Assembly: GCA_013151335.1 (NCBI GenBank)
Contig: JAADIJ010000102.1
Location: 1 to 41,252 of the forward strand
Length of the DNA stretch: 41,252 bases
Direction of reading: 5' to 3'
From: Alphaproteobacteria bacterium
Lineage (GTDB): Bacteria; Pseudomonadota; Alphaproteobacteria; Rhodobacterales; Rhodobacteraceae
Numbering within the stretch: position 1 is the stretch's first letter; each line of letters starts with the position of its first letter. Made by a program: the position numbers and the translations under genes. Below the pieces are notes generated by a model, which was given only the letters and a program-made list of their open reading frames with translations, was not told the origin of the DNA and did not search any database. This document shows positions 1-41,252 of the stretch, piece after piece.

Positions 1-705
1 ATAGAAATCCTGCTCGCCCACATAATAGGCTTTGTCATATGTCAGCGCATTGCCTTGTCCGTCCTTCAGACCATCGCGCGGCAGAACCATGATCGCGCCG
101 TTCATGCCGTGAACCACATGGTAGGGGATCATGTCGCCGCCCGGTGCGCAGTGATAGACAAACACGCCAGCTTTGATGGCGCGAAAACGCAGGACGCATT
201 GCTCGCCCGGCATGATATGTGTCAAGCCACCACCGCCAAGTGCGCCGGTTGATGCGTGGAAATCGATGTTGTGCTCAAAGCCATTCGTGGCAAGGCTTTT
301 CAGCGTCAGCTCGATATAATCGCCCTGATGGCACACGATCATCGGGCCGGGAACGGTTCCGTTATAAGTGAAGGCCCAGATGGTCGCACCGTCATCGTCG
401 ATCTCGATTTTCTTCTCCTCGATGACCATCTCAACCTCGATAATCTTGGGGCCACCCTTGGCAACCTGGTCATGTTTGGGAAAGAACGGAGGGGCCACCA
501 ATTCCTGTTTAACCCGAGGCAGGCTTGCAATATCAATGCCGTCGGTGGCACCACCGAGGGCCTCGACCGGGATCAGCACCGGGTTTGCTGCGGTAGGCGT
601 AGCCGCAAGGCCAGAGGCAGCAACTGCGGCCGACCCAACGGCAGCGGCGGTGAGGAAATTTCTGCGTTCCGGGCTTTCGGGGATGCTTTTCTTGAGATCG
701 AACAT
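1..705 (-). CDS. nirK: Copper-containing nitrite reductase NirK, N-terminal part (runs off window)
   Basis: Reduces nitrite to nitric oxide in the periplasm during denitrification. The first 235 codons are visible and the C-terminus lies beyond position 1. A Tat-type signal is seen at residues 13-35 ([10 protein letters not shown] then a small hydrophobic stretch), fitting export of a cofactor-loaded enzyme. Residues equivalent to the known copper ligands are present: type-1 H146, C187, H197 and M202; type-2 H151 and H186; the catalytic Asp is D149 in HNIDFH. The last type-2 His would lie outside the window. The loop between C187 and H197 is one residue longer than in the Alcaligenes-type enzyme, as in some other NirK classes. 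The start at 705 is preferred over the ATG at 720 because AAAGGA sits just ahead of it. An FNR/NNR-like box lies upstream. Confidence 0.95.
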
Positions 706-779
706 TGGATTTCCTTTCATGTGTTCCAGTGTGGTCAAAGCTTATGAAACGCTTATGCTTCCAGTGCGGGAAGGTTTCA

Positions 780-793
780 TTGATCTATATCAA
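780..793. promoter_or_regulatory. FNR/NNR(DNR)-type operator upstream of nirK
   Basis: TTGATCTATATCAA is a perfect TTGAT-N4-ATCAA dyad centred about 82 bp upstream of the nirK start. Sites of this form bind CRP/FNR-family regulators; in denitrifiers the NO-responsive member (NNR/DNR/NnrR) usually controls nirK. The sequence alone cannot tell FNR from NNR. The spacing fits an activator site with a start about 40 bp downstream. Confidence 0.8.
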
Positions 794-903
794 GTAATAA
801 TATGAAAAATGTTAAATATGCTTTCGCCGCAACGTAGGCAACCCACCCATTTCCTGGCGACGTGCTTTCGCTGTAAAAGTATTTGGAAACCACAACGCGC
901 AAA

Positions 904-924
904 GCGAGGCATCAGTCGCCTCGC
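904..924 (-). terminator. Stem-loop, possible original terminator of tRNA-Trp
   Basis: GCGAGGC and GCCTCGC form a 7-bp stem around a 7-nt loop. Read on the minus strand it is followed by only TTT, so it is a weak intrinsic terminator at best. If the mini-island to its right is removed, this hairpin would lie shortly downstream of tRNA-Trp, which is why I suggest it once ended that transcript. Confidence 0.3.
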
Positions 925-967
925 TCGGTCCGCTGGACTAAACTATCCGATAATTTTTTGAAAGCAT

Positions 968-983
968 TGGCAGGGGTTGGGGG
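968..983. repeat. Distal att-like copy of the tRNA-Trp 3' end
   Basis: This 16-bp exact copy of 2158-2173 is in direct orientation. The flanking bases differ (T at 967 against C at 2157; A at 984 against G at 2174), so the identity ends sharply, as expected for a crossover core. Confidence 0.65.
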
Positions 984-984
984 A

Positions 985-996
985 CCCTGCGCAGGG
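985..996. repeat. Perfect 12-bp palindrome at island edge
   Basis: CCCTGCGCAGGG is fully self-complementary and begins two bases after the left 16-bp repeat. It could be a recombinase or regulator site or part of a hairpin; nothing further identifies it. Confidence 0.5.
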
Positions 997-1270
997 CCAT
1001 TTTTCGATCAGCCCGCTGGCGCAACAGGATCAGATTGAGGCAAGATTTGAGGCAAAAGGGCTGCATGTGACAGTCCGGCCTGCGGGTGTCACGGGTGTGG
1101 GCTCTCGCGGGTTGGTGGCGGCAGTGTCACAGGGGGAGGTTGGAGGTAATTCCGAAGGTAAATTTTGGCCCAGAGCCGTCATTTGAAGGTCACTGCCCCA
1201 ACCCCAATGGTCGGTTTCTATTTTCACCAAGCGCCACCTCACCGTTCTTCGTGGTTAAAGTTCAGGAACA

Positions 1271-1882
1271 TCAGCTGGTTCTGGCTTCGAGTAACCCTGT
1301 GAAAAGTCGACTACACCACTCCCGTCGTTGATCAACTAACTCTGCGTATCGTACGCATTCCCATGCAACTAGGTCTGCACAAATTTCTTCAACCGACATC
1401 ACATCATGGAGGCCTTTTGCCTCGATGACCTGCTCCCTACCTTCCGGGGTAATAGCGCCCCAAATGAGGATTGTACCATTTGTATCAATTTTCTTTCCAC
1501 CCACGTGAATTTCTTGGTCGGCCATTAGCTTTGCAGCCCTTAGAAAGGCATCAAACGCGGGCTTCTTGTGATGATCAAGTTGTGAACTGCGATCCAGAAC
1601 AAAGTACTTGAAGTTTTGGTACTCAATCTCGCATTTCATTTCGGTCACATAGATCTTGCTGCTGGCCCGATCTTTAAGTGTGAAATCTAGCGTGTAACCT
1701 CGGCCATTTCCATCAGATTTGATCGTCGGTCGGCCAAGGTTTTCGTATTGCGAATGCTCGTGCTCAGCCCATATTCCAACGATTTTCTCGGAAAAAACAC
1801 CAAATACTCTGGAAAGGAATTTTGACCGCTCTCTTTGTGCTGGGCAATCAGATTCGAAAATATTGCGAAAACTTTGGCTCAT
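1271..1882 (-). CDS. Hypothetical protein, possible PD-(D/E)XK-like fold, mini-island cargo
   Basis: I do not recognise this 203-residue protein. The start at 1882 is chosen because GGAGAAAG lies 5-6 bases before ATG; a longer reading would run back into the tRNA gene. It has no signal peptide or membrane segment. The stretch TLDFTLKD, about 17 residues and then VTEMKCE reads as D-x(n)-E-x-K on adjacent predicted strands, the minimal signature of PD-(D/E)XK nucleases. The C-terminal half is charged and probably helical. Base composition is clearly more AT-rich than the flanking genes, which suggests transfer. It is the only clear gene of the mini-island and is co-oriented with tRNA-Trp 275 bp upstream, so it might be transcribed by read-through. 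The nuclease assignment is inference only. Confidence 0.6.
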   Translation of the reverse strand: MSQSFRNIFESDCPAQRERSKFLSRVFGVFSEKIVGIWAEHEHSQYENLGRPTIKSDGNGRGYTLDFTLKDRASSKIYVTEMKCEIEYQNFKYFVLDRSSQLDHHKKPAFDAFLRAAKLMADQEIHVGGKKIDTNGTILIWGAITPEGREQVIEAKGLHDVMSVEEICADLVAWECVRYAELVDQRREWCSRLFTGLLEARTS

Positions 1883-2157
1883 GAAATCTTTCTCCAAAAT
1901 GTTGCTGCTTGAAGTCTCGATATTAACCGACGTGACTAAGCCGACATTGGCCTTGACGCAGAAAAACTGCAACAAGGGCTCAAAGCCGACTTGCGGCGTC
2001 GCGGCACGCCTCTCACCTTTTGCTGTAGCCCGTGGCCAAGTCGGTGAGGTGACTGCCAAGAGCCACGCCCACGGCACCCGACCAGCGAGGCCGCGCTCGA
2101 GGCAAGTTCGGTTCGTTTGCAACTGACCGGACGCTCGGACTATCGGTGAAACCACAC

Positions 2158-2233
2158 TGGCAGGGGTTGGGGGGTTCGAACCCACGACCTACGGTTTTGG
2201 AGACCGTCGCTCTACCAACTGAGCTAAACCCCT
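2158..2233 (-). tRNA. trnW: tRNA-Trp (CCA anticodon)
   Basis: On the minus strand the gene starts AGGGGTTTAGCTCAG and ends with an encoded CCA (2160-2158). The acceptor stem AGGGGTT pairs with AACCCCT with discriminator G. The anticodon arm ACGGT-CTCCAAA-ACCGT exposes CCA, which reads UGG, and the T-arm contains GGTTCGAACC. The 3' end serves as the apparent integration site of the adjacent mini-island. In many alphaproteobacteria this tRNA precedes secE-nusG, but those genes are not here. Confidence 0.97.
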
Positions 2234-2335
2234 GCATTGCAAAATCTGGCATACGAAAACCGCATGGTTTTTGCAAGCGACAACTGCGGCAAAGCAACTC
2301 GCGGTGCGGGGGGAGACGGGCTTTGGCCAGATTTT

Positions 2336-2370
2336 ATGCCTTCGGCGAGGATATTGATCCCAAGAGGAAA
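2336..2370. repeat. Dispersed intergenic repeat downstream of pncB
   Basis: Begins ATGCCTTCGGCGAGGATA and continues into CCCAAGAGGAAAGG, just beyond the 3' end of pncB. Its first 18 bases match the arms of the palindromic element at 25570-25758 except at three positions (Y/R changes). Similar motifs downstream of genes are familiar to me from Rhodobacteraceae intergenic regions; that part is recollection, not shown here. Confidence 0.5.
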
Positions 2371-2379
2371 GGCAAGTGC

Positions 2380-3669
2380 TTAGACCAAGACCTCTAGAGG
2401 CTGTTGGTTGTGGACGTTGAACACGCGCTTATAGCGGGCGATTTCGTCAGTCGGACCCATCGCTTTGTTGGGATTGTCCGACAGTTTGACCGTGGGGTGG
2501 CCATTGGCGCTGACGGCTTTGCATACCAGTGAGAACGGGGCGAGGGCGTCGTCTTTGACCAAGCCGCGAAAGTCGTTTGTCATCAGGGTGCCCCAGCCAA
2601 ACCCTACATTGACGCGACCGGTAAACTGACGGCTGAGGGTCTCTATTTTATCCACATCCAGACCATCGGAGAAAATCACCAGCTTGGTTTTGGGGTCTTC
2701 GCCCTTGGCGCGCCACCAGTTAATCGCGGCCTCAGCCCCGGTGGCGGGATCCCCGCTGTCAACGCGAATTCCGGTCCAACTGGCGAGCCAATCGGGCGCG
2801 TGCTCCAGAAAACCCTCGGTGCCAAATGTATCCGGCAGGATGATCAGCAAATTACCGTCATGCTCTTTTTGCCAATGCTCCAGAACTTCGTAAGGGGCCG
2901 CCGCCAATTCGGTGTCGTTTTCGGCCAAAGCGGCATAGACCATGGGCAATTCATGGGCATTGGTGCCAATCGCCTCGACCTCGCGGCGCATGGCGATCAG
3001 GCAGTTGGAGGTGCCAGTGAACTTGTCACCAAGGCCCTCGATCATCGCCTCGACGCAATGGTTTTGCCACATGAAACCGTGGCGGCGCCGCGTGCCAAAA
3101 TCGGCGACACGCAGGCCGTCGATCTTGTTCAAACGCTCGATTTTCTCCCAAAGTTTAGTCAGAGCGCGCGCGTAAAGCACCTGCAATTCAAACCGCCCAA
3201 GCCGGGCGAGAACCCGACGCGAGCGCAGCTCCATGATGATCGACAGCGCTGGAATTTCCCACATCATCACCTCGGGCCACTTGCCCTCAAACGTCAACTC
3301 AAACTGGCCGTCGCGCTTTTCCAGATGGTAGGGTGGCAGGCGCAGGCCTTCGAACCACTCCATGAAATCGGGGCGGAACATGGCGCGTTTGCCGTAAAAC
3401 AGGTTGCCGCGCAGCCACGTGCTTTCGCCGCGCGACAGCGAGAGCGAGCGCACTTGGTCGAGTTGCTCGCGCAGCTCTCCCTCGTCGATCAGCTCGGCGA
3501 GGCGAATGGATTTGGTGCGGTTGATCAGGCTGAATGTAACGTCGGTATCGCGCCGATCCAGAAACACCGATTGCGCCATCAGCAACTTGTAAAAATCCGT
3601 ATCGATCAGCGATCGGATGATCGGATCGATTTTCCAGCGGTGATCGTAAACACGTTTTGCAATATCCAT
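2380..3669 (-). CDS. pncB: Nicotinate phosphoribosyltransferase
   Basis: Converts nicotinate and PRPP to nicotinate mononucleotide in the Preiss-Handler NAD salvage pathway. The 429-residue length is normal for the long bacterial PncB family. Visible family features are the N-terminal SLIDTDFYKLLMAQ, the TFGTRRRHG-like segment ADFGTRRRHGFMWQ around residue 195, GTSNCLIAM, and the phosphate-binding region IRVDSGDP followed by VIFSDGLDVDKI. ATG at 3669 is preceded by GGGGA about ten bases upstream. It lies 44 bp downstream of pncA on the same strand, so the two probably form an operon that recycles nicotinamide to NAD. Confidence 0.96.
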   Translation of the reverse strand: MDIAKRVYDHRWKIDPIIRSLIDTDFYKLLMAQSVFLDRRDTDVTFSLINRTKSIRLAELIDEGELREQLDQVRSLSLSRGESTWLRGNLFYGKRAMFRPDFMEWFEGLRLPPYHLEKRDGQFELTFEGKWPEVMMWEIPALSIIMELRSRRVLARLGRFELQVLYARALTKLWEKIERLNKIDGLRVADFGTRRRHGFMWQNHCVEAMIEGLGDKFTGTSNCLIAMRREVEAIGTNAHELPMVYAALAENDTELAAAPYEVLEHWQKEHDGNLLIILPDTFGTEGFLEHAPDWLASWTGIRVDSGDPATGAEAAINWWRAKGEDPKTKLVIFSDGLDVDKIETLSRQFTGRVNVGFGWGTLMTNDFRGLVKDDALAPFSLVCKAVSANGHPTVKLSDNPNKAMGPTDEIARYKRVFNVHNQQPLEVLV

Positions 3670-3713
3670 ACGGGTTTTTCCCCTAAGCGTGACGGCAGGT
3701 CAAGTTGCCAAAA

Positions 3714-4325
3714 TCACGCCGCCAAAATCACGCTGTAATCGAGCATTTCCTGACGTGCCGCCGCCAGCGAGCCGTCAAGATCAATCGCGCGGCATGCGCC
3801 TTCAAGCACGGTCACGCCAAAGCCAAGCTTGGCCCCATCGACCGCCGAGAAGCGCACGCAAAAGTCGGTGGCAAGCCCGACCATGACCAAATCAGTGACC
3901 CCGCGTTCGCGCAAATATCCGGCCAATCCGGTGGGGGTTTTGTGGTCGTTTTCAAAAAATGCCGAATAGCTGTCGATGGCCGCGCGAAACCCTTTGCGGA
4001 TGATCAGATCGGCGGGGTCGGTGGCAAGCCTCGTGTGAAACTCGGCCCCTTTGGTGCCTTGAACACAGTGGCGCGGCCATAAAACCTGCGCTCCATACGG
4101 CATTTGAATGGTCGAATAGGCCTCGCCATTGCGGTGATTATCGGCAAACGAGCTGTGGTCGGCGGGGTGCCAGTCTTGGGTAAAAACCCTAATCGCGAAG
4201 TGATCCGTCAGCGCGTTGATCCGCGCCAATATCCCGTCTCCGTCATCAACCGCCAGCGCCCCTGACGGACAAAAATCATTTTGGACATCAATGACGATCA
4301 AAGCGGTTGTATCGGGGTATTCCAT
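3714..4325 (-). CDS. pncA: Nicotinamidase
   Basis: Hydrolyses nicotinamide to nicotinate and ammonia, the substrate for the neighbouring PncB. The 203-residue protein is a complete isochorismatase-fold enzyme. The catalytic triad is visible as D13 (VIDVQNDF), K111 (IIRKGF) and C156 (ATDFCVRFSA). Metal-site residues D51 and H53 lie in TQDWHP, with H86 in WPRHC. ATG at 4325 is preceded by AAGGA at good spacing. It is the first gene of the likely pncA-pncB operon, and no regulatory site was recognised upstream. Confidence 0.96.
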   Translation of the reverse strand: MEYPDTTALIVIDVQNDFCPSGALAVDDGDGILARINALTDHFAIRVFTQDWHPADHSSFADNHRNGEAYSTIQMPYGAQVLWPRHCVQGTKGAEFHTRLATDPADLIIRKGFRAAIDSYSAFFENDHKTPTGLAGYLRERGVTDLVMVGLATDFCVRFSAVDGAKLGFGVTVLEGACRAIDLDGSLAAARQEMLDYSVILAA

Positions 4326-4508
4326 GGGATTATCCTTTGATTACAGCCCGGTGACAAGCTTCAAGCCGCGGCTCTCAACAAGATCGGGGCAGAGGAGCCT
4401 ATAATCTCACGGTGAAAGAAAAATCGCCAGACGTCAAAAGATTTCTGGTCGCAATCGGCGGCGGGCTTGCCTATTGTCCGCCAAAATAGCCCGAGAAGGA
4501 CCGTAAAG

Positions 4509-5633
4509 ATGACAGCGCCACAGAGCCCTGATCTGATCTCACGATATAACCAGTTGGTCGATAGCGGGCAGCTGCGTCATGACGAGGGGCAGCTTGACGC
4601 CATCGGCAGGCTCGACAATCTGCGCGCCTTTCTTGAGACCGCTGACAAGAGCCAACGCTCTCTGATCGGGGCGCTTCGCGAGCGCTGGTACCCGGATCAG
4701 CCGCCCAGCGTTTATCTGTGGGGCGGGGTTGGATCGGGGAAATCCATGCTGATGGATATGTTCTTTGCCAAGACCCGTATCAAGCACAAAAGGCGGGTGC
4801 ATTTTTACGCTTTCATGCAGGAGATCCACCGGGATTTGCACAAAGCCCGCAAGAAAGGCACGGCTGATCCGGTGGCCTCGGTTGCGCAAGCGGTCGCGGC
4901 GAAAACCCGGCTTTTGTGTTTTGACGAGTTGCAGATCACCGATATCACCGATGCGATGCTGGTCGGGAGGCTGTTTGAGTTGCTGATCGAGGCCGGTGTG
5001 GCCGTGGTCACCACCTCCAATCGCCCGCCGCGCGACCTCTATAAGGACGGGCTGAACCGGGCGTTGTTCTTGCCGTTTATCGAGTTTGTTCAGGCGCGCT
5101 TTGTTGTCCATCATCTGGTCACTGACCTTGATTATCGCCAAGACCGCTTGCGCGGCGAAACCACCTATTTCAGCCCGCTTGACAAGGCCGCGACTGACGG
5201 GCTGAACCGGATTTGGTGTGATCTGACTTTTGGCTATGGCGCGCCACTTTGCCTGACGGTGAACGGGCGAGATGTGATCTTGCCGATGTTTCACAATGGC
5301 GTCGCGCGGGCCTCGTTTGCTGAGCTGTGCGAGGCCGCGTTGGGACCCGCCGATTATCTGGCGATTGCCGGAGCGATCAAGGTTCTGGTGCTGGAGAACA
5401 TCCCCGAATTGTCGCCCTCTGCTAATAACGAGGCCAAACGTTTTGTCATCCTGATCGACACATTATACGAGGCAAAAATCCGGCTGATTTGCTCGGCGGC
5501 AGCCCCGCCTGAGGCGCTGTTTACCAACGGGCGGGGTGCGTTTGAGTTTCAGCGCACGGCTTCGCGCCTCAGTGAAATGCAGTCGGCAGACTGGGCGCGG
5601 CCCCACGAATTGGCATCGTTGAAACAAGCGTAA
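4509..5633 (+). CDS. zapE: Cell division protein ZapE (AFG1-family ATPase)
   Basis: A cytoplasmic AAA-type ATPase of the AFG1/LACE1 family; ZapE associates with the FtsZ ring in other proteobacteria. The Walker A motif GGVGSGKS is at residues 72-79 and Walker B LLCFDE at 135-140, followed by the family segment LQITDITDAM. TTSNRPP (sensor I region) and FLPFIEF are also typical. I chose ATG at 4509, giving 374 residues, because GAGAAGGA lies directly upstream; an upstream TTG at 4467 would add 14 unconserved residues. It converges with the transglycosylase gene, with only nine bases between the stops. Confidence 0.93.
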   Translation: MTAPQSPDLISRYNQLVDSGQLRHDEGQLDAIGRLDNLRAFLETADKSQRSLIGALRERWYPDQPPSVYLWGGVGSGKSMLMDMFFAKTRIKHKRRVHFYAFMQEIHRDLHKARKKGTADPVASVAQAVAAKTRLLCFDELQITDITDAMLVGRLFELLIEAGVAVVTTSNRPPRDLYKDGLNRALFLPFIEFVQARFVVHHLVTDLDYRQDRLRGETTYFSPLDKAATDGLNRIWCDLTFGYGAPLCLTVNGRDVILPMFHNGVARASFAELCEAALGPADYLAIAGAIKVLVLENIPELSPSANNEAKRFVILIDTLYEAKIRLICSAAAPPEALFTNGRGAFEFQRTASRLSEMQSADWARPHELASLKQA

Positions 5634-5642
5634 CTCGCCTAT

Positions 5643-6932
5643 TTAGTTCTTTTTCTTCAGCCGCTTAAGCAAGTCTGTGGTGGCATAGCCATCGGGCGTC
5701 AAACCAACCAGGCTTTGATATCCGCGGATCGCGGCGATGGTGTTGGGGCCAACGATGCCGTCAATTTTTTTGGTCTTGAAGCCGCGCCGTTTCAACAAAC
5801 GCTGCATCTGTTTTTTCTGCTTGAACGACAGCGCCTTTTCGCCACGAGGCCAACTGGCCTTAAACTCGCTCCCCCCCATGATCCGGTCGCCAAGATGCCC
5901 GACCGCGATCACATAGGCGTCGGCGGTATTATAGCTTTCGATCACATGAAAATTCTCGAATATTATGAATGCCGCCCCTTTGGAGCCAGCCGGTAACAAG
6001 ATCGAAGATTTTCCGTAATCCGGCACGGGTTTACCATTGATTTTAGTGACCCCCAAGGCCCGCCAAGCGGCGACCGATTTGGTGACGCGCGCGCTGGAAC
6101 TGGCATAATTAAAGTTGGGTGGAAGCTTTACTTCCATTCCCCAGGGCTGCCCTTTGGTCCAGCCATTTTTGGCCAGATAATAAGCGGTCGAGGCCAGCGC
6201 GTCTGTGGGGTCTTTGCTCCAGATATCGCGCTTGCCGTCCTGCTTGAAATCCTGCGCGAAACTTAGATAGCTCGTGGGAATGAACTGCGTGTGCCCCATG
6301 GCACCTGCCCATGATCCGGTCATGTTTTTGGGCGCAATATCGCCGTCTTGAATGATGGTGAGTGCGGCCAAAAGCTGGCCTTCAAAGAACTTCTGCCGCC
6401 GCCCATCATAAGCCAGCGTGGACAGACTTTCGATGATCGGAATATCGCCCATGCGCGTGCCATATGCGCTTTCAAGTCCCCAGATCGCCAGTACGATCTT
6501 GGCGTCAACTCCGTATTTTTTCTCGATTTGTTTCAGTCGCTTACGGTATTTACCAAGTGCGATCTTACCGTTTCGAACCCGTGTATCGGAGGTTGCAGTA
6601 TCAAGATATTCCCAGATTTGTTTGGTGAACTCGCTCTGGTTCCGGTCCTTTTTGATAACCTTGGAATTATAACTCACCCCGTCAAAAGCGCGGTCGTAAA
6701 CCGTGGGAGAGATACCCTTGGCCAGCGCTTTTTTGCGAAAGGATTTCACCCAAAGATCAAAGCGGGCATTGGCACTGGCGACACGGATTTCCGTGCGAAT
6801 TCCTGTCGATGCGACGTTGATTTTTCGCGGTTGTGGATGCAAATCATTGGGAATCGAGGCTTGCGCCCCGCCCGAGACCTGCACCATCAGACCCACCACA
6901 AAAAGGCACAATAATCCCGAAGACTTGCGCAT
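5643..6932 (-). CDS. Lytic murein transglycosylase (MltB/SLT_2 family) with C-terminal peptidoglycan-binding domain
   Basis: Cleaves the glycan backbone of peptidoglycan with formation of 1,6-anhydro ends. Residues 1-25 form a cleavable signal peptide (VSGGAQA-S), so it acts in the periplasm; there is no lipobox, unlike MltB itself. The catalytic domain spans roughly residues 55-355, with the catalytic Glu154 in IWGLESAYGTRMG, and GAMGHTQFIPTSYL and DIWSKDPTDALASTAYYL as further family motifs. A PG_binding_1 domain occupies about 368-428 (RLLKRRGFKTKKIDGIVG). AGGAGAG precedes the ATG at 6932. It lies 99 bp downstream of RNase R on the same strand, with a possible small frame in between. Confidence 0.93.
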   Translation of the reverse strand: MRKSSGLLCLFVVGLMVQVSGGAQASIPNDLHPQPRKINVASTGIRTEIRVASANARFDLWVKSFRKKALAKGISPTVYDRAFDGVSYNSKVIKKDRNQSEFTKQIWEYLDTATSDTRVRNGKIALGKYRKRLKQIEKKYGVDAKIVLAIWGLESAYGTRMGDIPIIESLSTLAYDGRRQKFFEGQLLAALTIIQDGDIAPKNMTGSWAGAMGHTQFIPTSYLSFAQDFKQDGKRDIWSKDPTDALASTAYYLAKNGWTKGQPWGMEVKLPPNFNYASSSARVTKSVAAWRALGVTKINGKPVPDYGKSSILLPAGSKGAAFIIFENFHVIESYNTADAYVIAVGHLGDRIMGGSEFKASWPRGEKALSFKQKKQMQRLLKRRGFKTKKIDGIVGPNTIAAIRGYQSLVGLTPDGYATTDLLKRLKKKN

Positions 6933-6945
6933 TAAACTCTCCTGC

Positions 6946-7030
6946 TCACCAGCTTTTTGCCGAGACTACAGCGAAAATCGCCACCAACAAAGCGCCAAGA
7001 GTTACATAGGCGGAGCCGCGCCGATCCCGT
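6946..7030 (-). CDS. Possible very small membrane peptide between rnr and the transglycosylase gene
   Basis: On the minus strand a frame overlapping the rnr stop reads TRDRRGSAYVTLG, then the hydrophobic LLVAIFAVVSAKSW and a TGA 14 bases before the next gene. The composition suggests one transmembrane helix, and the packing between two co-oriented genes fits a small coding sequence. There is no ATG, GTG or TTG at a sensible position in this frame, so the start given is arbitrary. It may be non-coding. Confidence 0.2.
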
Positions 7031-7031
7031 G

Positions 7032-9314
7032 TTATTTTGGCCGCCGCTTCTCGATCTTGCGCGCTTTGCGATGTTTTTTGCGCGCTACATTTTGCTTGCG
7101 CCCGCGCGAACCTGCCGATTTTCGCCCACCCCCGCGCGGCAGGAGTTTGCCGCCAATCGACAGAAGCTCGAACATCAAACCGCCCGTGATTGGCGCCGCC
7201 TCGGCCAGTCGAACCGTCGCGGGCTGGCCGAGCTTTATGGTCAACCCCGTGCGCTCGCCGGTCAGGGTTTGCGCGTCAGGATCATGGTGAAAATACTCGC
7301 GCCCAAGGGTGGAGATCGGCACCAGCCCGTCGGCTCCGGTCTCGTTCAGGCGCACGAACAGGCCAAAGCGCGCGATGCCAGAGATGCGGCCCTCAAACTC
7401 GTTGCCCAAACGCTCGGACAAAAACGCCGCCAGATAGCGGTCATTGGTGTCGCGTTCGGCCACCATCGAGCGCCGCTCGGTCACCGAGATCGCCGTGCCG
7501 GTTTCCTCCAAACGCTCAACATCTTGCGTGGACAAACCATCCTCGCCCCAACCATGTGCTGTGATCAGCGCGCGGTGGATGATCAGGTCGGCATAGCGGC
7601 GGATCGGCGAGGTGAAGTGGCCGTAACGGAGCAAGGCCAGCCCGAAATGACCGAAATTTTGCGGCGCATAATAAGCCTGCGTCATGGAGCGCAGAACCGA
7701 CATGTTAACGATCTCCGCGTGCTCGGTTCCTGCCGCCCCATCAAGCAGGCGATTGAGGTGGCTGGTTTTCAAAACCTGCCCTTTAGCGAGCGCGAGACCG
7801 GCGGCAGTGGCCACCTCGCGCAGGCTTTCAAGCTTCTCGGGCGATGGCTCTTCATGCACGCGATAAAGAAACGGCTGGCGCTTGGTTTCCAGCGTTTCAG
7901 CGGCGCAAACATTGGCGAGAATCATAAACTCCTCAACCAGCTTGTGGGCCGCAAAACGCTCGCGAAACGCGACCGAAGTTACTTGGCCGTCATCCGACAA
8001 CACGATCTTGCGCTCTGGCAGGTCGAGATGCAGCGGCTGGCGTTTTTCGCGCGCAAGACTAGCTGCTTGGTAGGCGGCAAAAAGCGGGGCGATAACGGAG
8101 GTAACAAGCGGCGCGGTCTGCTCGTCCGGCTTGCCATCATTTGCCGCTTGCGCCTGCTCATATGTCAGCGAAGCCGCCGATTTCATCAGCCCGCGCGTAA
8201 AACTGTGACTGATCTTTTCGCCCGTTTTATCAAGCACCATTCGCACCGCCAGACACGGCCTCAGCGCGCCCTCATGAAGCGAGCAAAGATCGCCGGATAA
8301 GCTGTCCGGCAACATCGGCACAACCCGGTCGGGGAAATAGGTGGAGTTGCCGCGAGTTCGCGCCTCTCGGTCCAGCTCAGAGCCGGGGGTTACATAATAA
8401 GCCACGTCAGCGATAGCAACCCAGACAACGAATCCTCCTTTGTTATCAGGGTCTTCATCCACATGGGCATAGATCGCATCGTCATGATCACGCGCATCAG
8501 CCGGGTCAATCGTGACCAGTGGAAGACGGGTCAAATCCTCGCGGTTTTCCGCGCGCGCGGGCCCGGCAGCGGCGGCTTCTGCCAACACCTCCTCGGGAAA
8601 AGCGTCAGGAATTCCGTGGGCGTGAATGGCGTAAAGCGACACGGATTTCGGGGCGGAGGGATCGCCCAGAACCTCGGTCACCCGAGCCTGCGGCAAGCCC
8701 ATTCTGCCCTTGGGACGAAGCTGCGCTACCTCGACAAGTTCGCCATCCTTTGCGCCCATAGTTTCGCCACGAGGAACCAGCCATTCGCGGTCGGATTTCT
8801 TGTCAATCGGCACGATACGACCGCCTTCGGCGTTGGCGCGAAACAGGCCGAGGATACGCATGGGAGCGGTGCCTATTTTGCGAATAAGCCGCGCTTCATA
8901 GGCGTAATCCTGATCAGAAACAGCCGCCAGACGCGCCAGAATCTGGTCGCTTTTACCCAATGCCGGATCACCCTTTTTGGCGACAACCAGAATAGACGGA
9001 GCGTCATTTTCGCCGCGCCAATCAATCGGCTCGGCAAACAAATCCCCGTCCTTATCTGGCCCAAGAACGCGCAGCACGGCAACCGGAGGCAGGCTGTTTG
9101 GGTCGCGAAAATTACGCTTGCGCTTTTCAAGCTGTCCCTCGTCGGCGAGCTGTTTGAGCATGTGTTTAAGGTCGATTTTCGCGGCCCCCTTGATGGCAAA
9201 AGCGCGCGCAATATCGCGCTTGCTGTTCTTGCTGGGGTTATCTTTTATCCACGATAAAAGCTCGGATTTCGACGGGAGTGGCGGTGTTTTCTGGGATGTT
9301 TTTGGCTTTGTCAT
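7032..9314 (-). CDS. rnr: Ribonuclease R
   Basis: A processive 3'-5' exoribonuclease that degrades structured RNA. The 760-residue length is normal. A winged-helix-like N-terminal region (residues 15-70) is followed by cold-shock-like OB domains, then the RNB catalytic domain from about 260 with the metal-binding cluster TIDPADARDHDDAIYA at 268-283. HFTSPIRRYADLIIHR is the conserved RNB C-terminal motif. An S1 domain (GRISGIARFGLFVRL) follows near residue 645, and the protein ends in a strongly basic Arg/Lys tail, as is usual for RNase R. It lies 45 bp downstream of the DUF2064 gene on the same strand. The ribosome-binding site is poor. Confidence 0.96.
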   Translation of the reverse strand: MTKPKTSQKTPPLPSKSELLSWIKDNPSKNSKRDIARAFAIKGAAKIDLKHMLKQLADEGQLEKRKRNFRDPNSLPPVAVLRVLGPDKDGDLFAEPIDWRGENDAPSILVVAKKGDPALGKSDQILARLAAVSDQDYAYEARLIRKIGTAPMRILGLFRANAEGGRIVPIDKKSDREWLVPRGETMGAKDGELVEVAQLRPKGRMGLPQARVTEVLGDPSAPKSVSLYAIHAHGIPDAFPEEVLAEAAAAGPARAENREDLTRLPLVTIDPADARDHDDAIYAHVDEDPDNKGGFVVWVAIADVAYYVTPGSELDREARTRGNSTYFPDRVVPMLPDSLSGDLCSLHEGALRPCLAVRMVLDKTGEKISHSFTRGLMKSAASLTYEQAQAANDGKPDEQTAPLVTSVIAPLFAAYQAASLAREKRQPLHLDLPERKIVLSDDGQVTSVAFRERFAAHKLVEEFMILANVCAAETLETKRQPFLYRVHEEPSPEKLESLREVATAAGLALAKGQVLKTSHLNRLLDGAAGTEHAEIVNMSVLRSMTQAYYAPQNFGHFGLALLRYGHFTSPIRRYADLIIHRALITAHGWGEDGLSTQDVERLEETGTAISVTERRSMVAERDTNDRYLAAFLSERLGNEFEGRISGIARFGLFVRLNETGADGLVPISTLGREYFHHDPDAQTLTGERTGLTIKLGQPATVRLAEAAPITGGLMFELLSIGGKLLPRGGGRKSAGSRGRKQNVARKKHRKARKIEKRRPK

Positions 9315-9359
9315 GACCGCCGCATATCACGGGCAAAGGGGGGCGTCAGCAAAAACATC

Positions 9360-9938
9360 TCAGAGATCGGCGGCGGTATCCACGTCGTGCAAACACGCAA
9401 TCAGGGCGATCCGCATGTCGGGCAGGCTGGCCCTTGTGTCAGCCAGCGTATGCTCGGTTGACCAGCGCACGCCTTGAAACATATGCCGAGGTTTGGGACT
9501 GGGTCTTTTCAGTCCGACCAGCCAATAGCCGCCGTCAAAAGCCGGGCCAAATACCGCGTCGTGGCCTCCGAGAGCGGTAAAGGCACTGGCAATATGGGCG
9601 CGTCTAATTCCCGGAATATCAGCGCCGATAATCACGGTTGGGCCGGGGCCAGAGCGATTAAACACCCGCCCCATTCGCGCGCCAAGGTCGCCCCTCCCTT
9701 GGGCGATTCGCGGCAAGCTCGTCGGCCAGTTGCGGCTCGTAAGACCTTCGGCGTCAGGCGCAACCGCCAACAAGGTTTGCCAGCGGCGATCCCCTGACAG
9801 CCTGCGGATCAGCGAGGTCGACTGATGGCGAAACCACCACGCCGCCTGAACCGAGCCGATGTCGCGCGCAAGCCGGGTTTTAACGCGACCCGGTCGCGGC
9901 TCTTTCACCATGATGACGAGGCGTGGTCTAGCGGGCAA
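9360..9938 (-). CDS. DUF2064/TIGR04282-family glycosyltransferase-like protein
   Basis: A 192-residue protein of the family that resembles CofC and other nucleotide-diphospho-sugar transferases. Visible motifs are [22 protein letters not shown] at the N-terminus, whose basic loop resembles a nucleotide-binding loop, VIIGADIPG in the middle (GxDxP-type acidic site), and [13 protein letters not shown]. The substrate is unknown. The start is TTG at 9938, which overlaps the dapE stop by 11 bases and suggests translational coupling; the next ATG would remove the conserved start of the domain. It belongs to the minus-strand run from dapE to the transglycosylase. Confidence 0.85.
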
Positions 9939-11079
9939 AATAGCCTCTGAGGATGGCGGTATAGATGCGTTTGAGCTGGCGGATTTGCTCGACCGGGACG
10001 CGCTCGTCCACCTGATGCATGGTTTTGCCGACCAGCCCGAACTCGACCACGGGGCAGTGATCTTTGACGAACCGCGCGTCCGAGGTGCCGCCGGAGGTGG
10101 ACATCTCGGGGGTTACGCCCGTCTCCGCCGCCACGCAGGCCGTGACCAGATCAGACAGCTCGCCCGGTTCGGTGAGGAAACTTTCGCCGGAAACTTGCGT
10201 GCGCATCTCGATCTCCACACCGGTCTGGGTGGCGATTTCGTCGGCCTGCGAGCGAAGCCAAGCAGTAATATCGTCAGAGCTATGGCTGTCGTTAAACCGG
10301 ATATTAACCGTGGCGCGACTTTGCGCGGGGATGACATTATTGGCCGGATTTCCGGTGTCGATGGTGGTGATCGCCAAGGTAGAAGCGTCAAAATGATCGG
10401 TGCCGGTGCCAAGCTCGTGATGCGCGAGCCGATCCATCAGCCGCACCATCGCCGGCAACGGATTATTGGCGCGATGGGGATAGGCGGAATGGCCCTGCGT
10501 GCCGATCACGGTGAAATACGCAGTCATGGAACCGCGCCGCCCGATCTTCATCATCTCGCCCATTTTGTCGGGGCAAGTCGGCTCGCCGACCAGACAATGG
10601 TCAATGGTTTCGCCCGCCTTGTCCATCCAGTCCAAGAGCGCTCTGGTGCCATCGATCGCGTCCCCCTCCTCGTCGCCGGTGATGGCCATGACAATGGAGC
10701 CGTCGGGCGGGGTGCTTTGCACGAAATCAATCGCCGCCGCCGCGAAAGCTGCAACGCCGGATTTCATGTCGGTGGCCCCGCGCCCGTAAAGAATACCGTC
10801 GCGGATTTCACCGCCAAAAGGGTCAACGCTCCACGCATCGCGGTCCCCCACCGGCACCACGTCGGTATGGCCGTTAAAGCCGAAAGTGTGGCCGTCGTTT
10901 GCTCCTCCCCAGCGCGCGAAAAGATTGGCCACATCGCCGCGATCTACGCGGGTGCAGACAAAACCGGCGTCGCTCAGCAGCCCCGCCAACAAGGTGATCG
11001 CGCCGCCTTCGCATGGGGTGACGGACGGGCAGCGGATCAGGCGTGCTGTCAGCTCTACGGGGTCGGTTTTTTGGGTCAT
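9928..11079 (-). CDS. dapE: Succinyl-diaminopimelate desuccinylase
   Basis: Hydrolyses N-succinyl-LL-2,6-diaminopimelate in lysine and meso-DAP synthesis, supplying peptidoglycan precursors. The 383-residue M20 metallopeptidase has the expected metal-site motifs: [10 protein letters not shown] near residue 70, [10 protein letters not shown] near 99-108 and the catalytic [11 protein letters not shown] near 135. [23 protein letters not shown] marks the dimerisation lid, and SGGTSDARF is conserved near the C-terminus. The gene overlaps the following DUF2064 gene by 11 bases and lies 65 bp after the FAD oxidoreductase gene. Confidence 0.96.
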
Positions 11080-11144
11080 GGCTGCCTTGTTCTTAACGCG
11101 GTTGGGGCCTTGGGCTTAGACCATCTTCGCGCCAAGGATCAATA

Positions 11145-12476
11145 TCAAAGCGGCGAGCGGCCTTGCCTGTTCAAGTAGTTTTCCCGTGTATCAACCCAGG
11201 TTCGATACCATAAATCCGCCGCCTTAAGAAAATGCGGACGGGTAAACGGATGCAGCCAACTGGTGGCCAAGCGGGTCTGCGAATACGCGGTTTCACCCCC
11301 TTCGGCCCCCGTTGCCTGCAAGGCGACTTTGCGCCCCAGATAGGTCGCCATAACGGTGCCCGAGCCGGAAAATCCCAGCGCATAATGGAGGCCGTTCTCG
11401 CAACCAACATGGGGCATATGGTTGAAGGTATAGCCGGTAAAACCTTTCCAGACATGGCTGAGACGGGTTTGGGAAAGCTCGGGCCAAACCTCGCACATGG
11501 TAGCGTGCTGACGCTTGGCCGCCACATCCAGCGGCAGATCACGCATGGAGGCACGACCGCCAAACAGGATGCGTTTACCGTCAGGCGACGCACGAAAATA
11601 CGAGTGACGCGCACGGGTTTCCACCATCATTCGACCACCGGGAGCAAGGTGCGCGATCAGCCCCTCGGGCAGCTCCTCCGTGGCGATCAGATAGCTTGGC
11701 AGCGGAAAAACCCGCCGCTGAAACCAGCGAAAATTGTCGGTGGTATAGCCGTTGGTGGCGAGGATCACCTTGTCGGCGTTAATCCGGCCAAGCGGCGTGG
11801 TGGCGACAAACCCGCCATGTTTGCGCGCAAGATCGCTAACCTCGCAATTGGCCAGAATTTTGATGCCGCGCGCCTGCGCCGCCTGAACCAGACCGAGGTG
11901 GAGCTTTTGTGGATCGATCCCGCAATGCTCGGCCAGAACCAAGCCGCCGAAATAGCGGTCGGTGTTGATCTCGGCGGCAAGATCGCGGCGCTCGACGATA
12001 TGCGCCTGCACCTCGCTTTTGGCGGCAACATCCTCGGCCAACGTTTTAAGAGCCTCAAAATGCCCGGCGGTCCATGCCAGTTGAATGCGGCCCGTGTGCT
12101 GAAGGTCGCAGTCGATCTTTTCGTCCGCAATCAGGGATTTGACACATTCCAACGCCGGTTTTGCCTCGGCAAACAGGGCGTCTGCGACGGCCTCTCCGAA
12201 CAGCTTTGCAAGCTCGCGCCAGCCAAGACGGGGATGCGCGCCAAACATGCCTCCGTTGCGGCTTGAGGCACCGGCACCCGGCTGTTCACGATCCAAAACC
12301 ACCACGTCCGCCCCGGTATCATGGGCGGCAATCGCCGCTGAAAGGCCGGTATAACCTGCGCCGATAATCAGGATATCGGCCTTTGGCGGCAAACCCGCCG
12401 CAAATTTCGGAGCGGGTGCCGCGTTGAGCTGCCAATAAGGCTCGCCCATGCGCGCATTCTCTGTCCAGATCACCAT
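11145..12476 (-). CDS. FAD-dependent oxidoreductase, DAO family (gamma-glutamylputrescine-oxidase-like)
   Basis: Probably oxidises an amine or amino acid with release of a carbonyl compound and hydrogen peroxide; the substrate is not deducible. The 443-residue protein has an N-terminal dinucleotide-binding motif ADILIIGAGYTGLS at residues 33-46 and the acidic end of the second strand VVVLDRE. The family segments GASSRNGGM and FGGRASM follow, with the C-terminal FAD motif YALGFSGSGTVMATYLG. The WTENAR...PYWQLNA start is typical of PuuB/OrdL-like proteins. I chose ATG at 12476; an upstream start at 12566 would add 30 residues without homology. No other polyamine genes are adjacent. Confidence 0.85.
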   Translation of the reverse strand: MVIWTENARMGEPYWQLNAAPAPKFAAGLPPKADILIIGAGYTGLSAAIAAHDTGADVVVLDREQPGAGASSRNGGMFGAHPRLGWRELAKLFGEAVADALFAEAKPALECVKSLIADEKIDCDLQHTGRIQLAWTAGHFEALKTLAEDVAAKSEVQAHIVERRDLAAEINTDRYFGGLVLAEHCGIDPQKLHLGLVQAAQARGIKILANCEVSDLARKHGGFVATTPLGRINADKVILATNGYTTDNFRWFQRRVFPLPSYLIATEELPEGLIAHLAPGGRMMVETRARHSYFRASPDGKRILFGGRASMRDLPLDVAAKRQHATMCEVWPELSQTRLSHVWKGFTGYTFNHMPHVGCENGLHYALGFSGSGTVMATYLGRKVALQATGAEGGETAYSQTRLATSWLHPFTRPHFLKAADLWYRTWVDTRENYLNRQGRSPL

Positions 12477-12694
12477 AATTCTTGTGCCTTTGTTGGGTAG
12501 GGGTGGTTGCGCGCTCAATGTAACAGTCTGCTTCAAATCAGCAATTAATATGTCGACGAATTTCAAATCCGGCAGCGCTTTGATTGCCAGCCCATCGCTT
12601 TTGGCAGATAGTGCGCGTGAGCAGAGTTTGGAATTCCCGAGCGGCGTCTAAAAGCAACATTCAATAGCGCCGACAAGACCGACAAAGAGGCAAC

Positions 12695-14146
12695 ATGGCA
12701 TCCTGTGTAATACCCGTCCCCCCGTTTGACATGATCCTGTTCGGCGCGACCGGCGATCTGGCGCATCGCAAGATCTTTCCGGGGCTGTTTCACCGCTTTC
12801 TGGTCGGTCAAATGCCCCCCGAGGGTCGCATCATCGGGGCGGCGCGCAGCGAGTTTTCGGCCGAGCAGTTTCGCGCCACTCTTCGCAAATCTTTGCTTGA
12901 ATTCGCCCCTTCCGCCACGAAAAACAAGGCCAAGCTCGACGCGTTTTTGGCGTTGGTCGAGTATGTCTCGGTCGACGCCAAGGGGCCTCGCGGGTGGGAT
13001 AAGCTGGCCGATCTGATGCGCCCTGATGTCGTGCGCGCGTTTTATCTGTCGGTCGGCCCCTCGCTGTTTGCGCCGATTGCCGAGCAGTTACGGATGGCGA
13101 AACTGACCACGCCTGACGCGCGCATTGTGGTCGAAAAGCCGTTTGGCCACGATCTCGCCAGCGCGCGCGCGCTGAATGCAGAGCTTGGGCGTTGTTTCGG
13201 CGAAGACCAGATTTATCGCATCGATCATTATCTCGGCAAGGAAACGGTGCAAAATGTGATGGCCTTGCGCTTTGCCAATGCGCTGTTTGAGCCGCTCTGG
13301 AACAGCCAGCACATTGATCATGTGCAAATTACCGTCGCTGAAAAGCTGGGGGTTAACGGTCGGGGCGAATATTATGACCGCTCCGGGGCCATGCGCGATA
13401 TGGTGCAAAACCACCTGATGCAGCTTTTGTGCCTGACGGCGATGGAGCCTCCCTCGCGGTTTGAACCCAACGCCGTTCGCGACGAAAAGCTCAAGGTGAT
13501 CCGCTCGCTTGATCCGGTGCAGCCCGGCGATTTCGCCCGTGGCCAGTATCGCGGCGATGGCGATCAGGGCAGCTATACCGAGCACGCGAAAAACCCTGAC
13601 AGCACCACCGAGAGTTTTATCGCCATGAAGGTCGAGGTCTCCAATTGGCGCTGGGCTGGCACGCCGTTTTATCTGCGCACCGGCAAGCGTCTGCGCGCTC
13701 ATCTCAGCGAGATCGCGATTGTGTTTCGCGACCCGCCCCACTCGATCTTTCCCGATGGCGAGGGGCGGCGCAGCAATGCGTTGATCATCCGGCTGCAACC
13801 AAACGAGGGCATCACCCTGCGCATGACCATTAAAGAGCCCGGCCCCGGCGGGATGCGCCTCACGGACGTGCCGCTGGACATGACTTTCGCCGAGGCTTTG
13901 GGCCAAAACGCCGAATCAGCCGACGCTTACGAGCGGCTGGTGATGGATGTGCTTCGCGGCGACCAAACCCTGTTCATGCGCGGTGACGAGGTCGAGGCAG
14001 CGTGGGAATGGGCCGATCCGATCATCAAATCATGGGAGGACACCGGTCAGAAACCAGCGCTTTACGACACCGGCAGTTCAGGGCCGGAGGACTCGCTAAT
14101 GCTAATGCATCGTGACGGACGGCGCTGGCGCGAGATCGGCTCCTGA
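12695..14146 (+). CDS. zwf: Glucose-6-phosphate 1-dehydrogenase
   Basis: Oxidises glucose-6-phosphate to 6-phosphogluconolactone with reduction of NAD(P), the entry step of the Entner-Doudoroff and pentose phosphate routes. The 483-residue protein has the coenzyme-binding motif ILFGATGDLAHRK at residues 14-26, VVEKPFG, and the active-site signature RIDHYLGKE at 175-183 with catalytic H178 adjacent to D177. ATG at 12695 follows AAAGAGGC. It is first in a five-gene operon and overlaps pgl by one base (TGATG). The 218-bp region upstream is shared with the divergent FAD oxidoreductase gene, and no clear operator was seen there. Confidence 0.97.
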   Translation: MASCVIPVPPFDMILFGATGDLAHRKIFPGLFHRFLVGQMPPEGRIIGAARSEFSAEQFRATLRKSLLEFAPSATKNKAKLDAFLALVEYVSVDAKGPRGWDKLADLMRPDVVRAFYLSVGPSLFAPIAEQLRMAKLTTPDARIVVEKPFGHDLASARALNAELGRCFGEDQIYRIDHYLGKETVQNVMALRFANALFEPLWNSQHIDHVQITVAEKLGVNGRGEYYDRSGAMRDMVQNHLMQLLCLTAMEPPSRFEPNAVRDEKLKVIRSLDPVQPGDFARGQYRGDGDQGSYTEHAKNPDSTTESFIAMKVEVSNWRWAGTPFYLRTGKRLRAHLSEIAIVFRDPPHSIFPDGEGRRSNALIIRLQPNEGITLRMTIKEPGPGGMRLTDVPLDMTFAEALGQNAESADAYERLVMDVLRGDQTLFMRGDEVEAAWEWADPIIKSWEDTGQKPALYDTGSSGPEDSLMLMHRDGRRWREIGS

Positions 14147-14850
14147 TGACGGTGCTGGCGGAATATAGGACCGGCGTGATCATGGCGCAGGCGCTTGGGG
14201 CGACCGTGGCAGGGCAGCTTGCGGATGCGCTCGCGATGAAAGGGACGGCCTCGCTGGCCGTGCCCGGAGGCAGCACGCCGGGGCCGTTTTTAACTGCTCT
14301 TTCGGGGGCCGATATCAACTGGCGGCGGGTGAAAATACTTCTGACGGATGAACGGTTCGTGTCCGAGGACAACCCGCGCTCCAACACCGCATTGCTGCGC
14401 AAAACCCTGCTGCAAGGACCGGCTGCCAAGGCGCAACTGGTGGCGATGTATCTTGAGGCCGACACGCCGGAGCAGGTGCTTGATCAGGTTGAAAAGGCGA
14501 TCCTGACCGCGCTGCCGCTGGATGTTTGTGTGCTCGGCATGGGGGCGGATATGCACACCGCCAGCTTGTTTCCGGGTGCGGATCAACTGGAAGATGCGCT
14601 GAAACCCGACAGCCCTCGCGTGGTTTTCCCCATGCGCGCGCCGGGTGCGCCCGAGCCTCGCCTGACGCTGAGCGCGAGCGTTCTGCGTGCCGCCTCGCAT
14701 CTGCATCTGCTGATCACCGGCCCTGAAAAGCTGGCGGCATTTCATCAGGCGGAACAGCCCGGCCCGATCTCGGAGGCTCCGGTGCGCGCCATTCTGACTG
14801 CTCCCAACGGCGTTACCGTTCATTATTGTGAAAACCCGGAGGCCACATGA
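14146..14850 (+). CDS. pgl: 6-Phosphogluconolactonase
   Basis: Hydrolyses 6-phosphogluconolactone to 6-phosphogluconate. The 234-residue protein is of the NagB-like (DevB) type: [18 protein letters not shown] near residues 32-50 binds the substrate phosphate, [19 protein letters not shown] near 62-82 is the family core, and [18 protein letters not shown] near 123-142 carries the catalytic His. It starts one base inside the zwf stop and overlaps edd by four bases (ATGA), so the three are translationally coupled. Confidence 0.96.
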
Positions 14851-16655
14851 CCCTGCACCAAACCATCGCCCGCGTCACCGACCGGATCATTGCCCGCAGC
14901 CAAGCCACGCGCACCGACTATCTGTCGCGCATGAGCGCCGCCGCCGAAAAAGGCCCCGCGCGCGCGCATCTTTCGTGCAGCGGACAAGCCCACGCCTATG
15001 CGGGAGCGGGGCCGGATCAGGAGGCGCTGGCCACAGGCTCGGCAGGCAATCTGGCGATTGTGTCGGCCTATAATGACATGCTGTCCGCCCACCAGCCGTT
15101 TGCGCGCTTTCCCGATTTGATCCGCGACGCCGTGCGCGAAATCGGCGGCACTGCGCAGTTTGCGGGCGGGGTTCCGGCCATGTGCGACGGGGTCACTCAA
15201 GGCGAGGCAGGCATGGAGCTGAGCCTGTTTTCGCGCGACGTGATCGCCATGTCGGCCGCAATCGCGCTTAGTCACAACACCTTTGACGCGGCGGTTTTTC
15301 TCGGGGTTTGCGACAAAATCGTCCCCGGTCTGGTGATCGCCGCGCAAAGTTTCGGCCATCTTCCGGTGGTGTTTTTGCCCGCAGGCCCGATGACCAGCGG
15401 TCTGCCCAATGACGAAAAAGCCAACGTGCGCCAACAATTTGCCAAGGGCGAGGTGGACCGCGCGGCACTGATGGAGGCCGAGATGGCCGCCTATCACGGC
15501 CCCGGAACCTGCACCTTTTACGGCACCGCCAACACCAACCAGATGTTGATGGAGTTCATGGGCCTGCACCTGCCCGGCGCAAGTTTCGTGCCCCCCAACA
15601 CCCCGCTTCGCGACGCTCTGAGTGCCGAGGGCGCGCGGCGGGCGCTGTCCCTGTCGGCGCTTGGCTCGACCTACACCCCGGTTTGCGAAATTCTCGATGC
15701 GCGCGCGTTTGTGAACGGCATTGTCGGCCTCAACGCTACCGGTGGCTCGACCAATTTGCTGATCCATCTGGTGGCAATGGCGCGGGCTGGCGGAATTATT
15801 CTGACGATGGAGGATTTTTCCGAGATTTCGGCCATCACGCCCCTGATTGCGCGGGTCTATCCCAATGGTCTGGCCGATGTGAACCATTTTCACGCGGCGG
15901 GCGGCACCGGCTATATGATCGGCCAATTGCTCGGCGCGGGTCTCTTGCATCCAGACGTGAAAACCGTCGCGGGCGGCGGTCTTGAGCGCTATACCCAAGA
16001 GCCGAAACTCACAGGCGACAAGCTGGTGTGGACGGCGGGCAGCTCCGACAGCCTCAATGACAACATCCTGCGAACTGCCGTCGATCCGTTCCAGCCAAGC
16101 GGCGGGCTTAAACGCCTGTCCGGCTCGCTCGGGGACGCGGTGATCAAGGTCTCCGCAGTGGCCGAAAAATACCATCGGATCGAGGCCCCCGTGCGGGTGT
16201 TTCACGACCAACACGCGGTCAAGACAGCGTTTAATGCGGGCGAGTTCACCGCCGACACCATCGTCGTCGTGCGCTTTCAGGGACCAAAAGCCAACGGCAT
16301 GCCCGAACTTCACAGCCTCACCCCGATCCTGTCGATCCTGCAAGCGCGCGGCCTGAATGTCGCGCTGGTGACCGATGGGCGCATGTCCGGGGCCTCGGGC
16401 AAAGTCCCCGCCGCCATCCATGTGACACCCGAAGCCTTGGAGGGCGGAGCCATCGCCAAGCTTCAGGACGGCGACATCGTGCGGATTGACGCAACCAACG
16501 GCACGCTCGATATTTTGACCGAAGGCGTGTTGGCGCGCGCGCCTGTGACCGCCGATCTCAGCCATAATCAGGCCGGAATGGGCCGTGAATTGTTTCAGAG
16601 TTTTCGCCGCTCAGTCGGCAGCGCCGATACCGGTGCCAGTGTATTTGGAGAGTAA
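14847..16655 (+). CDS. edd: Phosphogluconate dehydratase
   Basis: Dehydrates 6-phosphogluconate to 2-keto-3-deoxy-6-phosphogluconate, the first dedicated Entner-Doudoroff step. The 602-residue IlvD/Edd-family protein contains the Fe-S cluster cysteines in [21 protein letters not shown] and [28 protein letters not shown] and [17 protein letters not shown] are further family blocks. GGAGG stands four bases before the start codon, which lies inside the pgl stop. A long open frame on the opposite strand of this gene is a by-product of its high GC content. Confidence 0.97.
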
Positions 16656-16658
16656 ATC

Positions 16659-17306
16659 ATGCCGATAAGCCCGAAATCCGCCAGCTTGCGCGCGCGCGAA
16701 ATCTGCGCACTGGCCCCGATTGTGCCGGTGTTGGTGGTCAAAGACATAGCCCACGCGCGCCCCTTGGCCGAGGCGTTGGTCGCCGGTGGATTGCCAGCCC
16801 TTGAGGTCACATTGCGCACGCCTGCAGCGCTCGACGTGATCGCCGAAATGGCCCGCGTCAAAGGCGGTGTGGTTGGGGCCGGAACCTTATTAACACCGCA
16901 GGATGTACGCGATGCACGCGCGGCAGGGGCCACGTTTGGCGTCTCTCCCGGCGCGACGGACGCGCTGTTGGAGGCGTGCGAGGCCGAGGGTCTGCCGTTG
17001 CTTCCCGGTGCCGCCACCGCGTCTGAGGCCATGCGTTTATTAGCGCGCGGATACGACATGCTGAAGTTTTTTCCAGCAGGCGCGGCAGGCGGAGCGGACA
17101 TGCTGAAATCATGGGCCTCGCCCTTGCCGCAAATCTCGTTTTGCCCGACAGGCGGGGTAAATTTGGCCAATGCCAGCACCTATCTCAGCCTCGCGAATGT
17201 CGCCTGCGCAGGCGGAAGCTGGGTTGCGCCAAGCGCGCTGATTGCTCAAGGTCGCTGGGACGAAATCGAAACGCTGGCTCGTAATGCCAGCCAGTTGGAA
17301 CGATGA
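16659..17306 (+). CDS. eda: KDPG aldolase (2-dehydro-3-deoxy-phosphogluconate aldolase)
   Basis: Splits KDPG into pyruvate and glyceraldehyde-3-phosphate. The 215-residue class I aldolase has the general base E49 in [11 protein letters not shown] and the Schiff-base lysine K136 in YDMLKFFPA. The phosphate-binding segment is FCPTGGV near 168-174. The family's [11 protein letters not shown] is at 73-83. It starts three bases after edd and its stop is separated by one base from the pgi start. The length is usual for the family. Confidence 0.96.
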
Positions 17307-17307
17307 C

Positions 17308-18918
17308 ATGAAGGCTTGCTGGGCGGCACTGAAACAGCATCACGAGAAGGTCTGCGCACGCACGATCCTGTCTTTGTTTACGGATGAGGATCGGTTTGAC
17401 GCGCGCTCCGCCGTAAGTGATGGGCTGCTGCTTGACTACTCAAAAACCAATATCGACGGCACCGGCCTTGAGCTTTTGTGTGAATTGTTTGACGCTGCCG
17501 ATGTAGCCGCCAAACGCGCGGCGATGTTTGCAGGTGAGAAGATCAACACCACCGAGAACCGGGCGGTTTTGCACACGGCTTTGCGGCGTCAGGGAGATGA
17601 TCCGCTGTTGGTTGACGGCGAGAATATCATGCCTGAAATCCACAAAACCCGCGCCAGAATGGAGCAGTTTTGCACCGATATTCGCAGCGGAGCCATCACT
17701 GCCAGCGATGGGACCACGTTCACCGATGTGATCAATATCGGCATCGGCGGATCGGATCTTGGCCCGGCGATGGCGGCGATGGCGATGGCGCCTTGTCATG
17801 ACGGGCCGCGCGTGCATTTCGTTTCCAACGTGGATGGCGCGCATATTGGCGACACGCTTAGGGGCTTGGAGGCGGCGCGGACTTTGGTGGTTATCACCAG
17901 CAAAACCTTCACCACGATTGAAACCATGACCAACGCCAAAGCCGCGATTGACTGGCTTGAAGCATCGCTCGGCCACGCCGCCCCGACCCATCTGGCGGCA
18001 GTCTCCAGCGCCACCGACAAGACCCAAACCTTAGGGATTGATCCCGCGCGCGTGTTTGGCTTTGGCGATTATGTAGGCGGGCGATATTCGCTGTGGGGAC
18101 CGGTCGGCCTGTCGTTGATGCTGGCAATCGGCCCTCATGATTTCGCCCGGTTTTTGGCAGGCGCGGCGGCGATGGACCGCCATTTCCAAACGGCAGAGCC
18201 GCGCGATAACCTGCCGGTTTTGCTGGCGATGATTGGCGTTTGGCACCACAATATTTGCGGCTATCCCACCCGCGCGATCCTGCCCTATGACCAGCGCCTA
18301 TCGCGCCTGCCCGCCTATTTTCAACAGCTCGATATGGAGAGTAACGGCAAGAGCGTGGCGCTTGATGGATCGGAACTGGAGACGGCTTCCGGCCCTATCG
18401 TCTGGGGCGAACCCGGCACCAATGGCCAGCACGCGTTTTACCAGCTTTTGCATCAGGGAACCGCCGTGGTGCCTGCCGAGTTCCTGATTGCGGCGCGCGG
18501 ACATGAGGAAAATCTGAGCCATCAGCACGACCTGCTGAAGGCCAACTGTCTTGCCCAATCACAAGCCCTGATGGTCGGGCGCACCCTGCCCCAAGCCCGC
18601 GAAATCGCCGCCGCTCTGGGCTTTGAAGGCGACGAGCTTGACCGGCAAGCGGCCCATCGAGTGTTTGTAGGCAACCGGCCTTCGATCACGCTGGCTTATG
18701 ACAAACTGACGCCGTTTACGCTCGGCCAAATCATCGCCATGTACGAGCATCGCGTGTTTGTCGAAGGCGCAATCTGGGGCATAAACTCGTTTGACCAATG
18801 GGGGGTCGAGCTTGGCAAAGAACTGGCGGTTGCGCTGTTGCCGCTGGTTCAGGGGGAGGTGCCTGACCAGATCAACGGCTCGACCGCCGGGCTTTTGCAG
18901 GCGCTCAAGGCGACCTAA
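17308..18918 (+). CDS. pgi: Glucose-6-phosphate isomerase
   Basis: Interconverts fructose-6-phosphate and glucose-6-phosphate, feeding gluconeogenic or recycled carbon into the operon's oxidative pathway. I place the start at ATG 17308, one base after the eda stop, giving 536 residues; an earlier TTG at 17242 would overlap eda extensively. Signature blocks are [48 protein letters not shown] near residue 330, the catalytic-Glu region MESNGKSV, and [20 protein letters not shown] with the catalytic His. Finding pgi as the last gene of an Entner-Doudoroff operon fits roseobacters, which degrade glucose by this route. Confidence 0.97.
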
Positions 18919-18969
18919 ACACGTAAACCCAAAAATGTGGGACACAAAGCGTTTTACGCCACAAGATAA

Positions 18970-19111
18970 GGGCCGCGCCCGATCCTGGGTGGGCGTATCG
19001 TCACAAACCGTATCGTTAAAGCATCTCAACCCATTGTAACTGTTGATTTTATACCAGAGCTGCAAAGCGTCCTCGCGCGTATGGGGAAGGCGGGAGGATC
19101 GGGCGCGGCCC
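18970..19111. repeat. 17-bp perfect inverted repeat enclosing 108 bp between convergent pgi and thiolase genes
   Basis: GGGCCGCGCCCGATCCT at 18970-18986 is the exact reverse complement of 19095-19111. The GC-rich arms enclose an AT-richer 108-bp segment that encodes nothing I recognise. It sits between the 3' ends of pgi (plus) and the thiolase (minus). The transcript of either strand could fold into a long-stemmed structure, and the layout also resembles a tiny inverted-repeat element. No T-run follows either arm, so a simple terminator is unlikely. Confidence 0.7.
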
Positions 19112-19164
19112 TGTCTGCGGCAGGCCCAAACAGTTTTGTGAGGAGGTGTTCTCGCCCCCGCAGC

Positions 19165-20370
19165 TCAGAGGATTTCAAACAACCCAGCCGCCCCCATGCC
19201 GCCGCCGACGCACATGGTAACGACGCCGTATTTGGCCCCGCGCCGTTTGCCCTCGATCAGCACATGGCCCGACATCCGTGCGCCCGACATGCCATAAGGA
19301 TGGCCGATGGCAATCGCACCGCCGCTGACGTTAAGCTTGGCGGGATCAATCCCCAGACGGTCGCGACAATAGAGGGTTTGGGAGGCAAACGCCTCGTTCA
19401 GCTCCCACATATCAATGTCGTCAATGGTCAATCCGGCTTTCTTCAAGAGCTTGGGCACTGCAAAAACCGGCCCGATCCCCATCTCGTCAGGATCGCAACC
19501 AACAGCGGCCACGCCGCGATAAATACCGAGCGGCGTCAGCCCCCGTTTGGCGGCAGTATCGCCGTCCATCAACACCAACGCCGCAGCGCCGTCCGACAGT
19601 TGCGACGCATTTCCGGCGGTGATAAATTTACCCTGCTTCACGGTGATGCCATCGGCAAACACCGGCTTGAGACCGGCCAGACCTTCAGCGGTGGTCGAGG
19701 CGCGCAAACCCTCGTCAAGCTTTAGCGTCACCTCTTGCTCGGAGATTTCGCCGGTTGCGCGATTCTGCACCTTTTTGATCGAGGTCAGGGGCGCGATCTC
19801 GGCATCCAGATACCCTGCCGCCTGCGCTGCCGCCGTGCGTTGATGGGACAGGGCCGCATATTCGTCCTGCGCCTCGCGGCTGATCCCGTAACGCTCGGCC
19901 ACCACCTCGGCGGTCTCTAACATCGACATATAGATGTCGGGGCGATGCGCGACCAACCAAGGATCGGCGGCGCGAAAGCGGTTCATTTTGTCATTTTGCA
20001 CCAAGGAGACGGACTCAACCCCGCCCGCGACCGCAATATCAATATCGCCAAGCGCGATCCGTCCGGCAGCCACGGCAATCGACATCAGGCCCGAGGCGCA
20101 TTGGCGATCAACCGACATGCCCGCAACATCCGTCGGCAAGCCCGCGCGCAATGCCGCTTGGCGCGCGATATTAGAGCCGGTCGAGCCTTGTTGCAGCGCC
20201 GCCCCCATCACCACATCTTCGATTTCGCCGCCTTCAACGCCTGCGCGCGCCACCGCGTGTTTGATGGCGTGACCGGCAAGCTCTTGCGCTTGGGTGTCGT
20301 TGAAGGCCCCTCGATAGGCCTTGCCAATCGGGGTTCTGGCGGTTGAGACGATGACGACTTGGCGGGACAT
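19165..20370 (-). CDS. Acetyl-CoA C-acyltransferase (thiolase)
   Basis: Catalyses reversible thiolytic cleavage or condensation of acyl-CoA with acetyl-CoA, in fatty-acid or amino-acid breakdown. The 401-residue protein has the nucleophilic C91 in [18 protein letters not shown], the [10 protein letters not shown] block, and the second catalytic pair: His in [16 protein letters not shown] and Cys in [22 protein letters not shown] precedes ATG at 20370. The sequence cannot separate a biosynthetic acetoacetyl-CoA thiolase from a broad degradative thiolase; the CASG rather than CGSG context and the lack of phaB leans to the latter. It stands alone. Confidence 0.93.
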
Positions 20371-20618
20371 GGGTGGCTCCTCTAGGCAAGGTGATAGTCC
20401 GTTACAGTGTTCTGGATCGTGAGCGGACGCAAGGCTTCAGGTCGAAAATCACGTGCCTTTGACGGCGGAGTGCAGGTTCAGGCAACCGATTTGCTGGTCG
20501 AGATTGATCTGGGCGAGGGTTGAACACTCGGCAAGTGGCGACCCTGCGAAAAGCCGTCTATAAGGGCAGATATAAAGACCAGTACAACATCACCGATACA
20601 TTCAGCGAGGACATACCC
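20371..20618. other. Intergenic region with a 34-codon frame of doubtful status
   Basis: This divergent region between the thiolase and the TIGR03084-family gene must hold both promoters, but I see no strong consensus. A plus-strand frame from GTG 20419 to TGA 20523 encodes 34 residues ending QATDLLVEIDLGEG, which looks protein-like. It has no good ribosome-binding site, so it may be the tail of a lost gene. Confidence 0.3.
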
Positions 20619-21416
20619 ATGCAACAAGCCCAAGATTTCCGCGCAGAGAGCCTCGCGCTGGCCGCGATACTCAACGCGTTATCGGACGATGATTTCAACG
20701 CCAAAACCCAGTTCAAAGGCTGGAGCATCAACGACGCTCTCGGCCATCTGCACATGTTCAATGTAGCCGCCGACCTGACGCTGGAAAGCGGCCTGAAATT
20801 CGCCGCGTTTTTTGAACCAATTGCCGAGGGCATGGCCAGAGGGCTGAGCTTGCTTGAGACCCAAAGCGGTTTTTTGAACGGCCTAAAGGGGCGTGCGCTG
20901 TTTGCGGTCTGGCAAGATTGCGCCCATAAGCTTGCCGACAATTACGCGCTGGCCGATCCAAAAGTGCGGCTGAAATGGGCCGGGCCTGACATGAGCGCGC
21001 GCTCGTCCATCACCGCGCGTCAGATGGAAACTTGGGCGCATGGGCAGGAGATTTTCGACCTGCTGGGCATTGCGCGCACCGAAGGCGATCGGGTCAAGAA
21101 CATCGTGCATCTGGGCGTCAGCACCTTTGGCTGGTCCTTTGCTAATTGCGGCCTCAAGGTGCCGGAGACGGCACCCCATGTGAAACTGACCGCTCCCTCG
21201 GGTGCTGTTTGGGATTGGAACTCGGCGCAGAGCGACAACCGCATCACCGGCTCCGCCGTCGATTTTGCCCGTGTGGTCGCCCAAACCCGCAACGTCAAAG
21301 ACACATCACTCGTGACTATCGGGCAGACCGCGACCGACTGGATGGAGATCGCGCAATGTTTTGCCGGTCCGCCGGAAACACCGCCGATTAAGGGCCAACG
21401 ACATCGGCTTGAATAG
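20619..21416 (+). CDS. TIGR03084-family putative metal-binding protein
   Basis: A 265-residue protein of the DinB-like, mycothiol-maleylpyruvate-isomerase-N type. The N-terminal four-helix bundle (about residues 1-165) contains FKGWSINDALGHLHMFN near 35-51 and MSARSSITARQMETWAHGQEIFD near 130-152, whose histidines are the probable metal ligands of the family. The C-terminal part (FGWSFANCGL...) is the family's small domain. Biochemical function is unknown. I chose ATG at 20619, with GAGGA eight bases upstream; an earlier start at 20520 would add 33 unrelated residues. It is followed after 51 bases by the HAD phosphatase. Confidence 0.8.
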   Translation: MQQAQDFRAESLALAAILNALSDDDFNAKTQFKGWSINDALGHLHMFNVAADLTLESGLKFAAFFEPIAEGMARGLSLLETQSGFLNGLKGRALFAVWQDCAHKLADNYALADPKVRLKWAGPDMSARSSITARQMETWAHGQEIFDLLGIARTEGDRVKNIVHLGVSTFGWSFANCGLKVPETAPHVKLTAPSGAVWDWNSAQSDNRITGSAVDFARVVAQTRNVKDTSLVTIGQTATDWMEIAQCFAGPPETPPIKGQRHRLE

Positions 21417-21467
21417 CGGCGGATTCACGGGTAGGTCAGCGGCAAGGAAAAATACAACGAGGCTCTT

Positions 21468-22121
21468 ATGTCCGCAATTTTCATCGACCTTGACGGCACG
21501 CTGATCGACCCGAAAGTGGGTATCACCAGCTCGATCCAACACGCCCTGCGCGAGCTTGACGCCGAGGTGCCGAGTGCCGACGAGCTGAGCTTTTGCATTG
21601 GCCCGCCGCTGTGGGACAGCTTTCGAGCGCTGCTGGGCGAGCGCGCCGATGTCTCTGATGCGGTCAATCTTTACCGCGAGCATTTCACCGATACCGGCAT
21701 GTTCGAGGCCGATGTTTACGACGGTATCGGCGAGATGCTGACCGAGTTGCGCGAGCTTGGCCTGCCGCTTTATGTGGCCACCTCCAAGCCGCATGTTTAC
21801 GCCACCACCATCACCGAACATTTTGGCCTGTCGCATTATATCGATGGCTTGTTTGGCTCAGAACTCGATGGCACCAACTCCGACAAAACCGATCTTTTGG
21901 CCCATGCGCTGGCCGAAACTGGCGCTGATCCGTTCAAATCCCTGATGATCGGCGATCGGCGCTACGACATCGAAGGCGCGCAAAATAACGATATCCGCAC
22001 AATCGGGGTCCTTTGGGGCTATGCCGACGAGGGCGAACTGCATCTGGCCGAGGCCGAGGCGCTGGCAGGTGCGCCCGAAGACATCGGCGAGATCGCGGCC
22101 GAGATGCTAGGTGTCGAGTAG
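21468..22121 (+). CDS. HAD-superfamily phosphatase, phosphoglycolate-phosphatase-like
   Basis: A 217-residue HAD hydrolase. Motif I is IFIDLDGTL, with nucleophile D7 and acid/base D9. The four-helix cap follows at about 15-80. Motif II is the Ser in YVATSKPH, motif III the Lys in SDKTDLL, and motif IV GDRRYDIEGA. The cap and the GDRRYDIEGA form resemble the Gph/5'-nucleotidase-like branch, so phosphoglycolate or a nucleotide is a reasonable guess but unproven. The ribosome-binding site ACGAGGC is weak. The gene ends 11 bases before the transposase remnant on the other strand. Confidence 0.85.
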   Translation: MSAIFIDLDGTLIDPKVGITSSIQHALRELDAEVPSADELSFCIGPPLWDSFRALLGERADVSDAVNLYREHFTDTGMFEADVYDGIGEMLTELRELGLPLYVATSKPHVYATTITEHFGLSHYIDGLFGSELDGTNSDKTDLLAHALAETGADPFKSLMIGDRRYDIEGAQNNDIRTIGVLWGYADEGELHLAEAEALAGAPEDIGEIAAEMLGVE

Positions 22122-22132
22122 ACTTGGGCCAA

Positions 22133-22309
22133 CTAGTGGATTGAATCCAACACTTGGAACCCACGATTTCTTGCGGCGATAATTTTGTCGGGGTCGGCTT
22201 TCCAGACGAATGCTCTGGCGCCGGTTTTGTTGTGCTCGGCTGTGAAACGGTCGATGGCTTGCTTCAGTTCATCGACGGATTTGAACACGCCGTATTTCAA
22301 GTGCCTTCG
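22133..22309 (-). pseudogene. IS630-family transposase, C-terminal remnant
   Basis: The minus strand encodes RRHLKYGVFKSVDELKQAID, then RFTAEHNKTGARAFVWKADP and DKIIAARNRGFQVLDSIH before TAG. The pattern GVFxSVxELxxAIxRFxxxHN...PFxWxADPDxIIAAxxRGxQVLDSIH is the familiar tail of IS630-type DDE transposases. The catalytic DDE core and N-terminal HTH are missing, and no start codon or inverted end was found, so this is a relic. It marks the left boundary of the accessory-looking 22-28 kb block. Confidence 0.65.
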
Positions 22310-22717
22310 GGTGGTGTAGCCTGTGCTTGGAGCTGAGGCGATGGCTGCTGCCGGAATAGACTCCTCTCGGGGTCACCAATATTCTCAACGTATTGATTAT
22401 TAGCATTATTTTCTCGCGCCGCCGCGCCGTCCCACTAATATTGTGTGGCATTATGTGTGGCGATTTACTCTCCTGTGCGGCCTCACTTCACGTGCCACGA
22501 TCCGAGTGGCTTATTACTCCAGAGTAAGTATCAACCTGAGTATTGGGTCACACACATTGTCGGCGTTGAAATATTCTGCTTCTGCTTCTGCTTCTGCTTC
22601 TGCAACTTCAAATTTCAAGTTGCGCCCGAGCAAGAACTCGAACTCGCCGTGTACTCCTGCTGCGGCAACATCAAGTGCGTTGACCCTTGGAAAGGCGTGC
22701 GGCGCGGGTCGGGTGGC
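22310..22717. other. 408-bp low-complexity interval with a hexamer repeat
   Basis: No gene is recognised. The interval contains a sequence resembling a tRNA 3' end (22362-22378), five tandem TTCTGC hexamers (22574-22603), and a short hairpin GCAACTT...AAGTTGC directly after them. On the minus strand the frame of the upstream CaiD-like gene continues open for 67 codons past its TGA, to a TAA at 22516-22514. Confidence 0.5.
22574..22603. repeat. Five tandem TTCTGC hexamers
   Basis: Five perfect copies of TTCTGC, which read as (Ala-Glu)5 on the minus strand in the frame of the preceding CaiD-like gene. Short perfect microsatellites of this kind are prone to slippage. Confidence 0.9.
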
Positions 22718-23503
22718 TCATCGCCCTTTCCAGACCGGATCGCGTTTTTCGGCGAATGCTTTTGCGCCTTCAAGCTGATCCTCTGAGCGATAGAGAATGT
22801 CGACCGAGCGCAGTTGCTTGCCGGTAATCCGGTTCAACGCATCCTGAAACTTGCTGTCCTCGGCGTCGCGCACGATTTCCTTGATTGCCGCGTAAACCAG
22901 CGGCGGCCCGCTGGCGATGAGGCGGGCGATCTCCCGGCTGCGCTGCATCAGGCTATCGGCGGGCAGGATTTGGTTAACAAATCCCCAGCGGTGTGCCTCC
23001 TGCGCATCCAGCCAGCGCCCGGTCAGCAGCATTTCCATGGCGATATGATAAGGGATGCGCTTGGGCAGTTTGATCGAGGCCGCATCCGCCACGGTGCCGG
23101 AGCGGATTTCGGGCAGCGCGAAACTGGCATGATCGGCGGCCAGAATAATGTCGCAGGACAAGGCCAGCTCCAGCCCGCCACCACAGCAAATGCCGTTCAC
23201 CGCCGCAATCACCGGTTTGTTAAGATCGCAAAGCTCCTGCAGGCCGCCAAAGCCGCCAACCCCGTAGTCGCCGTCAACCGCGTCGCCGTCGGCGGCCGCC
23301 TTCAGGTCCCAGCCAGGACAAAAGAATTTTTCGCCCGCGCCAGTGACGATGGCGACGCGCAGCTTGGGGTCGTCGCGAAACTCGGCAAAGATATCGCCCA
23401 TGATCCGGCTGGTGGCCAAATCAATCGCATTGGCTTTGGGGCGATCGAGCGTGACCTCCAGAATGCCACCTTCGGATTTGGTTCTGATCGGGGAGTCGGT
23501 CAT
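22718..23503 (-). CDS. Enoyl-CoA hydratase family, carnitinyl-CoA dehydratase-like (CaiD)
   Basis: Predicted to hydrate or dehydrate a CoA thioester, by resemblance crotonobetainyl-CoA to carnitinyl-CoA. The 261-residue crotonase-fold protein follows remembered E. coli CaiD closely: LEVTLDRPKANAIDLATS, FFCPGWDLKAAADGD with the first oxyanion-hole residues, NKPVIAAVNGICCGGGLELA with the second, and an identical type of C-terminus (AFAEKRDPVWKGR). Its start overlaps the acyl-CoA synthetase stop by four bases, so they are co-translated. No caiB-type CoA transferase, caiE or caiT is in the window. The exact substrate is inference. Confidence 0.85.
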   Translation of the reverse strand: MTDSPIRTKSEGGILEVTLDRPKANAIDLATSRIMGDIFAEFRDDPKLRVAIVTGAGEKFFCPGWDLKAAADGDAVDGDYGVGGFGGLQELCDLNKPVIAAVNGICCGGGLELALSCDIILAADHASFALPEIRSGTVADAASIKLPKRIPYHIAMEMLLTGRWLDAQEAHRWGFVNQILPADSLMQRSREIARLIASGPPLVYAAIKEIVRDAEDSKFQDALNRITGKQLRSVDILYRSEDQLEGAKAFAEKRDPVWKGR

Positions 23504-25542
23504 GGGCTGTCCTTACATCTGAGCAGGGCGTCTGCCGCCACGGCTGAGGTTCCGCCACAAAGCAGCGGGTTGATTTCAACTTCTTCAAGCCCGTCTGAGT
23601 TGGCAAGCACAAAGTCTTGCAAGGCCATCACAGTCGCGACTATTGCGCCCCGGTCAGCCGCGGGTTTGCCGCGATATCCATCAAGAAGCGGGGCGATTCG
23701 CAGGGCTTTCAGCGCTTTGGCTACCGATTTTTCCGAGGCCGGAACAAGCAGGGATTTCCTGTCGTCGAGAAGCTCGCTTAAAACGCCCCCGGCTGCGAGG
23801 GTCAGCACGTACCCATGCGCCGGGTCGCGGTGCACGCCGATCAACAATTCGGCGACGGTGCCGACGATCATTTCTTCGATCAGGAAGCGCTCTGCAGGCA
23901 TTTCGTGGGCGGCTTCGATAACCGCGTCAGCACAGAAAAGGCCCAGACATACGGCACCCGATTCGGTTTTATGGGCGATGCCCTCGCCCTTCAAGACTAC
24001 GGGGTAGCCAATTTGCGCGGCCATCTCTGCCGCGGCCTCCGGCGAGGTTGCGCACCGTGAAGCAGGGATTGAAACACCATATTTTGCCAGCAGCTCCTTG
24101 GCCCTGGCCTCCGTGACAAGATGCGCCGGGCCATCGTTACCCGGCAACAAGACTGGTGGGCTTTGCTCATCCTGCCACAGCTTTGAGGCGACTTCAGCCG
24201 CTGCCAGCGCCTCGTCGAGACCGAGCAGCGGCACAATGCCTTCGTCTAGCAATTGCCGAGCTGTCTCTTCGGGCATGTTCTCCGGCAGGGTGGCGACCAT
24301 TGCAACCTTGGCACCGGTTTGTCGGCGGGCATCGGCGGCGGCGGTTATGGCGCATTGCCAATCGACAAGGCTGCACCGGTCGTCGCGTGGAAAATCGACG
24401 ACCAGCAGGGTTAGGCCTATTGTCGGGTCCATCATGGCGGCAAAAGTGGTGGTCATTGCTGCTGCATTATTCCAGATATAGGTGTGGTAATCTAGTGGGT
24501 TGGCCAGCGCTACCATTGGTCCGAGGGCTGCGTGCAAGCCGCTGGTCTGCCGATGGTTCAGAGGCGGGAAACAGACGTCTCTGCCCACGGCCAAATCGGC
24601 GCAGAGGCTGGCTTCTCCGCCGGAACAACTGATGCTGGCAAGGCGATTGTTTGGCAAGGGGCCAACGACGTGCAGCAGTTTCAAGGTCTCCATGAACACT
24701 GGCAGCGATTCGACGCGAGCGAACCCGAGGCGATGCAGAAATGCTTGCGCTCCGGCGTCGCTACCCGCCAGCGAAGCCGTGTGGGAGATCGTTGCGATCT
24801 GCGCCTGGGCGGACTTGCCCACCTTCAACGCCACGACCGGTTTTTGCAGATCGCGGGCTTTGGCGGCGAGGGCTTCAAAGGCGCGCAGGTTGCCAAAACC
24901 CTCGATATGCAGGCCCAGCGCCGTAACGCGGGGGTCGTCAAGCAAGGCCATACCGATTTCGGCGATCCCGATCTGTGCCTGATTGCCGGCGGTCACCACA
25001 TAGGCCAGCGGCAGGGCGCGTTTTTGCATGGTCAGATTGACGGCGATGTTGGAAGATTGGGTGATAATGGCCACGCCAGTGTCCTCACGCTGCCCGCCAT
25101 GTTGATCGGGCCATAGCAGGGCACCATCAAGATAGTTGATGAAACCGTAACAGTTGGGGCCAAATATGGGCAAATCTCCGGCTGCCGCCAGCAACTGGTT
25201 TTGCAAGCCGACGCCGTTGGCATCCTCCGCTGCGGCCTCCAGAAAGCCACTGGCAAAACAGACCGCGCCGCCAGCCCCCATGGATCTGAGCCTGGCGACA
25301 ATTTCGATGGTAGCGTGACGGTTAACGCCAATGAAAACTGCATCTGGGGGGGCCGGAAGTTGCGAGAGATCGGAAAAACACGGAAGATCGTTGATTTTCT
25401 CAGCCTTCGGGTGAACCGGCCAAAGATCACCGGAAAAGCCCATCTTTGTGCATTGGGTGATTACGCTCTTGCACCAGGAGCCACCGCCGATGATGGCGAT
25501 GGAGCGGGGGCGCAGAAGGCGGGAAAGATCGGGTTTCAACAT
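23500..25542 (-). CDS. NDP-forming acyl-CoA synthetase (acetate--CoA ligase family, fused subunits)
   Basis: Forms an acyl-CoA from acid, CoA and ATP with release of ADP and phosphate, through a phosphohistidine. Domains of the 680-residue protein in order: CoA-binding Rossmann domain (about 8-135, RPRSIAIIGG and IFGPNCYGF), succinyl-CoA-ligase-like domain (about 150-450) with the phosphorylated H254 in TISHTASLAGSDAG, then a C-terminal ATP-grasp domain (about 480-680; LLAKYGVSIPASR, GYPVVLKGEGIAHKTESGAV, EEVEINPLL). Upstream of and coupled to the CaiD-like gene, it probably activates the same acid, in the role that AMP-forming CaiC fills in enterobacteria. Alternative substrates such as other betaines or short acids are possible. 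Confidence 0.88.
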   Translation of the reverse strand: MLKPDLSRLLRPRSIAIIGGGSWCKSVITQCTKMGFSGDLWPVHPKAEKINDLPCFSDLSQLPAPPDAVFIGVNRHATIEIVARLRSMGAGGAVCFASGFLEAAAEDANGVGLQNQLLAAAGDLPIFGPNCYGFINYLDGALLWPDQHGGQREDTGVAIITQSSNIAVNLTMQKRALPLAYVVTAGNQAQIGIAEIGMALLDDPRVTALGLHIEGFGNLRAFEALAAKARDLQKPVVALKVGKSAQAQIATISHTASLAGSDAGAQAFLHRLGFARVESLPVFMETLKLLHVVGPLPNNRLASISCSGGEASLCADLAVGRDVCFPPLNHRQTSGLHAALGPMVALANPLDYHTYIWNNAAAMTTTFAAMMDPTIGLTLLVVDFPRDDRCSLVDWQCAITAAADARRQTGAKVAMVATLPENMPEETARQLLDEGIVPLLGLDEALAAAEVASKLWQDEQSPPVLLPGNDGPAHLVTEARAKELLAKYGVSIPASRCATSPEAAAEMAAQIGYPVVLKGEGIAHKTESGAVCLGLFCADAVIEAAHEMPAERFLIEEMIVGTVAELLIGVHRDPAHGYVLTLAAGGVLSELLDDRKSLLVPASEKSVAKALKALRIAPLLDGYRGKPAADRGAIVATVMALQDFVLANSDGLEEVEINPLLCGGTSAVAADALLRCKDSP

Positions 25543-25569
25543 GCTGTCCGCGTCCGGTCACAGCGGTTG

Positions 25570-25758
25570 GATGCCTCCGGCGGAGATACTTTAGAACCAT
25601 AGAAGCAACGATTTATTAACCTGATTGCATCAATAAGGATGGGCGGTACAGGCGGAGACGCCGATGGCCGTAACCGTAGAAGGTACCCCGCTTCCTGTTC
25701 GGCGGCGGGGTACTGCGCGCCGCTTCTATGGTTTATAAATATCTCCGCCGGAGGCATC
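25570..25758. repeat. Palindromic repeat element with 37-bp imperfect inverted ends
   Basis: The arm at 25570-25606 (starting GATGCCTCCGGCGGAGATA) matches the reverse complement of 25722-25758 at 33 of 37 positions, including the closing ACCATAGAAGC. Inside, GTACCCCGC at 25683-25691 pairs with GCGGGGTAC at 25705-25713. The element fills nearly the whole gap between the dehydrogenase and synthetase genes. The arms are related to the repeat at 2336-2370, and GAACCATAGAAGC recurs at 41048. No target-site duplication was found. Confidence 0.8.
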
Positions 25759-25764
25759 TTACTC

Positions 25765-26925
25765 TTACGCCCCCAATGGCCGCAGAAGTTCACGGCCGAT
25801 GATGTGGCGCTGTATCTCCGAGGTCCCGTCCCAAATGCGTTCAACCCTTGCATCGCGCCAGAACCGCGCCAGCGGCAGGTCGTCCATCAGGCCCATGCCG
25901 CCATATACCTGAATGGCTGTGTCGGTAACCCGTGCCAGCATTTCCGAGGCATATAGTTTGGCCGAAGCTATTTCGCGGTTTGCGTTCAACCCCTGATCCA
26001 GCCGGTCCGCCGCTGCCAGCGTCAGGTAATCGGCGGCGTCAATCTCTGTAATCATGTCGGCGATCTGGAAACTGATGCCTTGAAACTTGCCGATTTTCTG
26101 GCCAAATTGTTGACGTTCGCCTGCATAGGAAAGTGCGTAGTCAAAAACGCGCCGCGCCCGGCCGACACACATGGTAGCGACTGTGATGCGGGTGGCGTAG
26201 AGCCATTCATTCATCACTTTGAACCCACCATCGACTTCTCCCAGAACCTGCGCATCCGGCAGGCGGCAGTCGTCAAAATCAAGGATCATGTTTTTGTAGC
26301 CCCGGTGGCTGACCGACTTGTAACCATCGCGGATGGTAAATCCCGGCGTGCCGCGGTCCACCAGGAAGGTGGTGATGCGTTTTTTCGGACCTCGCGGCGT
26401 CTGGTCCTCGCCGGTCGCTGCGAACACAATCACGAAATCGGCGTGATCGGCACCGGAGATGAAATGTTTGGTGCCGTTCAGCACCCAGTCGCCGCCAACG
26501 CGCACCGCCGCGCATCGCATGGAGCGCACATCCGATCCCGCGTCCGGCTCAGTCATCGCCAGAGCGTCCATACGTTCACCGCGAACAGCCGGCAACAGGT
26601 AGCGTTCCCGCTGCTCGGTGTTGCAGGCCATCAGGATGTTCTGAGGTCGGCCAAAGAAGTGATTGAGCGCCATGGACCCACGCCCAAGTTCGCGCTCGAC
26701 CAGCGCAAATTCAAGATGGGACAGACCCGGCCCGCCGACCTCCTCAGGAAAGTTACAGGCGTAGAAGCCGAGATCAAGGCACTTCTGTTTGATCCGGCGG
26801 GCAATTTCTTCAGGGACTTCACCGGTGCGCTCTACCAGTTGCTCATGTGGGTAAATTTCCTTTTCGACGAAGGTCCGGACGGTGGAAACGATCATTTCCT
26901 GTTCTTCTGTCAGCCCGAATTGCAT
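25765..26925 (-). CDS. Acyl-CoA dehydrogenase (CaiA/FadE-like)
   Basis: An FAD enzyme introducing or reducing an alpha-beta double bond in a CoA thioester. With the CaiD-like gene downstream, gamma-butyrobetainyl-CoA/crotonobetainyl-CoA is a candidate pair. The 386-residue protein has the usual domains: N-terminal helical (1-120), beta domain with AMTEPDAGSDVRSM and GTKHFISGADHADF, and C-terminal helical with QIYGGMG-type VYGGMGLMDD. At the position where many family members carry the catalytic Glu (YEGTSEIQ) it has Asp (WDGTSEIQ). ATG at 26925 is preferred; a longer reading from 26973 adds an unconserved Arg/Pro leader. It is separated from the ligase gene by the palindromic repeat. Confidence 0.88.
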   Translation of the reverse strand: MQFGLTEEQEMIVSTVRTFVEKEIYPHEQLVERTGEVPEEIARRIKQKCLDLGFYACNFPEEVGGPGLSHLEFALVERELGRGSMALNHFFGRPQNILMACNTEQRERYLLPAVRGERMDALAMTEPDAGSDVRSMRCAAVRVGGDWVLNGTKHFISGADHADFVIVFAATGEDQTPRGPKKRITTFLVDRGTPGFTIRDGYKSVSHRGYKNMILDFDDCRLPDAQVLGEVDGGFKVMNEWLYATRITVATMCVGRARRVFDYALSYAGERQQFGQKIGKFQGISFQIADMITEIDAADYLTLAAADRLDQGLNANREIASAKLYASEMLARVTDTAIQVYGGMGLMDDLPLARFWRDARVERIWDGTSEIQRHIIGRELLRPLGA

Positions 26926-26973
26926 GGTGTTAGCTCGCCTAATTGCTACAGGTCCCGCCGGGGGTGTCCGCAC

Positions 26974-27517
26974 GCCTCGGTCGCGAAAATCTAGCCACGG
27001 GTTGGGGCTAAATCCAATGAAATCTGCGGCGGTGGCCGAAATAAACTGACGCAGGTCGTTTCCTGATCATATCCATGTCGGATTTGGCTGATCTGGTGCT
27101 GCTATTATCTGGAGCTGCTGCGGGTAACAAAGTTCCCAGCCCACAACGCCCGAAATTTAGCGGATTGACCGGTGCAGGCGGCTAGGGTCCTGACCTTTAT
27201 GTATCTCCGATCTGCTAAACTGCACCCAATCCAGTCCTTGACGAAGGATCGGACTGGGGCGGTGTTTGGCGTCCGACCCTTGTGGCCTCGGTTAAGGTGC
27301 CATGGCCGGGGCCTGTGATCGTATTGGTTTGATGGCACGAATCTTCCCGAAATATCATGCCAGAAATTTCACGGACTTTGCCATCCGGACCACGATTTGT
27401 GCCAGTTGAACGGTGGGCTTAAGAAATGAACTGGTTTGAATTACGTCAAGTCGAAAGCAGAGACGATTTCAACAATTGACATGCAACCTCGCGGCGTGAG
27501 GGCAATGGTCTCGGCGC
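26974..27517. other. About 540 bp without a recognisable gene
   Basis: Neither strand gives a protein I recognise; open frames here are short and mutually overlapping. It lies between the dehydrogenase gene and the recombinase remnant and may contain the eroded N-terminal part of that recombinase. The promoter of the CoA-thioester genes should be near its left end, but no clear consensus was seen. Confidence 0.5.
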
Positions 27518-28243
27518 GTGCGTTATGGGCGGGCGATTCAGTGTGCCGAGGCCACAGTGGTTTCATCGGTTCTCTCTCAAGTCCGGTTTCGGTCCGGGCC
27601 CGCGCGCCGAATCGCTCCGACCAGAAAGCAGATATACGCGGTCATTACTGCCGCCGACAAAGCCAACAACCGCAGTTTTGCGCTCGGGATTATGCTGCAA
27701 TATGAACTGATCTTGCGCGCGGTAGATGTTCGCGGGCAGTGGTTGAAGTCCTATGCAAACGAAGGTGGGATCATTCGAGGTGGAACCCGCTGGCAGGATG
27801 GCCTGACTTGGGACATGGTGAGAGACGATCTGACCGGCTTTGAAAAGGTCGTGTCTAAAACCGCTCGATCAGCACCGGAGCCGAGGTTTTTCGATCTGGT
27901 CAACTTGCCGGAAATTCAGGAGCGACTTGCAGAGACACCCGCAGACAAGCGTGTCGGACCAGTAATCCTGTCCATGAAACGCGGCGGCATTCCTTTCACC
28001 CGCCAAGGCTGGTCGCAAGCGTGGGCCAGATACCGGAAGCTGGCGGGGATTCCAGAGGAGATATGGATGATGGACACGCGCGCTGGTGGCGTGACCGAAG
28101 CCAAGGAAATGGGTGCCGACCCTTGGGCGCTACGGGATGCGGCTCAACACGCAAATGTGGACACAACGAACCGATATGCCCGAGGGGATGCCTCTGGGAA
28201 AGTCGTCAAACTGCGCCAAAAAAGAACGTCTGGCGAACAGTGA
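27518..28243 (+). pseudogene. Tyrosine recombinase (phage-type integrase), N-terminally truncated
   Basis: Residues from about 33 on form the catalytic domain of a site-specific recombinase. Family-like residues are R67 (ELILRAVD), R188 in the MDTRAGG box that replaces the usual HxxR, H211 in AQHANVDTTNRYARG, and the nucleophile Y220. The N-terminal core-binding domain is missing: residues before about 33 resemble nothing, and the GTG start has no good ribosome-binding site. The gene points at tRNA-Arg and ends 56 bases before its encoded CCA, the usual place for an integrase that used that tRNA as attachment site. Probably inactive. Confidence 0.7.
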
Positions 28244-28298
28244 TCCAACTTTTTGATCCAACTCAAAAACAGGAGAACAGCTAAGTGTTTGATTTCAT

Positions 28299-28375
28299 TG
28301 GTGCACCGGGAGGGATTCGAACCCCCGGCCCCCTGATTCGTAGTCAGGTACTCTATCCAGCTGAGCTACCGGTGC
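28299..28375 (-). tRNA. tRNA-Arg (ACG anticodon)
   Basis: On the minus strand the gene starts GCACCGGTAGCTCAGC and ends with the encoded ACCA at 28302-28299. Acceptor GCACCGG pairs with CCGGTGC. The anticodon arm CCTGA-CTACGAA-TCAGG gives anticodon ACG (read as ICG after deamination), and GGTTCGAATCC forms the T-arm. Its 3' end faces the recombinase remnant. I found no second copy of this 3' end in the window. Confidence 0.97.
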
Positions 28376-28439
28376 ATCAAGCGTGGGATTTAGCGGGGCG
28401 TTGCCGCCAATGCAAGCGAGAAATAGTTTGGGTCGTGAC

Positions 28440-29849
28440 TTACCCCGCCACCAGTTGATGCGCGGGCAGGGTGATGCGAAAACGGGTACCTTTTTCGCTG
28501 CTATGGGCCAGCTCAAGCGTGCCGCCATGACCCTCCACCAGCTCAAACGCGATGGCGAGGCCGAGGCCTGTGCCGCCTTTGCGCATCCCGCCTTCAAACG
28601 GTTTGAACAGCTTTTCGAGTGCCTTTTTGGGCAGGCCAGGGCCGGTATCATTAATACAAATCAACCAGTTACCGCCTAAGGCCGTGGCCGAGACCTCGAT
28701 CTGGCCGGGTTTGTTTTCGGTCCCCTTTGTGGCCATGATCGCTTGGCGCGCATTGCGCACGAGGTTGGACAAAATCCGAAACACCTGTTCGCTGTCGGCC
28801 ACCACCATCAAATCGGGAGCCGCGTCATTGACGAACTCGATCTGCCCGTCAGGAGCGGCCAGACGCTCGTTTTCCAACACGTCCTCGATCAGGTCATGGA
28901 CGGAAAATTCGCTAAAGGTTGGTGCCGGTTCCTCGGCTTTGCCAAAGGTTAACGTGCTTTGGCAAAGGTTAACCGCGCGGGTCAGCGAGTTAATCAATTT
29001 GGGGGTAATCCGTATCACAGCGGGATCGGCGCTCATCTCGATCCGGTCGGCCAAAAGCTGCGCCGTGGTCAACATATTTCGCAAGTCATGGCTGATTTTC
29101 GCCACCGCGCCGCCTAAGGTTGCCAGCCGGTCTTTTTGCTTCAATGCAGCACTCAGTTCGATCTGCATCTCGCGCAGAGCTTCCTCGGCATCATGCAATT
29201 CGGTGATCGCCGCCGAGGGTTTTATGATCTGGCTCTCGTCTTGGGGGGCCTGCTGGAAAGCCTTGATATTTTGCGCAACCCGGCTGATCGGCGCGACCAA
29301 AAAACGGCGCACAGCAAAGAACAACATCGCCGCCGTTATGATTGAAATCACCGCCGATAGCAGGAAAATTCGTCGGCCATAATCCAGCATTTCTGCGCGC
29401 AGTTCTTGCGTATGAAGCGTCACCTCGATCAACAAACCCGCTTGTTTTACTGGGGTTCCGATCACTCGGATGGTTTCATCTTCGGCGTGAAACAGCCGCA
29501 AAAACCCGTCGCGGATCAGCATCCACGGGGTGGCACCGCGCAGATCGAACGTAGCTGAAATCTGCCCGGGCATAGGTGAGGACAGGACCAACTCGCGCAT
29601 CGCATCTCGTTGCAGCACCACATTGAGAACTCCGGCATTAACCAGCAACTCACGCTCCAGCGCGGGGTCAACCATCGCGTCCACATTGGCCAGCACGCTG
29701 AGCGAGGCGATTTGCCCACGCTCCAGGCGCGCTTGTAAATAGTCCTCGCGAAAACGGGCGACGGAAGGCACAAAAATAAGCACCTCCGCCAGCATGACGA
29801 ACACGACCGTCAGGAGCAAAAATCGCCCGGAAAGAGAGTTCAGAAACAT
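28440..29849 (-). CDS. Membrane sensor histidine kinase
   Basis: A 469-residue two-component kinase. TM1 is at about residues 8-28, a periplasmic sensing region of roughly 130 residues follows (29-158), then TM2 at about 161-181 and a HAMP-like linker to about 235. The HisKA domain has the phosphorylated H254 in AKISHDLRNM. The ATPase domain shows the N-box NLVRNARQAI, G1 NDTGPGLP and G2 GGTGLGLAIA. No response regulator is adjacent, so its partner and signal are unknown. It follows tRNA-Arg by 64 bases on the same strand and has its own upstream gap of 68 bases. Confidence 0.93.
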   Translation of the reverse strand: MFLNSLSGRFLLLTVVFVMLAEVLIFVPSVARFREDYLQARLERGQIASLSVLANVDAMVDPALERELLVNAGVLNVVLQRDAMRELVLSSPMPGQISATFDLRGATPWMLIRDGFLRLFHAEDETIRVIGTPVKQAGLLIEVTLHTQELRAEMLDYGRRIFLLSAVISIITAAMLFFAVRRFLVAPISRVAQNIKAFQQAPQDESQIIKPSAAITELHDAEEALREMQIELSAALKQKDRLATLGGAVAKISHDLRNMLTTAQLLADRIEMSADPAVIRITPKLINSLTRAVNLCQSTLTFGKAEEPAPTFSEFSVHDLIEDVLENERLAAPDGQIEFVNDAAPDLMVVADSEQVFRILSNLVRNARQAIMATKGTENKPGQIEVSATALGGNWLICINDTGPGLPKKALEKLFKPFEGGMRKGGTGLGLAIAFELVEGHGGTLELAHSSEKGTRFRITLPAHQLVAG

Positions 29850-29917
29850 CGCGTTATTCGGTCCCCTGTTGTCTTAAACTATTAACGCTTGGTTACTTCT
29901 GCAAGTATCAGGTTAAT

Positions 29918-31333
29918 TCAAAACCATTGCACCAATCGCACCACCCGCTTAACCCACGCATTTTCAAACAGGCGCGGGCTAAAATAGGCCCCCGCCACCC
30001 GCTTGTTAACCTCGCCAATGGTCGGATATGGCGCCACCATCGCCGCTACCGCGCCCATTTTCAAGCCGTTGGCAATCGCCAGCGACCAGAGCGAGATCAG
30101 CTCGCCCGCCTGCACACCAACAATCGAGGCCCCGACCGGCCTCCCCTTAACCACCATCACCTTGATCAGCCCCGTTGTCGTCAACTCCGCCCGCGCGCGG
30201 TCGTTCTCGGCAAACTCAAACCGCACCACCTCCAGCTTTTCGCCAAACTGCACCTGCGCCTCGGCATCACTCAGGCCAACTTGCGCAATTTCAGGATCGG
30301 TATAAGTCGCCCAAGGGATATGCCCAACCGAGGCCTTGGAGGGCAGCCCGAACAGCGCCGAGCGGATCACGATACCGGCGTGATACCCGGCCATATGGGT
30401 GAATTGCAGCCCGCCGGCCACATCGCCAATCGCATAAATCTTGCGATTGCTGGTCTTGAGGCTGTCATTAACCTTAATGCCAGTGCGCGAAAACTCGACC
30501 CCCGCCGCCTCCAGCCCCAGCTTATCCAAATTCGGCTTGCGCCCCACAGCCATCAGCAGATGACTGCCCTGATAGATCGGCCCGCCCTTGGTCACGACCT
30601 CGATCTGCCCGGCGCGACCCTTGATTTCGGCCGCCATCGCCCCCTCGACAATGGTAATCCCCTCGTCGCGCAGCCGCGCCAGCGCAATGGAGGCGATCTC
30701 TGGATCGTCCTTGCCAAGCGCCTTCATCCCCTCCAGCACCGTCACTTCAGAGCCGAGCCGTCGATGCGCCTGCGCCAGCTCCATCCCAATCGGTCCCCCG
30801 CCGATCACGATCAGATGGGCGGGCTGTTCACGCAGCTCGAAAATAGTTTCATTGGTCAGATAGGGCAGCTTCTCCAGCCCCGGAATTGGCGGCACAAACG
30901 GGCTGGAGCCGGTGGCAATCACAAACCGCCGCGCCTTGATCACCACGTCCCCCGCCTGCAATTTTTTGGGCGAAATAAACCTGCCATAGGCGGTTATCAC
31001 CTTGACCCCCAGCGCCTCGAACCGCTCGACACTATCATGGGGCGCGATACCGGCGATCACGCCAGCCACATGATCCTTGGCGGCAGCATAATCCACCTTT
31101 GGCGTTACCGGAGCGACGCCGAACGGCCCCCCAGTGGTCATCGCATGGGCATGTTTCGCCGCCGCAATCAGCGATTTTGACGGCACGCAGCCGTGGTTGA
31201 GGCAATCGCCGCCCATGGCTCCACCCTCGACCAGCACCACGCGCGCGCCCATCTGCACCGCTCCTGCCGCGACAGACAAGCCGCCAGAGCCGCCGCCGAT
31301 TACACAAATATCCGTCTTTATCACTTTGGTCAT
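29918..31333 (-). CDS. Pyridine nucleotide-disulfide oxidoreductase, mercuric-reductase/lipoamide-dehydrogenase-like
   Basis: A 471-residue flavoprotein with the FAD motif DICVIGGGSGGLSVAAG at residues 8-24, the redox disulfide C44/C49 in GGDCLNHGCVPSKS, the NAD(P) motif LIVIGGGPIGMELAQ and the second FAD motif IYAIGDVAGG. In lipoamide dehydrogenases the C-terminal active-site motif is HxHPTxxE; here it is APYPTIGE, with Tyr in place of the catalytic His. This argues against a true lipoamide dehydrogenase and resembles MerA-like relatives. It has no N-terminal heavy-metal domain. It starts three bases after the TVP38 gene, a pair often seen adjacent or fused; the function of the pair is unknown. 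Confidence 0.85.
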   Translation of the reverse strand: MTKVIKTDICVIGGGSGGLSVAAGAVQMGARVVLVEGGAMGGDCLNHGCVPSKSLIAAAKHAHAMTTGGPFGVAPVTPKVDYAAAKDHVAGVIAGIAPHDSVERFEALGVKVITAYGRFISPKKLQAGDVVIKARRFVIATGSSPFVPPIPGLEKLPYLTNETIFELREQPAHLIVIGGGPIGMELAQAHRRLGSEVTVLEGMKALGKDDPEIASIALARLRDEGITIVEGAMAAEIKGRAGQIEVVTKGGPIYQGSHLLMAVGRKPNLDKLGLEAAGVEFSRTGIKVNDSLKTSNRKIYAIGDVAGGLQFTHMAGYHAGIVIRSALFGLPSKASVGHIPWATYTDPEIAQVGLSDAEAQVQFGEKLEVVRFEFAENDRARAELTTTGLIKVMVVKGRPVGASIVGVQAGELISLWSLAIANGLKMGAVAAMVAPYPTIGEVNKRVAGAYFSPRLFENAWVKRVVRLVQWF

Positions 31334-31336
31334 AGT

Positions 31337-32092
31337 CTAGACTTTCTTCTTTTTATTCAGTTTCTTTAACACAATTGGCAGGCTTGCCAGCACCACCAGA
31401 CCAACAATTGGTCCCAATATCTGCGGCTCGAAAATCAAGCCCATATCCGGGCTGGCCCCGCGTGCGAAAACCTCGCCCAGCCCGGCTCCGACCCATGTAT
31501 AAACCAGCGCGCCGGGGATAATTCCGAAAAATGTGGTAAAGGCGAACCGCCCGAGGCGAACCCCTACCAATGCCGGAATAAGATTGGCGGCGAAAAACGG
31601 AATGGCCGGGATCAACCGCATCAAAAACAGATAGGACAGCTCGTCCTCGCGCAGCCCCTTCTGGATCTGGCTGATCGCCCCCTCGGAGGTCTCAAGCTTG
31701 CGCGAAAGTGCCTCGCCCAGCCCCATCCTTGCGGCCAGAAAGATCAAAATCGCCCCCGTGGTCGCCGCGCTCATATTGATCAAGACGCCGGGGAACAGCC
31801 CGAACAAAAAACCCCCCGTCAACGAGGCCACCGCCCCGCCCGGCAGAGAGAACGCGACGATCAGCACATAGGCCGCCATGAACATGGCCACCGTCAGCAG
31901 ATAGTTCTGGTCGCGAAACGCCAGCAGCTCGGTCTGATTGTTTCTCAGGGTCTCAAAGCTGAGATAATCGCGCAGTGTGAAAAACCCGACCCCCGCCACC
32001 AGCAAAATTACCGCCAGCGGCAACAGTTTGCGCCACGAAAATCCCCCTATTTTTGCCAACGTTTCTGCCCCTGTTTCCGGTTCTGTCGTCAT
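31337..32092 (-). CDS. TVP38/TMEM64-family (SNARE-associated, DedA-like) membrane protein
   Basis: A 251-residue inner-membrane protein. A short cytoplasmic N-terminus leads to TM1 at about 20-38; a hydrophobic core follows with the family blocks AFSLPGGAVASLTGGFLFGLFPGVLINMS near 80-108 and LRLIPAIPFFAANLIPALVGV near 158-178, the latter holding the Arg and Pro typical of the SNARE_assoc domain. The C-terminus is a TM segment followed by a Lys-rich tail (NKKKKV). Homologues take part in lipid scrambling or transport. It is first in a two-gene unit with the flavoprotein. Confidence 0.88.
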   Translation of the reverse strand: MTTEPETGAETLAKIGGFSWRKLLPLAVILLVAGVGFFTLRDYLSFETLRNNQTELLAFRDQNYLLTVAMFMAAYVLIVAFSLPGGAVASLTGGFLFGLFPGVLINMSAATTGAILIFLAARMGLGEALSRKLETSEGAISQIQKGLREDELSYLFLMRLIPAIPFFAANLIPALVGVRLGRFAFTTFFGIIPGALVYTWVGAGLGEVFARGASPDMGLIFEPQILGPIVGLVVLASLPIVLKKLNKKKKV

Positions 32093-32398
32093 GGATACTC
32101 TTTCACCTGCCGCGCGCCTCCACTCTATGTGTGGGCAGTTGCCTGTCCAGCGATAGAGGCATCACGCGGCCTTGATCTGAGGTGAGGTTTTGTTTCAATT
32201 CATGTCGATTTCATCGCCCCTCCCCGCCCCAACCTGCAAAAAACCTGCAAAAATAGCCACAAATGTTGCAATAATCGCGCCCACAGTGAATTGACTTCTG
32301 CCAAGGCGCGCCGTAAACAGCGGCTCTTGAATGACATGGCCCTCGAATCTCTGACGAATCCCTGACGGATTTGGGCCGAGCCGATCCGGAGATGGACA
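32093..32398. other. Intergenic region upstream of rpmH (divergent promoters)
   Basis: No gene is seen. A phased pair GCAAAAAACCTGCAAAAATAG (32237 region) gives A-tracts that may bend the DNA. The rpmH promoter candidate is annotated separately. A short direct repeat CTGACGAATC/CTGACGGATT lies near 32351-32371. Confidence 0.5.
32291..32319 (+). promoter_or_regulatory. Candidate sigma-70 promoter for rpmH-rnpA-yidD
   Basis: TTGACT at 32291-32296 is followed after 17 bases by TAAACA at 32314-32319. The -35 element is good and the -10 is poor, with correct spacing and position 80 bp upstream of rpmH. Confidence 0.45.
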
Positions 32399-32533
32399 AT
32401 GAAACGCACTTTCCAGCCGAGCAATCTTGTTCGCAAGCACCGCCACGGTTTTCGTGCGCGTATGGCCACCAAAGCGGGCCGCAAAATCCTTAATCGCCGT
32501 CGTGCGCAAGGCCGCAAGGTTCTGTCCGCTTAA
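32399..32533 (+). CDS. rpmH: 50S ribosomal protein L34
   Basis: A 44-residue strongly basic ribosomal protein of the large subunit. It begins [20 protein letters not shown] and contains the conserved [20 protein letters not shown] at 32399 is preceded by CGGAGATGG. It is followed by rnpA after 26 bases, the classical rpmH-rnpA-yidD arrangement. Confidence 0.98.
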
Positions 32534-32559
32534 AGGACACAGCCCGAAAGGCATCTGAT

Positions 32560-33000
32560 ATGACACCGCCGGAGGCGACATTGGCAGACCAACAGGGTCA
32601 GGCCGGTGCCACGCCATCTGCGGTTTCGTGCGGCGTGCCTGAAATTTCCACCCTGAAACAGCGCGCTGATTTTCTAAAGGCCAATCACGGTCGCCGCCAA
32701 GGCACCCCCGCCTTTCTGTTGCAGGCGCGCCAGCGCCATGAGGACGAAGCGCCGCCAGCCTCCCTGATCCGCATCGGCTTTACCTGCTCCAAACGGGTTG
32801 GCAATGCTGTCGTGCGCAACCGCGCCAAACGCCGCCTGCGCGAGATCGCCCGCGTCGTTCTCCCCCTTGAAGGCACGCCGGGCTGGGATTACGTGCTGAT
32901 CGGCAGGGCCAACATCACCGGCTCGCGCCCTCTGGATCAAATGCGCCGCGACCTCATCGGCGCCTTGGCAAAAATACACGCGCAAAGGCCCAAATTATGA
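32560..33000 (+). CDS. rnpA: Ribonuclease P protein component
   Basis: The protein subunit of RNase P, which helps the RNA enzyme mature tRNA 5' ends. It has 146 residues. The first 28 or so ([16 protein letters not shown]...) extend beyond the usual start near [12 protein letters not shown]. The RNR motif is clear in [20 protein letters not shown] around residues 77-96. Because there is no closer ATG with a ribosome-binding site before the domain, I keep the long form, although the true start might be a later codon. It overlaps yidD by four bases. Confidence 0.95.
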
Positions 33001-33260
33001 CCCCTCTGGCATTCGTTATTTCGCTTCCGGTTCGCGCTTATCGCTTGGTGTTCAGCCCGTGGGTTGGCCAAAGCTGCCGCTATCAACCGACTTGCTCAGC
33101 CTACGCGATGGAAGCGCTTCAAAAACACGGCGGCATCAAGGGAACCTATCTGGCCGCCAGGCGCATTGGCCGCTGTCACCCGTTTGGCAGCGACGGTTAT
33201 GACCCCGTGCCGGATACCAGCGGCAAGCCGCACAAACACGACTGCCACGACCATGAATAG
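32997..33260 (+). CDS. yidD: Membrane protein insertion efficiency factor YidD
   Basis: An 87-residue member of the YidD family thought to assist YidC-dependent membrane insertion. The N-terminal amphipathic segment ([18 protein letters not shown]) is followed by the conserved cysteine core [19 protein letters not shown], then [18 protein letters not shown]. The C-terminus is His-rich (HKHDCHDHE). It starts inside the rnpA stop. YidC, the usual next gene, is absent here. Confidence 0.95.
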
Positions 33261-33312
33261 CAGGCCGTTAATAACAGACCATTAATAACGGGCCAAAAAT
33301 ACGGAGCCTCTC

Positions 33313-34152
33313 GTGCTTGACGACACCGACCCCATCCACCCTTTGTTCAAGGGCGCGCCGCAAACCACCGCGTTCAACAAGCTGCGCAAACGCATCGTGC
33401 GCCAAACCCGCGACGCAATCGAGACCTACGGCATGGTCGAGCGCGACGCCCGCTGGCTGGTTTGCCTCTCGGGTGGCAAGGACAGCTACACCCTGCTCGC
33501 GGTGTTATACGAGCTGAAATGGCGCGGGCTTTTGCCGGTCGATCTGCTCGCCTGCAACCTCGATCAAGGCCAGCCGAATTTCCCCGCCACCGTTCTGCCA
33601 GAGTTTCTGGCGCGCATGAAAATCCCCCACCGGATCGAGTATCAAGACACCTATTCCATCGTCAAATCCAAGGTGCCGGCGGGGCGCACCTACTGCGCCA
33701 TGTGCTCGCGCCTCAGACGCGGCAATCTTTACCGTATCGCCCGCGAAGAAGGCTGCTCTGCCATCGTGCTCGGCCACCACCGCGACGACATTCTGGAAAC
33801 CTTTTTCATGAACCTGTTTCATGGCGGAAGGCTGGCCACCATGCCGCCCAAACTGCTCAACGACGAGGGCGACCTCCTGCTCTATCGCCCCTTGGCCAAC
33901 GTGGCCGAGGCCGACTGCGAGAAGTTCGCCCGCGCCATGGCCTACCCAATCATCCCCTGCGATCTGTGCGGCTCGCAAGACGGTCTGCAACGCCAGCAAG
34001 TCAAGGCGCTGCTTGATGGCTGGGAGAAAAACACGCCGGGTCGCCGTCAGGTCATGTTCCGCGCGCTAATGAACGCACGGCCCAGCCATCTTTTAGACCC
34101 CAAGCTGTTTGATTTCGCCGCTCTGGCGCGGGGTGAACCGGCAGAATATTAA
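33313..34152 (+). CDS. ttcA: tRNA 2-thiocytidine(32) synthetase TtcA
   Basis: Installs 2-thiocytidine at position 32 of certain tRNAs, using ATP and an Fe-S cluster. The 279-residue protein contains the PP-loop SGGKDS at 53-58, the first CxxC at C128/C131 ([12 protein letters not shown]), and the second at C216/C219 (IPCDLCGSQ). [18 protein letters not shown] is typical of the family. The start is GTG at 33313, with GGAG six bases ahead. It lies 52 bases after yidD on the same strand, where yidC would be expected, and converges with murJ. Confidence 0.95.
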
Positions 34153-34202
34153 GGGGTGAGAAACGCCCGACGCCCGCTGTCGAATAAAGCAATATCCGCG
34201 CG

Positions 34203-35744
34203 TTAACGCTTCAGCGCGCCTTTCAGGCTGGCGCGAGAAATTGCGCCTAACAGCAGGGCGGCGGCTCCGTAGATGACGAGGCCGCCTGTGACCAAAATCG
34301 CCAGTGCGCCGTAGCGCAGGCCAGAGGTTGCAAGCGCGGTGTTCAGCACGTCTGCACCAAACCACAGGGCGGCTCCCATGATGGCGGAGGCGGCGATGAT
34401 CCTTGGGGTGGCTCGGGCAAGTCGCGTGTCGATTTTTGCCGCATTGCCCATATTGCGCGCGCCGATCCAGAGCAGGATCACCATGGCCCAACCGGCGAGC
34501 GTGGTGCCGATGGCGGCTGCCAGAAAGCCGATGGAGCCAGCAAGGCCGATGGCGAGGCCTGCGTTGATGATCATGCCTACAAGTGCGAAATAAAACGGGC
34601 GTTTGGTGTCGGCGCGCGCGAAGTAAAGCGGTTGCAGGACTTTTTGCAGCACGAATGCCGGTAGACCCGCGCCGTAGATCGCCAGCGCTTGGGCGGTCAT
34701 TGTCGCGTCGTCGGCACCGAATGCGCCGCGCATGAACAGGACGCTGACCAGCGGCAAGGGGATCACCATGAGGGCGACGGCGGCGGGGATGGTCAGGGCC
34801 AGCGAGAACTCTGCCGCGCGGTTGACCGCCTCGCGCCCTCCGCTCTCGTCTGCGGCTTGCAGTTTGCGTGAAAGGTCCGGCAACAGCACCACGCCAATGG
34901 CGATGCCGACCACGCCCAGCGGCAGTTGATAGAGGCGGTCGGCGTAGTTCAGCCATGCAATCGCCCCATCAAAAAAGCTGGCGACTTGGCGTCCTACCAG
35001 CAGGTTGATCTGCAAAACTCCTCCGGCGAGGGCTGCGGGGGCGGCGATCACGGCGAGGCGGCGCAAATCCGGGGTCAGGCGGGGGATGCGCGGGATCAGG
35101 CGCAGGCCCGCTTTGTCGGCGGCGCGCCACACGATCAGCAGTTGCACAAGGCCCGCGACCGGCACGGTCCACACCAGCGCGCGTCCGATATTGAAGCCGA
35201 AATAGTCGGCCCCGGCCAGCGAGCCGATGAACAGGATATTGAGCGAGACCGGCGCTGCTGCGGCTACCCAGAACTTGCCCATGGCGTTAAGCGCGCCGCT
35301 GAGCAGAGCGGCCATCGAAATGAACAGGATATAGGGAAATGTGATCCGGCCAAAGGCGACAGCAAGGCCAAACCGCGCGTCGCCTTCAAAGCCGCTGGCC
35401 ATGGCCAGAACCAGCCACGGCATGAAAACTTGCGCCAGCAATGTCAGCACGATCAGCAAGGCTATCAGTCCCGACAGCGCATCGCGGGCGAAATCCAGAG
35501 GCTCGTCTCCGGCCTGTAATTTCTTGGAAAACATCGGCACGAACGCCATGTTAAACGCCCCTTCGGCGAAGAAACGTCGAAACATGTTGGGCAGGCTGAA
35601 GGCGATCAGGAACGCTTCGGCGACCGGGCCTGCGCCGAGAAATCCGGCGATCATGATGTCGCGCACAAAACCGCTGAGACGCGAGATCAGGGTCCAGCCT
35701 CCGACGGTGAAAAACGCGCGCATCAGGCGGATCGGTTTGCTCAT
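34203..35744 (-). CDS. murJ: Lipid II flippase MurJ (MviN)
   Basis: Translocates lipid-linked peptidoglycan precursor across the inner membrane. The 513-residue protein has the MOP-superfamily layout of about 14 transmembrane helices. Family blocks are TLISRLSGFVRDIMIAGFLGAGPVAEAF near the N-terminus, NMFRRFFAEGAFNMAFVPMFS at about 50-70 with its essential Arg residues, and ALAIYGAGLPAFVLQKVLQPLYFARADTKRPF at about 350-382. ATG at 35744 overlaps the glnD stop by four bases, so the two are co-translated, an arrangement I recall in other alphaproteobacteria. Confidence 0.96.
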   Translation of the reverse strand: MSKPIRLMRAFFTVGGWTLISRLSGFVRDIMIAGFLGAGPVAEAFLIAFSLPNMFRRFFAEGAFNMAFVPMFSKKLQAGDEPLDFARDALSGLIALLIVLTLLAQVFMPWLVLAMASGFEGDARFGLAVAFGRITFPYILFISMAALLSGALNAMGKFWVAAAAPVSLNILFIGSLAGADYFGFNIGRALVWTVPVAGLVQLLIVWRAADKAGLRLIPRIPRLTPDLRRLAVIAAPAALAGGVLQINLLVGRQVASFFDGAIAWLNYADRLYQLPLGVVGIAIGVVLLPDLSRKLQAADESGGREAVNRAAEFSLALTIPAAVALMVIPLPLVSVLFMRGAFGADDATMTAQALAIYGAGLPAFVLQKVLQPLYFARADTKRPFYFALVGMIINAGLAIGLAGSIGFLAAAIGTTLAGWAMVILLWIGARNMGNAAKIDTRLARATPRIIAASAIMGAALWFGADVLNTALATSGLRYGALAILVTGGLVIYGAAALLLGAISRASLKGALKR

Positions 35745-38521
35745 GCCATCGCCCCTTCGGCGCCGCGCTCAATCGCGTCCATCAGCTTTTGGCGCAAGGC
35801 GTCGCGTTTGTGCTCCGAGTGTATTTTCAAGCCAACCACGTCTTTTACATAGAACACATCGACCGCCTGCACGCCGTAAGTCGCGATCACGGCCGAGGCG
35901 ATATAAATGCCGTTGGCGGTGATGGTTCGGGTCAGATCATAAAGCAGGCCGGGGCGGTCGCGGGTGTCGACCTCGATGATGGTGTAGATTTCCGAGCCTT
36001 CATTATCAAAGGTAATCTCGGTCGGCACGATGAAATCACGCTCGCGCTTTTTGATCTTGTCGCGGGTTTTCAGCGCGTCACGGGCGACGATCTCGCCTTT
36101 CAGAGCTTTGGTGACCATGGCGCTGAGGCGTTTGAGGCGGGAACGCTCGTAAGGTTTGCCCTGCACGTCCTGCACCCAGAAAACCGAGGTGGCGTAACCG
36201 TCTGACGAGGTATAGGTGCGCGCGTCCACGACCTCGGCCCCGACCAGCGCCAACGCTCCGGCGAGGCGGGCGAAGATGCCGGGGTGGTCGGGCAGCACGA
36301 ATATGGCGCGGGTGGCGTCTCGGTCGGGGTCGGGCATGAAATCGGACTTAATCTCGCCTTTGTCAGGCAGGGCCAGCAGCTTGGCGAAGATGGCTTGAGT
36401 CTCGGTATCAAGGCCTTGCCAGTAGGGGTCATAGTGGCGCTCAAGTTCGAGCGTCAGTTGTGGTTTGCTCCATCCTTTGAGGGCTTTGATCAACGCATCG
36501 CGGGCCTCGTCGGTGCGGCGGGTCAGCGAGGGCGCATCGAGCCCGTTGGTCAGCGCCAGATGGGTGGCGTGGTAAAGATCGCGCAAAAGTTGCGCCTTCC
36601 AGTTGTTCCATGTGGTGGGGCCAACGCCGCGAATATCGCACACGGTCAAGACCGTCAGCAGGCGTAATCGGGTGCGGCTGGCGACGATGCGGGCAAAGTC
36701 GCGCACGGTTCTGGGATCGGTCAGGTCGCGCTTTTGCGCCACGTCCGACATCAGCAGATGGTGGCGCACCAGCCAATGAACAGTGTCGGTCTCGGCATCG
36801 TCAAGCCCCAGCCTCGGACACAGGGTCAACGCAATTTCGGCCCCAAGCTCGGAGTGATCCCGCTCGCGCCCCTTGCCGATATCATGCAGCAGCAAAGCCA
36901 CATAAAGCACCCGCCGGTTGACCCCGCGTTTGAGGATGCCAGAGGCCACCGGCAAATCCTCAACCAGATCGCCATGTTCAATCTGGCTCAGCACCGAGAT
37001 GCACTGGATGGTGTGCTCATCCACCGTGAAATGGTGGTACATATTGAACTGCATCATGGCGACGATGGCTTGAAATTCGGGGATGAATGCGCCCAGCACG
37101 CCAAGCTCGTTCATCCGCCGAAGGCCACGCTCGGGGTTGCCGTGATCGAGCAGCATATCCAGAAAAATCCGGTTGGCCTCGGGGTCGGCGCGCAAGCTGT
37201 CGTCGATGCGGTCAAGGTTGGCAGTGACCAGCCGCATGATGTCGGGATGGAGCAGATAACGCGTGCGCAACCCCTCCTCAAACACCCGCAGCATATTGAG
37301 CGGGTCGGCGAGAAACACGTCGGGATTGGCGACCGTGAGGCGGCCCTGGCTGAGTACATAGCCCGAGGTGATCCGGGTTCTGAGCCGCCGCCCGGCATTG
37401 CTGAGAAGCTCGCCCATGCGCGGCTGGCGCTTAACATGTTGGGCCTCAAGGGCGGTCAGGAATATGCGCGTCAACTCGCCGACTTGGGTGGCGTGGCGAA
37501 AATAGTCTTGCATGAAATGCTCAACCGCGCGACGCCCGCCTTTGTCGCGATAGCCAAGAGCGGTGGCGACCCCGACCTGGGTGTCAAAGGTCAGATGCTC
37601 TTGCACGCGACCAACGAACAGGTGGAGGTGGCAGCGCGCGGTCCAAAGAAAAGTCTCGGCCTCGGTGAAGATGTCAAATTCCGTTTGGGTGAACATGCCG
37701 AGGCGAACCAGCTCTTGTGGGTGCTGAACCCGGTGCAGGTATTTGGCGATCCAGAACAGCGATTGTAGATCGCGCAGCCCGCCTTTGCCCTCTTTAACGT
37801 TAGGCTCGACCATATAGCGCTGGCCGCCTTGGCGTTTGTGGCGATCACCGCGCTCTTGCAGCTTGGCCTCGACGAACTCTGGGCCGGTGCCTTTGAACAA
37901 GTCCGACCACAGCTTTTGCGCCAGCGTTTTGGCAAGCTCGGCGTCGCCGTCCAGAAACCGGGTCTCCAGAAGGGCGGTGCGGATGGTATAATCCTCTTTG
38001 CCCAGCTTGATACATTCGGTGATGGTGCGGGTAGCGTGACCGATTTTCAGGCGCAGATCCCAGAAGATATAGAGCATGGCCTCGACCACCGCCTTGGCGC
38101 GCGCGTTGCTTTTGGGGCGGATCAGGAACAAGAGATCGATGTCCGAGAACGGGGCCATTTCGCCGCGCCCATAGCCGCCAACCGCCAGCAGCGAGAGCGT
38201 GCACTCATCATTTGCATGTTTTGGCGGGTGGAGGTAGCGGGTCGCAACGCGCAGGATCTCGAGCACCAGACTGTCGGTCAGATAGGTGTAGGAGCGGGTG
38301 ATTTTTCGCGTTTGATGCGGAGCCGCGCGGTAGAGTTGGCCGATATGCTCAAACCCCGCGCGATAGGCTGGCGACAGGATCGCAACGGCGTGGGCGCGCA
38401 GGTCTTTTGGGTCTCGCAACGTCTCGCTCACCGCAAAGGCCGCGTCGATACGCGCCGCGATCTCAGGTCGGTCGAATATCTGATCACACGGGCAAATCAG
38501 CGTGGGCGTCGTTTTGTCCAC
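35741..38521 (-). CDS. glnD: [Protein-PII] uridylyltransferase/uridylyl-removing enzyme
   Basis: Senses glutamine and adds or removes UMP on PII proteins, controlling nitrogen metabolism. The 926-residue protein has the nucleotidyltransferase motif GGYGRGEMAPFSDID near 115-129 with D127 and D129, the HD hydrolase domain LLLHDIGKGRERDHSELG near 540, and two ACT domains at the C-terminus (about 735-815, IFVLPDHPGIFARLAGAL, and 845-926, VDTRDRPGLLYDLTR). The start is GTG at 38521 with GGAG eight bases before. It is third-to-last in a minus-strand unit lpoA-like, glnD, murJ. Confidence 0.96.
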   Translation of the reverse strand: MDKTTPTLICPCDQIFDRPEIAARIDAAFAVSETLRDPKDLRAHAVAILSPAYRAGFEHIGQLYRAAPHQTRKITRSYTYLTDSLVLEILRVATRYLHPPKHANDECTLSLLAVGGYGRGEMAPFSDIDLLFLIRPKSNARAKAVVEAMLYIFWDLRLKIGHATRTITECIKLGKEDYTIRTALLETRFLDGDAELAKTLAQKLWSDLFKGTGPEFVEAKLQERGDRHKRQGGQRYMVEPNVKEGKGGLRDLQSLFWIAKYLHRVQHPQELVRLGMFTQTEFDIFTEAETFLWTARCHLHLFVGRVQEHLTFDTQVGVATALGYRDKGGRRAVEHFMQDYFRHATQVGELTRIFLTALEAQHVKRQPRMGELLSNAGRRLRTRITSGYVLSQGRLTVANPDVFLADPLNMLRVFEEGLRTRYLLHPDIMRLVTANLDRIDDSLRADPEANRIFLDMLLDHGNPERGLRRMNELGVLGAFIPEFQAIVAMMQFNMYHHFTVDEHTIQCISVLSQIEHGDLVEDLPVASGILKRGVNRRVLYVALLLHDIGKGRERDHSELGAEIALTLCPRLGLDDAETDTVHWLVRHHLLMSDVAQKRDLTDPRTVRDFARIVASRTRLRLLTVLTVCDIRGVGPTTWNNWKAQLLRDLYHATHLALTNGLDAPSLTRRTDEARDALIKALKGWSKPQLTLELERHYDPYWQGLDTETQAIFAKLLALPDKGEIKSDFMPDPDRDATRAIFVLPDHPGIFARLAGALALVGAEVVDARTYTSSDGYATSVFWVQDVQGKPYERSRLKRLSAMVTKALKGEIVARDALKTRDKIKKRERDFIVPTEITFDNEGSEIYTIIEVDTRDRPGLLYDLTRTITANGIYIASAVIATYGVQAVDVFYVKDVVGLKIHSEHKRDALRQKLMDAIERGAEGAMA

Positions 38522-38554
38522 TATTGCGGCTCCACTATTGCGGCCTTTTTTTGG

Positions 38555-39727
38555 TCAAAAACCAACTGCGCCAAAGCTTCTCGGGGCTGGGTCGATGACT
38601 TTTACTTGTTTGTTTTCGATCTGGACAACCGCCATTGCCCGCTCGTTGGTGCCATCGGGCATCAGGCGGAAAATGCCGTTAACGCCGGCAAAGCCTGATT
38701 TCTGGGTCAGGTTGGTACGCGACAAGGCGTCGGATTTGCCCTTGGCGATCAACGCGCCCACGGCGGCGACCCCGTCATAGGCAATGCCTGCCAGAGGGTG
38801 CGGCTTTTGGCCATAGGCCTGAATATAACGGTCCCTGAAGCTGCCAGTCAGCGAGGGGTCGGGCAGTGCGAACCAGCCGCCTTGCAGGCCGGTCAGGGAC
38901 AATGTTTGCGTCGGGATATCCCAGCGGGTCAGGCCCATGAACTTGATCACCTTGGGGTCAACCCCGTTTTCTGGCAGTAGTTGCGCCAAGATCGGCAGGG
39001 CTCCACCAGTGTCAGAGGCGAACACGATCATGTTGGTCCCGGTGTCTTTGACCTGTTGGGCAATGTCTTGCACCGCGCCGATAACCCCGCCTTGGGAGAA
39101 TTCATAAGAGGCCGATCCGGTGAAATTCACCCCTGAAGTGGCGGCGGCTTGTTGCACCGCTTTCAAGCCGATCTGGCCGGTGAGGTTGTTGGCGTGGACC
39201 ACCAGCACGTTGTCCAGACCCGTTGACGCCGCATAGCTGATCAGCCGGTTGGCGGTGTTGGCGAAGGTGTGGCCGAGAACGAAGATATTGCCGCCAGCGA
39301 TCTCGGTGTTGTTGGAAAAGCTCAGCACGCTGATGCCACGCGACGCGACCGCGGCACCTGCGGCGTTAGCGGAGTCGCCAAAGACCGGGCCAAGGATGAT
39401 TTTAGCACCCTCATTGACGGCCTTGGTTGCCGCCGCGGCTGCCCCTGCCGGAGTGCCGGAGGTGTTGTAAATTCTGAGGTCGATTTTGACGTCGCCAAGA
39501 TCGCTGACGGCCAGTTGCGCCGCGTTTTGCAGGCTGGTTGCCAGCGTGTCGTTGTTGGTGTCTTGTGATCCGAACGGAACCAGCAAGGCCACCGCAACCG
39601 GGGCGCGGGTGTTAACGAGGGGACCAGAGCCGCCAAGCTCGACCTGACATGCGCTCAGAAATGCGGTCGCAAGCAGCAAAAGCAGCAAACGAACGGGGCG
39701 CAGGGCGTCACGAGAGACAGAGGACAT
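38555..39727 (-). CDS. Penicillin-binding-protein activator (LpoA-like) lipoprotein
   Basis: A 390-residue periplasmic lipoprotein. The signal peptide has six Leu residues and a lipobox L24-S25-A26-C27. The rest is a type-1 periplasmic-binding fold of the Peripla_BP_6/LpoA kind, beginning VAVALLVPFGSQD and including IILGPVFGDSANAAGAAVASRGISVLSFSNN and GIAYDGVAAVGAL. LpoA stimulates a peptidoglycan synthase in enterobacteria, but this protein lacks the extra N-terminal helical domain, so activator function is an inference. AGGAGCTC precedes ATG. It is 33 bases upstream of glnD and divergent from rsmI. Confidence 0.85.
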   Translation of the reverse strand: MSSVSRDALRPVRLLLLLLATAFLSACQVELGGSGPLVNTRAPVAVALLVPFGSQDTNNDTLATSLQNAAQLAVSDLGDVKIDLRIYNTSGTPAGAAAAATKAVNEGAKIILGPVFGDSANAAGAAVASRGISVLSFSNNTEIAGGNIFVLGHTFANTANRLISYAASTGLDNVLVVHANNLTGQIGLKAVQQAAATSGVNFTGSASYEFSQGGVIGAVQDIAQQVKDTGTNMIVFASDTGGALPILAQLLPENGVDPKVIKFMGLTRWDIPTQTLSLTGLQGGWFALPDPSLTGSFRDRYIQAYGQKPHPLAGIAYDGVAAVGALIAKGKSDALSRTNLTQKSGFAGVNGIFRLMPDGTNERAMAVVQIENKQVKVIDPAPRSFGAVGF

Positions 39728-39828
39728 GTAAGCGAGCTCCTAATTGGCTGGTCAGCCGGGTTCTGAATGTGTCAAAACCTAAAGAAATGCCAAGCGCAAG
39801 TAAATGTCCTCTGTTGTGATAGGAAGAA

Positions 39829-40695
39829 TTGTTGACAGATATTCACCAATCTTTGGATGCGGGGCTGTATTTCGTCTCGACTCCGATCGGAGCGGCCCGC
39901 GATATCACCTTGCGCGGCCTTGATATATTGAAAACCGCTGATGTGTTGGCGGCGGAGGACACGCGAAATACCCGGCATTTGATGGATATTCACGGGGTCA
40001 AGCTGGAGGGGCGCTCGTTGATTCCCTATCACGATCATAATGGCTCGCATATTCGACCAAAACTGATCGCGTTGATTAAAGGGGGAAAATCAGTGGCTTA
40101 TGTGTCTGACGCGGGCACGCCGCTGATTGCTGATCCGGGATATGCGCTGGCAAGGGACGTGATCACCGCCGATTTGAAGGTGATCGCAGCCCCCGGAGCG
40201 TCGGCGGTTTTGGCCGCACTTGCGGTCGCGGGGCTGCCAACAGACCGATTCTTTTTTGCCGGGTTCTTGCCACAGAAGAAAGTTGCTCGGCGTAAGTCTT
40301 TGGCATCACTGGCAAATATCCCCGGTACGTTGGTCATTTATGAAAGTCCGAAACGCGTTGGCAAATCATTAAGTGATATGGTGCTAGAGTTGGGGGGGGA
40401 CCGATCGGCCGCGGTTTGTAGGGAGTTGACCAAGAAATTCGAGGAGGTTCGTCGTGGGTCACTGGCCGAGTTACAGAAAGCCTATCAACAGGAAACTCCG
40501 AAAGGAGAGATCGTTGTGGTCATTGGGCCAGCACCGGATCGCGAAATTTCCAACGAAATGCTGGAAGACGCTTTGAAAGTGGCGTTGCGCCAACATAATT
40601 CCCTGCGCGATGCGGTCGATCAGGTCACCAAGGACACGGATCTTGCGCGCAAGAAAGTTTATCAAATGGCGCTGGCAATGGAGCAAAAAAGATGA
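39829..40695 (+). CDS. rsmI: 16S rRNA (cytidine(1402)-2'-O)-methyltransferase
   Basis: Methylates the 2'-OH of C1402 in 16S rRNA with S-adenosylmethionine. The 288-residue tetrapyrrole-methylase-fold protein shows LYFVSTPIGAARDITLRGLDIL near the N-terminus, AEDTRNTRHLM, VAYVSDAGTPLIADPGYALARD near 90-112, PGASAVLAALAVAGLPTDRFFFAGFLP and CRELTKKFEEV. The start is TTG: two adjacent TTG codons at 39829 and 39832 follow AGGAAG, and the second has the better spacing. It overlaps yraN by four bases. Confidence 0.95.
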   Translation: MLTDIHQSLDAGLYFVSTPIGAARDITLRGLDILKTADVLAAEDTRNTRHLMDIHGVKLEGRSLIPYHDHNGSHIRPKLIALIKGGKSVAYVSDAGTPLIADPGYALARDVITADLKVIAAPGASAVLAALAVAGLPTDRFFFAGFLPQKKVARRKSLASLANIPGTLVIYESPKRVGKSLSDMVLELGGDRSAAVCRELTKKFEEVRRGSLAELQKAYQQETPKGEIVVVIGPAPDREISNEMLEDALKVALRQHNSLRDAVDQVTKDTDLARKKVYQMALAMEQKR

Positions 40696-41045
40696 GTGGT
40701 GCGGCTTCTTATTATGGCGGTTTGGCAGCGGAGGAAATGGTTGCGCAATCTTATCGGCGTGGTGGGCATGAAATAACCGCCCGTCGGTGGCGTTCGGCGG
40801 CGGGGGAGATCGATCTGATCGCAAAAAAGGATGGCAATGTCATCTTTATCGAGGTCAAGAAAAGCCGCACGTTTTCACAAGCGGCTCACGCGCTCAGTGC
40901 GCGGCAAATGCGGCGAATTTATTCATCTGCTGCTGTTTATTTGGAGGGCGAGCCAAACGGACAAGATAGTGAGGCGCGTTTTGACGTGGCGTTGGTTGAT
41001 CAACACGGTCGCGTGAGCATCGTTGAAAATGCGATCTGTGCTTAG
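40692..41045 (+). CDS. yraN: YraN/UPF0102-family putative endonuclease
   Basis: A 117-residue protein of the UPF0102 family, a PD-(D/E)XK fold resembling Holliday-junction resolvases; function unproven. The metal-binding pattern is visible: an N-terminal E in LAAEEMVAQSY, then D41 in GEIDLIA and E54/K56 in FIEVKKS. It starts inside the rsmI stop (ATGA), the usual rsmI-yraN pairing; gshB often follows in Rhodobacteraceae but is not evident here. Confidence 0.93.
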   Translation: MSGAASYYGGLAAEEMVAQSYRRGGHEITARRWRSAAGEIDLIAKKDGNVIFIEVKKSRTFSQAAHALSARQMRRIYSSAAVYLEGEPNGQDSEARFDVALVDQHGRVSIVENAICA

Positions 41046-41047
41046 GG

Positions 41048-41060
41048 AACCATAGAAGCC
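41048..41060. repeat. GAACCATAGAAGC motif shared with the 25570-25758 element
   Basis: The 13-bp sequence GAACCATAGAAGC directly after yraN is identical to the inner end of the left arm at 25594-25606. It may be an eroded end of the same dispersed repeat; its length allows chance only marginally in this window. Confidence 0.4.
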
Positions 41061-41119
41061 GGTAGTCCTTCACTACACAACTATGCAGCCTTGGACGTGA
41101 CTGGTCGCACCTGTTCGTC

Positions 41120-41142
41120 TTCAAACAGGTTTTCTGTTTGAA
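41120..41142. repeat. Hairpin TTCAAACAG-GTTTT-CTGTTTGAA downstream of yraN
   Basis: A perfect 9-bp stem with a 5-nt loop. It lies 75 bp after yraN and could end that transcript, but lacks a downstream T-run (TGCGATAT follows). It could equally be a regulator site for the next gene. Confidence 0.6.
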
Positions 41143-41170
41143 TGCGATATACTTTAACTTGAGGAAACTC

Positions 41171-41217
41171 TGAACAACGTCCCAATTTCCGTGCTATAAT
41201 TCTGGCAGGAATTATAG
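41171..41217 (+). promoter_or_regulatory. Candidate promoter with overlapping operator-like palindrome
   Basis: TGAACA at 41171-41176 and TATAAT at 41195-41200 are 18 bases apart, a good sigma-70 arrangement. The TATAAT lies inside a perfect inverted repeat CTATAATTC-TGGCAG-GAATTATAG (41194-41217), which could be a repressor site. A purine-rich AGGGGGG and a TTG follow. Confidence 0.4.
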
Positions 41218-41229
41218 GGGGGTTTGGCA

Positions 41230-41252
41230 TTGAAACAGCAGAGTTTTTCGTC
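41230..41252 (+). CDS. Possible start of a gene running off the window
   Basis: TTG at 41230 follows AGGGGGG by seven bases and opens a frame reading MKQQSFS to the edge. Only seven residues are visible, so identity cannot be judged; IS5-type transposases can begin similarly, but so can many proteins. Confidence 0.25.

What the first reader, a model, noticed from the sequence alone, without database searches (positions are those of the whole stretch)
968..2173. Integrase-less 1.2 kb mini-island at the 3' end of tRNA-Trp
A 16-bp direct copy of the tRNA-Trp 3' end (968-983 and 2158-2173) brackets 1.2 kb holding one AT-richer gene and no recombinase. Elements this small with a single cargo gene are rarely described; it may be a satellite mobilised by a recombinase elsewhere, or a deletion relic. 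The gene is co-oriented with the tRNA and could ride on its promoter.
Basis: partly seen in the sequence, partly recalled or inferred. Interest (0 to 1): 0.7.

Follow-up and report, generated by a model that had tools for sequence, protein, structure and literature searches.

The report
Tiny integrase-less island beside tRNA-Trp gene
A 1.2 kb piece of apparently foreign DNA with a single nuclease-like gene is parked at the end of a transfer-RNA gene without the enzyme that would have put it there; stripped-down islands of this sort are already known, but the travelling gene it carries has not been characterised as far as the searches here show.

Summary
The last 16 bases of tRNA-Trp occur exactly twice in the 3.29 Mb genome, at 968-983 and 2158-2173, bracketing 1.2 kb with one AT-richer gene and no recombinase. 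Among 128 tRNA-Trp loci, only this one and one congener (L068) have a second tRNA end longer than the opposite-strand control. The congener's insert is 3.5 kb, has other cargo, no integrase match, and a 36-bp repeat with one mismatch. An intact tyrosine integrase (L221) and a broken relative 59-61% identical to it (L164) lie directly 3' of tRNA-Trp in two other genomes. Best reading: an att-bounded insertion made by a tRNA-Trp tyrosine recombinase that was since lost or acted in trans, i.e. CIME-like. CIMEs of 1.2-13 kb and tRNA-end-bounded inserts from 330 bp with one gene are in print, so the class is not new. Fresher is the cargo: a 203-aa PD-(D/E)XK-fold protein without a significant family match, with relatives among phage genes, on a plasmid-like contig and in a Vibrio integron-type array. 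Empty site, mobility and nuclease activity remain unshown.

The parts
2158..2233 (-). tRNA-Trp gene, anticodon CCA; the attachment gene
   Evidence: ARAGORN, Rfam tRNA 68.7 bits
2158..2173 (-). proximal repeat copy: the tRNA's own 3' end, read as the copy brought by the element; followed by GTGT
   Evidence: origin inferred
968..983 (-). distal repeat copy, exact over 16 bp, read as the displaced original tRNA end; followed by ATGC as in congeners
   Evidence: origin inferred
1271..1882 (-). cargo gene, 203-aa PD-(D/E)XK-fold protein
   Evidence: relatives; alignment; model and fold comparison
1883..2157 (.). non-coding end next to the tRNA, 275 bp, 57.5% GC
984..1270 (.). non-coding far end, 287 bp, 56.4% GC, no remnant of a mobile gene found

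Best explanation
It is an att-bounded, integrase-less genomic island of the CIME-like sort. A tyrosine recombinase that targets the 3' end of tRNA-Trp joined an incoming attP, which carried the last 16 bases of the gene, to the chromosomal tRNA gene. The incoming copy rebuilt the tRNA (2158-2173) and the original end was displaced to 968-983. The element has no recombinase now, because it was lost by deletion or because it was supplied in trans all along. It should excise or move only when a tRNA-Trp recombinase enters the cell. Its one gene encodes a PD-(D/E)XK-fold protein, most likely a DNA-cutting enzyme with a restriction or anti-phage role. Shown: the repeat and its uniqueness, no recombinase gene, a congener with a comparable insert and other cargo, integrases beside tRNA-Trp elsewhere in the family, the predicted fold with invariant D, E and K. 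Inferred: the recombination event and its direction, mobility, nuclease activity, defence role.
For: Repeat unique in the genome and above controls. L068, same genus: 36-bp repeat with one mismatch starting 12 bases before the tRNA end, bracketing 3.5 kb with other cargo. Of 7 congener loci without an insert, 7 have C as fourth base after the tRNA; both distal copies have C, both proximal copies T. Integrases directly 3' of tRNA-Trp: L221 intact, L164 broken and 59-61% identical to it, L191 a 37-residue match. Cargo of lower GC than eight window genes and absent from 100 of 100 other relatives.
Against: No empty site: congeners do not share the flanks. The window's contig ends inside the gene left of the island, so a larger tandem structure cannot be excluded. 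No recombinase of this genome could be tied to tRNA-Trp: the nearest relative of the L221 integrase is about 32-42% identical, in two pieces, beside tRNA-Lys. No remnant of an integrase or other mobile gene in the ends. The trailer comparison was made after seeing the data and is small.
Confidence: 0.8

Rival explanations
1. Within the best reading, strict deletion relic: an ICE, IME or phage sat in tRNA-Trp and lost everything but its att sites and one cargo gene (a CIME proper); immobile unless another element integrates beside it.
For: CIMEs outnumber intact elements where counted (PMC7563491); a broken integrase beside tRNA-Trp in L164 shows decay at this site in the family; no tRNA-Trp recombinase identified in the genome.
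Against: No remnant of integration, transfer or phage genes in the 287 and 275 bp ends.
Confidence: 0.5
2. Within the best reading, trans-mobilised satellite: the 1.2 kb is a complete minimal unit (two att ends and a gene) moved by recombinases of other elements.
For: Clean ends; two different cargoes at the same site in one genus; recombinases for tRNA-Trp exist in the family.
Against: No second copy of the unit: only the source in 295 family genomes beyond two short matches and none in plasmids or phages apart from a 68-bp intergenic match. No cognate recombinase in the genome.
Confidence: 0.3
3. No recombinase event: the second tRNA end arose by chance, or by a local duplication or a rearrangement with no mobile element involved.
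For: The gene family travels on other vehicles, so its arrival need not involve the tRNA. In two Paracoccus genomes it lies on the 5' side of tRNA-Trp with no repeat.
Against: Controls; the copy ends exactly at the tRNA end; a second case in the same genus.
Confidence: 0.05
4. The insert is an integron-type cassette or another single-gene transposable unit that came to lie beside the tRNA.
For: A relative is in an integron-type array in Vibrio sinaloensis.
Against: No attC-like fold at the gene's end: 93 of 100 shuffles fold as well; boundaries coincide with the tRNA end.
Confidence: 0.03

Closest known systems
CIMEs (cis-mobilizable elements) of Streptococcus, PMC7563491 and PMC5704250 (passages read)
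   Same: att repeats kept on both sides, no integrase or transfer genes, cargo kept; sizes from 1.2 kb; a tRNA-Lys 3' end is one of the published sites
   Different: Those were found in tandem with ICEs or IMEs or known to derive from them; here no such neighbour or ancestor is known
Additive flexible genomic islands at tRNA-Lys in Ca. Methylopumilus, PMC10872708 (section 13 part 1 read)
   Same: Repeats of the last bases of a tRNA mark inserts of variable size (330 bp to 42 kb, 1 to 63 genes), mostly of unknown function
   Different: There the repeats occur in varying number; here there are two copies in the genome
tRNA-targeted gene cassettes of Ca. Actinomarinales, PMC7771536 (section 9 read)
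   Different: They extend one large envelope-sugar island
Islands at tRNA-Trp in Shewanella (CGI48), PMC8978831 (passages read)
   Same: tRNA-Trp as attachment gene
   Different: 48 kb, own integrase, at the 5' end of the gene; excision shown
Tycheposons, as summarised in PMC10872708 (the original paper was not read)
   Same: Cargo elements at tRNA genes
   Different: 4-200 kb with a tyrosine recombinase

Membership tests
CIME | attachment repeats kept on both sides | tested here: met
CIME | no genes for integration, excision or transfer | tested here: met
CIME | derives by deletion from an ICE or IME | tested here: inconclusive
   no remnant in the ends; no larger relative of the insert found
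CIME | can move in cis after another element integrates beside it | not testable with these tools
   needs an assay
Additive flexible island at a tRNA | inserts of different content at the same tRNA in related genomes, bounded by repeats of its end | tested here: met
   window and L068, 2 of 9 genus loci examined, different cargo; different species, not strains
Additive flexible island at a tRNA | repeats in varying number, as published | tested here: inconclusive
   two exact copies in this genome; strains not available
Tycheposon | tyrosine recombinase gene and a length of 4-200 kb | tested here: not met
   1.2 kb without recombinase
Integron cassette | attC site behind the gene | tested here: not met
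   no structured element: z 1.32, 93 of 100 shuffles fold as well; a fold test, not a dedicated attC search
PD-(D/E)XK superfamily (cargo protein) | restriction-endonuclease-like fold | tested here: inconclusive
   model pLDDT 87.2, pTM 0.85; VIA-align best Z 8.3 (AF1548), then XisH-family 6.7 and 6.5, FokI 6.2; Foldseek best E 0.019, none at 0.001
PD-(D/E)XK superfamily (cargo protein) | acidic residue, then E-x-K | tested here: met
   D66, E81, K83 invariant in 13 of 13 aligned members; reading them as the motif is mine
PD-(D/E)XK superfamily (cargo protein) | cleaves nucleic acid | not testable with these tools
   needs an assay

The most novel reading that the evidence does not exclude
A lone defence-nuclease gene is carried as a true one-gene cassette that visiting tRNA-Trp recombinases insert and remove as a unit, so that the tRNA end works as an integron-like docking slot open to unrelated cargo; the same gene family also rides among phage genes, on a small plasmid and in a Vibrio integron-type array, so one cargo is handed between at least four kinds of vehicle.
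Probability: 0.15. Interest if true: 0.6.

Novelty: new member of a known kind. Interest (0 to 1): 0.3.

Why it matters
It documents inserts without integrases at tRNA-Trp in an alphaproteobacterial genus, with different cargo at the same site in two species, and names a recombinase type (L221, L164) with which trans mobilisation of such inserts could be tested. The cargo points to a horizontally spread nuclease-fold family without a significant match in the family libraries searched, a fair candidate for a one-gene restriction or anti-phage function.

Tried and rejected
Integron cassette: no attC-like fold behind the gene. Structured RNA in 700-2400: only the tRNA matches Rfam at E 0.1. A phage source of the att core: the 16-mer occurs in 8 viral contigs; ARAGORN finds no tRNA-Trp in the 8 loci and none matches the integrase queries at 1e-5; read as chance. 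Empty site: the left flank matches one congener (G002, 71% over 558 bases), where it lies near two tRNA-Asp genes; the genes right of the island are not found in the 8 congener tRNA-Trp loci. Far end of the insert in 295 family genomes: besides the source, two matches of about 30 bases, in stretches without tRNA genes. ORF 977-1186 plus: no match in Pfam, PHROGs or plasmids. Cargo protein: no match in plasmids or phages; PDB sequences, one match at E 0.92 and none with the profile. Weak matches among 13 family members (DUF4422 E 0.0022 in 3, Imm59 0.02 in 2, LEF-3 0.023 in 2, CARF_PDDEXK 0.02 in 2, others weaker) were not used; cut-offs for members other than the window's are not shown there. 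tRNA-Ser in L056: no copy of 12 bases or more of its 3' half in the 7.3 kb behind it. Paracoccus L052 and L060: the gene lies 3.3-3.4 kb on the 5' side of tRNA-Trp, and no copy of the tRNA end with fewer than 4 mismatches was found. Viral fold library: no match at E 0.001. First integrase pass over 69 loci at 1e-6: none; the second, over 128 loci at 1e-4, found six. Its 23 queries were the longest open frame in each own-genome locus, not checked one by one, so it may miss integrases; a repeat with the L221 protein found only L221 and L164.

Full report
What is there. tRNA-Trp lies at 2158-2233 on the minus strand. Its last 16 bases recur at 968-983 in the same orientation; over 19 bases the two copies differ at one. 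Between them lie 1,174 bases with one gene that belongs to a protein family, 1271-1882 minus, 203 aa from an ATG at 1882. A longer open frame begins inside the tRNA, but relatives have ATG or GTG at the position aligned with that ATG (I cut several rows at the match start, so this is weak support).

Is it more than chance? The 16-mer has two exact matches in the 3.29 Mb genome, both here; at up to 2 mismatches there are 9, and the reversed pattern gives 3. In 2,000 shuffles of the downstream sequence the longest copy anchored at the tRNA end was 12 bases, once. I surveyed 128 tRNA-Trp loci: the window, 8 of the 9 other genomes of the genus (the ninth, G002, 83% complete, showed no tRNA-Trp) and 119 of the 211 other genomes with a match, chosen from the listed rows; many rows near contig ends were left out. 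One more fetched locus was dropped as a repeat. Downstream stretches have a median of 13 kb; 122 of 128 reach 5 kb. Same-strand copies anchored at the 3' end: 16 bases in the window, 12 in L068, at most 10 in the others; opposite-strand control at most 10.

The second case. In L068 (G006, same genus) the copy reaches past the tRNA: 36 bases with one mismatch, the first 12 inside the tRNA gene. Start to start the copies are 3,517 bp apart; the stretch has 52.2% GC, a 726-aa protein with PKD domains, a 117-aa frame without a Pfam match, and no integrase match. The proximal ends of both inserts are identical over 20 bases, the tRNA's last 16 plus GTGT.

Direction. In the 7 congener loci without an insert (L067, L069-L074) the four bases after the tRNA are GTGC in 5, ATGC in 1 and GTAC in 1: C in fourth place in 7 of 7. 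Both distal copies have C (ATGC in the window, GTGC in L068), both proximal copies T (GTGT). That fits the distal copy being the displaced chromosomal end. It was seen after the fact and is small.

Who could have inserted it? Integrase-like matches at 1e-4 fall in 6 of 128 stretches; three lie within about 0.7 kb of the tRNA: L221, L164 and L191. L221 is an intact 365-aa tyrosine integrase reading towards the tRNA. L164 holds a relative of it, 59-61% identical over its better pieces, broken over three aligned pieces. L191 is a match of 37 residues. The other three (L136, L212, L117) lie 2.5 to 6.5 kb away. So tRNA-Trp is used as an integration site in this family, though rarely. In the window's own genome the nearest relatives of the L221 integrase are two pieces, 32% and 42% identical, on contig C31 beside tRNA-Lys, and a 27% match on C99. 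The genome has 23 matches to the phage-integrase family, 21 over the cut-off; none could be tied to tRNA-Trp.

The cargo. The window's protein has no significant match: best are Pfam Imm59 at E 0.1 (13.5 bits, cut-off 26.9) and a PHROG at 0.041; none in PADLOC or NCBIfam. Relatives: 0 of 100 other relatives; 1 of 389 other genomes of the order (L141, identical in the gene to L059); 13 loci in the GTDB-species collection at 41-59% identity, two of them partial; 2 viral contigs, one of which, by its length of 17,417 and the match, is very likely the L058 contig. The model (pLDDT 87.2, pTM 0.85) aligns with proteins of the restriction-endonuclease-like fold: by VIA-align AF1548 Z 8.3, XisH-family proteins 6.7 and 6.5, FokI 6.2; by Foldseek FokI at E 0.019, none at 0.001. 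The tool warns that Z under 8 is common. What persuades me is that many of the listed rows are nucleases of that fold (their fold recalled) and that D66, E81 and K83 are invariant in 13 of 13. A DNA-cutting, probably restriction or defence, role is inference.

Vehicles. In L058 and L065 the neighbours match phage terminase, head-protease or minor-tail families. L055 is a 3,998-bp contig with replication-initiation-like and mobilisation-like proteins, both weak matches. In L063 (Vibrio sinaloensis) the gene at 3353-3949 lies between copies of repeats that recur about ten times through an array of small genes on one strand; I read it, by eye, as an integron array with attC sites. In L056 it lies 0.7 kb behind tRNA-Ser without a repeat of that tRNA's end. 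In L056 and L064 a helix-turn-helix gene lies divergently beside it. The spread suits a transferred cargo gene but is no direct evidence on the tRNA-Trp insertion.

Mechanism and limits. I hold attP x attB recombination by a tyrosine recombinase at the tRNA-Trp 3' end most likely (0.8), and within that prefer a relic (0.5) to a unit moved in trans (0.3): CIMEs are common where counted and no cognate recombinase was found here, but the ends hold no remnant. The empty site was not shown: congeners do not share the flanks, and the window starts at a contig end inside a gene that by eye is a copper nitrite reductase. Transcription from the tRNA promoter is open.

What is known. PMC7563491 (passages): CIMEs with cargo of 1.2 to 13 kb, microCIMEs of 130-220 bp, and, cited there, 215 CIMEs at a tRNA-Lys gene in 303 S. 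agalactiae genomes. PMC5704250 (passages): definition of the CIME. PMC10872708 (section 13 part 1; passages): additive islands of 330 bp to 42 kb, 1 to 63 genes, with repeats of the last 20 bases of tRNA-Lys. PMC7771536 (section 9; passages): cassettes at tRNAs with a tell-tale repeat. PMC3146451, PMC8978831 and PMC9897764 (passages): islands at ssrA, at tRNA-Trp, and partial tRNA genes left by islands. So the structure is a new member of a known kind. Two word searches aimed at this case (10 and 8 rows seen) listed no title on integrase-less islands at tRNA-Trp in Rhodobacteraceae; that proves no absence.

Noticed in passing
window 27518-28375: A 241-aa frame matching the C-terminal part of phage integrases (24.3 bits, below the 27.1 cut-off) lies just 3' of tRNA-Arg (28299-28375 minus): probably a decayed island at a second tRNA. 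No copy of the tRNA's 3' end was found nearby.
   Followed up: partly
L068 14136-17694: A 3.5 kb insert at tRNA-Trp of a congener, bounded by a 36-bp repeat with one mismatch, with a 726-aa PKD-domain protein and no integrase match.
   Followed up: yes
L063 3212-4091: A relative of the cargo gene lies between attC-like repeats in an array of small genes on one strand in Vibrio sinaloensis.
   Followed up: partly
L221 1700-2797; L164: Intact and broken members of one tyrosine integrase type directly 3' of tRNA-Trp in two Rhodobacterales-type genomes; candidate helpers for tRNA-Trp islands.
   Followed up: partly
L224 and L227 (G000:C31 6978-7987): The window's genome has an L221-like integrase in two separate frames beside tRNA-Lys.
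   Followed up: no
window 1-157 and L080: The first 157 bases of the window match the start of contig C33 at 94%: perhaps a second copy of the nitrite-reductase-like gene that broke the assembly.
   Followed up: no
window 1938-2005: 68 bases between tRNA and cargo gene match an unannotated stretch of a Tritonibacter plasmid at 81%; part of the same stretch matches another contig of this genome over 28 bases. Perhaps a dispersed intergenic repeat.
   Followed up: partly
L052 333-4403; L060 591-4418: In two Paracoccus species the cargo gene lies 3.3-3.4 kb on the 5' side of tRNA-Trp, without a repeat; in L060 it is shortened at the start and follows what by eye is an EF-Tu gene. Unexplained.
   Followed up: partly
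window 1196-1205: A 10-base inverted exact copy of part of the att core (CCCCAACCCC) lies inside the insert.
   Followed up: no
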